From assembly GCF_002192415.1 (NCBI RefSeq), contig NZ_CP021780.1, positions 8,060,001-8,124,000 of the forward strand: a stretch of 64,000 nt of DNA. The letters run 5' to 3'. This DNA is from Paenibacillus donghaensis (GTDB taxonomy: Bacteria > Bacillota > Bacilli > Paenibacillales > Paenibacillaceae). The position numbers and the translations under genes are program-made. Below, piece after piece: positions 1-64,000 of the stretch (position 1 is the first letter of the stretch; every line of letters starts with the position of its first letter). The notes under the pieces were generated by a model. It had not been told where the DNA came from, made no database searches, and was given only the letters and a program-made list of their open reading frames with translations.

Positions 1-37
1 TAAAACAATGAATACTGGAAGAGGCAGGTAATGCATA

Positions 38-3000
38 ATGGATATCTCCGCTTATTTGACACCGTACAAATGGAAGAAGCCTGTGCTTGTCGGATCAGGT
101 GTGGAAGGAGCATTTGACAGCCACGCGGTAGATTGCCCGTTCGTGTTCAGGCACAATGACCATTTTTACATGATGTATGTCGGTTTTGATGGAACGGGCT
201 ATCAGACGGCATTGGCTGAAAGCGACGATCTGCTGAATTGGCAGCATCTGTCGACGATATTGACTAGAGACGAGGAGGGCAGCGCCTGGGATTCGCGCAA
301 CATTGCAGGCACATGGCTTTTGCGTGACAATGATATGCATGGTCCAGGCCATTTGAAGAAATGGAACGGCAAATACTGGCTAGTCTATCATTCCTACCCG
401 GGTGATGGATATGAAGCGGGATCAGCCAAGATCGGGCTTGCCTGGACAGAAGACGAAAGCCTGATGAGCTGGAATCGTCTGGAGAAGCCCATATTAGTGC
501 CTGAGGATGGCGGGGAATGGGAGACAGGCGGGCTATATAAGGAGTGTCTGGTGGAGCATGAAGGCACATTCTATCTGTTCTACAATGCGAAGGATAAAGA
601 TGAAGGCCGTTGGATCGAGCAGACGGGCCTGGCGGTTTCGAAGGATCTTGTACAATGGACGCGCCATGAGCATAATCCGGTTCTTCAAGTGACGCCGGAC
701 GCTTGGGACAGCGGCTTCGCGAGCGATCCTTGCGTGCTGCGGGACGGATCGCACTGGGCGATGTTTTATTTTGGCTTTAACTATAAAACGGCTCAGGAAG
801 GGCTCGCGCTGTCGGATAATTTATTGGACTGGCGCAAATATGAAGAACCGATCCTTACGATTGGCCAAGGGCAGGCGATCGATTCCGTTTTTGCCCATAA
901 GCCGTCGGTTATTACGCATAACGGGATTGTGTATCATTTCTATACAGCCTGCAGGCGTCCGATGGAAGGTGATGCGACATGCAATATTTTCCCCGAATTC
1001 CGCACGATTGCTGTTGCGACGTCCTTGCCGCTGGCAATCGCTAGGCTGCGGACGGAAGGCAGGCCTTGTCCGATCGGCCTTGATGAAACGGCTCCCCGCC
1101 TGAGCTGGTCGTTCCTTGAGCAATTGCCGCCGGCATTTCACCAGCAGGCCTACCGGATTCAGGTAGCCACGAGCTATGCAGGGCTGTTGAAGGGCGAGGC
1201 GGATGCATGGGACAGCGGATTCGTCGGCAGCGGCGATCATACGGCCATTCCTTATGCCGGCGCTGCGCTGCAGTCCAGGCAGCGGTATTATTGGAAGGTT
1301 ACCATTGAAGATGAACAGGGCATGCATTATGACAGCGTGACGGCCTGGTGGGAAATGGGGCAGCTGGACAGCCGGGACTGGCAGGGCAAATGGATCGCAA
1401 ATCCAAGCGCGACAGAGGAATCGAAAGGAGCGTCCCGCTTCCGGCGCCGCTTCGATGCCCGGCATGAGATAACGCGAGCGAGGGTGTATATTAGCGGACT
1501 TGGACATTATGAATTGAGGTTGAACGGCGGGAAAGTAGGCGATCATGAGCTTGATCCCGGCTGGACGGACTATGACCGGACGGTTCTGTATACGACTTAT
1601 GATATTACACCGCAGCTGAGGTCTGGTGAGAATACCGTTGAAATTGAGCTGGGGAATGGCTTCTACCACGTGCCGGGCGGCAAGTATGCGAAATTTAAGG
1701 ATTCTTACGGTACGCCTACGTGCCTGGCCGATATTGTCATCGAATATGCCACTGGCGCGTGCGAGACAATCCGTACGGACGGCAGCTGGCAAGCCTGCGA
1801 TAGTCCGCTGCTCTTTACATGCATGTACGGAGGTGAAGAGTACGACGCAAGAAGGGAAGGTGAGAATACTGCTTCGTGGGTTCCGGCAGTAGAGATTGAG
1901 GGGCCTTCCGGCAAACTCACGGCTCAATCGGCACCGCCGGTTAAGGTGATGCGCACATTCGGGCCCAAGTCTATCACAAATCCCAAGCCTGGATTCTATG
2001 TGGCCGATCTGGGCCAGAATTTCTCGGGTTGGCCGAGGATTAGTGTCAGCGGAGCTGCGGGCTCCAAGGTGGTATTGACTTGTGCCGAGCTGTTGACGGA
2101 AGAGGGGCTGGTCAATCAGAAGTGGACAGGGTCCCCGAGCGAGTTCTGCTATACCTTAAGCGGCAAAGGTGTTGAAGAATGGCGTCCGAAGTTTACGTAT
2201 ACCGGCTTCCGCTATGTGATGATTGAAGGGGCGGTTCCTGAAGCGTTCAGCGCTGAGGCAGAAGCCTCCTTGCCGGTGCTGCATAACATCGAAGGGCAGA
2301 TGCTATATCCTGATTTGGAAACCGCAGGCGGATTCGAGTGCTCCGATCCGCTGCTTAATCAAATACATGAAACGATCAATTGGGCGATTCTTAGCAATAC
2401 CAAGAGCATATTCACCGATTGCCCGCATCGGGAGAAGCTCGGTTGGCTGGAGCAGGTTCATTTGATGGGACCTTCGATTATGTTCAACTATGATGTGGAA
2501 GCGATGCTGAAGAAGGTGCTGCAAGATATTTCCGATGCCCAATTACCCGACGGTATGGTGCCGACAACCGCGCCGGAGTATGTCCAATTCGATGATACGC
2601 TGAGAAGATTCCGGGACGCTACGGCTTGGGGGGGGACTTATATATTAGCCGCATGGGAAGTGGTGCAGCGATATGGCAACCCCCATTTAATACAGAAACA
2701 CTATGAGGGCATGAAACGATATCTGGCCTATCTGACTCGGAAGTCGGACGGGTACATCATAACCGAGGGGCTGGGCGACTGGTATGACATCGGTCCGGCA
2801 GGACCTGGGCACTCGCAGAATACCCCTGTTCCTTTCACGGAAACAGCGATCTATTATGGACTGTCCGTTGTGATGCAGAAGATAGCGGCATTGCTCAGTG
2901 AGCAAGCGGATGCGCAGCAATATAAGCAATTGACCGCATCCATTCAAGCGGCGTTTCAGCAGAAGTACTGGGATGAACAGGCCATCAGCTACGCAACGGG

Positions 3001-3700
3001 AAGCGATACTGCGCTTGCCATGCCGATAGCCATCGGACTCGCCCCGGAGGAGCATCATGGTGTGCTGATCGGGAAGCTGGTGCGGCAAATTGCCGAACGC
3101 GGCTATCAGACGACAGCCGGGGATGTAGGCTATCGTTATCTGCTACTTGCACTCAGCCGGGCCGGCAGATCGGATGTCATCTACCGGATGTCGCAAATTA
3201 CGGATAAGCCGGGCTACGGGTATCAAATCGAGCACGGAGCCACGGCTCTTACCGAAGCGTGGGATGGACCGACGGTCGGCAAGTCGCAGAACCACTTCAT
3301 GCTGGGACATCTGGAGGAATGGTTGTACCAGGGTCTGGCGGGCATGGATTACCGCTATGATACGGAAACGGAACGTTACAGCATCAGAATCAAGCCTTAT
3401 ATGCCGGATGATATGGAGTGGGCGGAAGCCTGGCAGCAGCTGCGTCCGGGTTATGCGAGAGTGCGCTGGGAGAGGGGCGGGAAGGGTGAACCGTCGTTGA
3501 GCGTAACGATTCCACCCCATGCTAAGGGGATCATATACGTCCCCAAAGCGATCTGTGGGCAAGCTGAGAATGTGGCATTGCCGAAAGGAATTACCAGACG
3601 GCAAGATGAAATAGAATACACCTTATTTGAGACTGAATCCGGAAGCTTCACATTTGCCAGACATAAAGTGACTGTAGGCGAATATCAAAATAAAGCTTAA
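38..3700 (+). CDS. GH43-like beta-propeller fused to GH78 alpha-L-rhamnosidase
   Basis: A two-enzyme fusion of 1220 residues. Residues about 1-345 read as a five-bladed-propeller glycosidase of the GH43/GH130-like type (repeated W-x-S/T-G-G blade motifs and DSxFAHKPSV). From about residue 346 the chain is a complete GH78 alpha-L-rhamnosidase: an N-terminal Fn3/sugar-binding part (DETAPRLSW), a beta-sandwich, then the (alpha/alpha)6 barrel with the family hallmark D794-C-P-H-R-E799. GH78 enzymes invert and release terminal L-rhamnose. There is no signal peptide, so it probably acts in the cytoplasm on imported oligosaccharides. The start at 38 is preceded by GAGGCAGG. It is the first gene of a run of sugar-degrading genes and lies just upstream of an ABC importer. 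The GH78 call is firm; the exact family of the propeller is inferred. Confidence 0.88.
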   Translation: MDISAYLTPYKWKKPVLVGSGVEGAFDSHAVDCPFVFRHNDHFYMMYVGFDGTGYQTALAESDDLLNWQHLSTILTRDEEGSAWDSRNIAGTWLLRDNDMHGPGHLKKWNGKYWLVYHSYPGDGYEAGSAKIGLAWTEDESLMSWNRLEKPILVPEDGGEWETGGLYKECLVEHEGTFYLFYNAKDKDEGRWIEQTGLAVSKDLVQWTRHEHNPVLQVTPDAWDSGFASDPCVLRDGSHWAMFYFGFNYKTAQEGLALSDNLLDWRKYEEPILTIGQGQAIDSVFAHKPSVITHNGIVYHFYTACRRPMEGDATCNIFPEFRTIAVATSLPLAIARLRTEGRPCPIGLDETAPRLSWSFLEQLPPAFHQQAYRIQVATSYAGLLKGEADAWDSGFVGSGDHTAIPYAGAALQSRQRYYWKVTIEDEQGMHYDSVTAWWEMGQLDSRDWQGKWIANPSATEESKGASRFRRRFDARHEITRARVYISGLGHYELRLNGGKVGDHELDPGWTDYDRTVLYTTYDITPQLRSGENTVEIELGNGFYHVPGGKYAKFKDSYGTPTCLADIVIEYATGACETIRTDGSWQACDSPLLFTCMYGGEEYDARREGENTASWVPAVEIEGPSGKLTAQSAPPVKVMRTFGPKSITNPKPGFYVADLGQNFSGWPRISVSGAAGSKVVLTCAELLTEEGLVNQKWTGSPSEFCYTLSGKGVEEWRPKFTYTGFRYVMIEGAVPEAFSAEAEASLPVLHNIEGQMLYPDLETAGGFECSDPLLNQIHETINWAILSNTKSIFTDCPHREKLGWLEQVHLMGPSIMFNYDVEAMLKKVLQDISDAQLPDGMVPTTAPEYVQFDDTLRRFRDATAWGGTYILAAWEVVQRYGNPHLIQKHYEGMKRYLAYLTRKSDGYIITEGLGDWYDIGPAGPGHSQNTPVPFTETAIYYGLSVVMQKIAALLSEQADAQQYKQLTASIQAAFQQKYWDEQAISYATGSDTALAMPIAIGLAPEEHHGVLIGKLVRQIAERGYQTTAGDVGYRYLLLALSRAGRSDVIYRMSQITDKPGYGYQIEHGATALTEAWDGPTVGKSQNHFMLGHLEEWLYQGLAGMDYRYDTETERYSIRIKPYMPDDMEWAEAWQQLRPGYARVRWERGGKGEPSLSVTIPPHAKGIIYVPKAICGQAENVALPKGITRRQDEIEYTLFETESGSFTFARHKVTVGEYQNKA

Positions 3701-3872
3701 AAAGCATTTCCAGCTCCGTCATCACCTCCATTTTCGAATGGTTGCGGTGTGCTTCCATATACGCCCGAAGAAAATCCAGCTTGCTCTGCGTCAGGATGCG
3801 GTCATGCCACTTACCGGCTGAATTGTCAGCCGGGATCGCCCCCATCTCTTCAACAATCTTCAGATTTTTCAT
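3648..3872 (-). CDS. small hypothetical protein, convergent with the rhamnosidase
   Basis: A 74-residue open frame whose ATG is preceded by a very good ribosome site (TTGGAGG, 7-nt spacing) on the minus strand. The protein is charged and helix-rich (KWHDRILTQSKLDFLRAYME) with no membrane segment. Its last 53 bases overlap the 3' end of the rhamnosidase in antisense. I do not recognise a family. The strong ribosome site and normal composition argue for a real small gene or the 5' part of a truncated one; the overlapping C-terminal tail may be read-through past a recombination joint. Confidence 0.45.
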   Translation of the reverse strand: MKNLKIVEEMGAIPADNSAGKWHDRILTQSKLDFLRAYMEAHRNHSKMEVMTELEMLFKLYFDIRLQSLYVWQM

Positions 3873-3974
3873 GGTCAACCTCCAATAGATTCTGCCCTGC
3901 AAACCCTTTATCGTAAGCTTGGCTTAACGCGAAGTATTCTGACCAATCATATGAGAACTATAACTATACCATAT

Positions 3975-3992
3975 ATTTGAAAGCGTTTTAAT
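3975..3992 (+). promoter_or_regulatory. cre-like catabolite-repression site
   Basis: The sequence around TTGAAAGCGTTTTAA fits the CcpA cre consensus WTGNAANCGNWNNCW except at its last positions. It lies about 200 bp upstream of the sugar ABC transporter start, the usual place for carbon catabolite control of a sugar importer. Confidence 0.5.
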
Positions 3993-4047
3993 TCTGAATA
4001 TTAAGCAAACAAATTAGAAATAATCACTTCTCAAATGTAATATGAAC

Positions 4048-4088
4048 AAAAATGATGGCGCTTACAAATATCTTAAAAATGATCGCTT
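4048..4088 (+). promoter_or_regulatory. direct repeat, possible response-regulator operator
   Basis: Two copies of AAAAATGATSGCGCTT-like sequence (4048-4063 and 4075-4088; the second lacks one G) lie 27 bp apart upstream of the ABC permease gene. AraC-type response regulators commonly bind such tandem repeats; the gene at 13570 encodes one. The rest of the 3901-4195 gap holds the cre-like site and A/T-rich DNA but no coding frame. Confidence 0.3.
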
Positions 4089-4195
4089 CATTTTAAGTTT
4101 TCAACACTATTCATGCCTTGCTATCGACTATACAATGTAGTCATATTCTCCAAACGGCAGCTTGAGTCGGGGGAAGAGGGGGGAGTGAAGATAGT

Positions 4196-5188
4196 TTGGA
4201 TCAGTTAACGAAGATAAGTGCACCACAGCGGACGCAGCAGCTCCCGGCGGCAAAACGATCGGTCTGGCGCCAAATTGCAAAACAGAAATATGCTCACTTG
4301 TTTGTTTTAACGGGAATGCTGTTCATCCTTGTCTTTAATTATTTGCCAATGTTCGGCATTCTGATGGCCTTTAAGGATTATTCCATCTCAAGCGGCATCA
4401 AAGGAATCTTTACCAGTGACTGGGTAGGGCTTAAGTACTTCAAGGAATTTGTCGGCGCTTACAATTTCAAGCTCATTGTAACGAATACGCTGGCAATCAG
4501 TCTTTTGAAGCTGTTCTTTACTTTTCCGTTGCCGATTTTATTGGCCATTATGTTCAACGAAGTGCGCAGTAAGTTCTTTAAGCGTTTTGCACAGACCGTC
4601 AGCTACTTTCCGCATTTCATTTCGTGGATTGTGGTTTCCGGATTGCTCGTGATCTTCTTGTCGACGAACTCCGGAATTGTAAACGATTTATTAAAGGGTC
4701 TGGGGCTTATCGAGAATTCGCTTCCGTTCCTGTCCAGTCCGAATTACTTCTGGGGACTGGCTGTTACAACGGCTATGTGGAAAGAGGCGGGCTGGTGGAC
4801 GATTATATTCCTCGCAGCGATCAGCGGTCTCAGTCCGGCGCTGTATGATGCGGCCGAGATGGATGGAGCCGGCCGGCTGCGCCGGATCTGGCATATCACA
4901 TTGCCGGGCATCCGCGGGACTATCGTAGTCGTACTTATTATGGCCATCGGAAGCCTGCTCGGCGGGGGCCTTGTCGGCTCTAACTTTGAGCAATCGTACT
5001 TGCTCGGGAATGCGATGAATAACGAACGCTCGGAGATTCTGCAGACGTATGCGTTTAAGATGGGCTTGGCTCAGGGACGATACGCTTATGCGACGGCAAT
5101 CGATTTGCTTCAGTCAATCATCGCTATTATTCTTGTGTTCGGAAGCAACTACATTTCCAAAAAAATCACTAAAAACGGCTTGTTCTAA
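4196..5188 (+). CDS. LplB-type carbohydrate ABC transporter permease
   Basis: A 330-residue inner-membrane permease of the CUT1/LplB type with about six hydrophobic segments. The conserved EAA loop (YDAAEMDGAGRLRRIWHITLPGI) contacts the ATPase. The start is TTG at 4196 with GGGGGAGTGAAG upstream; the N-terminal extension before the first helix is typical of LplB. With the next two genes it forms an oligosaccharide importer. No ATP-binding gene is present here, so a shared MsmX-type ATPase elsewhere in the genome must power it, as is known for this family in Bacilli. Confidence 0.92.
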   Translation: MDQLTKISAPQRTQQLPAAKRSVWRQIAKQKYAHLFVLTGMLFILVFNYLPMFGILMAFKDYSISSGIKGIFTSDWVGLKYFKEFVGAYNFKLIVTNTLAISLLKLFFTFPLPILLAIMFNEVRSKFFKRFAQTVSYFPHFISWIVVSGLLVIFLSTNSGIVNDLLKGLGLIENSLPFLSSPNYFWGLAVTTAMWKEAGWWTIIFLAAISGLSPALYDAAEMDGAGRLRRIWHITLPGIRGTIVVVLIMAIGSLLGGGLVGSNFEQSYLLGNAMNNERSEILQTYAFKMGLAQGRYAYATAIDLLQSIIAIILVFGSNYISKKITKNGLF

Positions 5189-5207
5189 CAGCGGAAAGGA
5201 GTCCTCT

Positions 5208-6089
5208 ATGCATCGCAGAACCGTAGAAGACCGCATATTTGATACGGTCAACATTAGTTTGCTAGTAATCATTACGCTGATTACGATGTACCCCTTTTAC
5301 TATTTGATTATTATTTCGTTCAATAACGGGCTTGACAGCTCGCTGGGCGGCATCTATTTTTGGCCTAGGGAATTTACGCTTAACAATTACGAAAAGTTTC
5401 TGAGCGATCCGAAGTGGATTAAGTCTTTTGGTGTCTCCGTACTGAGGACTGTTGTCGGCGCGTCTATCACGATCTTCTTTACCTGTTTGACGGCGTATGG
5501 TCTGGCGTACCGCAATCTGATGTTTCAAAAGGCCTACTTTTCATTTTTTATCGTTGCCATGTACACGTCAGGCGGACTTATCCCTTACTATGTCGTGCTG
5601 CGCAGCTTAGGATTGCTCAATACATTCTGGGTCTATGTTGTTCCGGGAGCAGTGACCATCTTCTTCCTGATTATTGCGGTCTCCTTCTTCCGCGAAATAC
5701 CGGCGGAGATGGAGGAATCGGCGCGAATAGACGGGGCTTCGGATTTGACCATTTTCTTCAAAATGATTCTGCCGGTCTCCAAACCGCTAATGGCGGCGAT
5801 GGGATTGTTTATAGGCGTAGGCCAATGGAACTCATGGGTGGACTCGGCTTACTTCGTCAACAAGGATTCGTTAAGGACATTGACCTACCGTATGATGGAG
5901 ATTATCAATCAGGGCATGATTCCAACCGACATGGCTTCTGCGGAGCGGGCTGCAGCTGTTACTGGCGTGACCACCTTTTCGATACAGGTTACAGCTATGG
6001 TTATCGCGGTTATACCGATCCTGCTCGTGTATCCTTTTCTGCAAAAGTACTTTGTGCAAGGGATTATGATAGGCTCTGTAAAGGGGTAG
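5208..6089 (+). CDS. YtcP/MalG-type carbohydrate ABC transporter permease
   Basis: A 293-residue CUT1 permease, partner of the preceding LplB-type protein. It has about six transmembrane helices and the EAA motif (EMEESARIDGASDLTIFFKMILPVS). The start chosen is ATG at 5208, 19 bases after the previous stop and preceded by GGAAAGGAG; an earlier in-frame start lies inside the previous gene and would add a non-membrane extension. Cotranscription with both neighbours is likely. Confidence 0.92.
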   Translation: MHRRTVEDRIFDTVNISLLVIITLITMYPFYYLIIISFNNGLDSSLGGIYFWPREFTLNNYEKFLSDPKWIKSFGVSVLRTVVGASITIFFTCLTAYGLAYRNLMFQKAYFSFFIVAMYTSGGLIPYYVVLRSLGLLNTFWVYVVPGAVTIFFLIIAVSFFREIPAEMEESARIDGASDLTIFFKMILPVSKPLMAAMGLFIGVGQWNSWVDSAYFVNKDSLRTLTYRMMEIINQGMIPTDMASAERAAAVTGVTTFSIQVTAMVIAVIPILLVYPFLQKYFVQGIMIGSVKG

Positions 6090-6147
6090 GCAGGAGCAGT
6101 TTGACTGCTTGATTGCATACAGAAAGAAAAACAAGGAGGCAAATTTA

Positions 6148-7728
6148 ATGAGTAAGATGTTTAAATCGGCATGGTTGATAACGCTTACAATGATGCTGTT
6201 GCTGACAGCCTGCTCCGGCGGTAATAACGGCAGCAAGAACGCTGCCGGCGCAGGAAACGAAAACAGCGCAACGGCGACCAATGACAGCAGTAAGGGCAGC
6301 GGTGAAGGTGCTGAACAAGAAATCGTAGAGCTTGACTTATTCGTCAATATGGCATGGTGGCCGTTGAAGAATTGGAGCGGCAAAGTGACGGAAGAAATTA
6401 CGAAGAAAACCGGCGTTAAGCTGAACGTCCAGGTTGCTGCCGATGATAAGCAGCTTCCACTTCTGATCGCTTCAGGCGACTTGCCTGATCTGGTCTATAC
6501 GGCTACCGATCTGACGCGTATGGCTGACAGTGGTGTTTCCTATCCATTTGGCGAATTGATCGGGAAGTATGCTCCTGATTTCGAAATCAGTCAAGAACGT
6601 ATTGGCGTCAACACGATGGCTGACGGCAACTTCTATACCGTGCGCAATGCATTCTCCACAGAACAGGAATGGAAGGATAATCCGAAGGCGATTCCAGGTG
6701 CCAATGGCTTGACACTGCGTCAGGATATTATGGAGGAGCTTGGCAACCCGGAGTTGAACAACCTGGAGGATCTCATCTCGGTTCTGGGCACGGTGAAAGA
6801 GAAGTACACGGATATGGTGCCGCTCGTCTGGGATAAAGATCAAATCGGCCAACATCTGCGCATCAATTTCGGTCTGAAGAAGAGCAAAGGATTCGTGGAC
6901 ATCGACGGCTCTGCGCGTTATTACCTGAAAGATGAGAACTATTTGGATTACTATCTGTATATGAACCGTCTGTACCGCGAAGGGTACATGATTGGTGAGA
7001 ACTTCACCTTCAAGGATGCGCAGCAAGATGATCAATATGTATTGAACGGTCAAGCTTTTGCCCATGGCGGCGGTGCTGCCGATACTACGAACCCTCAATT
7101 AGAGGAGCTTGGAAAGCCATTCAAAATGAAGCAAGTGACGAAGCTGCTTAGCGACAAGGCGGGTATTCCGATGGGCGGATCCGGCTGGGCAGGTATGTAT
7201 ATTACGAAGAATAACAAGAATCCGGAAGCTTCAATTAAATTCCTGCAATACATGTACAGTGAAGAAGGACAAAAGCTCGGACTGTACGGTATTGAAGGCG
7301 AGGATTGGGAATGGAACGAAGCAGAGAAGTATCCGGTTATGAAATATGATTTCAACAACACTGAACTTCAAACGCAAATGGGCTCCGTTTGGTGGGGCCT
7401 GATCGGGAGCAGCGGTGTTAACGAAGCACTGCAGCGCTACAGCCCGGATTCTGAAATGACGCAGTGGGGTCTGGCTGCCAGGGAAGCGCTCGAGTTCAAC
7501 CCGGCACTGGGTCTGGTCACTACAGAACCGGATACAGAAGAGCAGACGATTGAAGCTCAAATCGAGAACATGGTCACAACCGAGGAACTGAAAATCTATA
7601 TGGCGGCTTCCGAAGAAGAAGCAAAAGCGCAATACGATGCCTTGCTGCAAAAGGCCGAAAGCCTTGGGCTGGCGAAGCTGGAAGCATGGGCTACAGCGAA
7701 GTACAAGGAATATCAGAAGAACTTCTAA
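6148..7728 (+). CDS. extracellular sugar-binding lipoprotein of the ABC importer
   Basis: A 526-residue solute-binding protein (LplA/LipO type). The N-terminus is a lipoprotein signal: charged MSKMFK, a hydrophobic stretch and the lipobox LLTAC, followed by a Gly/Asn/Ser-rich linker. It should be anchored on the outer face of the membrane and deliver oligosaccharide to the two permeases upstream. The start at 6148 has AAGGAGG; an earlier in-frame ATG would put a charged extension before the signal peptide. Binding specificity cannot be read from the sequence; the neighbourhood suggests rhamnose-containing pectin fragments. Confidence 0.92.
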   Translation: MSKMFKSAWLITLTMMLLLTACSGGNNGSKNAAGAGNENSATATNDSSKGSGEGAEQEIVELDLFVNMAWWPLKNWSGKVTEEITKKTGVKLNVQVAADDKQLPLLIASGDLPDLVYTATDLTRMADSGVSYPFGELIGKYAPDFEISQERIGVNTMADGNFYTVRNAFSTEQEWKDNPKAIPGANGLTLRQDIMEELGNPELNNLEDLISVLGTVKEKYTDMVPLVWDKDQIGQHLRINFGLKKSKGFVDIDGSARYYLKDENYLDYYLYMNRLYREGYMIGENFTFKDAQQDDQYVLNGQAFAHGGGAADTTNPQLEELGKPFKMKQVTKLLSDKAGIPMGGSGWAGMYITKNNKNPEASIKFLQYMYSEEGQKLGLYGIEGEDWEWNEAEKYPVMKYDFNNTELQTQMGSVWWGLIGSSGVNEALQRYSPDSEMTQWGLAAREALEFNPALGLVTTEPDTEEQTIEAQIENMVTTEELKIYMAASEEEAKAQYDALLQKAESLGLAKLEAWATAKYKEYQKNF

Positions 7729-7771
7729 TGGCATCTGGATATAAACACTACAAAAGTGGATGATCGCCGAC

Positions 7772-7801
7772 ATGGCCGAAATGCTTAAGCATTTCGGCCA
7801 T
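7772..7801 (+). terminator. 30-bp perfect palindrome after the transporter genes
   Basis: ATGGCCGAAATGCTT is followed directly by its exact reverse complement. It can form a strong hairpin between the solute-binding gene and the GH106 gene. There is no T-run after it, so it may act as an mRNA 3'-end protector or partial terminator that keeps transporter mRNA more abundant than the downstream enzymes. Confidence 0.5.
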
Positions 7802-7890
7802 TGGGTCATGTATAACCGCAGGCTTACGATTTCGAGATTCGCCATAACGCCATGACCGTTAACGATTTCAAATTTCAGGAGGAACCTAAC

Positions 7891-10800
7891 ATGAATTACA
7901 AGAATCTGCGGGAGAGGTTTGCTGCTCCGGATCCGGATTTCGGACCTGTACCGTTTTGGTGGTGGAGTGCGGAGGAAATAACAGCGGAACGCGTACGCTG
8001 GCAATTACAGAAATTTCGCAGCGGCGGCCTGCGCAATATCGGCATCCTCAATATTGCGCCGACGGGCCCGCAATACGGAAGTGCTGCTGACGATCCGCCA
8101 TACTTCAGCGAGCGCTGGTGGTCTATGTTCGAGGTGGCTCTGCGTGAAGCGCAGAGGCTGGGCATGCGTATTTTCTTCTACGACCAAATCGGCTTCTCGG
8201 GATCGAACTTCCCCGCGCACCTGGTTGCAGAGCAGCCGGAATTGGCAGGCTATCTGCTTCGCAGGCTTGCGCATGGCGAGGAGCTGCCGGAAAGCGCCGA
8301 ATTGCTGGCGGAGAGCGGCGGCTACCGTTACATCACGGTTCGGCAAGGATTTAACTGGCTCGACAAGCGCGCAACAGAGCAGTTGTATGACCGGATATAC
8401 GGTGAGTTCGAGCGGCGTTTCCCGAATGAGCTGGGCCGGACGATCGGCGGCAGCTTCCAGGATGAGCTTCCTTCGATGCCGTTATGGACGAAAGGGCTTC
8501 CCGAGCTGTATGCCGAACGTTATGGAGAGGACTTGATTGCGGCGTTGCCGGCCATGTTCGAGGATGTGGAGGGAGCTTCGCTCATCCGCAGGCGTGTATA
8601 TGAGCTGGCGACCGAGCTGGCAGAGGAAGCGGTCTTCAAGCTGCAATATGAGTGGCATGAGCGGCATAATATGCTGCAGTGCTGCGACCAGGCCGGACCT
8701 GCGCGCCGCGCCGACCTGCACGGTGCGCAGCGGCTGTATCTGGATTACATGCGAACACACCGCTGGTATAATGCGGCCGGCAGCGATATGGACGGCGAGA
8801 TCAAGCCGCATGCTTCGATGGTTCACCTGCACGGGGGCAAACGTGTGTTTCTGGAGTCGTTCCATACGAGCGGCTGGGGCGGAACGATGGAGGAGACGAT
8901 GCATTGGCTGGTGCCATGGCTGCAGGCTGGCGTGACGCTGTACAGTCCCCACTCTGTCTACTACAGTACGCGTGGCGGATGGTGGGAGTGGGCACCACCC
9001 GACACGGGATGGCGACAGCCGTATTACGAGCATTACGGAGTGTTTGCCGATACGGTCAGCCGCGCGTGCTGGCTGTTAACGCAAGGAACGCATGTCGCCG
9101 ATGTCGCGGTTCATTATCCTTCGCATGCGGCATGCGGCTGGATGTCGCTGTCCGACGGCGGGCCGCTGGAGCATCCGATGGTCGTTGCCAACATGATCCC
9201 GCATGAGAAGCTCGGGCATGTTCAAGAGGTATACCAGTCGCTGACGGGGCGCTGGAATCGCAAGGAGCGTAATCAACCGGGTGCGCTTCGTTCCGCAAGT
9301 ATCGATTTCGATGTGACGGATGATTCCGCTCTGGAGATGGCGGAGCTGTCGGACGGCAAACTCCGCATCGGGGAAGAATCATTCTCTGCACTGCTGCTGT
9401 GCGGCACTGCCATTATGGATGATGCGGCCCTGGCGAGGGTGAAGGCATGGATCGCAGCCGGAGGTCTCGTTATCGCTGTACAGTGCGGAGAGGATGAGCC
9501 CCTGCTGGAGGGCGCAGTGTATGTCGGCTCTTCCCGCGAAGCGGTAGACCTTCTTGAATCGAGACTGCCGGGACATGCCGAAGGGCCGAATATGCCGCTT
9601 CTTCGCAGGACAGAGGACGCAGATATCTTTCTGCTCCTGCCGGAAGCGGGAGAGCTGCTGCCGATGCACGAACCGTCGGGCGAGTCCACGCGGCCGCCGC
9701 AGAGCGCTCGCTATCGTCTGCGCACCGCAGGACATCCGCAGCTGTGGGACCCGGTGAGCGGGCAGGGGTCCCCGCTTGCCTACAGCAGGGACGGGGAATG
9801 GGTGGAACTGGAGGTGCCGTTCGACAGCTGGCCTGCGGCCTTCGTCGTATGCCCATGGGATCAAGCTGAGGCTGGAGTGCTCAGCTATGCTCCGGTCGCA
9901 TCGGACAGACTGGCGCAGCCGGCAGAAGTACCCGTGCTTGATGCGGAGCAGGACCCGGCAGCCGAGCTTAAGGACTGGAAGGTACTGGCTGTCCCGACGC
10001 TCGATAACCGCTATGGTGATTTTGATCTGCATGGCGCTCAAACGGCTTTTGCGCCGATCGAGCGCCGCGAGCTGCTTGTAGCGCGTGAGGAGAGTGCAGC
10101 GGACGGTGTAGCCGCCAACTGGCATGCGGGTGACCTTGACGATTCGGGCTGGATGAAGCGGCTGTGGAGCGAGGCCGCGTACTGGGAAGCATCCCGGGAT
10201 CAGAACTTCGAAGAAGGCAGCGTATGGCCGGTCGTCTACAGTAATACACTGGGGGATCTGTCGTTCCGGACATGGGCGGGCCGGATGGGCCGGGTTCCCC
10301 GCAGATTCTTGAATCTGGGAATGGCGGATCTAGGCGATAAGATATGGGCGAGGACGAATGTGGCAGCGCCGGAGGACGGGACATACTGGCTGCGCACGGA
10401 GAGCAACGCATCAATAGCTCTCTGGGTGAACGGAGAACCGGTCCCATGCAGCGGCGGTCCGGAGGAGCAGACAGCTGCGGTGAATCTGAAGGCCGGAGTC
10501 CATTCGCTGCTGCTGTGTGCGGAGGCGCTGGCCGAAGGGCTGATCCGCACAGGGATTACCTTATGCGCGGATGAGCAGGAGCCGCTGCCGAAATGGATTT
10601 ATTCCCCTAGCCCCAATCCGGGAACCCGGTTGTCGTATACGGTTTTCGAGCAGGAGAAGGGGGTTGTCAGTCGCGTACGGGTCATCTTCTGCGCCAAGGA
10701 GCGCGTGGCCCTCTCTGTGAACGGCAAGCATATGACCGAGCACGGCGATTTCAATCCGTATATCCGGCAGGGCCAAGAAGAGATTGATCTGACGCCGTAT

Positions 10801-11745
10801 TGGCTTGGCGGCGACAATATCATCGAGCTTGTCATGCAGGAGGGTGAAGGAGTGGTCATGGTAGACGGTGTGATCGAGTATGTGGATGGAAGCAGCCAAA
10901 TGTTCTGCACCGGCCCATCGTGGCTCAATGAACAGGGACAGCATTCAGAGGTTCTGCATGAAGCGGTGCTGCAGTTCGCCGAGACGGAGACGATGTGGCT
11001 TCCCGGCCGTAAACATCCGCTGCCGGATGTTGGCTGGCTGATGCCGGATGCCAAGCCGACGTCTCAGCCGCTGCCGTTCGTGCGCGACGCGTCTCAGCCG
11101 GGCAAGCCGATCTGGCTGCGCTTCCCGCTCCCTGCGGGCGCCACGGCGCTGCAGGTCATCTGCACAGGCGAGTCTGAATGCTGGATAGGAGGTCAGCAGA
11201 AGCTGATCTGTGACGGCCAAGCCAGCTTCGAGCCGCAGGCGGCAGGAACAATGGCTGCACTTCGCATCGTGCCAAGCGATATGAGTACAGAGACAGACGT
11301 GCTGCTCGCACCGGTCCGGTTCGAGGTAGCGCAGGTAGAAGGAAGGCTCGGCGATTGGCGGTCGGCGCTGTGCCTGCCGCATCATAGTGGCGTTGTCGAG
11401 TATGAAACAAGGGTCGAATGGAAAGAACAGAGTGCCGCGGTACTTGAGCTGGGGCATGTTCGCGGCACGGCCGAAGTCTGGCTGAACGGTAGACCGCTCG
11501 GTGTACGCGCATGGGGCCCGTACCGCTTCAAGCTTGATGCCGGCCCGGGAACGCACCATCTGCGTATTCGGGTGACGAACACGCTCGGAACCCATTATGA
11601 GATCGGCCGTCCGTCAAGCAATGTCGGTGGCTCCGCGAATCCAAAGGTGTCTTACTGGCAGCCGGATACCATGCCGGAGCATTGGGAGACGGCGTTTGCG
11701 GCTGGCGGCCTGTATGGCCCCGTTCGCCTGTACGCCCTTAACTAA
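7891..11745 (+). CDS. GH106-type alpha-L-rhamnosidase
   Basis: A 1284-residue protein without signal peptide. The N-terminus (PVPFWWWSAEEI..RVRWQLQKFRSGGLRNIGI) is the start of the GH106-type (alpha/beta)8 barrel. The C-terminal region carries beta-sandwich, GH2-like sugar-binding domains (EVWLNGRPLGVRAWGPYRF near the end). GH106 enzymes remove L-rhamnose, including rhamnose in rhamnogalacturonan II side chains. The start at 7891 has CAGGAGG at good spacing. The gene is G+C-rich, so several long open frames appear on its opposite strand; these are shadows. Family assignment is good; the cleaved linkage is inferred. Confidence 0.8.
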   Translation: MNYKNLRERFAAPDPDFGPVPFWWWSAEEITAERVRWQLQKFRSGGLRNIGILNIAPTGPQYGSAADDPPYFSERWWSMFEVALREAQRLGMRIFFYDQIGFSGSNFPAHLVAEQPELAGYLLRRLAHGEELPESAELLAESGGYRYITVRQGFNWLDKRATEQLYDRIYGEFERRFPNELGRTIGGSFQDELPSMPLWTKGLPELYAERYGEDLIAALPAMFEDVEGASLIRRRVYELATELAEEAVFKLQYEWHERHNMLQCCDQAGPARRADLHGAQRLYLDYMRTHRWYNAAGSDMDGEIKPHASMVHLHGGKRVFLESFHTSGWGGTMEETMHWLVPWLQAGVTLYSPHSVYYSTRGGWWEWAPPDTGWRQPYYEHYGVFADTVSRACWLLTQGTHVADVAVHYPSHAACGWMSLSDGGPLEHPMVVANMIPHEKLGHVQEVYQSLTGRWNRKERNQPGALRSASIDFDVTDDSALEMAELSDGKLRIGEESFSALLLCGTAIMDDAALARVKAWIAAGGLVIAVQCGEDEPLLEGAVYVGSSREAVDLLESRLPGHAEGPNMPLLRRTEDADIFLLLPEAGELLPMHEPSGESTRPPQSARYRLRTAGHPQLWDPVSGQGSPLAYSRDGEWVELEVPFDSWPAAFVVCPWDQAEAGVLSYAPVASDRLAQPAEVPVLDAEQDPAAELKDWKVLAVPTLDNRYGDFDLHGAQTAFAPIERRELLVAREESAADGVAANWHAGDLDDSGWMKRLWSEAAYWEASRDQNFEEGSVWPVVYSNTLGDLSFRTWAGRMGRVPRRFLNLGMADLGDKIWARTNVAAPEDGTYWLRTESNASIALWVNGEPVPCSGGPEEQTAAVNLKAGVHSLLLCAEALAEGLIRTGITLCADEQEPLPKWIYSPSPNPGTRLSYTVFEQEKGVVSRVRVIFCAKERVALSVNGKHMTEHGDFNPYIRQGQEEIDLTPYWLGGDNIIELVMQEGEGVVMVDGVIEYVDGSSQMFCTGPSWLNEQGQHSEVLHEAVLQFAETETMWLPGRKHPLPDVGWLMPDAKPTSQPLPFVRDASQPGKPIWLRFPLPAGATALQVICTGESECWIGGQQKLICDGQASFEPQAAGTMAALRIVPSDMSTETDVLLAPVRFEVAQVEGRLGDWRSALCLPHHSGVVEYETRVEWKEQSAAVLELGHVRGTAEVWLNGRPLGVRAWGPYRFKLDAGPGTHHLRIRVTNTLGTHYEIGRPSSNVGGSANPKVSYWQPDTMPEHWETAFAAGGLYGPVRLYALN

Positions 11746-11807
11746 CATGATATTATTGAAGCGATAGGCTTGATGCCGGATGCCTGATGAGAAGAGAGGC
11801 CGATGCG

Positions 11808-13568
11808 ATGAAGAATATGCGGATTGTTCAGAAAATGGCATTAGGCTATCTTATGCTCGTGCTCCTGCCGATTCTTGTGTTTGGCGTCTACCTGTACAAT
11901 CAATTCTATATGGATGTCATTTCCGAATACTCGGAAGGCAAGCAGGAGCTGGTTGTGCAAGCGGGAGAAGGATTCCGGGCGAGACTGAAGCAAATCGAGT
12001 CGATACATTCGCAGTTTCAGTATAATCAGCAGCTAATCGACTACCTTAGCGGATTGTATCCGTCGGAGCTTAATCAGGTGTACAGCTACCTCAAGGATAT
12101 CCGGCCGATTTATATCTATGCGTTGACGGGTAACAAGGGAATTGCGTCCATTAAATTGTACAAAACCCAGCAATCCGTGCAATCTGTTGCCGGTGAGCTG
12201 GAGGATTTGAGCCGCATGGATGCGAAGCCGATCGCGCTGCTGAACGCTGTGAATGTGGATAAAGGCATATGGCTGCTCTCTTCGAACCCTACAGGCCATG
12301 AAAGCACCAGGCCTCCGTATTTGAGTTATTACCAGCGAATTTACAATAACAGTTATACGCAGTCATTGGCCGCCATGGAAATAACTTCAGACGATTCCCT
12401 GATCCGGAATTTCTTGAACGCGATCGATGTCAATCAGAATATACAGGTGCTAATCATGAATAACGGCGAGGTTATTTACCGCAGCGGGCATGACCTTAGC
12501 CCGGAGCAAACAGCCGGAATGCAGGCGCTGGCAGAAGAGAGCGAAAGAGGCTTCGCCTATTCACGCAGTCAGAGGCTGCTCGTGAATTCACTGTCCGTGC
12601 CGGAGCTGTCAACAAGCTTCTACTTCTTCAGCGAACTGGACGAGGTGTTTGTCGATATTCGCAAGAAAGCCATCTTCCTCGGGGTGTCGCTGCTCTTGTC
12701 GCTTCTTCTGCTTACAGGCATCTATTATGCGACAGCCTCCTCGATTGTCAGGCGTATTCTCGGTTTGGCGAAGCATATGCGCAAGGTGGACGAGAACAAG
12801 CTGACTTATTACGAGGGGGGCAGCTCCCGCGACGAGATTGATTTCCTAACCCGATCCTACAATTCTCTCATTCACCGCATCGATGAGCTGCTGACAAATG
12901 TCCATAAGGCCGAGCTGATGAAGAAGGAGGCCGATTATCTCGTGCTTCAAGCACAGATCAAGCCGCACTTTCTGTACAATACGCTGGAATCGATTCGTAT
13001 GCTGGCGGAAATCAATGACGATCAGGAGGTCGTTGACGCGACGTTCACGTTTGGCAAGCTGCTTCGTTATACGCTGACTTCCAGAGATAACGAGACGGTG
13101 CTGCGGAATGAACTCACGAATGTCCAGCATTACCTGGATATGCATAAGCTGCGCCTGCTGGATAGACTCCACTACTCGATCGAAGTATTAACTCCTGTCG
13201 ACAATATAAGCTGTCCACGGTTTATTTTGCAGCCGCTCGTAGAGAATTGCATTCATCATGGCGTTGGACGCAGCCGCAGCATTGGCAGAATCGATGTTGT
13301 TGTCAAACGGGAGGACGATGTACTGATCATCGTAATTGCCGACAATGGTCCGGGCATACCGCCAGAACGCCTTGACGTCATTCGCGGCGTGTTGAATAAC
13401 GAGCTGGACCGGCAAGAGCTGCAGAAGGAGAATTCAGGCCAAGGGCTATACAATGTCAGCGAACGCATCCGTATCTTTTATGGCGGTCACTCAACTCTTA
13501 TCATAGACAGCCAGGTGGGAGAAGGCACGAAGTTCACACTAAAGCTCAAAGTACAAGGAGGGATATAG
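11808..13568 (+). CDS. YesM-type sensor histidine kinase
   Basis: A 586-residue membrane kinase: one helix near residues 11-32, an extracellular sensing domain to about 285, a second helix (286-310), HAMP, then the His_kinase domain with phospho-acceptor H387 (QIKPHFLYNTLESIR) and a HATPase_c domain (N-box VENCIHHGV, G-boxes DNGPGIP and GQGLYN). It should pass phosphate to the response regulator encoded one base after its stop. The start at 11808 has GAGAGG upstream; an in-frame ATG at 11787 has no ribosome site. Such pairs control sugar ABC importers in Paenibacillus and Bacillus, so control of this locus is likely. Confidence 0.92.
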   Translation: MKNMRIVQKMALGYLMLVLLPILVFGVYLYNQFYMDVISEYSEGKQELVVQAGEGFRARLKQIESIHSQFQYNQQLIDYLSGLYPSELNQVYSYLKDIRPIYIYALTGNKGIASIKLYKTQQSVQSVAGELEDLSRMDAKPIALLNAVNVDKGIWLLSSNPTGHESTRPPYLSYYQRIYNNSYTQSLAAMEITSDDSLIRNFLNAIDVNQNIQVLIMNNGEVIYRSGHDLSPEQTAGMQALAEESERGFAYSRSQRLLVNSLSVPELSTSFYFFSELDEVFVDIRKKAIFLGVSLLLSLLLLTGIYYATASSIVRRILGLAKHMRKVDENKLTYYEGGSSRDEIDFLTRSYNSLIHRIDELLTNVHKAELMKKEADYLVLQAQIKPHFLYNTLESIRMLAEINDDQEVVDATFTFGKLLRYTLTSRDNETVLRNELTNVQHYLDMHKLRLLDRLHYSIEVLTPVDNISCPRFILQPLVENCIHHGVGRSRSIGRIDVVVKREDDVLIIVIADNGPGIPPERLDVIRGVLNNELDRQELQKENSGQGLYNVSERIRIFYGGHSTLIIDSQVGEGTKFTLKLKVQGGI

Positions 13569-13569
13569 G

Positions 13570-14346
13570 ATGCTTAACCTGATGATTGTAGATGACGAGC
13601 CCTTCATGCTGAAGGGGCTGATCAATATCATTGAGAAAGGGCAGACCCCATGCTCGGAGATCGTCAGTGCGTATGATGGATTTGATGCGCTTGAGAAGCT
13701 GGAGAACTACCGTCCCGATTTGCTTATTACAGATATACAGATGCCGGAGATGAATGGGCTGGAACTAATTCGAAAAGTGCGCGAGCGGGGCCTGTGCAAC
13801 CGCTTCATCATTCTGACCGGATACGATGACCCCACCTATCTGCACCAAGCGATACGCTGTCAAGTGATTGACTATCTGCTCAAGCCGATTAACAAGACAG
13901 AGCTTTATGATGTGATGACGAATCTGTCGCTTGAGCTGCTGGGCGGCGATGATAACGTGTCCTCCCAAGCCTCATCAGATTGGGAAGACACGGTCCCGGG
14001 CGTCGACTACGACCAGATGTCCAAAAACGTCAAAAAAATTATCCGGCATATTGAGACGCATTACAGGGAAAATATTTCCCTTGATCAAATTGCCGAGCAT
14101 GTATATTTGCATCCGAATTATATCAGCTCGCTCTTTCGCAAGGAGACAGGGCTGACGCTGATCCATTATCTGCATCTGTACCGCATTAAGAAGGCGAAGG
14201 TGCTGATGCTTGGCGATTCGGAGGATGCTCTGCACCGCATATCCGAGCAAGTCGGGTACGAGAGCGTCCGGCACTTCCTCAGTGTGTTTAAGAAATATTG
14301 CGGCGTCACACCAAGCGAATACCGGCAGCACTACAAGATGCATTAG
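13570..14346 (+). CDS. AraC-type (YesN-like) response regulator
   Basis: A 258-residue regulator: a receiver domain with D8/D9 acidic pocket and phospho-acceptor D55 (LLITDIQMP), then a two-helix-turn-helix AraC DNA-binding domain (about 155-255, YLHPNYISSLFRKETG and SEQVGYESVRHFLSVFKK). It is shorter than the usual 400-540-residue YesN proteins because the middle linker domain is missing. It is cotranscribed with the kinase (1-base gap). It probably activates the sugar-utilisation genes on both sides. Confidence 0.92.
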   Translation: MLNLMIVDDEPFMLKGLINIIEKGQTPCSEIVSAYDGFDALEKLENYRPDLLITDIQMPEMNGLELIRKVRERGLCNRFIILTGYDDPTYLHQAIRCQVIDYLLKPINKTELYDVMTNLSLELLGGDDNVSSQASSDWEDTVPGVDYDQMSKNVKKIIRHIETHYRENISLDQIAEHVYLHPNYISSLFRKETGLTLIHYLHLYRIKKAKVLMLGDSEDALHRISEQVGYESVRHFLSVFKKYCGVTPSEYRQHYKMH

Positions 14347-14427
14347 CCTTACAAGGGCTAGGAAATCTTCCCGCTTAGAACTCGTAGATCACCTTAAGAC
14401 AAAATGTCCAGAAGGGATTGAGTCGAT

Positions 14428-14808
14428 ATGGAAGTTAAGGAATGGATGCCTGACGAAGGGATTTTGCGCAATTTGGCAAAACGGCATGGGACGCCGTACT
14501 ACCTATACGATGCCGGCATAATCTCCCGGCAGTATACAGCATTGACAGCAGCTCTGCCTGAAGGCTGGGAGCTGTTCTATTCTGTCAAAGCCAATCCGCT
14601 CGCTGCTCTTTGCGGGCTGCTGCGCGGAGGCGGCTGCCGCTGTGAGGTGGCTTCTGCCGGAGAGCTGGCTCTAGCTCTTCGCGCCGGCTTCGATGCTGCT
14701 GATATTGTATTTACCGGCTCAGGTAAAACGAATGAAGAACTAGAGGCAGCGGTGGCTGCAAATATCTACAGCATCAATGTGGAGAGCGCTTACGAAGCCG
14801 GTGTTTGA
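14428..14808 (+). pseudogene. PLP-dependent decarboxylase (LysA/BtrK fold), N-terminal fragment
   Basis: The 126-residue product matches the first third of fold-III PLP decarboxylases (LysA, ornithine decarboxylase, BtrK): YYLYD, then FYSVKANPL with the PLP lysine at K54, then the CEVASAGEL and FTGSGKTNEEL barrel segments. Intact family members have about 400 residues. The frame breaks at about 14800, where sequence resembling a different protein begins. The fragment lacks the active-site dimer half and cannot be a working enzyme. It sits between the response regulator and GH140 genes without a metabolic link to them. Confidence 0.7.
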
Positions 14809-15481
14809 GTTACCACAGGGCTTATACAGAGAATCAGACCCGCGGTCATGTGGTTCTGCTGTATGGATTGGATGTTGAACACAATAAGGCATACGTAGCC
14901 GACGCTTATTTGCTCGACAATTCTGGCCGTATCCACACCTTCCAGGGAACTGTCCCGCTGGATGAGCTGGAAGAGGGCTGTGTTAGCGTCACCTCGTACC
15001 GCCCCCTTTCAGAGCATCGGCAGACGCCCACAGCGGTGGTGATGCGCACTTATGCTGACCAGATTGCCATGTATTTGGATCCTGACAAGGTACCGGATGC
15101 AGGGGGCTGAACGCTGTGCGCCAGTTGATCTCCGATTTGGCGGAGTGGGTCAGCATGAGCGGAAAAGAACTGCAGCGGTGCTGCCAGGAAGTATACTACG
15201 GCTTGCGCGTTGGCGGGATTCTGCATCAGATCGAATATATACAGATGTATGCGGACGAAGCGGGCCTTGTGCTTCGTGCCGGCTACCGCGAGGCGATGTC
15301 CCTGCTGGAGAGGGTGTATAAGGAATGGAAGATGTATTTATTGCTGCTATACAAAACCGGGGTTCAAGGGCGCTCCGCCCGCATGAAGGAGCTCTCTGCC
15401 AACGGTCTGAGGCTGCTGGACATCTATGCCGAAGCGTTGGCGGGATACTTGCGGTGGCTCAGAAACCAGGTAGAGAACTAA
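14805..15481 (+). pseudogene. BtrH-like protein, C-terminal part with a frameshift
   Basis: Two adjacent open frames (14805-15110 and 15116-15481) read as one protein interrupted by a one-base shift in a GGGGG run near 15102-15106; adding one G joins DPDKVPDAGG to LNAVRQLISD. The first part (HVVLLYGLDVEHNKAYVADAYL) resembles the second half of the BtrH N-terminal domain; the rest is an all-helical C-terminal domain. The beginning of the protein is missing and is replaced by the decarboxylase fragment, so a deletion has fused two formerly neighbouring genes. Family assignment is moderate. Confidence 0.45.
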
Positions 15482-15561
15482 TCAGTTCACTTTAACAATG
15501 AGAGCGTGGGCGTAACTGGCGCATCCAGCTTTCGTTGTCTGTTACAAGGAGGTAAGGACGA

Positions 15562-16929
15562 ATGAATAATGAAATGTGTTGGAATAACGGGAAACTTAAG
15601 GTTACGGAGAACGGGCGATATTTGCAGCACGCTGACGGCACTCCGTTCTTTTGGCTGGGAGATACGGCCTGGCTGCTGTTAAAGCGGACGACAAGGGAGC
15701 AGGCGCTAACCTATCTGCGTGACCGGAGCAACAAGGGCTACAACGTCATCCAGATCATGCTTGTACACGATCTGGAAACTGAGAACGCTTACGGTAGAGT
15801 GCCGTTCCGGGATCACGATCTGGATCAGCCCGATGCGGGACGAACGGCTGAGTACACAAGCTATTGGTCCTATGCCGACGAGGTGATTGGCATGGCGGAG
15901 CGTGAAGGGCTGTATGTCGCGCTTGTCCCTGTATGGGGCAGCGTCGTGCAGCACTACGGGGTTGAGGCCAAGGCGGCGGAGCGTTACGGCGAATGGCTCG
16001 GCAACCGCTACAAGGATTGTCCGAACGTAATCTGGCTGAACGGGGGGGATATCCATGGCAGTGACCATACGGAGGTATGGCTCCATCTGGGCCGCGCCAT
16101 ACGGAAGGCCGCTCCGGAGCACCTGATGACCTTCCATCCGTTCGGCCGGACAGGGTCCTCGGCATGGTTCCATAACGAGGCTTGGCTTGATTTCAACATG
16201 TTTCAGTCGGGGCATCGCAGCTATGACCAGATGGAGAAGGACAAACCCGACACGTTAGTCGGCGAAGACAACTGGCGTTTCGTGCAGACGGATTGGGCCA
16301 AAGTGCCGGCGAAGCCGACGATAGATGGCGAGCCGTCTTACGAGGATATTCCGCATGGCTTGCATTTCCTGGACGCTCCAAGCTGGACAGCGGACGATGT
16401 GCGGCGTTATGCCTATTGGGCGGTGTTCGCCGGCGCATTCGGACATACTTACGGACACAATGCGGTCATGCAGTTTCATACAGAGGGCAGGGGCGTCGGG
16501 GCCTACGGCTGCACGCGGAGCTGGACCGGTGCGCTGGATGATGATGGCGCGAAGCAGATGGTCCATTTGAAGCATTTGATTCTATCAAGGCCTTATGTAG
16601 AGCGGATGCCCGACACGGCGGCGATTTGCGGTGACCCGGGTTACCGGTACGACCGTTTATTCGTGAACTTGGGCACAAGCTATCTGATGGCGTACACCTA
16701 TACGGGCCGGACGATCACCCTGCGGCTGGGTCTATTCTCCGGTAAGCGGGCCGCGGTTTGGTGGTTCAATCCGCGGACAGGTGAAAGTGAATCCGCCGGT
16801 GAGGTGGACAACGCGGGAACGCATGAGTTCGTTCCTCCGGCGGTAAGCGCGCCCGTCACCGACTGGGTGCTGGTGCTTGACGATGCCGATCAAGGATTTG
16901 CGGCGCCGGGTCTCCCGCTTTCGCGCTAA
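15562..16929 (+). CDS. GH140-type apiosidase (DUF4038 family)
   Basis: A 455-residue protein with the DUF4038/apiosidase-like barrel (FFWLGDTAWLLL near residue 30) and a C-terminal beta domain of the PF12904 type. Likely catalytic residues by analogy with GH140 are D163 (WLNGGDIHG) and E257 (TIDGEPSYE). GH140 cleaves the apiose-rhamnose link of rhamnogalacturonan II side chains. No signal peptide is present. AAGGAGG precedes the start at good spacing. It fits with the GH78, GH95 and GH106 enzymes around it. Some DUF4038 proteins act on other glycans, so substrate is inferred. Confidence 0.78.
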   Translation: MNNEMCWNNGKLKVTENGRYLQHADGTPFFWLGDTAWLLLKRTTREQALTYLRDRSNKGYNVIQIMLVHDLETENAYGRVPFRDHDLDQPDAGRTAEYTSYWSYADEVIGMAEREGLYVALVPVWGSVVQHYGVEAKAAERYGEWLGNRYKDCPNVIWLNGGDIHGSDHTEVWLHLGRAIRKAAPEHLMTFHPFGRTGSSAWFHNEAWLDFNMFQSGHRSYDQMEKDKPDTLVGEDNWRFVQTDWAKVPAKPTIDGEPSYEDIPHGLHFLDAPSWTADDVRRYAYWAVFAGAFGHTYGHNAVMQFHTEGRGVGAYGCTRSWTGALDDDGAKQMVHLKHLILSRPYVERMPDTAAICGDPGYRYDRLFVNLGTSYLMAYTYTGRTITLRLGLFSGKRAAVWWFNPRTGESESAGEVDNAGTHEFVPPAVSAPVTDWVLVLDDADQGFAAPGLPLSR

Positions 16930-17064
16930 TCCATGCCAGCCGGTACACTCCGCAGGAGGATTGCGTTGCTTCGCTGTGGGGAACAGTCTGGGATTTACAG
17001 CTAATTCATTAATATTGAACGCTGTATTGCGGCAGCTCTGCGACTACAATGAATAGAAAAGATA

Positions 17065-17088
17065 GCGCTTACTTCTATTTATAAGCGC
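17065..17088 (+). promoter_or_regulatory. GCGCTTA/TAAGCGC dyad
   Basis: A perfect 7-bp inverted repeat with a 10-bp spacer, upstream of the terminator-like hairpin and of the racemase-fold gene. It could be an operator. The remainder of the 16930-17158 gap shows no coding frame. Confidence 0.25.
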
Positions 17089-17107
17089 ATAGTGAAGGAA
17101 GCTAGTA

Positions 17108-17138
17108 GGGCGGCTTATCATAAGCCGCCTGTATTTTT
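17108..17138 (+). terminator. rho-independent terminator or attenuator
   Basis: A 10-bp stem (GGGCGGCTTA / TAAGCCGCCT) with a 3-base loop followed by GTATTTTT. It lies after the GH140 gene and only about 20 bases before the next start, so it either ends the GH140 transcript or attenuates the racemase-GH42-GH95 genes. Confidence 0.7.
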
Positions 17139-17158
17139 CAATAAGGGGGAACCGGGAA

Positions 17159-17830
17159 ATGGATACAGTTGTTGCAGTATATACGGGCCAAGGGCTGGCT
17201 GAACCGCTGAAGAAGCAATTCGATGAGCTGCTGCCGGGCGTACGGCTTGTCAACATTATGGATGACAGCCTGATCGCCGAGGTTGTGCGCGAGGGAGCAG
17301 TCACTCCGGGCGTGAAACGCCGCCTTATGCAATATTATCAGAACGGCGTCGACCTGGGTGCGTCGATTATTCTCAATACTTGCTCTTCTGTTGGCGAAGT
17401 AGCCAGCGATGCGCGGCCGTTCCTCAGCATTCCACTCGTCAAAATCGATGAGAGCATGGCCGTGGAGGCGGTAGAGTCATATAGCTCAATCGGCGTGTTG
17501 GCGACGCTGCCAACGACGCTACGGCCGACGATGCGGCTGCTGCTGCAGCAAGCGGAGCTGCGCGGCAAGCCGGTGCGGTTGATCGAGGGTCTTGCTGCCG
17601 GAGCCTACGACGCTCTCGTCAGCGGCCGGCCCGATGAGCATGATCGTATCCTTATGGAGACCGCTATCCGCGTTGCGGAACAAGCTGAGGTGCTGGTGCT
17701 TGCACAAGGTTCGATGGCGCGCATGGAAGCTCAGATTGCGGAGCGGACCCGCAAGCCTGTGCTGTCGAGCCCGCGCCGCAGTGTGATGGAAATCAAGAGG
17801 TTGCTTGAAGCCAAAGGGGAAGGCAGCTGA
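17159..17830 (+). CDS. Asp/Glu-racemase-fold protein lacking the second catalytic Cys
   Basis: A 223-residue member of the Asp/Glu/hydantoin racemase superfamily. The first catalytic cysteine is present (C75 in ILNTCSS), but the position of the second reads LAQGSM (G184-S185) with no cysteine. True racemases use both; relatives with one cysteine, such as arylmalonate decarboxylase, do other chemistry. The gene overlaps the GH42 start as TGATG, so the two are translationally coupled, which ties this protein to sugar metabolism. Its reaction is unknown. Confidence 0.75.
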   Translation: MDTVVAVYTGQGLAEPLKKQFDELLPGVRLVNIMDDSLIAEVVREGAVTPGVKRRLMQYYQNGVDLGASIILNTCSSVGEVASDARPFLSIPLVKIDESMAVEAVESYSSIGVLATLPTTLRPTMRLLLQQAELRGKPVRLIEGLAAGAYDALVSGRPDEHDRILMETAIRVAEQAEVLVLAQGSMARMEAQIAERTRKPVLSSPRRSVMEIKRLLEAKGEGS

Positions 17831-19878
17831 TGTTTACAGAGAGCTTACCGAAAATATTGTACGGAGGAGACTATAACCCGGAGCAATGGCCGCGGGAAAT
17901 CTGGGATGAGGACATGCGGCTGTTCCGGATTGCCAGTGTTGATATTGCCACGCTCAATGTGTTCTCGTGGGCGCTTAATCAGCCGGACGAGAATACGTAT
18001 CGCTTCGAGTGGCTGGACGAGATGATGGATAGGCTTCATGCAGAGGGGATCAAGGTCTGCCTTGGCACATCGACAGCGGCTCATCCTGCCTGGATGGCGA
18101 CGCGGTATCCCGATGTCACGCTGGTCGAGTATGACGGGCGTAAGCGCAAGTTCGGACGGCGGCATAATTCTTGCCCGAACAGTCCCACCTTCCGTCTCTA
18201 TTCGGAGCGGATGGCGCGCAAGCTGGCGGAGCGCTATAAGGATCATCCTGCCTTGCTGCTGTGGCACGTCAATAATGAATATGGTTTGAGATGTTATTGC
18301 GACAACTGCGAGCAGGCGTTTCGGCTATGGCTGCGCGAACGGTACGGCACGCTTGAGGAGCTGAACCGCGCCTGGTATACCCGATTCTGGGGCCATACGT
18401 TCTACGACTGGAACGAAATTGTGCTGCCGAGTGCGCTCAGCGAGCATATAAGCTTGAGCAATCCGGATGATACCGCCTTCCAAGGCATTTCGCTCGACTA
18501 TGACCGCTTTAATTCAGATTCCATTCTGGCCTGCTACCAGCTGGAGCGGGACGCCATCAAGGACGTCATGGCGGATGCGGTTGTGACGACGAACTTTCAA
18601 AGCAACGGCACGTACAAGCCGCTTGATTATTTCAAGTGGGCGAAGGAACTGGATGTCATTGCGCTCGACATGTATCCCGCAGACGACATGACCCCGAGCC
18701 AGATGGCGATGCGCTACGATTTGATGCGGGGATTGAAAGGGGGAGAGCCGTTCCTGCTGATGGAATCGTGCCCGGCCCAGCTGAACTGGCGTCCCCGTAA
18801 TGCACTGAAGCGCCCCGGCGTGAACCGTCTATGGAGTTATCATGCCATCGCCCGCGGCGCGGATGCGGTCATGTACTTCCAGCTGCGGCGTTCGCTCGGC
18901 GCATTCGAGAAATTCCACGGAGCCTTGATCGATCATGCCGGCCATGAGAATACCCGTGTATTCCGGGAATGCGCCGGGATCGGCAGCGAGCTTCAGCGGC
19001 TTGGCGATACCTTGCTTGGCGCGCGCTCTGAGGCGCGGGCGGCGATCGTGTTCGACTGGGATAACTGGTGGGCGATAGAGCATTCCAGCGGGCTTACCGT
19101 GGAGCTGCGCTATGTCAAGGAAGTGGAGAAGTATTATGACGCCTTCTACAGCCGGAATATACCGGTTGATCTGATCGGCGTGGAGACGGATCTGGCCGGT
19201 TATGACATTGTGGTTGCTCCGGTGCTGTATTTGCTCCATCCGGGTTATGCCGCACGGTTGGAGCATTTCGTGGATCAGGGCGGAACGCTGGTTTCCACGA
19301 CGTTCAGCGGCATCGTCAACGAGACGGATCTGGTTACACCTGGCGGCTATCCGGGTGAACTTCGCGAACTGCTCGGTGTATGGGTGGAGGAGATCGACGC
19401 GCCGATGGCGCATCAGAGCAATCGCGTCGTCATGACATCGCAGCTTGGAGAGCTGGAAGGCTCGTACGATTGCGGCGTGCTGTGCGATGTCGTTCATGCC
19501 GAAGGAGCCGAGCCATTCGCCGTATTCGAGCGCGACTTCTATCAGGGCTTCCCTGCGCTTACGCGCAACCGGCGGGGATCAGGCGAGGCATGGTACGTAG
19601 CGACCTCGCCGGAGCCGTCTATGCTGAGCGGACTGATCGGGCATTTGTGTGAGACATGCGGCATACAGCCACTCTTGGATACGCCTTCCGGCGTAGAGGT
19701 GTCCGTCCGCGTAAAAGATGGAGAATCATTCCTGTTCTTGCTGAATCATAACGAGGCTGCGGCAGAAGTTCAGTTACGGGCGGGCACCTATGTTGACCTG
19801 TTAAGCGGTACGTCGCACGCAGGCAGGCTGCCGCTTGCCGCACTCGATGTCAAGATTCTGGCAGCCGTTAATGCGTAA
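17830..19878 (+). CDS. GH42 beta-galactosidase
   Basis: A 682-residue retaining beta-galactosidase. Acid/base E150 (LLWHVNNEYG) and nucleophile E312 (LLMESCPAQLNW) are present, as is the GH42 zinc site (C115, C155, C157, C160). The trimerisation domain and C-terminal beta domain follow. There is no signal peptide, so it should act on imported galactosides. The ATG overlaps the stop of the racemase-fold gene, and the GH95 gene follows 44 bases later. It may remove beta-galactose from pectin-derived oligosaccharides. Confidence 0.93.
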   Translation: MFTESLPKILYGGDYNPEQWPREIWDEDMRLFRIASVDIATLNVFSWALNQPDENTYRFEWLDEMMDRLHAEGIKVCLGTSTAAHPAWMATRYPDVTLVEYDGRKRKFGRRHNSCPNSPTFRLYSERMARKLAERYKDHPALLLWHVNNEYGLRCYCDNCEQAFRLWLRERYGTLEELNRAWYTRFWGHTFYDWNEIVLPSALSEHISLSNPDDTAFQGISLDYDRFNSDSILACYQLERDAIKDVMADAVVTTNFQSNGTYKPLDYFKWAKELDVIALDMYPADDMTPSQMAMRYDLMRGLKGGEPFLLMESCPAQLNWRPRNALKRPGVNRLWSYHAIARGADAVMYFQLRRSLGAFEKFHGALIDHAGHENTRVFRECAGIGSELQRLGDTLLGARSEARAAIVFDWDNWWAIEHSSGLTVELRYVKEVEKYYDAFYSRNIPVDLIGVETDLAGYDIVVAPVLYLLHPGYAARLEHFVDQGGTLVSTTFSGIVNETDLVTPGGYPGELRELLGVWVEEIDAPMAHQSNRVVMTSQLGELEGSYDCGVLCDVVHAEGAEPFAVFERDFYQGFPALTRNRRGSGEAWYVATSPEPSMLSGLIGHLCETCGIQPLLDTPSGVEVSVRVKDGESFLFLLNHNEAAAEVQLRAGTYVDLLSGTSHAGRLPLAALDVKILAAVNA

Positions 19879-19922
19879 GGCGTGAATGGCGAATCATATA
19901 CAACTACAGGGGAGCTGGACCA

Positions 19923-22298
19923 ATGAAAGACAATAGAGACGGCAATTACATGAAACTGTGGTACCGCCAGCCGGCTGATGAATGGACCCAGGCGCTGCCG
20001 GTCGGCAACGGCCGCTTGGGCGCCATGGTCTATGGCGGGTTCAAGCGCGAGCAGATTGCACTCAATGAGGATACGCTGTGGTCCGGCACGAAGCGGGACG
20101 AAGAGCGCGAGGAGCCGCTGCGGTATTTGGAAGAGAGCCGCAGGCTCATCTTCGCAGGCCGCTACAGCGATGCTCAAGCGGTTATTGAAGAGCATATGCT
20201 GGGGCCGGCGGGCCATGCGTACCAGGCCATGGGCGATCTGGAGCTGGTCATGAGCCATTCTTCCTCCGTGGAAGATTACCGGCGCGAGCTGGACCTGCGT
20301 ACCGGGCTGTCCCGGACTGAATATGTGTCAGGCGGCGTGCGCATCAAGCGGGAGGTGTTCGCCTCGGCAGTCGATCAGGTGATGGTGGTGCGGCTCGAAG
20401 CCGACTGTCCGGGGGCAATCGGGCTGGAGGCGGCGCTCACCAGCCGGCTTAATTACCGCGTCGAGAAATTCGGAATCGACCGCATCATCCTGAGTGGCGT
20501 TGCGCCAAGCCTGCTGGATCACGGGGAAGAGCAATCGGAAGATACGGTCGTCTACGAGGATAATAAAGGTATCCGCTTTCAAATACACCTTCAAGCCATT
20601 CCTGAGGGCGGAAAGGTCGAGACGCATGGCGGAAGGCTGGTCGTAATCGGGGCGGATGCGGTAACACTGCTGCTGACCGCCGCGACCAGCTATAACGGCT
20701 TCGACCGCGATCCCGCTCTGGAAGGGGTGGACCCGCGGCCGCGTTGCGACGCATGGCTGAACGGAGCGTCGAAGCTGCGCTACGCCGAGCTGCGGGAGCG
20801 TCATATGGCGGACATCACGCCTTACTTCGATCGTGTGGCACTGGAGCTTGACGCGCCAAGCCGCGATGAGATCCCGACCGACGAACGGATCGCGGCAGTG
20901 CTGTCCGGTCAAGCAGACGAGCGGCTTGCTGAGCTGTTCTTCCAGTTGGGACGCTACCTGATGATAAGCGCTTCGCGTCCCGGCACGCAGGCGGCGACGC
21001 TGCAGGGCATTTGGAATAACATGACGAAGCCGCCATGGTCATGCAATTATACGGTGAATATCAATACGCAGATGAACTATTGGCCGGCTGAGGTCTGCAA
21101 TCTCGCGGAGTTCCATGAGCCGCTATTCGATTTGCTGGAGGATCTGCGAATCGCCGGAGCGCGTATGGCAGAGGCTTATTATAACTGCCGGGGCTGGGCT
21201 TCGCATCACAACGTCGATCTGTGGCGTAATACGAGTCCTTCCCAAGGCTCGGCCAGCTGGGCGTATTGGCCGATGGGCGGGGTATGGCTGTGCCAGCATC
21301 TGTGGGAGCATTACGCTTACGGCTGCAATCAAGACTTCCTTGAGGGCAAGGCGTATCCGATTATGAAGGAAGCGGCGCTGTTCTGCCTCGATTATTTGGT
21401 TGAGGATGGTGCAGGCCATCTCGTCTCGGTGCCGTCGACGTCTCCGGAGAATACCTTCATTGCACCTGATGGGCAGCGGGCAGCAGTAAGTATGAGCTCG
21501 ACGATGGATATATCTCTTATGCGCGAGCTGTTCACGAACTGTATCGAGGCTGCGCGTATTCTGGGAACGGATGCTGAGTTCAGGCAATCACTGCAGGATG
21601 CGCTGAAGCGGCTCCTTCCGCTGCGTATCGGCCGGCACGGCCAATTGCAGGAATGGTATCGCGACTTCGATGAAGCGGAGCCGGGCCATCGTCATACTGC
21701 CCATCTGTATCCGTTGCATCCGGGACATCAGATTACACTTCGCGGTACGCCGGAGCTGGCCAAGGCCGCCCGTGCCAGTCTTGATCGCCGCCGCATGTAC
21801 GAAGGCGAGGATACGATTGGCTGGTGTTATGCGTGGAATATCAGCATGTACGCGCGTCTGGAGGAGGGTGAAATGGCGCATTCGTATTTGACGAAGCTGC
21901 TGGGCAATCCATTCCCGAACCTGTTCAATGCGCACCGCCATCCGAAAATCACATTCTATCCGCTCACGATCGAAGCCAACTTCGCGGCTTCGGCAGGCAT
22001 TGCCGAACTGCTCATGCAGAGCCATGCCGGCGAACTGCATCTGCTGCCTGCGCTGCCGAAGGCATGGCCTTCCGGCCGGATAAGCGGCATCCGCGCCCGC
22101 GGCGGCTACGAGCTCGATCTGGACTGGGCGGACGGGAAGCTGCAGAGCGCAGTTATCCGGGCTTCACAGTCTGGACGCTGCCAAGTGCGGGCCTCAGTTC
22201 CAATTGCGGCTCTAGGCGCAGATTGGGAGCAGGTAGAAGAAGGCGTGATTGCGTTCACGGCCGAGGCCGGCCACAGCTACACGATCCGTCAGTTGTGA
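19923..22298 (+). CDS. GH95 alpha-L-fucosidase / alpha-L-galactosidase
   Basis: A 791-residue GH95 protein: the N-terminal beta domain (WTQALPVGNGRLGAMVYGG, LNEDTLWSG), then the (alpha/alpha)6 barrel with TLQGIWNNM, VNINTQMNYWPAE and the SPSTSPENTF-type catalytic region, and a C-terminal domain. The family removes alpha-L-fucose or alpha-L-galactose; a GH95 member removes L-galactose from rhamnogalacturonan II in Bacteroides. No signal peptide. GGGGAGC precedes the start. It is the last enzyme of the locus. Confidence 0.93.
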   Translation: MKDNRDGNYMKLWYRQPADEWTQALPVGNGRLGAMVYGGFKREQIALNEDTLWSGTKRDEEREEPLRYLEESRRLIFAGRYSDAQAVIEEHMLGPAGHAYQAMGDLELVMSHSSSVEDYRRELDLRTGLSRTEYVSGGVRIKREVFASAVDQVMVVRLEADCPGAIGLEAALTSRLNYRVEKFGIDRIILSGVAPSLLDHGEEQSEDTVVYEDNKGIRFQIHLQAIPEGGKVETHGGRLVVIGADAVTLLLTAATSYNGFDRDPALEGVDPRPRCDAWLNGASKLRYAELRERHMADITPYFDRVALELDAPSRDEIPTDERIAAVLSGQADERLAELFFQLGRYLMISASRPGTQAATLQGIWNNMTKPPWSCNYTVNINTQMNYWPAEVCNLAEFHEPLFDLLEDLRIAGARMAEAYYNCRGWASHHNVDLWRNTSPSQGSASWAYWPMGGVWLCQHLWEHYAYGCNQDFLEGKAYPIMKEAALFCLDYLVEDGAGHLVSVPSTSPENTFIAPDGQRAAVSMSSTMDISLMRELFTNCIEAARILGTDAEFRQSLQDALKRLLPLRIGRHGQLQEWYRDFDEAEPGHRHTAHLYPLHPGHQITLRGTPELAKAARASLDRRRMYEGEDTIGWCYAWNISMYARLEEGEMAHSYLTKLLGNPFPNLFNAHRHPKITFYPLTIEANFAASAGIAELLMQSHAGELHLLPALPKAWPSGRISGIRARGGYELDLDWADGKLQSAVIRASQSGRCQVRASVPIAALGADWEQVEEGVIAFTAEAGHSYTIRQL

Positions 22299-22373
22299 AT
22301 GAAGCCAAGAAGGCTGTGCTTGTGCTGAAATCGAGGAGCCGTATGCGATGATCCGCACGTACGGATCTGTGAG

Positions 22374-22399
22374 AGGCCCATGCAATTGCGCATGGGCCT
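22374..22399 (+). terminator. hairpin at the end of the glycosidase operon
   Basis: An 11-bp stem (AGGCCCATGC / GCGCATGGGCCT, AATT loop) about 75 bases after the GH95 stop. The T-run is weak (CCTTTTTA about 25 bases later), so termination efficiency is uncertain. The rest of 22299-22611 holds no supported gene. Confidence 0.5.
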
Positions 22400-22611
22400 A
22401 CTCGATTATAAAGAGCCTTTTTAAAATTCTAAGTCGAGACCCAAATCTTCGTAATTTGGTAAAAAATCGTTATAACGAAATTCACCCCTTGAAGAAATTG
22501 GAAAGACGAACCTATACTCAGGGTATCACACAAAAGGAGCGATGCACGCGGCGTTATCGTAAATGCCCTGAAATACTGAATTTATATACTTAGTATTGAA
22601 AGGAGATTGTT

Positions 22612-23694
22612 TTGAATTACAACGAGGTTATTAAAATCAGTGATGTATATTTGCTTCCGTTAATATCAGAGTTATACGGGTTGGAGGGCTATGAAATTAG
22701 CCCGGTTAAGGCACATGTGGGAGGGCGGAATGTTGTTTTTAACTGTGAGAAAGAGGGCGTTGATGCAAAAATAATCAGAATCGCCTTCTTAAATGACAGG
22801 AGCCGGGAAGATTTCCTGGGGGAAGTTGAGTATATCCGGTATTTATTCGAGCATGGAGGAAGTGTCTCGGATGTGGTCAGCTCCAGAAAGGGAAAACTGC
22901 TGGAAGAGATCACTCATCAGAATCACACCTTGTTTGTCTGCCTGTTTGAAAAGGCCAGAGGGAAAATGCTCGTGGAAAATAATTATCGGTATCGGGAAGG
23001 AGTTCCTATTACTGAATACTATTATAACTGCGGTAAAGTCCTGGGGAAACTGCATCAAGTATCGAAGGGATATACTCCTGTCCATTCTCGGTATAGTTTT
23101 TTTGATAAATACAATGCCGAATATATAGATAAACTGATACCCGACTCGTTATCTCTGCTGAAGGAGAAGCTGGTAGAGCTTCTTGAAACCTTAGAAGGAA
23201 TGGACAGGAATCGGGAGTCTTTCGGTATGGTCCATTTTGATTACAGCGACGGGAATTATATGATAGATTTTGATACAGGACAAATAACTGTTTTTGATTT
23301 CGACAATTCATGTTTCTGTTGGTATATGTATGACCTGGCAAATCTCTGGACACACGGAGTGGGCTGGATCCAATTTGAACCAGACGTTGGTAAACGCAAA
23401 AAGTTTATGGAGGATTATTTTGAAGCAGTCCTCTCGGGATACAAATCCGAAACCGGGATTGAGAATTCCATGTTAGATAAATTACCTTTGTTTATTATAG
23501 CAACTCTCATGGAAAATATTATAGATGAATTCGAGATAATGCGTAACAAGGGTGAAGAGCCAGAGTGTGATGAGGAGCTGTCGTATCGCATAAAATGCCT
23601 GGAAGACGATATCCCGTATATGGGATTTTTCCATGAGATCTACTCGTGTGAAGAACCCTTTGAGTATGAAGAGCGAATACGTTTAAAGGAGTGA
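22612..23694 (+). CDS. APH-family phosphotransferase
   Basis: A 360-residue kinase-like protein of the aminoglycoside/homoserine/choline phosphotransferase superfamily. The catalytic loop H208-F-D210-x4-N215 and the metal-binding VFDFDN (D229, D231) are intact. The start is TTG with AAAGGAG at good spacing. The substrate cannot be told; many such genes in Paenibacillus are not resistance genes. It is the first gene after the glycosidase locus and has lower G+C content. Confidence 0.82.
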   Translation: MNYNEVIKISDVYLLPLISELYGLEGYEISPVKAHVGGRNVVFNCEKEGVDAKIIRIAFLNDRSREDFLGEVEYIRYLFEHGGSVSDVVSSRKGKLLEEITHQNHTLFVCLFEKARGKMLVENNYRYREGVPITEYYYNCGKVLGKLHQVSKGYTPVHSRYSFFDKYNAEYIDKLIPDSLSLLKEKLVELLETLEGMDRNRESFGMVHFDYSDGNYMIDFDTGQITVFDFDNSCFCWYMYDLANLWTHGVGWIQFEPDVGKRKKFMEDYFEAVLSGYKSETGIENSMLDKLPLFIIATLMENIIDEFEIMRNKGEEPECDEELSYRIKCLEDDIPYMGFFHEIYSCEEPFEYEERIRLKE

Positions 23695-23786
23695 TGATGT
23701 TTGATTACGAACCAACAAATCAATCAGCAGGTGAGAGGTTTATTCGTATAGCAGATGCCTCTCATGTGCTCATGGGAGGCCAATGA
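23694..23786 (+). pseudogene. short coupled frame, likely gene fragment
   Basis: A 30-codon frame whose ATG overlaps the stop of the phosphotransferase gene (TGATG) and which reads protein-like (EPTNQSAGERFIRIADASHV). It stops abruptly at 23786. It is probably the N-terminal remnant of a gene once coupled to the kinase; a functional small peptide is possible. Confidence 0.3.
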
Positions 23787-23787
23787 A

Positions 23788-24078
23788 ATGACGTATTTTT
23801 TGAATCCAAAGTATGGGTCGGAACTGGTTAGCGGGGAATTTGTTAAGGCATCGGGACTGTTTGATGATCTCCGGCATCATCTATCGATTAAGGGAGTTCT
23901 TTCAGGCGTTATTAACGGCCGGTTTTTTCTCGCTAACGACGGTCAGACGGCTCAGTCGGCCCAGTTCGAGCAGCTTGCAGATTGTCCCGTTCTGTATGGC
24001 TGGAATCGTCCTCTCAATAACCTGCTGGTCAACGGCAACGTCTATATGCGCATTCTCGCCGGGCAGATCCAAATATAG
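23788..24078 (+). CDS. hypothetical protein, 96 residues
   Basis: The ATG at 23788 has GGGAGG at fair spacing. The product (starting MTYFLNPKYGSELV, ending NVYMRILAGQIQI) has no signal peptide, membrane helix or motif I recognise. It may be a gene fragment, as the surroundings contain other remnants. Confidence 0.35.
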   Translation: MTYFLNPKYGSELVSGEFVKASGLFDDLRHHLSIKGVLSGVINGRFFLANDGQTAQSAQFEQLADCPVLYGWNRPLNNLLVNGNVYMRILAGQIQI

Positions 24079-24120
24079 AGCGGAACTTGAAGTGTAGGGA
24101 CACGAAAAAAGAAACAGATC

Positions 24121-24151
24121 AAGCAATCACATTTCAATGTGGTTGCTTTTT
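24121..24151 (+). terminator. rho-independent terminator
   Basis: A 12-bp stem (AAGCAATCACAT / ATGTGGTTGCTT, TTCA loop) followed by TTTTTAATTT. Confidence 0.8.
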
Positions 24152-24183
24152 AATTTAAATATAAGAATTTATAGGTTCCACGC

Positions 24184-24332
24184 TATAATTTATCCTTCTA
24201 TTTCTCGCAGAAACGGATGCCTAAAAGCGATACGTAGTATCGCTGCTTCGGAAGCATACGCTTTGCAGAGGACGACGAAGCCGTTTCTTCTTATCTCAGT
24301 GGATCCGATAGCCCTTCTAGCGAAGGGTTTTT
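24184..24332 (+). ncRNA. candidate structured RNA with its own terminator
   Basis: A TATAAT hexamer (24184-24189) is followed by sequence that folds as a closed multi-branch structure: outer helix AGAAACGG (24209-24216) with CCGTTTCT (24281-24288), inner hairpin AGCGATA/TATCGCT (24226-24244) and inner hairpin GCTT/AAGC (24245-24255). A terminator hairpin CCCTTC/GAAGGG with TTTTT (24312-24332) comes next, about 60 bases before the DUF4317 gene. This is the layout of a riboswitch-type leader or a stand-alone sRNA. It does not match a riboswitch consensus I know. The -35 region is poor. Confidence 0.4.
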
Positions 24333-24393
24333 ATATCGTTTATACTGATAAGGCCAATTTACCAATTTACTTCTTAGGAGCTGTTTCGCGAAC

Positions 24394-25560
24394 ATGATAA
24401 AGAAAGAAGCCGCACATATACGCAAGCAATTTAAGATGGATCACGATTTGTTGAATCTGTACGACATTCTCAACGTGTATATTATGAAGGAAACCAACGA
24501 GATCTACCATTGTGAGCGCCAGCCGTTTGCCATGCTGGACAGAGAGAAGCAGGAGTTGTACATGGGCAATTTCCGGAAACTGCTGACCGGCGAATTGGAT
24601 CAGAAGCTGTTCGAATTGAAGTTTCTGGAGGAAGCAGAGGAGCCGTCGCAGGTAATGCTTCACCAGGGTCTGGTGACCGGTGATCCGGAAGAATGGCAGG
24701 ACCTGATGCTGATGCTCGTGGACAAAATGCTGGTGGATACCAAGTATGAAAAGGATACAGTGATCACGTTCGTTCGCGGACAGTATTCACGCCCGACCAA
24801 GGGCAGAAATGATGAAGCTGAAGAGACCGGGAAGGACGAAGTTTTCGCGCATCCGTTCATTCTTTGCAGCGTGAATTCCACGGAACAGCAGCGGAAAACG
24901 CTCTTGTTTGATTATGTGGAGAGGGAATTTAAGTACAATGTCATGGTGGATCCGATCATCAAGTTAAGCACGCCGGAGCAGGGGTTCTTCTACCCGAGTG
25001 TGACGGACAACTACTCTGATGTGAACCGTGTGCTGTATTGCACGGGGAGCGCGAATAATCCAAATCCGCATTTCATCGAACAGGTTTTGAATGCAGAAAG
25101 GTCTGTGACGGCATACGAAGAGAGAACGATCTTCGAAGATATTGTCAAGGAAGTGGTGGGGGAGCAGCTCGACATAACCACCCTTGCACAGGTGTATGAG
25201 GAAATCCACCAGGTAATGGAAACGAACGAGGATGAGGAAGAACCGCCGAAGCTGGATTATAAAGATGTGGAACGTGTACTGATGGCAAGCGGTGTAGAGC
25301 ACGTGACAACGGAACAAGTGGAACGGGCATTTGAAACGATCATCGATAATAAGAACTATGAACTGAAGGCGAGCAGCGTGATGCCCAAATTCACTTCCAA
25401 ATCGATTAAGATCGATACAAAGGTTGCGACGATCTCGATCAGTCCGCAGGATCTGAAGTATGTGAGACAGGTCAATTATCAAGGGAAACGTTGCATTATG
25501 ATTGAGATAGATGAAGATGTGGTGATCGAAGGATTTACGCTCAGTACAGAGACGTTATAG
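24394..25560 (+). CDS. DUF4317-family protein
   Basis: A 388-residue cytoplasmic protein of the DUF4317 type (N-terminus IKKEAAHIRKQFKMDHDLLNLYDIL, C-terminus with VTISISPQDLKYV-like strands). The family is common in Firmicutes and has no known function. It has a weak ribosome site (TAGGAG, long spacing) and follows the structured RNA and terminator directly, which suggests control by attenuation. Confidence 0.75.
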   Translation: MIKKEAAHIRKQFKMDHDLLNLYDILNVYIMKETNEIYHCERQPFAMLDREKQELYMGNFRKLLTGELDQKLFELKFLEEAEEPSQVMLHQGLVTGDPEEWQDLMLMLVDKMLVDTKYEKDTVITFVRGQYSRPTKGRNDEAEETGKDEVFAHPFILCSVNSTEQQRKTLLFDYVEREFKYNVMVDPIIKLSTPEQGFFYPSVTDNYSDVNRVLYCTGSANNPNPHFIEQVLNAERSVTAYEERTIFEDIVKEVVGEQLDITTLAQVYEEIHQVMETNEDEEEPPKLDYKDVERVLMASGVEHVTTEQVERAFETIIDNKNYELKASSVMPKFTSKSIKIDTKVATISISPQDLKYVRQVNYQGKRCIMIEIDEDVVIEGFTLSTETL

Positions 25561-25729
25561 AAGACAGTCCTGTTTGACAGCACTGGTTGGTGAGATCTTT
25601 TTTCCTTGGGGAAGCAAGCCCTGCCATCAAATCGGATTGCAGAGCTTGAATTGTACCCGGTGAACGCAAAGGACCTGTTGAAGCATTATAGTTCTGAAGT
25701 AAGGCACTCTGTGTACAAGGAGCAATGAG
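25561..25729 (+). other. intergenic DNA with a short coding-like frame
   Basis: A frame ending at 25728 reads GKQALPSNRIAELELYPVNA then KDLLKHYSSEVRHSVYKEQ. It is protein-like but only about 40 codons, so it is probably a leftover of a lost gene. Confidence 0.25.
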
Positions 25730-26031
25730 ATGGAGATCAGACTTGCTAACAAAAACGATGCGGCTTCCTTGTTTGAAATGAACGAACGCTTTTTAAGTCC
25801 ATGTGTTACCGTTCTTATTATGCGGAGATTACGGAGCTTTTTGTAGTAGAAGAATACCGTAAGCAAGGGGTCGCAACCGCGTTGATGGCATCTGCAGAGG
25901 ATTATTTCAAGGATAAAAATGTGAAGGGGTATCAGTTGTTTACGGGGAAGCAGAATGAAATTGCCCAAGCTTTTTATGAGAAGAATGGATATACACAATC
26001 AGAGGAGCAGATGTACAGAAAGAGGGTGTGA
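25730..26031 (+). pseudogene. GNAT acetyltransferase, internally deleted
   Basis: The N-terminus (MEIRLANKNDAASLFEMNERF, with AAGGAGCA upstream) starts at 25730, but the rest of the GNAT domain (AEITELFVVEEYRKQGVATAL with the acetyl-CoA motif, then FYEKNGY) is in a different frame from about 25801. About 40-50 codons of the middle are missing compared with a normal GNAT of about 150 residues. A deletion with frame change has destroyed the gene, although the C-terminal 76 codons remain open. Confidence 0.65.
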
Positions 26032-26034
26032 ACG

Positions 26035-26505
26035 ATGAGTATAGTCAAAGCAGATGCATCCAACTTGAAGGAATGGGTCCAATTGTCTGCAAAGCTATTC
26101 ACTGATGAATCATTCGATGAATTGTATAAAGCGTATGCTGATTTTCTAATCACGCAAAAGGAAATAGGATTTTTGTATCGGCGAAACAATAGGAGTGTTG
26201 CTTTCATTAATGTATCCATACGCCATGACTATGTGAATGGAACCGACACTTCACCAGTGGTATTTATTGAAGCTCTTTATGTACTTCCCCAGTACCGCCA
26301 GCAAGGTATTGCGCGAGAATTACTTTCACAGGCAGAACAATTTGCAAAAGAAAGCGGAGTAGCGCAGCTTGCATCTGATTGTTTGCTCCAGAATACGAAT
26401 AGCGAATTGTTTCATAAGAGCTGTGGGTTTGAAGAAAAAGAGCGAGTCATCTGTTTTGTTAAAAATGTAAATCGAGGTTTCGGCCTTAGTGAGTCAGATG
26501 AATAA
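26035..26505 (+). CDS. AAC(6')-I-type aminoglycoside N-acetyltransferase
   Basis: A 156-residue GNAT protein. The segment RHDYVNGTDTSPVVFIEALY, then VLPQYRQQGIA (acetyl-CoA binding) and ASDCLLQNTNSELFHKSCGF match the layout of chromosomal AAC(6')-I enzymes, which acetylate the 6'-amino group of aminoglycosides. It starts 3 bases after the GNAT remnant. Resistance activity is an inference from this similarity. Confidence 0.75.
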   Translation: MSIVKADASNLKEWVQLSAKLFTDESFDELYKAYADFLITQKEIGFLYRRNNRSVAFINVSIRHDYVNGTDTSPVVFIEALYVLPQYRQQGIARELLSQAEQFAKESGVAQLASDCLLQNTNSELFHKSCGFEEKERVICFVKNVNRGFGLSESDE

Positions 26506-26527
26506 ATTCATGAGGCAGAAGATTGAA

Positions 26528-26557
26528 GAAAGCGTCCTTAGCGGGGCGTTTTCTTTT
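26528..26557 (+). terminator. rho-independent terminator
   Basis: A 10-bp stem with two G-U pairs (GAAAGCGTCC / GGGGCGTTTTC) followed by TTTTT, just after the acetyltransferase gene. Confidence 0.7.
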
Positions 26558-26764
26558 TATAATAGAATATGTAAGGAGTTGAGTATTTCGGAATGCTTGA
26601 CTTGCTGAATTAAACGGCTGCAATGCTAAGAATACGATGTCTTTTTTCTGGTAAAATAGAATTCAAATCATAAGATAGATAGAAGGAGTGCGCCAGCGGA
26701 AAAAGTATGATTTATTCCAAAGTGGCGAAAATAAAGAATAGTCGAATTCTGAGGAGGTTGTACT

Positions 26765-27331
26765 GTGGTAAATGAAAAAAAGGAATTATTCCTGGAACAA
26801 CAAGAAGCGCTGCTTGGCGTGTTAAAAGCCCGTTTTGAGAAAAACATGAATCGCCACGAGGGATTGGAATGGGCCAAAGTGAAACTAAGGCTGGAAGCCA
26901 ATAAAGGGAAATTATGGTCCGTTCATGAGATGGAAAGAACCGGCGGTGAACCGGATGTAGTTGGTTATGATGAAGAGTCGGGAGAATACATTGTCTATGA
27001 CTGCTCAGCTGAAAGTCCCAAAGGGCGCAGAAGTGTATGTTACGACGTCGAGGCCTTGAACGCAAGGAAACAAAATAAACCGGAAAACAGCGCCATGGAA
27101 ATGGCGGCTGAACTGGGTATTGAGCTGCTAACGGAAGAACAATATCGGGAGTTGCAGAAACTTGGGGATTTCGATACAAAAACATCAAGTTGGGTGAGAA
27201 CACCTTCCGATATTAGAAGGCTCGGCGGTGCAATTTTTGCTGATTTCCGTTATGGCCAGGTCTTCGTTTATCATAATGGTGCAGAATCGTATTATGGCGC
27301 CAGGGGTTTCCGTGGCTTGCTTCGGGTTTGA
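26765..27331 (+). CDS. DUF4256-family protein
   Basis: A 188-residue cytoplasmic protein with the DUF4256 pattern (HEGLEWAKVKLRLEANKGKLW, MERTGGEPDVVGYD, FDTKTSSWVRTPSDIR, YYGARGFRGLLRV). The start is GTG with GAGGAGG. The function of the family is unknown. The 26558-26764 stretch before it contains no gene. Confidence 0.8.
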   Translation: MVNEKKELFLEQQEALLGVLKARFEKNMNRHEGLEWAKVKLRLEANKGKLWSVHEMERTGGEPDVVGYDEESGEYIVYDCSAESPKGRRSVCYDVEALNARKQNKPENSAMEMAAELGIELLTEEQYRELQKLGDFDTKTSSWVRTPSDIRRLGGAIFADFRYGQVFVYHNGAESYYGARGFRGLLRV

Positions 27332-27408
27332 ATTGGTATCCATGTCCTTGCAGCAGCGGTCTGAAGCATAAAAAATGCGGCGGGAAGTGATAAAAAAGGG
27401 GGGGGAGG

Positions 27409-27654
27409 ATGTATTTTGGAAGCAAACGTTCAAACACTGTTAAACCAGCAAAACTGAACGAAACTGACAAGGCGAAAATAATTGTTAAAATGATTGCCAT
27501 ACCCTGGAATGAAGGATGGTCAGCGGCAATCAGCGTCACTCCGGGTATTCCGATCGAACTGTGCGGCGGCGATGAAGTCGCCTATGGATTATCCGGCGAT
27601 ACCAACTACCTATGCGTGGAAAAAGAAAGGAGTGAGCAGGATGAACTACCCTGA
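27409..27654 (+). CDS. small hypothetical protein upstream of fic
   Basis: An 81-residue frame behind a G-rich ribosome site (AAAGGGGGGGGAGG runs directly up to the ATG). The central part (IAIPWNEGWSAAISVTPGIP) looks like a folded protein. It overlaps the Fic start by 14 bases, so the two may be translated together. It could be a partner or regulator of Fic, or a gene remnant. Confidence 0.4.
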   Translation: MYFGSKRSNTVKPAKLNETDKAKIIVKMIAIPWNEGWSAAISVTPGIPIELCGGDEVAYGLSGDTNYLCVEKERSEQDELP

Positions 27655-28399
27655 ATTATTGCGCAAAAAAGCCTTATACGAGCGAGCCAAAAACACACTC
27701 CCGGAAATTACCGTCAAAAGCTATGTGCAGGCATTCGAATTGGAATATACGCATAACTCGACTGCTATTGAAGGCAATACGTTAACCCTGCTGGAAACCA
27801 AGGTGGTCCTGGAGGAAGGGCTGTCCGTGGGCGGCAAGAAGCTGCGGGAAATTTACGAAGTCATTAATCATAACAAAGCTTACCAGCATGTAAAAGCCAG
27901 CATTGCCCAGGACCAACCCTTAGATGAAGGTATTATCAAAGATATCCACGCTATACTAACTGAGAATATAATGGTGGGCGGCATCTACCGGAATATAGAG
28001 GTCTATATTTCAGGAGCGGCGCATACACCGCCAGTACCCAATGAAATGTACCGCCAGGTCAAGAACTTCTATGCCGATTTGGCTGAAAAAGATGCTGCAA
28101 ACGTCATCGAGCTTGCGGCATGGACACATGCGGAGTTTGTCCGCATCCATCCGTTTGCTGACGGGAACGGCAGAACCTCGCGGCTAATTATGAACTATCA
28201 GCTGCTGGCCCACGGTTTTCTTCCAATTTCCATTGCCAAGGAAGCCCGGCTGGATTACTTCAATGCGCTGGAAGCCTACGCCGTGCAGGGAGACTTGGCG
28301 CCCTTTGCCGATATGATTGCCTCGCTGGAGGAGCAGCAATTTGACCGCTATCTGGGGATGATTGAACGGCAGAAGCAGAGGCAACAGCAACTGGAGTGA
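27641..28399 (+). CDS. Fic-family protein (class II-like, self-inhibited)
   Basis: A 252-residue Fic-domain protein. The active-site motif HPFADGNGRTSR (H170-R181) is complete, so nucleotide transfer (usually AMPylation) to a target hydroxyl is expected. An inhibitory motif S-T-A-I-E-G-N (40-46) lies N-terminal to the Fic core, as in class II Fic proteins that restrain themselves. The start at 27641 has AAAGGAG. The target is unknown. Confidence 0.88.
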   Translation: MNYPELLRKKALYERAKNTLPEITVKSYVQAFELEYTHNSTAIEGNTLTLLETKVVLEEGLSVGGKKLREIYEVINHNKAYQHVKASIAQDQPLDEGIIKDIHAILTENIMVGGIYRNIEVYISGAAHTPPVPNEMYRQVKNFYADLAEKDAANVIELAAWTHAEFVRIHPFADGNGRTSRLIMNYQLLAHGFLPISIAKEARLDYFNALEAYAVQGDLAPFADMIASLEEQQFDRYLGMIERQKQRQQQLE

Positions 28400-28449
28400 A
28401 GCTTGGACATCAGGCACGAATAAATACCACATGTATTAAGCAAACTGCA

Positions 28450-28484
28450 AAACGCCGCCCACACGGACTAAGGGCGGCGTTTTT
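28450..28484 (+). terminator. strong rho-independent terminator
   Basis: AACGCCGCCC / GGGCGGCGTT stem (10 bp) with TTTTTG following, after the fic gene. Confidence 0.85.
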
Positions 28485-28826
28485 GTGTCTGCTCAGCCTG
28501 AAGAATGTTACTGTTAGCGTCCCCAAGCTCCTCCTTGGACTAAAGAAAGCGTAAGAAGAGTGGCGTTGGCAAGGAAATAATCATGACCCCCCAAATATAT
28601 GTTTGATCATCATAGGCTGGTAAATGAATTGTCGATATAGAGGTATACAGTATTTCCATGCCCGCTTTGAAGCGAAGCATTCCGGGCGATTAAAAAAATT
28701 ACCCATGGTGTAATAATTAAAAGGCGCTGTTTTGTATGAGGAATATGGAGAAAGTTTATGTCTTCATCGATGAGGATGAACTTGACGGTGAAGATAGATA
28801 ATTGATGATTTGGAGTGTGAATACAA
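28485..28826 (+). other. intergenic stretch with decayed coding fragments
   Basis: No supported gene. Short protein-like stretches are visible (about 28620-28690 reading VDIEVYSISMPALKRSIPGD, and a 21-codon frame at 28737-28802), which look like remnants. Confidence 0.3.
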
Positions 28827-29162
28827 TTGGTACGACAGCCGGAAATAAACGAAGTATTGAACAGCTTGTCCAAAGAAGAGTTAATTCGTATTATCGCCCA
28901 AGTTGCCGAGCAGGACGAAACATTAAAAAACGGCCTCTTGGTGAATAAAAGGGCACCGATGGATAGAGAAGTCAAGCGGCTTCTAATCGAAAATGGAAAG
29001 TCCAGAAGAACGTCTTTAACCGGACGCTCTCTTTTCTATGAATATATCATCAATTATACATGCTCAGCCGGAGAGAAATTCCTGCATAAGTACAGGAATT
29101 TTCTCTCCTCTTCCCCTGGTTCGCTGAATTCCTGCAAAAGTGCAGGTTTTTCCGGCGGTTGA
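28827..29162 (+). pseudogene. truncated hypothetical protein
   Basis: A TTG-started frame of 111 codons. The first part (LNSLSKEELIRIIAQVAEQD) resembles the helical start of larger proteins with LSKEEL-type repeats; the second half runs into the intergenic hairpin repeats (FLHKYRNFLSSSPGSLN), which are not normal coding sequence. It is best read as a truncated gene whose frame continues by chance. Confidence 0.35.
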
Positions 29163-29263
29163 GTCTGCAAACCAGTGATGGGGGTGTGAATTCCTGCACT
29201 TTTGCAGGTTTTGGGTCTCAAAGACCGTTATTTCATGAAAAAAACTGTATTATTGCAGGAATG
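29077..29263. repeat. cluster of CTGCA hairpin repeats
   Basis: Four copies of an ATTCCTGCANNANTNCAGG-type unit: 29077-29100, 29126-29146, 29188-29208 and an inverted copy at 29245-29263. Each is itself an imperfect palindrome (ATTCCTG..CAGGAAT). Such units recur in Paenibacillus intergenic DNA. Confidence 0.65.
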
Positions 29264-29385
29264 TTCGGCAGTAAGTGACTGATAGGGCCCGCTGAGCTTG
29301 AAGCTGGCGGTCCTGCGCTGCTCCGGTGGTCTCCTTCGGATAAGAAATTCTGAAACGTTGTATAAATTAAGAACAATGTTATAGA

Positions 29386-29417
29386 AGACGCTCGGGACTC
29401 AGCTCCCGAAGCGTCTG
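29386..29417 (-). terminator. hairpin at the 3' end of the AraC gene
   Basis: GACGCTCGGGA / TCCCGAAGCGTC stem of about 11 bp with a short loop, 36 bases beyond the AraC stop. No strong T-run on either strand. Confidence 0.45.
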
Positions 29418-29452
29418 TATTTATGCATGTTGACCTTATTGGCGCTGTTATA

Positions 29453-30394
29453 CTAAACCCACCCCGTGAACTCCAATATAGACGCTTTCGCGGATTGCGC
29501 TTCGGATTGAGCCCCTTTACGCCATTCTTTGGGTGACTGCCCCATAAGTTTGGAGAAGCAGCGGTTGAAGCTGGAAATGGACTGAAAACCGACTTGTTCG
29601 GAGATCGAAAGAATCGAATCTTCCGTGCTTTTTAACAGCTTGCAGGCCTCTTCTATTCGGGTGCTGTTTAGGAAATCGAGAGGCGCCGTCCCCATAATTT
29701 CATGGAATTTTCTTCGGAAATGAGTGGTGCTTAAGTGGCATAGATCCGCCAGGAAATCGATGGTCATGGGTGTCATATAGTTTGTAGTGATATACTCCAG
29801 AACAGGGGAAATAACAAAATCGCCTTTCAGGCTATGCTCGATTTCTTGATCTGCCAACAGCTCATTCCTGGAATGAATTCTAAGGAGTTCTATATAAAGG
29901 GACAGCAATAAGCCGTAGGCACTTTCCTGATAGTAAGGATTCTGTTGCTGTAATTCCTCTACGATCGACGTTGCAAGTGTATACACCTTGGGATGTTGCT
30001 CCTTGTTCAGCACACAGTTCATTCCCTTCACCGCCCACAAGTTTGGCTCAAAGTTGCTGTAAGCACTTTTAAATGAATGTTGAAAGATGTCCTCGGGCGA
30101 AAAAAAGATATAAGACCAAAGACTGGCTGTATTGGGTGAACTATATGTCGTATGAGGGAGATACCTGGGGATAAAGGTTACATCACCGGCTTTAAAGGGG
30201 ACAGATTCCCCTTTGATCTCCATAATGCCGTTATCCGAATAACAAATGCCAATCTCAAGATGGTTATGGAAATGGAGATGTTCACTTTTGATATCGGAAA
30301 TCTTCCAACGTTCACCGCTTAACAGCAGAACAGGGAAGTTTATGGGCAAGCTGTAGTGACGGTATTCTATGACGGGCTTCTTTTTTCTGGGCAT
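29453..30394 (-). CDS. AraC-family transcriptional regulator
   Basis: A 313-residue regulator: N-terminal cupin sensing domain (HFHNHLEIGICYSDNG, then FIPRYLPHTTY) and C-terminal AraC double helix-turn-helix (LADLCHLSTTHFRRKFHE, SEQVGFQSISSFNRCFSK). It is transcribed away from the GH105-GH112 genes and most likely controls them in response to a sugar ligand. Confidence 0.92.
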   Translation of the reverse strand: MPRKKKPVIEYRHYSLPINFPVLLLSGERWKISDIKSEHLHFHNHLEIGICYSDNGIMEIKGESVPFKAGDVTFIPRYLPHTTYSSPNTASLWSYIFFSPEDIFQHSFKSAYSNFEPNLWAVKGMNCVLNKEQHPKVYTLATSIVEELQQQNPYYQESAYGLLLSLYIELLRIHSRNELLADQEIEHSLKGDFVISPVLEYITTNYMTPMTIDFLADLCHLSTTHFRRKFHEIMGTAPLDFLNSTRIEEACKLLKSTEDSILSISEQVGFQSISSFNRCFSKLMGQSPKEWRKGAQSEAQSAKASILEFTGWV

Positions 30395-30530
30395 ATAGGA
30401 TACTCCCGATATTTTGATTTGAGTTGATTATAGGCGAAAGATAGGTCAAGTTCAACTAATGATTATGGTTAAATGATTGGAATTGCGCAGTTTTGCTGTG
30501 TATATGCTTAGAATCAGAACATTTTAGTGC

Positions 30531-30558
30531 TTACAATAGAGTAAGCGTTTACAATAGA
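30531..30558 (+). promoter_or_regulatory. tandem TTACAATAGA repeats overlapping a cre-like site
   Basis: Two exact 10-bp copies (30531-30540 and 30549-30558) start 18 bp apart between the AraC gene and GH105, the usual form of an AraC operator. The segment AGTAAGCGTTTACAA (30540-30554) between and across them fits the cre consensus on either strand, so CcpA and the AraC protein may compete or cooperate here. Confidence 0.5.
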
Positions 30559-30612
30559 AAGATCAGTTATCAAGTGCCTTTGAGGGCGTGTGTGAAAGAG
30601 AGGAGAATGAAG

Positions 30613-31632
30613 ATGCTTCAATTAACTTATGACAAGGAAGAGATAGTAAGCGTCATCGACAAAGTGGTCAGAAAAACAATGGCAATGGATCTAACGTGGG
30701 ACTGGCCCTGTGGTGTGGCTTATTATGGTGTATCCAGAGCCTATCAAACCACAGGGAATAAAGAATATTTGAATATGCTTGTCCAGTGGGCAGATGAATA
30801 TATCGAGCTGGGTCTGCCGGACTGGACGGTAAACACATGTGCCATGGGCCATATGCTGATCACCTTGTATGAAGAGACAGGGAACCAGAAATATTGGGAT
30901 ATTGCGATGAGTAAGGTGGAGTATATCCGCAGCAATGCGCTGCGATTCGGAGACCATGTGCTGCAGCATACCGTATCCGTCTCTAATGATTTCCCGGAAC
31001 AGGCTTGGGCAGATACGTTGTTTATGGCGGCATTTTTCCTGCTCCGTGTAGGAAGTAAGCTGAAAGATCAGGACATGATCCAGGACGCCTTGAATCAATA
31101 TTACTGGCATATCAAATACCTGCAGGACCCTAGTACCGGCTTCTGGTACCACGGCTACAATAATGTCAAGCAGGATCATATGTCCGGATTATACTGGGGT
31201 AGAGCGAATGCCTGGGGTGCTTATACCATGTCGCAGGTCAAACCGCTTTTGAAGGAATGGTATTTGTATCCTCAGTGTATGGATGTAGAATGTTCACTTC
31301 GGGATCAGTTGGCAGCACTCAAGCTTGTTCAAACGGAGAACGGCTTGTGGCGGACGGTGCTTGATGACGAGGAGTCTTATGAAGAAGTATCTGCCTCTTG
31401 TGGAATTGCAGCAGCTATGATCAATAACGGCAATCCGCTGCATACCAAATATGTGCAAAAAGCCCTGAAGGGCATCCTTGACAATATCAGCGAAGACGGA
31501 CGGGTACTGAGCGTATCGGGCGGCACAGCGGTTATGAAAGATCGGGAAGGGTATCGCAATATTCCAAAAGACTGGGTTCAGGGTTGGGGTCAAGGCTTAG
31601 CATTGGCTTTTCTGTCCGATCTGCTTAAATAG
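30613..31632 (+). CDS. GH105 unsaturated rhamnogalacturonyl hydrolase
   Basis: A 339-residue (alpha/alpha)6-barrel enzyme of the YteR/YesR type (LTWDWPCGVAYYGV, QAWADTLFMAAFFL, YWGRANAWGAY, VQGWGQGLALAFL). It removes the unsaturated galacturonic acid left at the non-reducing end of oligosaccharides by rhamnogalacturonan lyases. No signal peptide. ATG at 30613 is at the best distance from AGAGGAG; ATG at 30607 is only 1-2 bases from it. The GH112 gene follows after 12 bases. Confidence 0.88.
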   Translation: MLQLTYDKEEIVSVIDKVVRKTMAMDLTWDWPCGVAYYGVSRAYQTTGNKEYLNMLVQWADEYIELGLPDWTVNTCAMGHMLITLYEETGNQKYWDIAMSKVEYIRSNALRFGDHVLQHTVSVSNDFPEQAWADTLFMAAFFLLRVGSKLKDQDMIQDALNQYYWHIKYLQDPSTGFWYHGYNNVKQDHMSGLYWGRANAWGAYTMSQVKPLLKEWYLYPQCMDVECSLRDQLAALKLVQTENGLWRTVLDDEESYEEVSASCGIAAAMINNGNPLHTKYVQKALKGILDNISEDGRVLSVSGGTAVMKDREGYRNIPKDWVQGWGQGLALAFLSDLLK

Positions 31633-31644
31633 GAGGGAAACAAG

Positions 31645-33807
31645 TTGTCCAAACAAACAACGGGGGCCTTTACACTTCCGGGAGAATCCGGTTATGAGGC
31701 ACTGACCCTGAAATTAGCTGAACGGTGGGGTGCCGATGTTATTCGTGACAGTGACGGCACGAAGTTGTCCGATGAGATTATCAATGCAGGATACGGTATT
31801 TATTCTACCATCTGTATCATCAGAGATCATAATGAGTGGGCGGCCCTTAATCCGGATAAGCTGCAGCAGAGTTTTTTAATCACAAATCCCAAGGTAGCTG
31901 TACAAGACTATTTATCCATCTATCTGATGGAGGATTTCTTCGCTGAACAATTCAGAGTGAATGATTCCAAAGAGGCGTTTAAGTACTGGCAGGTTTACGA
32001 CCGGACGACCGGCGAGGAAGTTCCAAGAGAACAGTGGAATTATGAACGGGAATCGGGAAATGTGGTCCTTACCGGAATTTCGCCTTGGCATAAATACACA
32101 GTAAGCTTCATGGTCTACCGGATATGGGAAGAGATTTCCATGTATAACCACACTACGAATCATTGGGACAAAGAGCATCTGATGCAGATCGATCCTATGT
32201 ATCCCGAAACGCAGAAGTATCTGCTGGAGTGGATAGAAGACTGGTGCCTTCAGCATAAGGAAACAACGGTTGTCCGGTTTACCTCCTTATTCTATAATTT
32301 CGCCTGGATATGGGGCAGTAGTGACCGCAACCGCCATCTGTTCTCGGACTGGGGTTCATACGATTTCACGGTAAGCTCAAGAGCGCTTGATCTGTTTGCC
32401 AAGAAATACGGCTATTCGCTGACTGCTGAAGATTTCGTGAACGGCGGGAAATATCGCGTCAGTCATATCCCGGCGCAGCAGCGCAAGCTGGACTATATGG
32501 AATTTATCAATGATTTTGTCATTGAATTCGGCAAGAAATTAATTGATATTGTGCATAGGCACGATAAGCTGGCCTATGTCTTCTACGATGACAGTTGGGT
32601 TGGCATGGAGCCTTACAATGACCGCTTCGGGGAGTTTGGATTCGACGGGATGATTAAATGTGTGTTCTCAGGGTATGAGGCCAGGATGTGTTCAGGTGTC
32701 AAAGTGGATACACATGAGATTCGGTTGCATCCCTACTTATTCCCGGTTGGGTTAGGCGGACTTCCTACCTTCATGGAGGGCGGGAACCCTACGCTGGATG
32801 CCAAGAAGTATTGGATTAACATCCGGCGCGCCTTGCTCAGGGAGCCGATTGACCGGATTGGACTGGGCGGATATTTGCATCTCGTAGAACCTTACCCGGA
32901 CTTCTGCGATTACATCGAGAAGATTGCCAATGAATTCAGAGAGATTAAAGAGCTGCATGATATAGGCAAACCGTATCACATTAAGACGAAGGTAGCCATT
33001 CTGCACAGCTGGGGCAAATTGAAATCGTGGACATTATCCGGCCATTTCCATGAAACGTACATGCATGATCTGATTCATGTCAATGAGGCTTTATCCGGGT
33101 TGCCGGTTGAAGTGCAGTTCATTGATTTCGAAGATATCCGTCAGGGCATCCTGCAAGATTGTGATGTAGTGATCAATGCCGGTTCTGCCGGTTCAGCATG
33201 GAGCGGTGGGGATTACTGGAAAGACAGCAAATGCGTCGACCTTCTGACAGAGTGGGTGCATGAGGGCGGTACCTTTATTGGCATCAACCAGCCTTCAGCG
33301 GTCGAAGGGTACGACAGCTTCTTCAGAATGGCCCATGTTCTCGGTCTGGATGAGGATACAGGCGCCAGGGTAGCTCATGGAAGATGGACCTATGAGGTTA
33401 AGGATGAGCAGGGTCTGGTGCCTGAAGGGGCCAGCATCACACCGAAGAATCGAATTTATCTTACCGATGGGTCAGCTGCGGTAGTGGATGAAACTAGTGG
33501 GTCGATCACCCTGTCTACTTATGCTTTCGGAAAAGGCAAAGGGATCTACCTTCCTTCTTTCGGATTCAGCTGGGAAAATACACGATTGCTGCTGAATCTG
33601 ATCCGCTATGCCGGCAATGAGTTCCATGAAACGAAGTACATTACGGATAACTTATATACCGAATGTGCTTATTATCCAGAGAGTAAGATCTTGGTTGTTA
33701 TTAACAACAGCGATCAGCTTCAAAGCACTACGATTGATACGGAATATGGAAAACAAACCATGGAATTGGAGCCGTTTGATACGACCATCAGAACTATTGG
33801 GGAATAG
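31645..33807 (+). CDS. GH112 galactoside phosphorylase (LNB/GNB or Gal-Rha type)
   Basis: A 720-residue GH112 phosphorylase (GAFTLPGESGYE start, then VVRFTSLFYNF, VFYDDSWVGMEPYND). The family splits beta-galactosides with phosphate to give alpha-galactose 1-phosphate. Members act on galacto-N-biose, lacto-N-biose or D-galactosyl-beta-1,4-L-rhamnose. Its coupling to GH105 favours the Gal-Rha activity, which would process galactosylated rhamnogalacturonan I fragments. The start is TTG with AGGAGG. Substrate type is inferred from context. Confidence 0.85.
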   Translation: MSKQTTGAFTLPGESGYEALTLKLAERWGADVIRDSDGTKLSDEIINAGYGIYSTICIIRDHNEWAALNPDKLQQSFLITNPKVAVQDYLSIYLMEDFFAEQFRVNDSKEAFKYWQVYDRTTGEEVPREQWNYERESGNVVLTGISPWHKYTVSFMVYRIWEEISMYNHTTNHWDKEHLMQIDPMYPETQKYLLEWIEDWCLQHKETTVVRFTSLFYNFAWIWGSSDRNRHLFSDWGSYDFTVSSRALDLFAKKYGYSLTAEDFVNGGKYRVSHIPAQQRKLDYMEFINDFVIEFGKKLIDIVHRHDKLAYVFYDDSWVGMEPYNDRFGEFGFDGMIKCVFSGYEARMCSGVKVDTHEIRLHPYLFPVGLGGLPTFMEGGNPTLDAKKYWINIRRALLREPIDRIGLGGYLHLVEPYPDFCDYIEKIANEFREIKELHDIGKPYHIKTKVAILHSWGKLKSWTLSGHFHETYMHDLIHVNEALSGLPVEVQFIDFEDIRQGILQDCDVVINAGSAGSAWSGGDYWKDSKCVDLLTEWVHEGGTFIGINQPSAVEGYDSFFRMAHVLGLDEDTGARVAHGRWTYEVKDEQGLVPEGASITPKNRIYLTDGSAAVVDETSGSITLSTYAFGKGKGIYLPSFGFSWENTRLLLNLIRYAGNEFHETKYITDNLYTECAYYPESKILVVINNSDQLQSTTIDTEYGKQTMELEPFDTTIRTIGE

Positions 33808-33819
33808 GAATATTACAAC

Positions 33820-33858
33820 AAGCTCAAGCCTGCGGCTGTGCCGCGGGCTTGAGCTTTT
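33820..33858 (+). terminator. strong rho-independent terminator
   Basis: AAGCTCAAGCC(TGCGGC..GCCGCG)GGCTTGAGCTT: a stem of about 16 bp followed by TTTTAATATT, ending the GH105-GH112 operon. Confidence 0.85.
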
Positions 33859-33888
33859 AATATTGCGTATCGACTGACTACTGTGATT

Positions 33889-34005
33889 TTATTTGAGCAG
33901 CTGCAGCACCGATTGAGGATTCTGATTCGCTTGGGCCAACATCGCTTGAGCAGCTTGAGCTAGTATGTTCGATCTGGTTAGATTCGACATTTCCTTAACA
34001 ATATC
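33889..34005 (-). pseudogene. flagellin C-terminal fragment
   Basis: On the minus strand this reads DIVKEMSNLTRSNILAQAAQ, AMLAQANQNPQSVLQLLK, stop. That is the conserved D0 helix at the C-terminus of flagellin. Nothing upstream continues the protein, so only the last 38 codons of a flagellin gene remain. Confidence 0.75.
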
Positions 34006-34019
34006 AGGACCGGGTTTCG

Positions 34020-34172
34020 GCTCTCTCTACAAGTTCTGGAACAGAGACTTGCGGAGCAGCTATTTGCGGAGAGCGACTGCATTCTGAATCTGGCCTCGGG
34101 TTTGATTTCGAATATGCTGATAAGTTGTCGGATGAGAGTACGTATGTGTTTATACAAAAAATAAAACCATAA
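34020..34172 (+). pseudogene. unrecognised C-terminal gene remnant
   Basis: Two overlapping plus-strand frames read protein-like: SLQVLEQRLAEQLFAESDC, then, in another frame, GFDFEYADKLSDESTYVFIQ to a stop at 34172. A frameshift appears to join them. I do not recognise the family. Confidence 0.3.
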
Positions 34173-34255
34173 GCGGTTCCATCTTGTCCGCTGCATCATT
34201 GCCTTTTAATGGTAGTATAGGGGTAGAAGTTATATATAAAGGAGCCGATATAAAC

Positions 34256-35164
34256 ATGAGAAGAATCATGGGCAGAGCAGCCTGCGTATTCCTTCTGTTA
34301 GTTCTATCCGCGTGTACTGCAACTGATCAGAAAGAGAAGGAGACAATCCTTACAAAAACGAATATGGATCAAGTAGAAATATATCCTTATGAAGAAGGAT
34401 CTGACTCAGAGCATTATATTACGTACAATGACTCCAGCAAGGAAATCATTGGTGAAAGTTATATAGGGCTTTTTATCAATGGTTCAGTTATAAAAAATGC
34501 TAATCTTGCCATTATGGGTACTTATATATTGGTTCCTCTGACCCCTATAGCTGAGCATTTGGACGTTCAAGTGAAATGGGATGCTGAGAAGGAGAGCGCT
34601 ACGGTTGTTGATTCAGACAAGACAGCCGAAATCGTTGCGGGTAAGGCCATAGTTCGATTAAACGGTAAGGAGGTGCAGTTGGATGTGGCCCCTGTACATA
34701 TAGATGAAGACCTCTACGTTCCCCTTAACTTTGTGACGGATGTATTGCAGGGCGAGGCCCATTATTTTGATGGAAACGACACAACGAAACCGCATATCGT
34801 GACCAGAATGCCGCATGTGATGATTAGCCGCTATCCGGACAGTGCCACAGAAATCTCTAAAGAAGAGGCGGTTGAACAAGTAAGAGAGCAACTGATTACA
34901 GCTTTTGAGAAGAAATTTGGCACCTATACTCCTCTTGCAGACAATGAGCAGGCTGAAACCAACGATGATAAGAGTATGCTTCGAAAGGTAATAACCAATT
35001 TGGCTGTCCAATCGGAAAACGACCGATATTATGTGCTTCCTGTTGTGTATGATTTCTGGGTAGATAAATATACCGGTGATGTGTACACCTACTATAATGG
35101 CCTTGTGATGACAATCCAACTCTTTAATCCTGACAATGAAAATGCACTGGCTTTTCCAGGATAA
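34256..35164 (+). CDS. lipoprotein with copper-amine-oxidase-type stalk domain
   Basis: A 302-residue secreted lipoprotein: signal with lipobox VLSAC (start ATG at 34256, AAAGGAG upstream; an earlier in-frame start would bury the signal), then a stalk domain of the PF07833 type at about residues 75-170 (GLFINGSVI, ILVPLTPIAEHLDVQVKWD, DLYVPLNFVTDVL), then an alpha/beta C-terminal domain. The name of the domain is historic; it does not imply oxidase activity. Role at the cell surface unknown. Confidence 0.8.
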   Translation: MRRIMGRAACVFLLLVLSACTATDQKEKETILTKTNMDQVEIYPYEEGSDSEHYITYNDSSKEIIGESYIGLFINGSVIKNANLAIMGTYILVPLTPIAEHLDVQVKWDAEKESATVVDSDKTAEIVAGKAIVRLNGKEVQLDVAPVHIDEDLYVPLNFVTDVLQGEAHYFDGNDTTKPHIVTRMPHVMISRYPDSATEISKEEAVEQVREQLITAFEKKFGTYTPLADNEQAETNDDKSMLRKVITNLAVQSENDRYYVLPVVYDFWVDKYTGDVYTYYNGLVMTIQLFNPDNENALAFPG

Positions 35165-35315
35165 CCGTGTTGAAGCATGTAAAAGTCGGAATTAACACGG
35201 CTGTTTCCCAAATGTACAGTAGACGATACCATACATCCTGATTTCTATCTGTGATCGTTTGTATCGGGTTCGTACGTTCCCCTCAGTTTGTTTTTTTAGG
35301 TGTGTAGCCGGTTAC

Positions 35316-35705
35316 TCAACCGTAGTCTTCAATTAATGATATTTTTCCATCTCTAATCTCAAATATCGACTTCCCTTGAAGTTGTAACTTATCTCCAATC
35401 TTTAATCCGTTCGGCAAATCAACAGCCAGACTTGCTTCATAATCAATTTGAATCTCTACTTTGCCATCTATAGCACTATAATCGTTAATTGATTGATGGC
35501 GGCTAGCAAAAATCTTTGCAGACTTTTCTGCTAATTCCCTGAACTCTTCCGTTCCTCTGGTCTCTGTATTAAGTTCGCCATTGGAAAAATTCCTGAAAAC
35601 GATATCCTTGTGCAGGAGTTTAACAATACCCTCTACATCAAATGAATTGTAGGCTTTAATATAATTCTCAATCATTTCTTTGGTTTCTTCACTAATCATA
35701 GCCAT
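35316..35705 (-). CDS. SnoaL/NTF2-like protein
   Basis: A 129-residue cone-shaped NTF2-fold protein (MIENYIKAYNSFDVEGIVKL, then IFEIRDGKISLIEDY), typical of SnoaL-like polyketide-cyclase relatives and small hydrolases. GAGAGGGG lies just before the ATG at 35705; the second ATG (35699) is better spaced, so the product may be two residues shorter. Substrate unknown. Confidence 0.78.
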   Translation of the reverse strand: MAMISEETKEMIENYIKAYNSFDVEGIVKLLHKDIVFRNFSNGELNTETRGTEEFRELAEKSAKIFASRHQSINDYSAIDGKVEIQIDYEASLAVDLPNGLKIGDKLQLQGKSIFEIRDGKISLIEDYG

Positions 35706-35893
35706 ACCCCTCTCATGGAAATTTGTTATATCTATATTCTTTAGAACTCAGAATTTTCCCTTTATTTGTAATGAGGCAATCGAAACTCCACACCTGTGGA
35801 GTTTATCTTCGGAGGCCACTACGCGATGGATCATTTGAGGAAAAACAAACAAGCAGGGACCCAAGGTCTCCTGCTTATTCATTATGTTATTTT

Positions 35894-36742
35894 CTAGGTA
35901 AGAATCACAAATTCCTTGCCTTCTTTACGTTTTTTGGCATATTCAGCGGTTGCTGTGAATAATAAGTCGGAGGATGAATTAAGAACATCATTTGGAATGC
36001 CGAATACACTGCACGCTAGCGGAATCAGTAAGAGCGACCCGCCGGCAACGCCGGAGGCACCTGCAGCAGATACAGCAGATAAGACGCTAAGAATAAGCGC
36101 CATGCCAAAATCTACTTCAACTCCAACCGTATGAACAGCAGCGAGAGTCAAGGCAGAAATCGTAACAGCGGCACCCGCCATATTAATCGTTGCACCTAAG
36201 GGAATGGAGACGGAATACGTATCCTCATCCAGCTCCATTTTTTCACATAATCTCATGTTAATTGGAATGTTGGCAGCCGAGCTGCGAGTAAAGAATGCGG
36301 TAATTCCACTTTCCTTCAGGCAATGAAATACAAGGGGGTAAGGATTTCTGCGAATATTGAGATATACAATCAATGGATTAATAATCAGCGCCATAAATAA
36401 CATACATCCAATAAGAACAAGCAGTAATTTACCATAATCGAGTAAGGATGACAGTCCATTTGCTGTAATAGAATCAAAAACCAGCCCCATGATCCTCAAA
36501 GGTGCCAAGTTGATTACCCATTTGACGATTTGTGAGACGGCATCTGACAAATTAGCAAGTACTTCTACAATTCCATCAGGTGGAGTGAGATCGTTGGCAC
36601 CCTTTACAAGGGACAGCGAACCGGAAACATAAAACTTGCAATAACGGATATCAGCCCCGCCAAAAAAGTACTTAACCCATACAGGCCCAGAATTCGTTTC
36701 ATATTCGTTTGGTGGCCTTTTTGATGTTTGGATATGGCTCAC
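35894..36742 (-). pseudogene. sstT: decayed SstT serine/threonine:sodium symporter
   Basis: Sequence closely follows SstT ([18 protein letters not shown] core, [27 protein letters not shown]) but is damaged in four ways. The first quarter of the protein is missing. A one-base loss near 36616-36620 shifts [20 protein letters not shown] out of frame. About 45 residues are missing between GIVEVLANL and [10 protein letters not shown]. About 22 residues, including a conserved part of the transport domain, are missing between FGIPND and [10 protein letters not shown]. The last two losses keep the frame, so the remaining frame looks open, but a working transporter is very unlikely. Confidence 0.8.
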
Positions 36743-37104
36743 TAGGAGTTCGGTGTACCAGGCTTACTTGATTCCACTTGAGTCTTGCGGTTTTCATTAT
36801 TTCCCTCCGGTATCAATATGGAAATATAACTAAGCCCAGCCACCATGCTTTAGCGAAGCAGTGTATGTTAGTGTATATTTACGTTAGTTTATCACGAGAA
36901 ATGTCGGTTGTGTGCAACTGTGAAATATTGTACATAGCTATTCATTTTTATTAACACGGTTGTGTATTTCCACTGGTATCTACCCAGTTTGTTTAACATC
37001 CGGGAGAAGGACCGCCAGTTGCTTTATGAATGGACCCAGGAAAGTTGTGAATATCGGCTTGCTGGTTATTTTGAATGGAAGACGTTATTTTTAACAACGG
37101 TAAG
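36743..37104. other. intergenic stretch
   Basis: Holds no supported gene. A plus-strand stretch at about 36985-37105 reads FNIREKDRQLLYEWTQESCE then YRLAGYFEWKTLFLTTVS to a stop, and may be another remnant. Confidence 0.25.
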
Positions 37105-37133
37105 TTGAACATATTGTAAGATTCATGTATTAT
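37105..37133 (+). promoter_or_regulatory. sigma-A promoter for the Abi leader RNA
   Basis: TTGAAC (37105-37110) and TATTAT (37128-37133) with a 17-bp spacer, placing the start of transcription near 37140, right at the beginning of the hairpin RNA. Confidence 0.6.
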
Positions 37134-37139
37134 TATGGT

Positions 37140-37194
37140 AACAGATCCCACCACGCCTCTTCACAATGCGTACCAAGGTGGGCCTTTTATTATT
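37140..37194 (+). ncRNA. hairpin RNA upstream of the Abi_2 gene (abiF-type candidate)
   Basis: Directly after the promoter the sequence folds as CCCACC-ACGC-loop-GCGT-ACCAA-GGTGGG (37148-37181) followed by CCTTTTATTATT, a terminator-like end, about 15-25 bases before the ATG of an Abi_2 protein. Small structured RNAs in this position are known for AbiF-type HEPN toxins, where the RNA acts as the antitoxin. The match to that motif is from memory and needs a covariance-model search. Confidence 0.6.
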
Positions 37195-37207
37195 CAGGAG
37201 GAATTCA

Positions 37208-38083
37208 ATGGATCCGCAGGACTCAGTAGCATTAAAGCCACCTGCAACATTCGAAAGCCAACTTCAAATTTTGAAAAGCCGGGGTCTCATTATAGAAGAT
37301 GAAGATCTTGCAATTCGTGCATTACAACGGATCAACTATTACCGTCTGAGTGCATATGGATTAAGTCTTAAGAGGAATGATCAGTTTTTTGAAGGAGTTA
37401 CCTTCTCACAAATCCATGCACTATACGAATTCGATCATCGGTTTCGCTATTTAATTATGGACATGACCGAACAGGTGGAAATCGCATTTCGCACCCAGAT
37501 TTCATACCATATTGCTCATACATACGGCGTGTTGGGACATTTACAATCAGTACATTTTGAGAATGAAGGATATCATTCGCTATTTGTTAATGAATTAGAC
37601 AAGGAAGTTAGACGATCTCAAGAGATATTTATCAAATATCATTTCGATAAGTATGGAGGATTGATTCCTGTATGGGTGGCTGTCGAAGTACTTTCATTTG
37701 GCGCACTTTCAAAGTTGTTCTCCAATATGAAGAGTATAGATAAGAATCACATTGCTAAAACAAACTATCGAGCACCGGCTGTTTACCTTGAAAGCTGGCT
37801 TAAATGTTTATCCTACATACGCAATATATGTGCTCACTATGGTCGAATATATAACCGGCCACTTACAAGTAAGCCTAGGCTAAACGATCAATCTAAAAAG
37901 ATGGGTATTCAACAAAACAAGATTTTTGCTGACATTTATGTGCTCAAACAATTAATTCCTGACAGAGATAAATGGAGTGATTTTGTCATTCGCTTGGAAG
38001 CTTTGGTTTCCGCTTACGAGGAAGTTGTAGAGCTGGAGCGAATTGGTTTTCCTGGGAATTGGGAAGATATTTTAATAAAGTAG
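37208..38083 (+). CDS. Abi_2/AbiF-like HEPN abortive-infection protein
   Basis: A 291-residue Abi_2 (PF07751)-type protein. The N-terminal YYRLSAYGLSLK and the C-terminal HEPN RNase motif R205-N-I-C-A-H210 (Rx4H, in YIRNICAHYGRIYNR) are intact; a second possible R95-x5-H101 is in IAFRTQISYH. Such proteins cleave RNA and stop growth of phage-infected cells. The start at 37208 has CAGGAGG right after the hairpin RNA. It lies among gene remnants, as defence genes often do, and has lower G+C content than the glycosidase locus. Confidence 0.85.
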   Translation: MDPQDSVALKPPATFESQLQILKSRGLIIEDEDLAIRALQRINYYRLSAYGLSLKRNDQFFEGVTFSQIHALYEFDHRFRYLIMDMTEQVEIAFRTQISYHIAHTYGVLGHLQSVHFENEGYHSLFVNELDKEVRRSQEIFIKYHFDKYGGLIPVWVAVEVLSFGALSKLFSNMKSIDKNHIAKTNYRAPAVYLESWLKCLSYIRNICAHYGRIYNRPLTSKPRLNDQSKKMGIQQNKIFADIYVLKQLIPDRDKWSDFVIRLEALVSAYEEVVELERIGFPGNWEDILIK

Positions 38084-38090
38084 AACTAAG

Positions 38091-38124
38091 ACCTCCTTTG
38101 GATTTGGTAAGGAGGTTTTTTTGT
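38091..38124 (+). terminator. rho-independent terminator
   Basis: ACCTCCTT / AAGGAGGT stem with a 10-base loop, followed by TTTTTT, directly after the Abi gene. Confidence 0.85.
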
Positions 38125-38281
38125 AAGGACATATGCGTTAACAAACCATGAAGAAAATGCTATCGAATAAAGGGATTTGAAGTTGAAATTTGGAATAAGT
38201 CTAAAGTACTACTAAACATCATGATAGGAGCGTTCAAAGCAATGGCAAATGAAAAGTTAGAATCCAGTATCGATGAAGGCG

Positions 38282-38401
38282 TTGATCCGGTATGATGACC
38301 GGGACAATGCCTTATTTCATGAGGTTTCGCATGAAAGACGCCGGGAACTGCGGTCCAGCCAAGCTCCAGCGGGCTCGGACTTTGGATTTATGATAAACTA
38401 A
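38282..38401 (+). pseudogene. coding-like remnant, 39 codons
   Basis: A frame reading IRYDDRDNALFHEVSHERRR, then ELRSSQAPAGSDFGFMIN to a stop looks like a real protein end or start but is very short. A 24-codon frame (38223-38297, ending SSIDEGVDPV) overlaps it. I do not recognise either. Nothing else is seen in 38125-38486. Confidence 0.25.
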
Positions 38402-38486
38402 AAACCATATACAACCACACCGGACGTTGTATTGAAGTGGAATATAGAAGAGTAGCAGGGGCTGGATAGAGACAGGAGGATAAGGA

Positions 38487-39188
38487 ATGAGCTTTGTTGC
38501 CGTAAAAGGTGAGTACAAGCGTTACAAGATGGGCGAGAATGTGATTGTTGCCAACGACGGGATTGATTTTGAGATTAATAAAGGTGAATTTGCCGTCATT
38601 GTGGGTCCCAGCGGTGCGGGCAAATCGACGGTGCTTAATATTCTGGGCGGGATGGATTCCGCTGACGAAGGCCAGGTTATTGTGGACGGTACAGATATTG
38701 CCAGGTTTAGTGCCAAGGAGCTGACAGGCTACCGCCGCAATGACGTGGGGTTTGTGTTTCAGTTCTACAACCTGGTTCCCAATCTGACAACGCTGGAGAA
38801 TGTCGAGCTTGCTTCCCAGATTTCCCCGCGTGCACTCGATGCGCGGAAGGTGCTGGAGGATGTGGGACTGGGAGCGCGGCTGGATAATTTCCCGGCTCAG
38901 CTGTCCGGCGGCGAGCAGCAGCGTGTCGCTATTGCCAGAGCACTGGCCAAACAGCCGAAGCTGCTGCTCTGCGACGAGCCGACAGGAGCGCTTGACTACA
39001 ACACCGGCAAGCAGGTGCTGAAGCTGCTGCAGGATACCTGCCGTAATACTGGAACTACGGTCATCGTAATCACACATAATCTGGCCATTGCCCCGATGGC
39101 AGACCGGGTCATTGAGATCAACAACGCTAAGGTACGGAAGATGGTAATCAATCCTTCACCGGTATCCGTTGATGATATCGAATGGTAA
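38487..39188 (+). CDS. ABC transporter ATPase (LolD/MacB type)
   Basis: A 233-residue ATPase: Walker A GPSGAGKS (40-47), signature LSGGEQQR (139-146), Walker [13 protein letters not shown] with the catalytic E164, and an H-loop (ITHN). The sequence type (GALD after Walker B) is that of ATPases paired with FtsX-like permeases. AGGAGG upstream. The permease gene begins 13 bases after the stop. Confidence 0.92.
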
Positions 39189-39201
39189 GGAGAAGACATT
39201 G

Positions 39202-41847
39202 ATGAAAAAACGAGCGCTATGGAAAGATATCTTTCGTGAAATCGGGCAGTCCAAGGCCCGCTTTATTTCGATTTTTGCAATCATTATGCTGGGCGTCAGC
39301 TTTTTCTCTGGAATCAAGGCAGCCGGTCCGGATATGCTGGATACCGCCGGAACCTTATACCGGGAGACGGGGCTGATGGATCTGAAGGTGCAGAGCACCT
39401 ATGGTTTGACAGAAGACAATATAGAGCTGCTGCGCGGTGTGCCGGGGATCGATGAGATTCAGCCGGGTTATAGCGCGGATGTGTTCACCGGCGACAATGC
39501 TGCGATACTTAAGGTCTATTCCTACAATACAGATACATCGCTTAACCAGTACCGCATGATGGAAGGACGTCTACCGGAGCATTCCGGAGAAATCGTGCTG
39601 GATGACTTGCTGGCCGGAGAGTATGCCCTGGGCGACAAGGTTGCGTTCAGCGGAAACGGTACGAATGCAGAACTGTCGGACGACTTCGCGACGCTGGATT
39701 ATACCGTAGTAGGCTTTGTGCGGAGCCCCCAGTTTATTGAGAAGAACAACCGGGGAACCAGTTCGATTGGCAAAGGTACGGCGGACGCGTTCGCCGCCAT
39801 CCTGGAGTCGGATTTCAAGCTTCCGGTGTATACCGAAGTTTACCTGTCCTTCAAGGATACCGCCGGGGTGAAAGCTTATACGCCGAAGTATGAGACTCTG
39901 ATCGAACAGCATACCCAGGCGGTAGAAGAGGCCCTGTCCGGGGTGCCGGAAGCGCGGCTTGCGGAGCTGCGGGCGGAAGGGGAGGAAGAGCTGTCCAGCG
40001 CACGCATGGAGCTGGCCGCTGCTGAGCAGCAGCTCGCGAAGGCAGCGCGCCAGCTGGAGGATGGGCAGCAGGAATCCGCGCCAAACGGCAATACGGTTGC
40101 TGACGGGCTGGCCTCCGCCAGAGAGAAACTGGCCGAAGGCGAACAGAAGCTGGCAGAGCTGGAGCTGCCTAAGATTTATGTCACAGACCGCAACGCAAGT
40201 CCGGGGTATACCGAATATAAGAACAACGCTGACCGGTTGTCGGCGATTGCGAGCGTGTTTCCGGTGTTCTTTTTCCTGATTGCGGCACTGATCAGCCTGA
40301 CGACTATGACGCGGATGGTTGAGGAGAACCGCCTGCAGATCGGGACACTGAAAGCGCTTGGTTATGGCAACCGTGATATTATGGCCAAATTCCTGGTCTA
40401 TGGTACGCTTGCCAGTCTGGCGGCTTCGGTGGTTGGCCTTGCCATCGGCTTCACTCTGTTACCTACGATTATCTATAATGCGTACAGTTCACTCTATAAC
40501 CTGCCGGATATCGTCAAGAGCTTCTATCCTTCGTATTCCATCATTTCCGTTATTGTAGCGCTAATTTGCACTACGTTGACGGCCTGGATTGCTTCCCGGG
40601 TTGAGCTGCGCGGCAACGCTTCTGTGTTGATGCGTCCGAAGGCGCCGAAGAGCGGGCAGCGGATTATACTTGAGCGGGTATCCTTTGTCTGGAAACGACT
40701 GAATTTCGTCCAGAAGGTCACCGCACGCAATCTGTTCCGCTACAAGCAGCGGATGTTCATGACGGTGTTTGGTGTAGCAGGCTGTACGGCGCTGATTCTG
40801 ACCGGGTTTGGCCTCAAGGACTCGATTGGCAGCATCGCCGGACAGCAATACGGCACGATCATGAAATATGATGTGCTTGTAGCGCTGCATGATGATGTGT
40901 CTGACGATGCGCGGGTTGCCTATGAGCAGTTGATTAGCGGCGAGTCCGCGATAACCGGGGCGCTGAATGTGGCGCAGGAAACGATGACTGCACACGCCAG
41001 TGGTGTAAATGATCAGGAGGTTAATCTGTTCATTCCCGCATCCGTTGATTCTGTGTCCGACTATGTGGAACTGCAGAACCGGACGAGTGAAGAAGGGCTG
41101 AAGCTTACGGACGAGGGGGCAATCGTCTCGGAGAAGTTGGCTAAGCTGTACGGGCTTGAGCCGGGCGACAAGTTGAACGTGGTGGACAACAAGAATGAAC
41201 CCTTCCAGATTCAGGTCGCGGGAATCACGGAGAACTATGTGATGCACTATGTATATATGACACCGGCGTATTATTCTTCTGTATTCGGGGAAGAACCGGT
41301 GTTCAACACAGAGTTGCTGAATTATGGTATGCAGGATAATTCCTGGGAAGACCCGTTCGGTGAGAAACTGACGGCCAGTGAGCGTGTTGCTGCGGTCAGC
41401 TTCTCCAGCAGCGTTGGCTCTGTCTTCGGCGATATCATGAAAAGTATGGACGTTGTAACCTTGGTGCTTATTGTGTCAGCGGCGGCATTGGCTTTTGTCG
41501 TACTCTACAATTTGACCAATATCAATGTGTCCGAGCGGATTCGCGAGCTGTCAACCATCAAAGTATTGGGCTTCTATGACAAGGAAGTAACGATGTATAT
41601 TTACCGGGAGAATATTATGCTGAGCGTACTTGGCATTGTGTTCGGTTCCGGTTTCGGCATATTGCTGCACAGCTTCGTTCTGAGGACGGCCGAGCTGGAT
41701 GTGACGATGTTCGCCCCGATCATCAAGTGGCCCAGCTATATCTATGCCGCGCTCTTAACACTGTTGTTCTCGGGTATTGTCATGGTGTTTATGCATATCA
41801 AGCTCAAGCGGATTCATATGATTGAGGCGTTGAAGTCAGTTGAATAG
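39202..41847 (+). CDS. FtsX-like ABC permease
   Basis: An 881-residue permease with a first helix at about 20-40, a large extracytoplasmic domain that includes a short Glu/Ala-rich coiled coil (about 255-320), a cluster of three helices (about 350-470), a second extracytoplasmic domain and a last three-helix FtsX domain at the C-terminus. It works with the preceding ATPase, probably in export of peptides, lipids or antimicrobials or in mechanotransmission. The start at 39202 follows AAGGAGAAG. The coiled coil is shorter than in many relatives of 1000+ residues. Confidence 0.9.
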   Translation: MKKRALWKDIFREIGQSKARFISIFAIIMLGVSFFSGIKAAGPDMLDTAGTLYRETGLMDLKVQSTYGLTEDNIELLRGVPGIDEIQPGYSADVFTGDNAAILKVYSYNTDTSLNQYRMMEGRLPEHSGEIVLDDLLAGEYALGDKVAFSGNGTNAELSDDFATLDYTVVGFVRSPQFIEKNNRGTSSIGKGTADAFAAILESDFKLPVYTEVYLSFKDTAGVKAYTPKYETLIEQHTQAVEEALSGVPEARLAELRAEGEEELSSARMELAAAEQQLAKAARQLEDGQQESAPNGNTVADGLASAREKLAEGEQKLAELELPKIYVTDRNASPGYTEYKNNADRLSAIASVFPVFFFLIAALISLTTMTRMVEENRLQIGTLKALGYGNRDIMAKFLVYGTLASLAASVVGLAIGFTLLPTIIYNAYSSLYNLPDIVKSFYPSYSIISVIVALICTTLTAWIASRVELRGNASVLMRPKAPKSGQRIILERVSFVWKRLNFVQKVTARNLFRYKQRMFMTVFGVAGCTALILTGFGLKDSIGSIAGQQYGTIMKYDVLVALHDDVSDDARVAYEQLISGESAITGALNVAQETMTAHASGVNDQEVNLFIPASVDSVSDYVELQNRTSEEGLKLTDEGAIVSEKLAKLYGLEPGDKLNVVDNKNEPFQIQVAGITENYVMHYVYMTPAYYSSVFGEEPVFNTELLNYGMQDNSWEDPFGEKLTASERVAAVSFSSSVGSVFGDIMKSMDVVTLVLIVSAAALAFVVLYNLTNINVSERIRELSTIKVLGFYDKEVTMYIYRENIMLSVLGIVFGSGFGILLHSFVLRTAELDVTMFAPIIKWPSYIYAALLTLLFSGIVMVFMHIKLKRIHMIEALKSVE

Positions 41848-41859
41848 CCCCACTCCCAG

Positions 41860-41888
41860 CAATCGCGTAGTCATATGCGGTTGCTTTT
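41860..41888 (+). terminator. rho-independent terminator
   Basis: AGCAATCGC / GCGGTTGCT stem followed by TTTTTT after the FtsX permease gene. Confidence 0.8.
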
Positions 41889-41911
41889 TTGCGTATAACC
41901 TGAAAAAAAGA

Positions 41912-41942
41912 TTGACCTTAGGTCTGACCTAAGGTGTATCGT
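41912..41942 (+). promoter_or_regulatory. MerR-type promoter with perfect operator dyad
   Basis: TTGACC (41912-41917) and TATCGT (41937-41942) are 19 bp apart, the overlong spacing typical of MerR-activated promoters. The spacer contains the perfect 21-bp dyad ACCTTAGGTC-T-GACCTAAGGT (41915-41935). Confidence 0.75.
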
Positions 41943-41971
41943 AAAGGTATTCCAAGCCGGGAGCGATGTTA

Positions 41972-42784
41972 ATGAAAGAAGAGATAACGATTAGTGAACT
42001 GGCTCGTATCATGAATGTATCTGTACATCAGATTCGTTATTTTGAAGAGAAAGAAATTCTCCACCCCGCGTACACCGATGATAATAGCTACAGAATGTAC
42101 TGTATGGATCAAGTTTACGAATTGGCGCAAATTCTGTTGCTGCGAAGGCTGGGTGTCTCGGTGCCTTCGATTAAACAATCTTTGGCTTCTTTTACCGAGG
42201 GGCAATATGAGGAATTGCTTCATCATTCTTTGCTGGAAACAACAGCCCAGATGGAGAAGCTTCAAAAGCATCAGCAGTTCATCAGCAAGGTTTTGCAGGA
42301 ACAGCAGAATTCTACCGGTCAGACCGAACAGTATCAAGTGAAGCAGCGGAAGGTTGTCTTTTTGACGCGTTGGATAGAGATGGAACCTCACACTACCCTT
42401 CATGCCAGACTACTGGCCGAACAAGCTGCTCATCCACCTAACTTATTTGAAACAGACATCCATTATCTATATGACAGCTCTAATGCAATTACAATATGCC
42501 TGGAAGCTGAGCAGCCCAACGATTTTGTCCTGTCTGCAGGCGATTACCTGTCCTCTCATTTTTTGCTTGAACATGAGAATGAGCTTGATCAGTGGATTGA
42601 ACGGTTTCATGAGCACGCGGCCGCGCATTCTTACGTCTTGGCGGAGCCTTTAATTCTGATCGAGAAATCTTATTTATCCCTGTTTAGCCAGGGCACATTG
42701 CATTATGAGATATTGAAACGAATCGAATCGAAAGATGAAGCGAGGGAGGGGGCACAAGATGATTACCACGCCGATTATAATTGA
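41972..42784 (+). CDS. MerR-family transcriptional regulator
   Basis: A 270-residue MerR protein: winged helix-turn-helix (ISELARIMNVSVHQIRYFEEKEIL), dimerisation helix, and a C-terminal effector domain of about 150 residues that I do not recognise. ATG at 41972 is better spaced from GGGAG than the ATG at 41966. It lies directly behind a MerR-type promoter with a perfect dyad, so it likely controls its own operon (this gene, an acetyltransferase and a hydrolase). Confidence 0.88.
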   Translation: MKEEITISELARIMNVSVHQIRYFEEKEILHPAYTDDNSYRMYCMDQVYELAQILLLRRLGVSVPSIKQSLASFTEGQYEELLHHSLLETTAQMEKLQKHQQFISKVLQEQQNSTGQTEQYQVKQRKVVFLTRWIEMEPHTTLHARLLAEQAAHPPNLFETDIHYLYDSSNAITICLEAEQPNDFVLSAGDYLSSHFLLEHENELDQWIERFHEHAAAHSYVLAEPLILIEKSYLSLFSQGTLHYEILKRIESKDEAREGAQDDYHADYN

Positions 42785-43397
42785 AACGATGCATTCCCAG
42801 TACAATCAAGCGGTTAGCCGACTGCTTGTAGATGGGTTTCGCGGGAAATTTCAAACCCTGACGAAGCTGAACGATGACAAGCTGGCGCTGTTCTTCGAGA
42901 AGCTGCTGATTCACTTTCCTGATGAAGCGGGAGGACAAAGAGTGGTGGCGATGCAGAATGGAGAAGCCGTTGGAACCATGGCGCTCAAGTGGAAGCCGGA
43001 ATCATCCGTAGATTCACAAGCACAACATCGTGCTTCTTGGCAGGACTTCAATAAGTTTGGAAAGTGGAACCTGCTCAAATTGCTTCTCGGACTACATTAT
43101 CTGGCTCATCAGCCAAAAGAGCGGGAATGTTATATTGCAGATATATCGGTCCAGCCTCATCATCGAGGCAAGGGTGTTGGCAAACAGCTGCTGGAGTGGG
43201 CGCAGCATAATATGCAGACACTGCCGCTAGTGGATCACCTTAGTCTGCACGTTTCAGCAAATAACCAGCGTGCCAAGCAATTATATGAGCAATTATCTTT
43301 TCGTTCATGTTCGAAGAAAAATAGCATCATGCGTTCTCTCTTGTTTAACGAGTATGAATGGGATTACATGATCTTTAGATCACGGCACAACATTTAA
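42759..43397 (+). CDS. GNAT acetyltransferase
   Basis: A 212-residue GNAT protein. The acetyl-CoA site is ISVQPHHRGKGVGKQLLEWA, followed by LSLHVSANNQRAKQLYEQLSF. It overlaps the MerR gene by 26 bases (start at 42759 with GAGGGAGGGGG) and is followed 11 bases later by the hydrolase, so the three form an operon. The operon layout suggests detoxification of a compound sensed by MerR. Confidence 0.85.
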   Translation: MITTPIIIETMHSQYNQAVSRLLVDGFRGKFQTLTKLNDDKLALFFEKLLIHFPDEAGGQRVVAMQNGEAVGTMALKWKPESSVDSQAQHRASWQDFNKFGKWNLLKLLLGLHYLAHQPKERECYIADISVQPHHRGKGVGKQLLEWAQHNMQTLPLVDHLSLHVSANNQRAKQLYEQLSFRSCSKKNSIMRSLLFNEYEWDYMIFRSRHNI

Positions 43398-43408
43398 GGA
43401 GAATTGTT

Positions 43409-44437
43409 ATGTGGAATAAAATTAAGATTTCCATGATCGTTATAGTTCTTCTATTGGCAGTCGCTGGAGGAACCATCTTGAAACAGAACAGTTATGACAT
43501 CCAAGAGCAAGCCATCGTAATCGCTTCCCCTCAAGGAGAATTGACAGGGACTTTGGTGCTGCCTAAGAACGATCCTGGCAAACTGGGATTAGTCTTGTTT
43601 ATCCATGGGGACGGACCCATCGATGCTTCTCATGAAGACGGCTACAAGCCATTGTGGGAGCGGCTTGCCTCGCAAGGGTACGCCTCTTTGTCCCTTAACA
43701 AGAGAGGGATTAACGGCTCCGAAGGCCATTGGCTGGACCAAAGTATCGATGACCGTGTAGAAGAAGCGCGCCAAGCACTGGCCTGGGCCAGAACACAACC
43801 GATGATTGACCCTAAACGAATCGGCGTATGGGGAGCGAGCCAAGCGGGTTGGGTGATTCCGAAGCTTGCGGAGAAAGAGCCACTAGCGTTTAGCATTCTG
43901 GTGTCTCCGGCCATCAACTGGCTCTCACAAGGGGAGTACAATACACGTAAACAGATGGCAAGTGATGGCTACTCCCGAGAGGAAATCAATGAGCAGGTTG
44001 TGTATGAACAGCAAATAAAGCAGCTTTTGAAACAGAAAACCTCTTATGATGAATATGTAAAGGCAGCGCATAAGGGCGATGTAATGTCAAAAGAACGTTG
44101 GACCTTTGTCAGCAAAAACTTCCTATCCGATGCAACAAATGATCTGTCTCATTTCCATTCTCCTGTACTCCTGTTGTTGGGAGAGGAAGATATTCACGTT
44201 GATGTGGAGGAAACCGAGCAGGTGTACCGTGAAATAGTCGACCCCTCATTGCTTACTGTTGCTATTTTCCCGGGAACAGAACATTCCATGCTGAGTACGA
44301 AAACCGCCAATTCTGACTTGCGGGCATTATTCATCAGTCTGTTCGCGCCAAGAAATATAACGGTCGGTGGATATATGGAGCAAATCGAACAATTCTTGAA
44401 GCGGCTAGATGGGAGCTGGGGGGAGCCTCTAAAATAA
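43409..44437 (+). CDS. membrane-anchored alpha/beta hydrolase
   Basis: A 342-residue alpha/beta hydrolase with an N-terminal hydrophobic anchor (residues 8-23). The oxyanion-region HGDGP, nucleophile S144 (GVWGASQAGW), acid D261 or D265 and H292 (PGTEHSM) give a complete triad. It probably acts on the outer side of the membrane. Last gene of the MerR operon; its 3' end faces the GyrI-like gene. Confidence 0.87.
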   Translation: MWNKIKISMIVIVLLLAVAGGTILKQNSYDIQEQAIVIASPQGELTGTLVLPKNDPGKLGLVLFIHGDGPIDASHEDGYKPLWERLASQGYASLSLNKRGINGSEGHWLDQSIDDRVEEARQALAWARTQPMIDPKRIGVWGASQAGWVIPKLAEKEPLAFSILVSPAINWLSQGEYNTRKQMASDGYSREEINEQVVYEQQIKQLLKQKTSYDEYVKAAHKGDVMSKERWTFVSKNFLSDATNDLSHFHSPVLLLLGEEDIHVDVEETEQVYREIVDPSLLTVAIFPGTEHSMLSTKTANSDLRALFISLFAPRNITVGGYMEQIEQFLKRLDGSWGEPLK

Positions 44438-44443
44438 ATCTGG

Positions 44444-45085
44444 TCAGCCCTTCCGCACAGGATGCCGCACAATAGTCTTCCGCTTTGATACATCACTTTT
44501 GCGTGGGTCGGAGAGGTAGATCTGGTGATGCCGTCTAACCTCGGACAAATCGCAGAGCAGATGGTTGTCTGCCATGAAGCTATTCATTTTATTAACCGTT
44601 GCGGGCTCGTCGTCATAGCTGCCGATATGCATACACTGTACGCACAAGCCCTCTGTGAGAGAGGTAAACCTGGTCTTGGACAGATCAAGCTGCGGCTTTT
44701 TTCTTGTGACCGTTTCGGCGGCGGCGGCGAATACTTGATCATTCACAAAGTCCGGCTGGCGGATCATAGCCGTCCAGTAGAACTTGGATTTGTTAGTGTA
44801 ATCAGCGTTCTCGGCATCCTCCTGCCACCACAGCCCCTCTAGTGGAGGCACTACATACTCGAAATACCCGTCGGGGACTTGTCCGTTCTTGGGAGACATT
44901 TTGATCGTGTAGGACAGGGCATACAGCACTTCCAAGGCCTTGTGATATTCGCCCTCCGGCTCATTGGGGTTGCCGCGCCCATCCAGCTGAATAAACTTCA
45001 TAGTCGGTACTTCAATCACGCCCGGCTCAGACTTTGGCTGATAGAGATCCTTATGGGCTTTTTTATAATCCATCTTATCCATCAT
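44444..45085 (-). CDS. GyrI-like small-molecule-binding protein
   Basis: A 213-residue GyrI-like protein (EVPTMKFIQLDGRGNPNEPE, YTIKMSPKNG, then YFEYVVPPLEGLWW). Such proteins bind or hydrolyse small toxic compounds. Gene order on this strand is WYL regulator then this gene, with a 68-base gap, so the regulator may control it. AGAGGTG precedes two adjacent ATGs. Confidence 0.85.
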   Translation of the reverse strand: MMDKMDYKKAHKDLYQPKSEPGVIEVPTMKFIQLDGRGNPNEPEGEYHKALEVLYALSYTIKMSPKNGQVPDGYFEYVVPPLEGLWWQEDAENADYTNKSKFYWTAMIRQPDFVNDQVFAAAAETVTRKKPQLDLSKTRFTSLTEGLCVQCMHIGSYDDEPATVNKMNSFMADNHLLCDLSEVRRHHQIYLSDPRKSDVSKRKTIVRHPVRKG

Positions 45086-45153
45086 GACACCTCTTCTATT
45101 GGGTTGGTTACCCTGTCATTCTATCAGCCTTAAATGAACAACTGTATGTCATA

Positions 45154-46050
45154 TTATAAATACCGGTTGAGGTTTTTTTGCAGTTTGTCCTTCACTTCAA
45201 GCCGGATGTCGAGTGGCTCAAGCACTTCGCAGGTATCCCCGAAAGTAGCAAGGTAATGAAAGACCCCTTCGCCCCGCGGCAGGGTCAGTTTGACGATGAA
45301 GCTTCCATCTGCAAGCGGCTCGAACTGTTCAAACTCATCGTATACCCGAAAGGCCATCTCTTTGGACAGCTTCAGTGTGATCGTGACAGCATCATCCTGT
45401 AACCTATTTTCTTCTTTGAATATTTTTCGAGGTGCGGATCGGGTGAAGGTTTCTTTCAAAACAGTCAGATGTTTAATGCGTCTCAGCTTAAACAAACGAA
45501 AATCCTCTTTCGCTGTGCAAAAGCCATATACGTACCATCCCTGTCCCTTAAAGTACAGCTTCAGCGGTTCCACCGTGCGGCTTGCCGTTTCTCCTCTGCC
45601 GCTTGCATAGGTGAACTGCACTAGGCATTTGCCGAGGATGGCAGATTTTAAAGCATTAAAAACTGCCGTTTCCTCCTCTACGTTTGCCCATGGCGAGAAG
45701 TCCACTTCAATCCAATCCGCGCCGGGTTCTCCGAACAGGGAGGACAGCTTGTGGAGGGCAGTATCCGTTTCCGCTAAGGATACGGCGTTTACGGCTCGGA
45801 TGCTGGAGAGGATATCCGCCTGTTCCGCTTCGGTCAGTACGGTTTTGTTCAGGATAAAGTCAGGAAGAAGTGAGATTCCCCCACCTTTGCCCTTGCGCAT
45901 ATACACAGGGATGGCTGCCGAGGAGAGCGTTTCCACATCCCGATAAATCGTACGCCTGGATACCTCAAAGTGTTCCGCCAGCTCCCCCGCCGTGATGCTT
46001 TTTTTATTCAGCAGAAGATATATAATTTCAAATAACCGGTTTATTTGCAT
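45154..46050 (-). CDS. YafY-type WYL-domain transcriptional regulator
   Basis: A 298-residue regulator: N-terminal HTH (TAGELAEHFEVSRRTIYRDVETL), a WYL ligand domain in the middle (YFKGQGWYVYGFCTAKEDFRLFKLRRI) and a WCX C-terminal part. WYL domains often bind nucleic acids or nucleotides. The start at 46050 (MQINRLF) is preceded by GGGTGATC; an in-frame ATG at 46068 has no ribosome site. Confidence 0.88.
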   Translation of the reverse strand: MQINRLFEIIYLLLNKKSITAGELAEHFEVSRRTIYRDVETLSSAAIPVYMRKGKGGGISLLPDFILNKTVLTEAEQADILSSIRAVNAVSLAETDTALHKLSSLFGEPGADWIEVDFSPWANVEEETAVFNALKSAILGKCLVQFTYASGRGETASRTVEPLKLYFKGQGWYVYGFCTAKEDFRLFKLRRIKHLTVLKETFTRSAPRKIFKEENRLQDDAVTITLKLSKEMAFRVYDEFEQFEPLADGSFIVKLTLPRGEGVFHYLATFGDTCEVLEPLDIRLEVKDKLQKNLNRYL

Positions 46051-46181
46051 GTGATCACCCGTGTTCATTATAGAACCATAATAGGACAGTTGGAAGTTAT
46101 ATTATGGAGTGCTGAATCCAAGGGTAGGGTTGACCCTGACGTATACTGGAGGGTTTACACTGGAAGCGGGAGGGATTTAGA

Positions 46182-47069
46182 ATGGAAACAACAACATCGC
46201 ACACAGGGCACTTATCCAAACGGGCACCTGCCCGCAGCTGGCTAGCCATTGCAGCACTTGGCTGGTTGGCCATGACGATGGGACTGTTTGTGGCCACGGT
46301 CTCCGGGAACGCAGTTCGGGCTTCCGGTGCAACGGACAACGCAATTGCCGTTGTTCAGGCATTGGTCGCAGCGTTGCTCATTGTGCCCGCCGTCCGTCTC
46401 ATCCAGCGCCGTTTCCACCTGACTGCCAAACTGCTGCCGCTGACACCGGTCGCGTTCCTGCATTTGCTGGGCGGCGCGGCGTTGGCAACGCTGATGGGCG
46501 GGCTGGGATTCCTTATTACGGGTGCACTTGGCTGGACCACCATTGAAGCCTGGCATGTCTCGGCGGATCTGCTGCCGGCTATAGCACTCAATACATGTAT
46601 TGCTTTCCTGTATGAGGCACTGCCGGAGGAATTGTCGATGAGAGGAGTTGTCTACAGTGGCTTGCGGCTGCGGCTGCCCGCCTATGCAGCCTATGCCGGT
46701 CAGGTGCTGCTGTTTGTACTGGTGCCTATCACTGTGAACTTGCTGCAAGCCTTGGTTGGACTCGACCGCGGAAATATCATTAATCCCGAATATGTGATTA
46801 TGTTGTTGTGTTTTGGCACTACACTGCAGCTGTGGCGCAGTTTGACCGGAACGCTGTGGGCTTCCATCGGCTTTCATTTGGCTTTCCTGGAAATTGCGCG
46901 GTTTGTTATCCTGCAGCGAGACCAGCGGTTGCTGACGTACAGCGAACTGGATGCGGGTACTGCCGAAATTGTAATCCAGTTTGGTATAATTGTCGTCGGC
47001 AGTGCAGTGGTACTGGCAGTGCTCAATCTGTGGCGCCGGCACCGCCTGCGGGCAGTATCGCGGGAGTGA
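46182..47069 (+). CDS. CPBP-family intramembrane protease-like protein
   Basis: A 295-residue membrane protein with about seven to eight helices. The CPBP (Abi/CaaX) signature EE-x3-R is present (E149, E150, R154 in LPEELSMRG) and a second conserved site, GFHLAF, follows. Members cleave or modify membrane proteins; some protect against bacteriocins. GGGAGG upstream. It is divergent from the WYL gene. Confidence 0.85.
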   Translation: METTTSHTGHLSKRAPARSWLAIAALGWLAMTMGLFVATVSGNAVRASGATDNAIAVVQALVAALLIVPAVRLIQRRFHLTAKLLPLTPVAFLHLLGGAALATLMGGLGFLITGALGWTTIEAWHVSADLLPAIALNTCIAFLYEALPEELSMRGVVYSGLRLRLPAYAAYAGQVLLFVLVPITVNLLQALVGLDRGNIINPEYVIMLLCFGTTLQLWRSLTGTLWASIGFHLAFLEIARFVILQRDQRLLTYSELDAGTAEIVIQFGIIVVGSAVVLAVLNLWRRHRLRAVSRE

Positions 47070-47152
47070 ATTGGCGTTCGCCCATGCCTAATATCGGATA
47101 AATAACTGTTCCAGGAATGATGACAAATACTGCACCTATTGGAGGGAAGCCG

Positions 47153-47917
47153 ATGTATACCGTAGGGCAACTGTCCAAGCTAACCGGCGTTTCTGTCCGC
47201 ACCCTGCATTATTATGAGAAACTCGGCCTGCTGAAGCCGGACAGGAATACCGGTAACCAGTATCGCTCTTATAGTGAGAATGATATTTTAAGACTGCAGA
47301 AGATTGCTGTGCTGAAGCAGATGCATTTTAAGCTGAGTGACATTGGAGTTATTCTCGAAAAAGGTGAGGTTGCACACAACGATGTCGCCGTTTGGAGTCG
47401 CGCATTGGAGCAGCAAATGGCCTTCGTGAGGCAGCAGCAAGAAAAATTGCATGCGGTAGAGCATTTGCTGTATTCCACACTGTACGCCATGCGGGCCACT
47501 GCACAAGTGAATATTGAAGAGATGCTCAGATTTATCCGTGAGCTTGAACAGCCGTCGGAGGGGGTGCAGTTGCGGCAGCAGTTCTTCTCGCCGGAGGAAC
47601 TGGAGGTGCTGCCGTTAAATGATTTAAGCAATCCGTTGATTATGGAATGGTCCGGCATCCTTAGGCGGGTTTCAGGACTGCTGGTGGAACCGCCTGATTC
47701 TGTAGCAGCGCAGGAACTCGCCGCCTGTATTATCGAGTACGCCGATAAGATGTTTAACGGAGATGAGCAGCTAATCCAGAAATATTGGGAGTACATTACG
47801 CCTCAGGACAATCAGTCTGCACGTGTATACGGTATGACGACCGAGGTCATGCAATATATCGATACGATCATCCGAATTTATTTAGTTGAGGACAATGCCC
47901 CGGAGCAGATCACATGA
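47153..47917 (+). CDS. MerR-family regulator with TipAS-like C-terminus
   Basis: A 254-residue MerR protein: winged HTH (YTVGQLSKLTGVSVRTLHYY), dimer helix, and a helical C-terminal domain (from about 145) resembling the TipAS drug-sensing fold. The start at 47153 has TTGGAGGG; an in-frame ATG at 47117 has none. It follows the CPBP gene by 83 bases and could share its transcript. Confidence 0.85.
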   Translation: MYTVGQLSKLTGVSVRTLHYYEKLGLLKPDRNTGNQYRSYSENDILRLQKIAVLKQMHFKLSDIGVILEKGEVAHNDVAVWSRALEQQMAFVRQQQEKLHAVEHLLYSTLYAMRATAQVNIEEMLRFIRELEQPSEGVQLRQQFFSPEELEVLPLNDLSNPLIMEWSGILRRVSGLLVEPPDSVAAQELAACIIEYADKMFNGDEQLIQKYWEYITPQDNQSARVYGMTTEVMQYIDTIIRIYLVEDNAPEQIT

Positions 47918-48001
47918 ATGAGTATGAATTCAAAAACCGGTCACGGGAAGGTGAATATACTAATCTCGGGTCACAGAACAAGCAAGATATCGTAAATTAG
48001 C

Positions 48002-48043
48002 ATAAGCCGCCATCATTGGAGTCTTCCAAGATAGCGGCTTATA
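48002..48043. terminator. hairpin terminator between convergent genes
   Basis: TAAGCCGCCATC / GATAGCGGCTTA with a 17-base loop lies between the MerR and TetR 3' ends and could serve both strands. Confidence 0.6.
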
Positions 48044-48074
48044 TTTGCGTGAATATATAGAATCCTGCTAAAGT

Positions 48075-48737
48075 TTATTTAACTCCACCATCACGTCTAA
48101 AGAACGTTTGCATTAAGTTGGATACGGATCTATCATACAAGGCTTTAGCCGCTTCCTCGTTCTGAATATGCCCCCCCAAATGAAGATGAATGGTGCCATG
48201 CAGCGTTGCCCAGACCAGGTTAACCACAAGGCTAGGATCTTTCTCGGCAATGAACCCTTGCTCAATGGCTTGTGTAATGATGAGAATCACTTGCTGTAGA
48301 GCGGTTACGATAGCCTGTAGACTTTCCTCTTCCGGTTTGAATTCGCTAAAAGCCCCGCCAAACATAACCATGTAGTAACTGGTATAATCCCGCGAGAAAT
48401 CCCAGTAAGCTTGTCCAAGCGTGAGGAGATATTCCTCAAGATCGGCTTGTTTCGGAACCGCTTGGAATTCCGCAGCTAACAATTTGCAGCCTTCCAGGAA
48501 CAGCTCTTTAGCCAGCCCTTCCTTGCTTCCAAATAAGTTATAGATGATTTTGGTGGGACACTCCATGGTGTCAGCGACCCTGCGAATGGTTACCGCTTCG
48601 GGACCATGTTCCTGCATAATGGCTGCAGCCGCTTCAATAATATTCAGTCTCAGCATTTCGGCATGCTGAAGCTTGGCTTTAGGGTAGGTTGTAACTGTAC
48701 GAGCAGCTGTTGAAGGTAGTTTGGACAAATCTTGCAC
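48075..48737 (-). CDS. TetR-family transcriptional regulator
   Basis: A 220-residue TetR protein with N-terminal HTH (RRVADTMECPTKIIYNLFGS) and a helical ligand domain with the TetR_C/WHG pattern (ATLHGTIHLHLGG). It is divergent from the SDR gene, across an intergenic region that contains an 87-bp hairpin, and may control the SDR gene and itself. Confidence 0.88.
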   Translation of the reverse strand: MQDLSKLPSTAARTVTTYPKAKLQHAEMLRLNIIEAAAAIMQEHGPEAVTIRRVADTMECPTKIIYNLFGSKEGLAKELFLEGCKLLAAEFQAVPKQADLEEYLLTLGQAYWDFSRDYTSYYMVMFGGAFSEFKPEEESLQAIVTALQQVILIITQAIEQGFIAEKDPSLVVNLVWATLHGTIHLHLGGHIQNEEAAKALYDRSVSNLMQTFFRRDGGVK

Positions 48738-48759
48738 GCAATTTCACACCCTTAAACGT

Positions 48760-48846
48760 GAACTTAAGAATGTTCCATACGAAGTTGCCAGGGAAGCCCT
48801 ATGCATCAGGCTTCCCTGGCAACTTCACTACTCCATTCTTAAGTTC
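48760..48846. repeat. 87-bp two-part inverted repeat
   Basis: Outer arms GAACTTAAGAATG (48760-48772) and CATTCTTAAGTTC (48834-48846) are perfect reverse complements. Inner arms of 18 bp (48781-48798 GAAGTTGCCAGGGAAGCC, and 48809-48826) are also perfect, with a 10-base loop. The whole can form a 31-bp hairpin with a small internal loop. The size is that of a palindromic MITE; an operator is less likely. No coding frame lies in 48847-49025. Confidence 0.7.
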
Positions 48847-49025
48847 ATCTTATATAGAACTCATTTTTCTTGAAACAAGCTTCATTTCTAAACCTTATTT
48901 TACTGTTTTGGAGGGCGAAATGCCAATCTATAGATCAATTCTCTTGACTATTTGACATCATTGCCTAAAGTGTATACAATGATTCATATTGAAACAGTGT
49001 TTCTGATGAGCATTTAAGAGGAGAG

Positions 49026-49820
49026 ATGGATAGGATGATATCACTACGTAACAAATGGACCCTGATTACTGGAGCTTCTTCAGGTATCGGTGAAGCGTTC
49101 GCGCATGAATTGGCAGCCCAAGGGAGCCACTTGATTGTAGTCGCCCGCTCGGAAGCTAAACTGATTGCTTTATCAGAGAAATTACAGAGAGAACATCATA
49201 TTCAAGTGGAGGTGATCGTTTCTGACTTATCTCAGGAAGGTTCCCCGGCCCGGCTCTATCAACAATGTGTGGAACGTGGGCTGAGCTTGGATATTCTGAT
49301 TAATAATGCAGGCTTCGCTACTTATGGGTTATTCGAACAACTGTCTGGCGCAAGGCAGCATGAAGAGGTGATGCTCAATGTACTGGCGGTTGTAGACCTT
49401 ACCCATTTGTTTTTACCAGATATGTTGAGCAGGAATAGTGGTGTTGTCATTAATGTAGCTTCAACAGCAGGATTTCAACCGCTGCCTAATATGGCTGTAT
49501 ACGGTGCGACCAAAGCCTTCGTATTATCCTTTACACAAGCTCTGTGGGAGGAGAATCGCAAACGCGGCGTACAATTTCTTGCGTTATGTCCCGGGTCAAC
49601 GGAAACCGAATTCTTCGACATTGTAGGGGCCAACGAGGCTTCTGTCGGGAAACGTGATACTCCGCAGAATGTGGTTCAGGTGGCTCTTCGTTCGCTTCAA
49701 GCGAAGAAAGTATATGCTATTCCAGGGTTTAGAAACTATATTTCTGCGCAACTGCCCCGCTTCTTGTCTGCCAAACAAATGCTTTTTATCGTCGGACGAA
49801 TGCTCCGTACACGTCATTAA
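49026..49820 (+). CDS. short-chain dehydrogenase/reductase
   Basis: A 264-residue SDR with the NAD(P)-binding TGASSGIG, the NNAG motif, catalytic Ser (VINVASTAG) and Y-x3-K (VYGATKAFV). R42 after the second strand (VVARSE) favours NADPH. It resembles YqjQ/DltE-type oxidoreductases; the substrate is unknown. AGAGGAG precedes the start. Its probable regulator is the divergent TetR gene. Confidence 0.88.
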   Translation: MDRMISLRNKWTLITGASSGIGEAFAHELAAQGSHLIVVARSEAKLIALSEKLQREHHIQVEVIVSDLSQEGSPARLYQQCVERGLSLDILINNAGFATYGLFEQLSGARQHEEVMLNVLAVVDLTHLFLPDMLSRNSGVVINVASTAGFQPLPNMAVYGATKAFVLSFTQALWEENRKRGVQFLALCPGSTETEFFDIVGANEASVGKRDTPQNVVQVALRSLQAKKVYAIPGFRNYISAQLPRFLSAKQMLFIVGRMLRTRH

Positions 49821-49889
49821 TTATTAACCATAATAAATATCCCCTCCAAGTAAACACTTGAAAGGGATAATAACTGATTTATAAACCTA

Positions 49890-51665
49890 TTAAGCTTCCA
49901 TCTTCTGTGCGGTGTAGAGCCGGTAATAGTGGCCCCGCTGTGCGATGAGCTGCTCATGGGAGCCGCTTTCGGCAATGCCTTTGTTGGACACGTACATGAT
50001 GCGGTCACAGTTTTTGACAGTGGAAAGACGGTGCGCGATGATAAAAGAAGTCCGTCCCTTCAGCAGCTCATTCAGGCCCTTCTGGAGCAGCCGTTCGGTC
50101 TTGGCGTCGATTGAAGAGGTCGCTTCGTCCAGAATAAGAATGCGCGGATCGGCCAGCAGCGTTCTGGCGAACGAAATCAGCTGCCGCTGTCCCTGGGACA
50201 GCTTGGAGCCGCGTTCATTGACTTCGGTCAGGTAACCCAGTTCGAATTCTCGAATGAACTCATCGGCGCAAACTGCTTTCGCAGCAGCGACTACTTCCTC
50301 CTCGGTGGCATCCAGTCTGCCGTAACGGATATTGTCCAGAATGGTGCCGGAGAAAATAAAGCTGTCCTGCAGCATAATCCCCATCTGGCTGCGCAGCGAC
50401 TTCAGAGTGACCTGCGAGATATCCTGACCATCCATCAGAATTCTGCCACCAGTGAGGTTATAGAAGCGCGAGATTAGATTGACGACCGTTGTTTTGCCTG
50501 CGCCTGTTGGTCCTACCAGAGCAATGCTCTCCCCTGCGGACACATCGAAGGAGATATTCTCCAGAATGTTGACCCCGGGATCATAAGCAAAGGTGACATT
50601 GTCGAAGGTGACACGGCCCTGAATGGACGGCAGCTCCTTCGCACCCGCAATATCACTGACCGTAACCGGCTCATCCAGCGTTTCGAAGATCCGCTCCAGG
50701 TAGGCAACGGCGTTAATGAAGTTATTGTACAGGTTCGAGAGATTTAGAATCGGCTGCCAGAAACGGGCGGCGTAGCTGCTCATGGCCAGAATGACGCCGA
50801 AGGTCATGTCCTGGGGACTCAGGGTCAACAGACCTACCAGGAAGATCATGGCTGTAACCATCGTAGACAGGTTGTCGACCGTAAACGGGATCAGCGTATT
50901 TAACTTCAGCGCCCGCATCCATTCCTTGCGGAAATTGTCGGCAAGACGTGTGAAGATTCCCTCATTATGCTGCTCGCGTGAGAAAATCTGCGTTACGCCG
51001 ATGCCAGTGATGCTCTCCTGCAGATAGGCGTTCAGATTGGAGCTTTTGTTCGACACCGCCTGCCACGCCCGCCGCTGCCGGGTTTTGATCAGCAGCATGA
51101 TGCCTAGGAACACAGGCAGTCCGGCAAGAATGACGAAGGAGAGCCGTACATCGACGGCGAACATGAACACGGCGATAAAGATTAGATTCACGATTTCCAG
51201 AATAAAGTTGATAATACCGTTGGACAATACATCCGAAACCGAGTTGACGTAATTCACGACCCGGATCAGGATTTTGCCTTGCGGACGGTCGTCATAGTAT
51301 TTGAAGGGCAACTCCTGCAAATGCGTAAACAAATCCGTACGGATGTCAAAAATAATGTCCTGCCCGACACGGGTCATAATACGTGAACGGATCGTAGCCA
51401 GATATACGCTGGATACGATGGTCAGCAGCATCAGGGCGGACCAGCCAAGCAGCGGAAGCTTTGCCTTCGCGGGAATGGTCACATCGACGACATGCTGCAT
51501 GATCAGCGGGGCTGACAACGCAATGGCCGCAGACAGAGCACTGAGCAGAAACGCGATAATCATCGGTTTTTTCTTACGTCTAATGTAGATCATCGCCCGC
51601 CGGAAGTGCTTGATGTCAAAAGGGGACTCCAGGTTCTCGTCGACATCAAATCTATTCCTTGCCAT
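49890..51665 (-). CDS. ABC exporter half-transporter with canonical ATPase site
   Basis: A 591-residue fused membrane/ATPase protein: six helices (about 35-300) and an ATPase domain with Walker A GPTGAGKTT, Walker B LILDEATSSID (catalytic Glu present) and H-loop IAHRLST. Its signature is altered (LSQGQRQ in place of LSGGQ). It overlaps the preceding gene by 14 bases and pairs with it as a heterodimeric multidrug-type exporter (BmrC/BmrD-like). ATG at 51665 has AGGTGATT; a TTG six bases earlier is less likely. Confidence 0.9.
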   Translation of the reverse strand: MARNRFDVDENLESPFDIKHFRRAMIYIRRKKKPMIIAFLLSALSAAIALSAPLIMQHVVDVTIPAKAKLPLLGWSALMLLTIVSSVYLATIRSRIMTRVGQDIIFDIRTDLFTHLQELPFKYYDDRPQGKILIRVVNYVNSVSDVLSNGIINFILEIVNLIFIAVFMFAVDVRLSFVILAGLPVFLGIMLLIKTRQRRAWQAVSNKSSNLNAYLQESITGIGVTQIFSREQHNEGIFTRLADNFRKEWMRALKLNTLIPFTVDNLSTMVTAMIFLVGLLTLSPQDMTFGVILAMSSYAARFWQPILNLSNLYNNFINAVAYLERIFETLDEPVTVSDIAGAKELPSIQGRVTFDNVTFAYDPGVNILENISFDVSAGESIALVGPTGAGKTTVVNLISRFYNLTGGRILMDGQDISQVTLKSLRSQMGIMLQDSFIFSGTILDNIRYGRLDATEEEVVAAAKAVCADEFIREFELGYLTEVNERGSKLSQGQRQLISFARTLLADPRILILDEATSSIDAKTERLLQKGLNELLKGRTSFIIAHRLSTVKNCDRIMYVSNKGIAESGSHEQLIAQRGHYYRLYTAQKMEA

Positions 51666-53427
51666 GCGCAATCACCTGCCTTCCAATGCCCTCGTTCTGG
51701 AGCATAAACACGTCGTAGTAGTAGCCTCGCCGGGCCAGCAGTTCGGCATGGGTGCCTTGCTCAATCACCCTGCCGCCGTCCAGAATAAGAATGCGGTCAG
51801 CCTGCGCTGTAGTGGATACCCGCTGCGCGATGATGATCTTAGTGCAGGGATAATCCAGCTCGCGCAGACTCTTCTGGATATGCTCCTCGGTCTCCAGATC
51901 GACGGCAGAGGTTGTATCATCCAGAATCAGGATCGGGCGGCGGACGGCGATGGCACGCGCCAGTGCAATACGCTGCTTCTGTCCTCCGGACAGCCCCACC
52001 CCGCGTTCCCCAACCACCGTGTCATAGCCTTCCGGCATTCGGATAATGAATTCATGTGCGGCTGCGAGCTGGGCATTGTGGATCGTTGCTTCCTCCGAGA
52101 GTTCGGGTTCGCCATAGGCGATATTGCCGTCAATCGTATCGGAGAACAAGAGAACGTCCTGGGTGGCAATGCCGATATTTCCGCGAAGCTGATCCAGCTC
52201 CAGTTCCCGGACGTCGATGCCATCTACCAGTACACGCCCCTCGGACACATCATAGAAGCGGGGAATCAGATTGATAAGTGTGGTTTTGCCTGAACCCGTT
52301 GAACCCATGATGGCAACGGTTTCCCCAGGCTCCACCGTGAAGCTGACATCGTCCAGCACGGTAGCGCTGTCATATTTGAAGCTGATATGTTCGAATTCAA
52401 TGCGGCCTTCGTAACGGCGTTTGTCTACAGGGTTATGCTCATTCACAATTCTGGGACGGGCGTAATGAATATCAATGATTTTGCTTAAGCTGGCAAAAAA
52501 CCGCTGAATATCATTGATGATAATTCCGATGTTGCGCATAGGGTTGGATACAGCCCAGATCAGCGATGAGATGGCCGCGAATTCACCGAAGGTGATCCGG
52601 TCGTTCATAAGAAATAGCCCGCCGGCCAGCAGCAGGATGACGTTGAAGGCTTGGGCGAAGGTCTCCAGATAAGGGAAGTAATCGAGCCAGACGAGGGCCG
52701 CTTTTTTGTTGGCCGTAGAATAGTTGACGTTCTTCTCGGTGAATTTCTTAATCTCGAACTCCTCGCGGGCGAAAGCCTTAACTACACGGTTGCCTGAAAT
52801 ATTCTCCTGTGTAGTCGTATTAAGCTGGGACAGCCGTTCCCGCAGGTCCACATACATCGGGCGGACGTGCTTGGCGAATATGTAGGCCACGACAAAAATC
52901 AGCGGTGACAGGATCAGCATCCACAGCGTCAGCGCAGCATCGATGGTGAAGAAGTAGATCACAGCGGCAAGGAAAATCGTCACGGATTCGATAATCGTTT
53001 TGAATATCCATGCCATCGAATGCCGGACCATGTCCAGGTCGCCTGTCATCTTGGTCATCAGATCACCGGTGCGGTTATGATCGTAATAGGCCCGGTCTTG
53101 TCCCTGAATCTTGTTGTACAGATAAATACGAATCTGGTAGAGCATGTTCTGGGAGGATATCTCATACTGCATCGTCGTCAAATAAGCAAGACCCGTACGC
53201 AGCAGGGAGAAACCGATCATCCCCAGGCAGAGTGTGATTAGCAGCCCCCGTTCTTGTGTGAGATTCTGCAGCGCATTGTCACCGGCTATGAATGTGTCGA
53301 CAATGCGCTGACTGATGTAAGGGTTCACAATGGTAAGACTTGAACCCAATACCGAGAGGCAGAGCGCCACAATATAACGCGCCTTGTTTCCCTCCAGGTT
53401 CTGCCACAGCCATTTTAGTTCGAACAT
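51652..53427 (-). CDS. ABC exporter half-transporter with degenerate ATPase site
   Basis: A 591-residue partner of the downstream half-transporter, with six helices and an ATPase domain. The signature LSGGQKQR is standard, but Walker B ends in LILDDTTSAVD (Asp in place of catalytic Glu) and the H-loop reads IAQRVST (Gln for His). One of the two composite sites is therefore expected to bind but hardly hydrolyse ATP, as in BmrC/BmrD and TM287/288. ATG at 53427 has CAGGTGAT; an earlier in-frame start lacks a ribosome site. Confidence 0.9.
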   Translation of the reverse strand: MFELKWLWQNLEGNKARYIVALCLSVLGSSLTIVNPYISQRIVDTFIAGDNALQNLTQERGLLITLCLGMIGFSLLRTGLAYLTTMQYEISSQNMLYQIRIYLYNKIQGQDRAYYDHNRTGDLMTKMTGDLDMVRHSMAWIFKTIIESVTIFLAAVIYFFTIDAALTLWMLILSPLIFVVAYIFAKHVRPMYVDLRERLSQLNTTTQENISGNRVVKAFAREEFEIKKFTEKNVNYSTANKKAALVWLDYFPYLETFAQAFNVILLLAGGLFLMNDRITFGEFAAISSLIWAVSNPMRNIGIIINDIQRFFASLSKIIDIHYARPRIVNEHNPVDKRRYEGRIEFEHISFKYDSATVLDDVSFTVEPGETVAIMGSTGSGKTTLINLIPRFYDVSEGRVLVDGIDVRELELDQLRGNIGIATQDVLLFSDTIDGNIAYGEPELSEEATIHNAQLAAAHEFIIRMPEGYDTVVGERGVGLSGGQKQRIALARAIAVRRPILILDDTTSAVDLETEEHIQKSLRELDYPCTKIIIAQRVSTTAQADRILILDGGRVIEQGTHAELLARRGYYYDVFMLQNEGIGRQVIAHGKE

Positions 53428-53571
53428 CGGATCACCTGTTTCTGAGTGTTCTTTCACTCTCGTTGTAAAGAATGAATAAATCACAGTGATTATAACATTA
53501 ACCTTCGGTATGTATAGGTTGCGGTGATATTTTCTTGTTACAATCGGTTGAACTTTTGAAGGTGGACAATC

Positions 53572-53895
53572 TTATAAAGCTCTATCGAAGTGGCGTAAGG
53601 CAAATAATTCAATTCCATTTCGCAACAAAATTGCACATAATGAATATTGCAACACTCTATCAAGACCAATACTAAATTGAATATCGAAGATTACTGTTAT
53701 AGAAAAGCCTATGCAAATTGTAAAACCAAGTGCGCTATAGTAGTACATCGCCACATGGTTGGCCTTATTCTGAACCAATTGCCAGCGTTCATCATTTCTA
53801 TATTCTTTCACTTTTACAGCTTGGAAGCATGGGAGGGCAATAGTGCATATTCCTAATGCGACCAACACCACTAACATTGCAAATTGATAAAACAT
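53572..53895 (-). CDS. small three-helix membrane protein paired with XRE
   Basis: A 107-residue protein with three hydrophobic segments (about 5-25, 50-72, 78-98) and a charged loop KVKEYRNDERWQ. Its ATG overlaps the stop of the XRE gene (TAATG), so the two are translated together. Similar pairs of a short XRE regulator and a small DUF membrane protein are common in Firmicutes; the job of the membrane protein is unknown. Confidence 0.7.
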   Translation of the reverse strand: MFYQFAMLVVLVALGICTIALPCFQAVKVKEYRNDERWQLVQNKANHVAMYYYSALGFTICIGFSITVIFDIQFSIGLDRVLQYSLCAILLRNGIELFALRHFDRAL

Positions 53896-54101
53896 TATCC
53901 TTCATCCTCCTTATGTGCAAAGACTTCATTAATTGATACATCAAATGCTTTTGCAATTTTGAAAGCTAACTCCAGCGAAGGTGTATATTTATATTTTTCA
54001 ATGGATATAACTGCTTGTCGTGAAATCCCAACATGTTCTGCCAAATCAGCTTGTGTCCAGTCTCGTTCGGCTCTCAAAACTTTAATACGATTATTAATCA
54101 A
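53895..54101 (-). CDS. XRE-family (YozG-like) regulator
   Basis: A 68-residue single-HTH regulator (RAERDWTQADLAEHVGISRQ, then FDVSINEVF). TTG at 54101 is at the best distance from AAGGAG; a longer frame from 54131 would include the operator region. Two matching operator-like dyads lie directly upstream, so autoregulation is likely. Confidence 0.85.
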   Translation of the reverse strand: MINNRIKVLRAERDWTQADLAEHVGISRQAVISIEKYKYTPSLELAFKIAKAFDVSINEVFAHKEDEG

Positions 54102-54122
54102 TGTAACGAACTCCTTCCTAAA

Positions 54123-54165
54123 TGTAATCAACCAGTTACATTCATATTGTAATCAACTAGTTACG
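54123..54165 (-). promoter_or_regulatory. two tandem XRE operator dyads
   Basis: TGTAATCAACCAGTTACA (54123-54140) and TGTAATCAACTAGTTACG (54148-54165) are near-identical, each is a dyad (GTAA..TTAC), and they are 25 bp apart just upstream of the XRE gene. Confidence 0.7.
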
Positions 54166-54180
54166 TATTGTCAATAAGTG

Positions 54181-54223
54181 AAAAAGGCTTTATCCTGTGC
54201 CCCGCACAATGGATAAAGCCTTG
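54181..54223 (-). terminator. rho-independent terminator of the glucanase gene
   Basis: A 12-bp stem (AAGGCTTTATCC / GGATAAAGCCTT) with TTTTT following on the minus strand. Confidence 0.8.
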
Positions 54224-54247
54224 GAATGAAAGCTGCTGCCTGTTAAG

Positions 54248-55969
54248 TTAAGAAGTCTTGCCTGTGACGCTGGTTCCTTTCTTAGTAATCGTATACGTAA
54301 GCACGTCTCCGTTCCAGAAGTGGAACTTCAGGGCGACTTCGCCGTCCTTCACATCCTTGAAGAAGTCAGGCAAGAGCTTAATGCCGCCTGTATCATAGGC
54401 CGGTGCGAAGGTGTTGCCGAATTCCTTGAACGGTGTCCAGTCCTGTGGACCGGCATTACCGCCGGTGGTATAGACGGCTTCCATCGTAGCCAACTGGTTG
54501 CCATTGAAGACGGTTGGAATCGTAAAGGCTGCCGTCGTTCCTGCAGCATCCTTTAGCTGGGGCTTATCATACACAATGACCTTGAAGCTCCAGTCCGCAC
54601 CTTGATTGAACTTAGCGGTGATTACGGCGTTGGTGCCGTATTTTTTGGAGGAGGTCAGCTTGGTGAGCAGGTTCGCTTTGAGCGTCAGCACTCCACCGTT
54701 CAGCTTGTAGTCCTTGCCCTGCTTCAACTGTTTGCCCTGAACACTGAGCGAATTCAGCTTGTTGCCGTTCAGGTTCAACGTCACTTGGGTATCCTTGACG
54801 GAAGTCCCTTTCTTCAGGTAGACCAGATCGCTCTCCGCCGTGGAGGAGCGGGTCTTCAGCCCGGCCTTCAGGACATTAAATAACTCAGGGTCGGACCACT
54901 TGTAGGTCTTGCGGTTGAAATGCTGGCCGTTGTCCCAGAGCATGGTAGTGATTTTTTTCTGCTTCAGGTAATAGGTCAGGAACTCGAAGAATTTCAGCTT
55001 CTCGCCTTGTTCAATCACGCCAGTGTGCTTGTCGAAGCCCAGCAGCCCGAATTCCCCGACGATAACCGGAATGCCCCGGGCTACCAAGGTGTCGTATACG
55101 CTGTCAAAAGTCTGGATAATGTCGTTCTTCGTATCCTTCTCAAACGTGGTGTAGCCGGCGATATTGACACTGAACGGCCAGAATCCGTAGTAATGAACGG
55201 TTGCGATCAGATTCGGATCATTCAGCTGTGTAATGGTTTTGTATAGGTTAGCAGTGTTTTCTTTGCTGGGTGAAGTAAGTACGGTAGGCAGAACCAGCGG
55301 TCGTACGGCATTGTTGCCACCGGAGCTGCGGACAATCTGGTGAAAAGAAAGATTAAGCTCCTCCACCATCTGTGTCATCTTCACCTCATCCGTAGTGCCG
55401 CCTTCGGAGAAGCGGGGTTCGTTGATACTTTCGAACATCAGCTTGTTGGGATGATCCTTGAAGCGCTCGGCAATCTGCGTCCAGGCGGCATTATACCGCG
55501 CCAGCACCTCATCATGCTTCGGCTCCATATGGCTGACCCACAGCCAGGAGTCATGATGTACGTTAATCATGACGTACAGCTTGGCCTCGAGCGCCCAGCC
55601 GACCACTTCTTCCACGCGGTCCATGTAGGCCTTGTCGATGGCATAGCCGGGAGCTGCGCCGATATGCTGATCCCAGGTTACGGGGATGCGGATGCTTTTG
55701 AAGCCTTGGGCGGCAATGTTCTTGATCAGTTGCTCGGTGACCCGCGGATTGCCCCAGGAGGTCTCATCTGCACCGGTGGCATCCAGTGTATTGCCCAGGT
55801 TCCAGCCTGGCTGCATGGCCTCTACGTAGGTTTGCATCTTAGTCTTGGCTGGTGCGGGAGCTGCCTGTGCACCGGCGGAAGCTGCTCCCGCCATCGATGA
55901 GAAGAGGGAGAGCAATAATGCGGTGACGAGCGTTAGAGACAGGACAGACTTGTGGATTCGTGTAGTCAT
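54248..55969 (-). CDS. secreted GH5 endoglucanase with X2 and CBM46 domains
   Basis: A 573-residue secreted enzyme: signal peptide (residues 1 to about 30), GH5 (GH5_4-like) barrel with acid/base E184 (SINEP) and nucleophile E306 (VIVGEFG), a CBM_X2 Ig-like module (about 375-465) and a C-terminal CBM46 module (about 470-570). This order is known from Bacillus Cel5-type endoglucanases/xyloglucanases, where CBM46 completes the active-site cleft. Acts outside the cell on beta-1,4-glucans. A cre-like site lies upstream. Confidence 0.9.
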   Translation of the reverse strand: MTTRIHKSVLSLTLVTALLLSLFSSMAGAASAGAQAAPAPAKTKMQTYVEAMQPGWNLGNTLDATGADETSWGNPRVTEQLIKNIAAQGFKSIRIPVTWDQHIGAAPGYAIDKAYMDRVEEVVGWALEAKLYVMINVHHDSWLWVSHMEPKHDEVLARYNAAWTQIAERFKDHPNKLMFESINEPRFSEGGTTDEVKMTQMVEELNLSFHQIVRSSGGNNAVRPLVLPTVLTSPSKENTANLYKTITQLNDPNLIATVHYYGFWPFSVNIAGYTTFEKDTKNDIIQTFDSVYDTLVARGIPVIVGEFGLLGFDKHTGVIEQGEKLKFFEFLTYYLKQKKITTMLWDNGQHFNRKTYKWSDPELFNVLKAGLKTRSSTAESDLVYLKKGTSVKDTQVTLNLNGNKLNSLSVQGKQLKQGKDYKLNGGVLTLKANLLTKLTSSKKYGTNAVITAKFNQGADWSFKVIVYDKPQLKDAAGTTAAFTIPTVFNGNQLATMEAVYTTGGNAGPQDWTPFKEFGNTFAPAYDTGGIKLLPDFFKDVKDGEVALKFHFWNGDVLTYTITKKGTSVTGKTS

Positions 55970-55993
55970 TGAAATCTCCTTTGCGTTGTTATT

Positions 55994-56008
55994 TGTAACC
56001 GCTTTCTT
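55994..56008 (-). promoter_or_regulatory. cre-like site upstream of the glucanase
   Basis: On the minus strand AAGAAAGCGGTTACA matches the cre consensus except for one position. It is about 30 bases upstream of the glucanase start, where CcpA binding would block transcription. The rest of 56009-56340 shows no gene. Confidence 0.45.
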
Positions 56009-56340
56009 AAGTAGGTTATCATAGTTGTACTTTTCGGAATACCCTCATAATTTGTGGGAAAATCAGGTGTGAATTAGTTAAATTGTATTAATCGCTAATT
56101 CTGAATTGCATTTGACGAATGGATATGCCCAAGCGCCCAACTGTGACAAATCAGTTAATATCTACAAATGTTCTTAAATTCAGGAGCTAAAGACCTATAT
56201 TTTTATAGAGAAAATGTCGAATATACTGTTATTGGTAGGAATAATCACCTTATTTTCTTGCGAATAGTAGGTTGAGAGGAGGCATATTTTAGTAACTTGA
56301 TAGAGCATAACCAAATATGGTTTGAGGAGATCAGATAAAC

Positions 56341-59300
56341 ATGAAATCCAAGTTTGCCCACAAAGTGATCGCGTTTGCCACAGCGGCAATCACGATCTTC
56401 GGAGGAGTAGTGCCGGCGTTTGCGGCTCCTGCATCCGTTCCAGTTACACCAGTAGCTTCCACCACACCCTTAGCATCGTCGGCCTTTAGCGATACCAGCC
56501 ATCACTGGGGACAGAATGCCATTGAGAAATGGAGCGGGTATAGTGTGGTTCAAGGGTACAATGGGAGCTTCAGGCCCGATGCGCCGGTAACCCGGGCTGA
56601 ATACTCAAGTATGATCGACAACATTATGAAATACATAGAACTAGGAGATAACAGATTCAGTGATCTTGGTCAAGAGAAATGGTATTACAATGCGATGCTT
56701 AAGCTTAATACGGCGGGCGTTCTGAAAGGAACAGATGGTAAAGCGCTGCCGAATAACAAAATCACCCGACAGGAAGCAGCTGTGCTGATTGCTGGGGCTT
56801 TTGAAACGGGGAATGCAGCCAGTGCCTCTTCCTCTGGGACAGCTTTCAGTGATCATGCACAAATTGCAGACTGGGCCGATGAAGCTGTGCAGAGTCTGGT
56901 ATCTAAGTCCGTAATCAGTGGCATGCCTGACGGCACGTTCAGACCAGCGGCTCCGCTTACACGGGCTGAAGCGGTTACGATGTTTGATAAGCTGATTCAA
57001 ACGTTAATCACGGCGCCGGGGGAATACTCTCAGGATGTGGTAGGGAATGTGGTCGTCAACACTTCAGGGGCAACCCTCAAGAATATGAAGATCACAGGTG
57101 ATCTATATGTCGCGCAAGGGGTTGGCGAAGGGGAAGTAACCCTGGATAACGTGAAGATTACTGGCAATGTGCACGTCCAGGGGGGCGGGGAGAACTCCAT
57201 CCTCTTTAATAATGTGGACGTGAAAGGCGCACTCATTGTTAATAAATATAATGGCAAGGTTCGTGTTCTGGCTACCGGCAGCACTTCCGTATCCATAACC
57301 CTATTGGAGAGCGGCGCCATGCTGGTGACTAAGGAACTTACGGGCGGCGGATTCGAAACGGTTGAAATCTCGGCCGACGTGCTGGCCGGACAAGAGGTGA
57401 AACTGGACGGCAATTTCAACAAGGTTGTGAATAAGTCGGCTCAGGTTAAGATCACTGGTACCGGTACGATTAAGGAGCTGGTGGCCGATGTGACTACACA
57501 TATTGCGGGCACTGTCACTATAGACAAAATCACTAAAACCGGCAATGCAGAGGTTACTCTAGAGAATAACACTCCTCAACCAAGCAGCACGGCCACACCT
57601 GTTAATAACAGTGGTGGTTCAGGTGGCGGTTCGGCCGGTGGCGGCGGTTCAACGGATGGAGGAAGCCAGACCGTATCGGTCAAGGGTATCTCTCTGGATG
57701 TATCTGCGCTTTCCATGGTTGTCGGTGAGAGCAAAACGCTGAAAGCGACGATCGCACCTGTCAATGCAACAAACCAGAAAGTGCTGTGGACAATAGCTGG
57801 CGGCGGCATGACTGTACTTGAAGTGAACGGAGATGGAGTCATTTCGGCCAAGAGTCCGGGAACAGCGAAGGTGATCGCGACCTCTGAGGATGGAGGATTC
57901 ACAGCTGAGACAGTTGTGAAGGTTGAACAGCCTGCACTGGGTGTGAAGGTGTCCAAATACGAAGGCGTTGCAGTAGACAGAGCAGCAGTAATCGAAGAAA
58001 CTGTTATAGCAAATAGCGCTAATGTGACCATTGTAGAGGCAGGCAGATCTCTGATCCAAGCCCATCATTATGATACTTCGGTTACAGCGTTGGCCCCAAT
58101 GAAGCAAACTACGGTAGGTCATGCAGTGTATGCGGTCATTACGCTGCAAGACTTGAACGGTAAGCCACTTACAGATACCACTGGAGTTGGAATTACGGTT
58201 AATGGTGCTACATATGGTGCTGATTATTTTGGTAGAGCACTGGCTGAAGGCTTCAAGGCCGGCAGCTTCGTATTGCCGCTGAATGCCGGGCAGCCGGAGA
58301 GCATCCGTCAATATAAGCTGGAGTTTACACAGGCTGGGTATGTTCAGACTTCCTTGACAGTTACTTATCGTCCGGCTGGAACCCCTATTGTGAAGGCTAT
58401 AGGTGCTATTAGTGGAAGCACGGACATTGGCAGCGAATTGAAGGCAGGGGTGGTAAGCTATGAGGGAACTCCGGCTAATCAAGAGCTTGCATACCAATGG
58501 TACCGGGCAGATTCAGAGCAAGGCAAGTATACTGCGATTTCGGGAGCCAATACATCAACTTATGTACTGACACCAGAAGATGGTAATCACTACCTCCGAG
58601 TATGGGCTTCGGCCGATGAGATTAAGGTCAGTGGTGCGGTAGTAAGTGAGGCCTTTGGGCCGGTACAGCCGGCTGTGAATGCGGAGGAGGTTTTTGCGGC
58701 CATTGAAGCTGCTTACCTAGGAAGCAATAAGGATAAGAGCAACGTTACCACAAGTTTAACTCTGCCGACATCCTTGCCTGCTTATCCTGGTGTGACCATG
58801 GTTTGGTCATCCAGCAATCTGCAAGTGATCGATGCTGCTGGTAAAGTTACCAGAGGTGAACGGGATGATCAGTTCGTAAACCTGACAGTCACTCTGGGCG
58901 GACAAGCCGCCGGATCGAGAACTTATGAATTAACCGTTAGAGCCGCAGGAACTGAAAATGTCGGTATCGAAGGATTCATTGATCCTTATTTCACTGCGAA
59001 TTACCCTCAGGCCTTTATCAAGGATGGAACGGTTCATGTGAGATATGCGCTGAAGGCGCCTGCCGAGGTCTATATGGTTGTGAACACGATCAATGGCATG
59101 CATAAGTCCGATGTGAAGGCTGTGCTGGAAGGCCATGCTGGAATAGACAACAGACCGGTCTATGCCAATCAATGGCCATACTTTGAAGTGAAAGAGAATG
59201 CGATTAACCAGGTGCAGGAATTCGACACCGGGATTAAGCTTTCCGACACCAACGGACAAGAAGCACGGGTTGAATTTGTAATTGTCGATCCGGGGAAGAA

Positions 59301-60399
59301 TTACTTCTCATCTGCAGTCACTACGATCTTGTTTGATTCTAAGGTAGTCAGTGCGCTGGACACGTATCCTCCAAGATCGGACATGAAGTATATTAACCGT
59401 GCTTTGGATACCATTTACGTGTATTATCACGAGAAACTTGATTTAAGTAGTGCTCCAAGTAAGAGTGATTATACATTAAGTGCAGGCCAAGTAGATGCGG
59501 TAACCTTATTTAATGAGGATGGTAAATGGGGAATTGCGCCTGGTTACGCCAAATTGAGCGTGAGCGGAATCACCGAGGCGGATGCTGCCGGACTTATGCT
59601 AAGCTACAATGGCAGTGCGATTCGGGATCTCTCCGATGCAGGTAACCAGGCATTGCCTTATACCAAACAACCCGTGTGGACGATCAGCGAACATTTCAGC
59701 AAAGTGGTGGTCAGTTCAGACCGTAAATCACTGATTGCCGAGATTGTACCGGGCTGGGAACCCTATGTTAACGAGCAGTTGGAACTCTACAATAGTGAAG
59801 AGGTTAAATCGCGTTTTGCTGTGGCAATCACTGGTCAAGGAAGCTATTCTCCATCTTTTTCCACATACAGCTATGCAGGCAACTATCTTGAATTTACGCT
59901 TAAATTTGATACGCCGCTCCCGGAGGGCAATACGACACTTACCTTTGACACCACGGGTATCGTGAACTGGGCCAAGGATTTGTATCCTGCTAAGCTGATA
60001 TCAGAGTCGATCACACAGATTGAGGCTCCGGGTACACCTTCGGCTAAGTACAATGAGAAGACCGGTGTGCTTAACCTGAGCTTTGCCCCAGACTTCAGCT
60101 TGGATTATGCCAGCTTAGCTGCGGGGCTTGTGCTGAAGGTAGATGGAGTGGAATATGCGCTCAGAGGGTATATTCTTTCCAGACATACCTATACGCAGAA
60201 TGGCCAGACCACTGCTAATACACTGGATATTAGATTGAATGATCAGTATTCCTGGAAATTCAAGCAGGCTGTCGACAAGGGAACTGATGTGCAGATTAAA
60301 TATACGAAGGTAAATGGAGACCATAATTCACAAATCTCGGATGGCGGAGGCTCCTTGCTGCCTGACTTCGATTACGTTACCGTAGTGAAGAAGCCTTAA
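56341..60399 (+). CDS. large SLH-domain cell-surface protein
   Basis: A 1352-residue exported protein: signal peptide (1 to about 28), three SLH domains (about 48-95, 105-150, 165-215) that would tie it to pyruvylated wall polymer, a region of short beta repeats (about 225-410, ITGDLYV / ITGNVHV), a Ser/Gly-rich linker (about 415-445), a Big_2-type Ig-like domain (about 450-530), further beta domains (YQWYRADSEQGKY at about 720; an atrophied Ig-like domain at about 785-865), and a long C-terminal region I do not recognise. No catalytic motif is visible; adhesion or S-layer association is likely. Confidence 0.85.
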   Translation: MKSKFAHKVIAFATAAITIFGGVVPAFAAPASVPVTPVASTTPLASSAFSDTSHHWGQNAIEKWSGYSVVQGYNGSFRPDAPVTRAEYSSMIDNIMKYIELGDNRFSDLGQEKWYYNAMLKLNTAGVLKGTDGKALPNNKITRQEAAVLIAGAFETGNAASASSSGTAFSDHAQIADWADEAVQSLVSKSVISGMPDGTFRPAAPLTRAEAVTMFDKLIQTLITAPGEYSQDVVGNVVVNTSGATLKNMKITGDLYVAQGVGEGEVTLDNVKITGNVHVQGGGENSILFNNVDVKGALIVNKYNGKVRVLATGSTSVSITLLESGAMLVTKELTGGGFETVEISADVLAGQEVKLDGNFNKVVNKSAQVKITGTGTIKELVADVTTHIAGTVTIDKITKTGNAEVTLENNTPQPSSTATPVNNSGGSGGGSAGGGGSTDGGSQTVSVKGISLDVSALSMVVGESKTLKATIAPVNATNQKVLWTIAGGGMTVLEVNGDGVISAKSPGTAKVIATSEDGGFTAETVVKVEQPALGVKVSKYEGVAVDRAAVIEETVIANSANVTIVEAGRSLIQAHHYDTSVTALAPMKQTTVGHAVYAVITLQDLNGKPLTDTTGVGITVNGATYGADYFGRALAEGFKAGSFVLPLNAGQPESIRQYKLEFTQAGYVQTSLTVTYRPAGTPIVKAIGAISGSTDIGSELKAGVVSYEGTPANQELAYQWYRADSEQGKYTAISGANTSTYVLTPEDGNHYLRVWASADEIKVSGAVVSEAFGPVQPAVNAEEVFAAIEAAYLGSNKDKSNVTTSLTLPTSLPAYPGVTMVWSSSNLQVIDAAGKVTRGERDDQFVNLTVTLGGQAAGSRTYELTVRAAGTENVGIEGFIDPYFTANYPQAFIKDGTVHVRYALKAPAEVYMVVNTINGMHKSDVKAVLEGHAGIDNRPVYANQWPYFEVKENAINQVQEFDTGIKLSDTNGQEARVEFVIVDPGKNYFSSAVTTILFDSKVVSALDTYPPRSDMKYINRALDTIYVYYHEKLDLSSAPSKSDYTLSAGQVDAVTLFNEDGKWGIAPGYAKLSVSGITEADAAGLMLSYNGSAIRDLSDAGNQALPYTKQPVWTISEHFSKVVVSSDRKSLIAEIVPGWEPYVNEQLELYNSEEVKSRFAVAITGQGSYSPSFSTYSYAGNYLEFTLKFDTPLPEGNTTLTFDTTGIVNWAKDLYPAKLISESITQIEAPGTPSAKYNEKTGVLNLSFAPDFSLDYASLAAGLVLKVDGVEYALRGYILSRHTYTQNGQTTANTLDIRLNDQYSWKFKQAVDKGTDVQIKYTKVNGDHNSQISDGGGSLLPDFDYVTVVKKP

Positions 60400-60433
60400 G
60401 CATCTGAACAGGAATTTGCTGAGTGAAGTAAAG

Positions 60434-60473
60434 AGAACCCGTATGATGGATTGCTCCATTGTGCGGGTTTTTT
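60434..60473 (+). terminator. rho-independent terminator
   Basis: GAACCCGTATGATGGA / TCCATTGTGCGGGTT stem followed by TTTTTTG after the SLH gene. Confidence 0.8.
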
Positions 60474-60586
60474 GTGGAATGAATTAGTAAGAATGGGAAC
60501 TTGGGAATGGCATAGTAAGCCAGACACGCGTTTGAAAGAGATGAGATCAATATGCTTGTGAGTATCCTCATATGGATCATCAAACT

Positions 60587-60773
60587 AACTGTATTCTGTA
60601 CATTTATATCGGCTGAAAATCGCATTAAACCGACTTTAGCTGTATTGCGTACAGTTATTTTCTGTGAAATCACCGTTAAAGGCCTGTATTGGAAAATATA
60701 GATTACGGAATGCAGTTATATGCCTTCCAGCAGCCAAATTGGCTAATATAGATGTACGAAATACAGTTAAAAT
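60587..60773. repeat. cluster of AACTGTATTNNGTACA repeats
   Basis: Two direct copies (60587-60606, 60639-60661) and two inverted copies (within 60683-60720 and 60751-60773) of an AACTGTATTTCGTACAT-type unit fill the gap between the SLH and BlaR1-type genes. No coding frame is seen in 60474-60883. Confidence 0.6.
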
Positions 60774-60883
60774 TTCAGTCGAACCATACGCAGCAACTGT
60801 CGATTCATATCAGCATTTAATGAAATAAAGGGCACAGCCCATTCTGACAAAACAGAAGCAAGGCTGCGCCCACAGTAACTCTC

Positions 60884-62215
60884 TCACATTCCGTCCTCTA
60901 CTTTTACGTCCTCATAAACACTCTCATACCCCACCACTACTACCTCACCCTCTACCCGCCCAAAGGTCACAGCCTCTTCGCTCAGATAGGAGGCGGGTTC
61001 ACTGGTTTGTGTGAAATAAGTAATGTGCGCCGTGTGATCCTCGATCTTAACTTCGAATGTAACCACCCACGGGCTGGACACGCCGATATTGTAGTTCCAG
61101 TCCTCACCGCTGCGGGCGATTTGTTCTTGCTTGAATTTCTCCCTCATCGTCTCCGACATCATCTCGTAGCGGGGTTCTCCGTCACGGATGATTAGCGCAT
61201 TGGCCCAGACTGCGGCATGATTCTCCATCGTCTTCAGCGGGATTCCCGGAGTCCCTTGCGGATTGGCTGTGAAACCCAGAATGCAAATTAACGAAAATAC
61301 ACAGGCAGCTGCGGTTACTGGAGCACGTGGCTTCCTATAGCTCAGCACATTTCGGATTCTGGCCTGAATATGGCTCTCACCGAAGGCGAGCGGACGGCCT
61401 AAGCTGAACCCGCTGCTGCGGACGGAAAGAGACAGAAGCGACTTCGAGTAGCTGAGCTTAACCTCCTGTCCCATAGAGGCAATCACCTTCTCATCGCAAG
61501 ACATTTCCATATCCTTGCTCATCAAGTTGAAGGACACCCACATCAGCGGATTGAACCAGTATACACTGAGCAGCAGCCAAGCGAACGGTTTAACCAAATA
61601 ATCCAGACGACGGATGTGAACCTGCTCATGCGCCACAATATAAGAAAGCTCATGATCGCTTAAGCCTAGCGGAACATAAATCTTGGGCTTGATGAAGCCG
61701 CAGACCAGCGGTGTGGTGATCCGGTCGGTTTCATATATATTGCCGCTGACTAGAGTGGCTGTTTTCAGATTGCTTGTTATTTTGAAATAAGAGACCACGA
61801 AGTATAGAAGCAGAACAACCATGCCAATCACCCACACCATGCCCGCAATCTCCATAATGATCGTCATCGGATTGACGCTGGCAGTAGGTGTTCCCGCTGG
61901 CAGGGAGGTGTTCACAGCTTGATTCACTAAGCCAACGCCAGTATCAACCGCAGGCTGCAGCATCAGGCCAAGGGTAGAGGGAACAAACTCCAGCGCTCCG
62001 GTGCCGGTACGGCTGGTGGGCGTGAGAAAGCTCAAGAAGCTGAACGCAGAGGGGAAGCTGAAGGGCAGCACAAGCCGGATCAGCACCGCCAGCCACAAGA
62101 CATAGGAGAATATCTTGGGTGCTTTGTTCAGAAACAGCCGGATAACCATCACGGCAGCAGCTACATAACTGGCGGTGATGGTCATGTTCAGGATGGCGGT
62201 GAATCCCGCCGTCAT
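60884..62215 (-). CDS. BlaR1/MecR1-type M56 membrane metallopeptidase
   Basis: A 443-residue membrane protease: four helices in the N-terminal 320 residues, the zinc motif H196-E-Q-V-H200 and a downstream SCDEKV site. After a last helix (about 305-325) comes a short extracellular domain of about 115 residues in place of the beta-lactam-binding domain of true BlaR1, so another signal is likely sensed. It overlaps the BlaI-type gene by 4 bases. Confidence 0.88.
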   Translation of the reverse strand: MTAGFTAILNMTITASYVAAAVMVIRLFLNKAPKIFSYVLWLAVLIRLVLPFSFPSAFSFLSFLTPTSRTGTGALEFVPSTLGLMLQPAVDTGVGLVNQAVNTSLPAGTPTASVNPMTIIMEIAGMVWVIGMVVLLLYFVVSYFKITSNLKTATLVSGNIYETDRITTPLVCGFIKPKIYVPLGLSDHELSYIVAHEQVHIRRLDYLVKPFAWLLLSVYWFNPLMWVSFNLMSKDMEMSCDEKVIASMGQEVKLSYSKSLLSLSVRSSGFSLGRPLAFGESHIQARIRNVLSYRKPRAPVTAAACVFSLICILGFTANPQGTPGIPLKTMENHAAVWANALIIRDGEPRYEMMSETMREKFKQEQIARSGEDWNYNIGVSSPWVVTFEVKIEDHTAHITYFTQTSEPASYLSEEAVTFGRVEGEVVVVGYESVYEDVKVEDGM

Positions 62216-62571
62216 TGGGTTGCCTCCTCAATGATGCGTTTCAGCTGTTCGGCTTCTTTGGCGGAAATTTTGTTTGTGCCCAGGAAAGCGGTTAGAAATT
62301 GCGGCAATGATCCGTCAAAAGCCTTATCGATCAATGCTGCGCTCTCATACTTCTGTGCTTCCTCACGTTTAATAAGAGCAGTCACCACCGCATTCTGATT
62401 CTGCAGAATACCACGGGCACAGAGTTTCCTCAGTACAGTGTAAGTCGTTGATTTCTTCCAGCCCAATTTCTCCAGAGACAGCTTAACCAGCTCGGTTGAA
62501 TTGACAGGTTCGTGATCCCAGATCAAAGACACAAATTTATGTTCCGCATCAAATAGTTTATAAGATTCCAT
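62212..62571 (-). CDS. BlaI/MecI-type repressor
   Basis: A 119-residue winged-helix repressor (HKFVSLIWDHEPVNSTELVK, STTYTVLRKLCARGIL). It represses its own operon until the M56 protease is activated. Two operator dyads lie just upstream. Its stop overlaps the start of the protease gene. Confidence 0.92.
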   Translation of the reverse strand: MESYKLFDAEHKFVSLIWDHEPVNSTELVKLSLEKLGWKKSTTYTVLRKLCARGILQNQNAVVTALIKREEAQKYESAALIDKAFDGSLPQFLTAFLGTNKISAKEAEQLKRIIEEATQ

Positions 62572-62591
62572 GAACTCGCCTCCTAATGAAA

Positions 62592-62639
62592 GTTTATCGC
62601 AATAAACCTCTAATTGATGTTGAGTTTACTACGGTAAAC
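62592..62639 (-). promoter_or_regulatory. two BlaI-type operator dyads
   Basis: GTTTATCGCAATAAAC (62592-62607) and GTTTACTACGGTAAAC (62624-62639) are dyads with start points 32 bp apart (three helical turns) just upstream of the BlaI-type gene. The second is nearly perfect. Confidence 0.7.
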
Positions 62640-62726
62640 CTGCTGTGTCAAGAAATAGCTAAGCTCTGAACGGCAAACTGGGAAATTAGGGTAAGAACTC
62701 AAAGGATTGGTTAATGAGAAGAAGAG

Positions 62727-62912
62727 TTGCTGAATAGTGAGGATTCCAATGTATCTGATGCTGTGAAAGAACGGCGGGAGAGCGGCGACTTCCCCTATGC
62801 GCTTGAGAAATCAGGGAGGAAGAGTCTGCTTCTGTTTGATCAATATGAATTAGTACCTAAAGAAACCTTCATTAATGAGGAGGGAAAATATGGGATTAGC
62901 AATGGAGAGTAA
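62727..62912 (+). pseudogene. short frame, possible C-terminal remnant
   Basis: A TTG-started 61-codon frame that reads protein-like (AVKERRESGDFPYALEKSGR, KSLLLFDQYELVPKETFIN) but has no good ribosome site. It looks like the end of a longer lost protein. Family unknown. Confidence 0.35.
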
Positions 62913-62928
62913 GGAGCATAAATGCTCC

Positions 62929-63537
62929 TTAGAACTCCACGCCCCGAACCTTAGAGTAAATCATCGTTGATCTTAAGCAGTCGTCCACATCCAGCTTATC
63001 ACCCCGGTGCACACCTTCCAGCGAGAACCCCGACGCTAACGCGACCCGGGCGCTTGGGTGGTTGCGGGAATCACAGCGGATTTCAATCCGGTTGGCCTGC
63101 AGCTCACGGATGGCATACTTCGTAATCGCCTCAACCGCCTCTGTGATGTAGCCTTGTCCAGCGCAAGAGCTGCGGACCCAATAGCCAATCTCAAACTTGC
63201 GGGTAGGCCAATCGATCCGGTGCAACCCGCTGCTGCCCACTAGCTTGCCAGTTTCTTTGCGAATCAGCAGCAGTCTAAGGTCGGAGCGTTCCAGGAACTG
63301 CAGCCGGGAGCGGCGGATGCTGATTTCGGAGGCTTCCTGTGTAGGAACGCTGCTTGCCCACGGCATCCATGGACGCAATTGCTCGATACTTTCTTGTACC
63401 GCCTCATTTACAGCAGCTCCATCTCCCCACAGTGGCGCGCGGATCAGCAGCCGTTTACTTTCAAATTGCTCAGGAATGGTTAACAAGATTGGCTCTATTT
63501 TACCAGTATCCACAGCGTTCAATCCCCCAATCTTCAT
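62929..63537 (-). CDS. RimJ/RimL-type GNAT acetyltransferase
   Basis: A 202-residue acetyltransferase of the RimJ/L type (ESKRLLIRAPLWGDGAAVNE start, FEIGYWVRSSCAGQGYITEA acetyl-CoA site, then ANRIEIRCDSRNHPSARVAL). Such enzymes acetylate protein N-termini or small amines. CGGAGAACGA precedes the start. Confidence 0.87.
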   Translation of the reverse strand: MKIGGLNAVDTGKIEPILLTIPEQFESKRLLIRAPLWGDGAAVNEAVQESIEQLRPWMPWASSVPTQEASEISIRRSRLQFLERSDLRLLLIRKETGKLVGSSGLHRIDWPTRKFEIGYWVRSSCAGQGYITEAVEAITKYAIRELQANRIEIRCDSRNHPSARVALASGFSLEGVHRGDKLDVDDCLRSTMIYSKVRGVEF

Positions 63538-63742
63538 TCGTTCTCCGTTGTCTCTACATTGCGGTTCATCAGATCACCTTTCAAATAGTAGGATAGGGTA
63601 ATTTTACCACAAGTTCAGATAGGAGCAATGCTGGATGGAGACTGGCAGGCAAGTCGAATACCCGTACCACGGAACGTGTATAGTAGCCAGAATAAGGGTA
63701 ATGAACATCAAGGATATTCCAAATCCCAGATGAGGTGATAAG

Positions 63743-64000
63743 ATGATTAGAGTTGGCAGATTTCCTTCCCAAGACGGGCGAAGTGTGGCTGAGTTGTTTG
63801 TATATGCCAGAAACAAAACCGTTTATCCTGATATCAAAATTATGCCGCTGGTCTGTCCGGCCTGCAGACGCCCGCTGGAGGGCTTGTATCTGCACGGAGG
63901 CTCCCGCTACGGGTTCGTGGGAAATCATACTTGTGATTACTGTGACGCGAAGTTCTCCATCACGGACAGTGATAATACCGTAGAGGAGCTGAGATTGTAT
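63743..64000 (+). CDS. zinc-ribbon protein, partial at window end
   Basis: An open frame from ATG 63743 (GAGGTGAT upstream) with no stop before the window ends; 86 codons are visible. It holds a four-cysteine zinc ribbon (VCPACRRPL, then HTCDYCDAKF about 27 residues on). The function is not recognisable from this part. Confidence 0.65.
   Translation, partial: MIRVGRFPSQDGRSVAELFVYARNKTVYPDIKIMPLVCPACRRPLEGLYLHGGSRYGFVGNHTCDYCDAKFSITDSDNTVEELRLY

What the first reader, a model, noticed from the sequence alone, without database searches (positions are those of the whole stretch)
37105..38083. AbiF-like HEPN protein with its own promoter-driven hairpin RNA
A complete Rx4H HEPN motif lies in an Abi_2 protein, preceded by a TTGAAC-17 bp-TATTAT promoter and a compact hairpin ending in a T-rich tract. 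AbiF-type toxins are known to be held in check by such an upstream RNA and have been linked to the origin of Cas13. The RNA, promoter and toxin together form a candidate RNA-antitoxin defence unit set among gene remnants.
Basis: partly seen in the sequence, partly recalled or inferred. Interest (0 to 1): 0.72.

Follow-up and report, generated by a model that had tools for sequence, protein, structure and literature searches.

The report
AbiF toxin with RNA antitoxin
A Paenibacillus-like chromosome carries an intact anti-phage RNA-cutting toxin gene (AbiF) that is probably kept in check by a tiny hairpin RNA made just upstream of it, and many phage sequences carry the same kind of hairpin without the toxin, as if it were an antidote.

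Summary
37147-37183 matches Rfam abiF RNA (RF03085, 42.7 bits, cut-off 37). The gene starts at 37208 (291 aa), is Abi_2 (E 2.6e-52), has the HEPN motif RNICAH, and its model matches PbAbiF-ncRNA (8vz6, TM 0.86). The promoter (TTGAAC-17-TATTAT) is supported by comparison: related RNAs keep it at a fixed distance from a 5' AACAG start (37140). It is a new member of a known kind, the AbiF type III toxin-antitoxin shown in C. difficile. Here one motif is both antitoxin and terminator; C. difficile has two motifs plus a separate terminator. Of 56 assessable bacterial abiF RNAs, 21 precede an intact toxin ORF, 9 a broken one, 26 none; no close AbiF gene examined lacked an upstream hairpin. Less expected: in viral contigs the loop occurs at least 120 times (reversed control: 1), yet only 4 of those 120 loci hold an Abi_2 gene in the DNA fetched. 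The viral stems differ but mostly still pair, leader and bulge are kept, and about a fifth lie beside tRNA genes. Named carriers include SBSphiJ, phiNIT1 and Silviavirus phages. Best reading: phage-borne mimics of the AbiF antitoxin. That is inferred, not shown.

The parts
37105..37133 (+). sigma-A-type promoter: -35 TTGAAC (37105-37110), 17 bp, -10 TATTAT (37128-37133)
   Evidence: among relatives' RNAs scoring 10 or more the -10 box starts 19-20 nt before the motif in 32 of 34, spacer 17 in 29 of 34
37140..37194 (+). inferred antitoxin RNA, about 50-55 nt: starts at conserved AACAGAT (37140), ends in the U-rich tract
   Evidence: fixed -10 to AACAG distance and conservation in 49 aligned RNAs; ends inferred, no transcript data
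37147..37183 (+). abiF RNA motif RF03085; basal stem 37147-37152/37177-37182, inner stem CGC/GCG, loop CCTCTTCACAAT, 3' bulge
   Evidence: cmscan 42.7 bits, E 1.8e-4; covariation in the basal stem
37183..37194 (+). U-rich tract that would make the antitoxin hairpin an intrinsic terminator (attenuator)
   Evidence: stem plus U tract before 37 of 40 close Abi_2 genes, a set partly chosen from RNA-positive genomes
37196..37201 (+). Shine-Dalgarno AGGAGG
   Evidence: sequence
37208..38083 (+). abiF/abiD toxin gene, 291 aa, Abi_2 HEPN protein; RNICAH at 37820-37837
38091..38123 (+). intrinsic terminator after the toxin gene (ACCTCCTT/AAGGAGGT then T run)
35894..36742 (-). left neighbour: remnant of sstT (serine/threonine symporter), lacking two ~130-bp stretches present in a relative

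Best explanation
This is an AbiF-type (Abi_2/AbiD) type III toxin-antitoxin and abortive-infection unit. Transcription starts near 37140. Most transcripts should stop at the hairpin, which is at once the terminator and the antitoxin, giving an RNA of about 50 nt that binds the AbiF dimer and blocks its HEPN RNase site. Occasional read-through makes the toxin mRNA from the same promoter. When infection stops renewal of the short RNA, AbiF is freed and cuts RNA, halting the cell and the phage. Shown here: RNA family, paired stem, promoter place, HEPN motif, predicted fold. Shown elsewhere for a homologue: toxicity, premature termination, neutralisation in cis and trans, RNA-protein binding. Inferred for this locus: RNA ends, dual use of the hairpin, activity, and the infection trigger.
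For: RF03085 hit. Abi_2 and AbiD profiles. 8vz6 by sequence, E 1.2e-33, and by predicted fold, E 5e-15 and TM 0.86, the only hit below 1e-3. R205, N206 and H210 invariant in 24 aligned sequences. Basal stem covaries: 14 double-change cells against 2.7 in shuffles, 0-3 in slid controls. Promoter score of 9 or more in 29 of 30 toxin-linked RNAs (window included) against 2.4% of random positions. Of 13 protein matches in 100 same-genus genomes, the 8 strong ones (E below 1e-60; one, L030, broken by a stop) all have a hairpin and U tract upstream: 5 RF03085, 3 with another loop. Toxins decay while the RNA stays (21 intact, 9 broken, 26 absent of 56), as expected of an antitoxin. Experiments on the C. 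difficile homologue: PMC12373285.
Against: No transcript, toxicity or phage data for this organism. Single RNA motif, whereas RCd22 has two. The window's promoter by itself is not far above chance. PADLOC names it AbiD, not AbiF; NCBIfam has no family for it. Upstream hairpins are not universal in the wider Abi_2 family: 10 of 27 more distant genes lack one by the same test, and the 5 weak same-genus matches have no RF03085 hit.
Confidence: 0.88

Rival explanations
1. The hairpin is only a cis-acting attenuator terminator that keeps the toxin gene nearly silent; it does not bind the protein.
For: Hairpin plus U tract directly before the gene. In C. difficile the RNA region strongly reduced a downstream reporter, which the authors ascribe to termination (PMC12373285).
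Against: A terminator needs no fixed loop, yet loop, bulge and leader are conserved. The homologous RNA works in trans and co-purifies with the protein.
Confidence: 0.08
2. The loop CCUCUU acts as an anti-Shine-Dalgarno sequence for AGGAGG (6 bp with one U-G), or the U tract masks the SD, adding translational control.
For: Complementarity is in the sequence; the leader fold pairs CCTTTT with AGGAGG, -15.8 against -12.4 kcal/mol for the leader cut before the SD.
Against: The loop is kept in viral RNAs with no toxin gene behind them. Such a loop matches most Shine-Dalgarno sequences. Conservation of this pairing was not tested.
Confidence: 0.1
3. The toxin-less phage and bacterial copies are relics or plain terminators of tRNA operons, not antitoxin mimics.
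For: 65 of 119 viral sites have a T-rich tail (13% of random positions). 21 of 119 lack a 6-bp stem by my test. 12 of 26 bacterial orphans score below 9 for the promoter. Rfam at its cut-off accepts only 3 of 18 phage loci tested, and neither of 2 plasmid orphans.
Against: Relics would not keep pairing while the stem sequence turns over: 98 of 119 with 6 bp or more, 11.6% with shuffled partners. Terminators need neither the 17-nt loop nor the A/C bulge and AACA-like leader kept outside the search pattern.
Confidence: 0.3

Closest known systems
AbiFCd / RCd22 of Clostridioides difficile phi027 (PMC12373285; abstract, Results parts 1-2 of 4, sections 11-12 and Discussion part 1 of 2 read)
   Same: Abi_2 toxin with an R-N-x3-H motif; promoter-driven RF03085 RNA directly upstream; ACAGAA at the expected start in phiC2; phiC2 homologue 41.7% identical
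   Different: RCd22 has two abiF motifs and a separate terminator and lies in a prophage lysis module; here one motif is itself the terminator and the site is chromosomal next to a broken sstT
PbAbiF / AbiFr, PDB 8vz6
   Same: predicted fold (TM 0.86) and HEPN motif
   Different: 28% identical in the structural alignment; its RNA was not compared here
Rfam RF03085 abiF RNA
   Same: over the curated cut-off, same stem and loop
   Different: the 37-position family model does not include the 5' AACAG leader and the U tract that the relatives conserve
phi-TE pseudo-ToxI, phage RNA mimic of the ToxIN antitoxin (PMC3475682; listing and start of abstract only; the name pseudo-ToxI is recalled)
   Same: closest kind for the toxin-less phage copies: an RNA antitoxin imitated by a phage
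   Different: different toxin and RNA; its escape arose in rare mutants (abstract start), while the abiF-like RNAs are part of the sequenced genomes of several named phage groups

Membership tests
AbiF/AbiD (Abi_2) toxin | Abi_2 domain over the curated cut-off | tested here: met
   178.2 bits, cut-off 25.6
AbiF/AbiD (Abi_2) toxin | HEPN R-polar-x3-H motif | tested here: met
   RNICAH 205-210; R, N and H invariant in 24 aligned sequences
AbiF/AbiD (Abi_2) toxin | AbiF fold | tested here: met
   predicted model pLDDT 94.9; 8vz6 TM 0.86
AbiF/AbiD (Abi_2) toxin | homodimer, RNase activity, toxicity | not testable with these tools
   toxicity shown and dimer modelled for AbiFCd in print
abiF RNA (RF03085) | covariance model over its cut-off | tested here: met
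   42.7 against 37 bits
abiF RNA (RF03085) | paired stem supported by compensatory changes | tested here: met
type III toxin-antitoxin | RNA gene then terminator then toxin from one promoter | tested here: met
   layout; transcription itself not tested
type III toxin-antitoxin | antitoxin of repeated units (as in ToxI; recalled) | tested here: not met
   one motif only in window and genome; RCd22 has two
type III toxin-antitoxin | RNA binds and neutralises the toxin | not testable with these tools
   shown for the C. difficile homologue
phage antitoxin mimic (phage copies only) | antitoxin RNA without its toxin in a phage genome | tested here: met
   Abi_2 in 4 of 120 core-bearing viral loci, in the DNA fetched
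phage antitoxin mimic (phage copies only) | protects the phage from the toxin | not testable with these tools
   one correlative conference abstract

The most novel reading that the evidence does not exclude
Unrelated phages carry free-standing mimics of the AbiF antitoxin RNA, some inside their tRNA regions, as a standing counter-defence. They keep the parts presumed to touch AbiF (AACAG-like leader, CCUCUU loop, A/C bulge), let the stem sequence drift as the reported stem-swap mutant allows, and omit the toxin. This could explain why an abiF-positive MRSA isolate resisted a two-phage cocktail called Kayvirus-like but not one with Romulus added: the Silviavirus phages examined carry a recognisable copy, and the Kayvirus-type phages examined a copy with an altered loop that scores far lower.
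Probability: 0.6. Interest if true: 0.8.

Novelty: new member of a known kind. Interest (0 to 1): 0.52.

Why it matters
The unit itself is a clean, compact example of the system thought to be ancestral to Cas13, with antitoxin and terminator apparently fused in one hairpin. The comparative work makes a larger question directly testable: do phages disarm AbiF with copies of its own antidote RNA? Named phages of B. subtilis (SBSphiJ, phiNIT1) carry the candidate RNA, so one deletion and one co-expression test would decide it. It might also give a function to some of the unexplained non-coding RNA in phage tRNA regions.

Tried and rejected
Lactococcal phage sk1 (a region of it is reported, in a reference title only, to protect phage 712 from AbiF; Rince 2000, seen): no RF03085 match at E 5 or less, and R1 matches only at E 0.28 and 0.51 over an annotated terminator. 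Which region protects is unknown to me and pNP40 was not found, so sk1 gives no support. A loop-only pattern from the second RNA class (GTTCCTTNCGAGGAC) in viral contigs gave 120 stretches, one with Abi_2: mostly chance. Mycobacterium, Fromanvirus and Gordonia matches of the 43-nt query (61 of 159 records) look like chance: those listed lie in a capsid gene and match one half of the query only. Close AbiF relatives in viral contigs by protein pattern: none. Guide-RNA function was considered and dropped: the RNA has no variable spacer part. The loss of AACAG in bacterial orphans (16 of 26 keep it, against 26 of 30) is not significant, p 0.06. No Staphylococcus aureus AbiF RNA could be examined, so which RNA class it uses is unknown. 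The Kayvirus homologue lies upstream of tRNA-Met in vB_SauM-515A1 (14615-14630), not inside the reported abundant lncRNA1 region after that tRNA.

Full report
What is there. TTGAAC (37105-37110), 17 bp, TATTAT (37128-37133), a conserved AACAGAT start at 37140, a hairpin (stem 37147-37152/37177-37182), a U-rich tract (37183-37194), AGGAGG (37196-37201) and ATG 37208 follow each other without waste. Rfam's abiF RNA model hits 37147-37183 with 42.7 bits, over its cut-off of 37. In the 8.54-Mb genome the searches report one abiF RNA and one Abi_2 gene, both here. The nearest named relative found is Paenibacillus antibioticophila, protein 77% identical, which also has an abiF RNA. The protein is Abi_2 (E 2.6e-52) and AbiD in PADLOC (E 4.9e-106). 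It matches 8vz6, the PbAbiF-ncRNA complex, by sequence (E 1.2e-33) and as an AlphaFold model (pLDDT 94.9; TM 0.86; only fold hit below 1e-3). RNICAH at residues 205-210 has R, N and H invariant among 24 aligned sequences, window included.

Is it more than chance? For the window alone the promoter is modest: 9 of 12 consensus letters, reached by 2.4% of random positions. I took RF03085 hits from 295 same-family genomes (20 positive), 398 same-class (22) and 398 same-phylum (18); the draws overlap, giving 57 RNA loci including the window. In toxin-linked RNAs the promoter score is 9 or more in 29 of 30, and AACAG (or AATAG) lies at the expected start in 26 of 30. For RNAs scoring 10 or more, the -10 box starts 19 or 20 nt before the motif in 32 of 34, with a 17-nt spacer in 29 of 34. 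I aligned 47 of the 57 RNAs plus two found by protein search (L025, L026): the basal stem shows compensatory changes (14 double-change cells against 2.7 in shuffles; slid controls 0-3). By eye three rows (L015, L020, L021) align one base off and lower the count.

How it works. The hairpin carries both the antitoxin motif and a U tract, so the short RNA and attenuation of the toxin gene would come from one element. In phiC2, whose AbiF is 41.7% identical and is reported 99.88% identical to the tested AbiFCd, ACAGAA stands at the expected start; RCd22 holds two motifs and a separate terminator. There, deleting the RNA raised toxin mRNA 17-fold, the RNA neutralised the toxin in cis and in trans, and stem-breaking but not stem-swapping mutations abolished this (PMC12373285). 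I infer the same here with one motif. RNA ends, toxicity and trigger are not shown for this strain.

Surroundings. sstT on the left matches relatives up to window 36954, but two stretches of about 130 bp present in a relative (L153) are missing, so it is a remnant. On the right, homology in the best matches resumes at 38383-38470 with an ABC-transporter pair. In G312, where both lie on one contig, sstT and the ABC gene are about 41 kb apart; in G295 they are on different contigs. No clean empty site could be read.

Other RNA classes. Of 13 protein matches in 100 same-genus genomes, 8 are strong: 5 have RF03085 and 3 (L027, L028, L030) a different apical loop on the same plan of promoter, AACAG-like start, hairpin and U tract, with no Rfam match over its cut-off. 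The 5 weak matches have no RF03085 hit. In a larger set, partly chosen from RNA-positive genomes, 37 of 40 close Abi_2 genes pass a strict stem-plus-U test (shuffles 6.1%) and the other 3 show a hairpin by eye; of 27 more distant Abi_2 genes 17 pass (shuffles 3.1%) and 10 do not. Seven of the distant ones carry another short hairpin (core like GTTCCTTNCGAGGAC); those of them scanned had no Rfam match.

Orphan RNAs in bacteria. Of the 57 loci one (L022) ends at a contig edge. Of the other 56, 21 have an intact toxin ORF within 1.5 kb downstream, 9 a broken or partial one and 26 none. Nineteen of 55 RNA-positive genomes other than the window's have no Abi_2 match at E 0.001; in one of these, G136, the RNA lies at a contig end. 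Toxin goes first, RNA stays: the asymmetry expected of an antitoxin. Orphan promoters are weaker (9 or more in 14 of 26; Mann-Whitney p 1.5e-5, relatedness not corrected), so many are decaying.

Orphan RNAs in viral contigs. The window's own loop variant occurs 31 times. Of 120 core loci (1,038,236 bases) 4 hold an Abi_2 gene anywhere in the fetched DNA; directly downstream it is 3 of the 107 with more than 1 kb. None of 30 loop-variant sites examined (of 31) has one downstream. The flanking stems are of many kinds yet pair: 6 bp or more in 98 of 119, against 11.6% when partners are shuffled; after removing duplicates and adding the variant, 92 of 113 against 10.3%. Outside the search pattern the bulge keeps A (97%) and C (88%) in 97 non-redundant sites, and an AACAG-like leader is found at 63 sites against 5 in a control window 30 nt upstream (the number of sites with enough flank was not printed). 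A tRNA gene lies within 150 nt of 26 of 120 sites, all 26 on the same strand; random positions give 8.0%; non-redundant 23 of 113 against 6.7%. A promoter score of 9 or more is found at 17 of 119 (random 3.0%). On a model-fitted alignment from 100 of the 120 loci, 116 double-change cells against 22.1 in shuffles; that alignment leans towards the structure.

Named phages. A model built from the 49 bacterial RNAs (R1) finds the RNA in Bacillus phages phiNIT1 (51.4 bits) and SBSphiJ (47.2), Lactobacillus phage P1 (45.0), Enterococcus phiSHEF4 (36.8), the Silviavirus phages qdsa001, KSAP7, StAP1 and SPJ2 (27-28) and Romulus (24.5), and the loop only in Streptococcus Javan420 (28.2). In 913,429 bases of other viral contigs one place scored below E 0.01. 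In phiNIT1 it lies between tRNA genes 540 and 1,036 nt away; in P1 7 nt before tRNA-Gly. A tblastn search for this AbiF in the phage collection matched 87 of 50,697 records at E 1e-5, none named as a Bacillus phage, 2 Staphylococcus, 2 Enterococcus and 1 Lactobacillus. GH15 and vB_SauM-515A1 (Kayvirus) and two related Twortvirinae (JDYN, P68) have a homologous hairpin with a longer, altered loop: 12.3-13.4 bits against 27.2-30.9 for Romulus and KSAP7 with filters off, and no match for GH15, JDYN and P68 with default filters. A conference abstract reports one abiF-positive MRSA isolate that resisted a two-phage cocktail (Intesti13, Sb-1; called Kayvirus-like) but was reduced when Romulus was added (PMC12791408, whole text). 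That fits, but it is one isolate with other differences, and the RNA class of S. aureus AbiF is unknown.

Against the mimic reading. Rfam at its cut-off accepts only 3 of 18 phage loci and neither of 2 plasmid orphans. Many viral copies also look like terminators (65 of 119 with a T-rich tail), and 21 of 119 lack a 6-bp stem. sk1 shows nothing. IMG/VR contigs were not checked for being lytic phage. No binding or protection is shown.

Known and new. The unit is a new member of a known system. An abiF RNA in one cyanophage, and in three phage genomes in Rfam, is in print; the passages I saw do not propose a mimic (PMC9964418). I found no paper proposing phage AbiF-antitoxin mimics in the listings; the library holds only open-licence papers, and the AbiF-Cas13 paper of Zilberzwige-Tal and colleagues was seen only through a review and the C. 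difficile paper.

Noticed in passing
37166-37207: An ATG inside the hairpin is in frame with the toxin and open through the terminator (MRTKVG... extension), also in several relatives (L025, L076, L079); it has no evident Shine-Dalgarno sequence and was not taken as the start.
   Followed up: partly
37183-37201: In a read-through transcript the U tract CCTTTT can pair with AGGAGG, partly hiding the ribosome site.
   Followed up: partly
22334-22406: Rfam group II intron match, 41.7 bits against a cut-off of 40.
   Followed up: no
L012, L013, L019: Orphan abiF RNA with promoter (score 9-10) and the same flanks in three same-genus genomes, just before an AraC-type regulator ORF (Pfam checked for L012): possible co-option.
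   Followed up: partly
L069 892-1443 -: An abiF RNA with promoter stands just before a PemK/MazF-type toxin gene instead of Abi_2.
   Followed up: partly
L308 635-742: A viral contig with two different abiF RNAs in tandem.
   Followed up: no
L095, L113, L114, L116, L129, L132, L136: A second hairpin class (core like GTTCCTTNCGAGGAC) with a U tract before more distant Abi_2 genes; six of the seven were scanned without an Rfam match.
   Followed up: partly
L158 1502-1555 (plasmid pBpOF4-01): Orphan abiF RNA, 77.8 bits with R1, on a plasmid with no annotated Abi gene in the 3-kb stretch.
   Followed up: no
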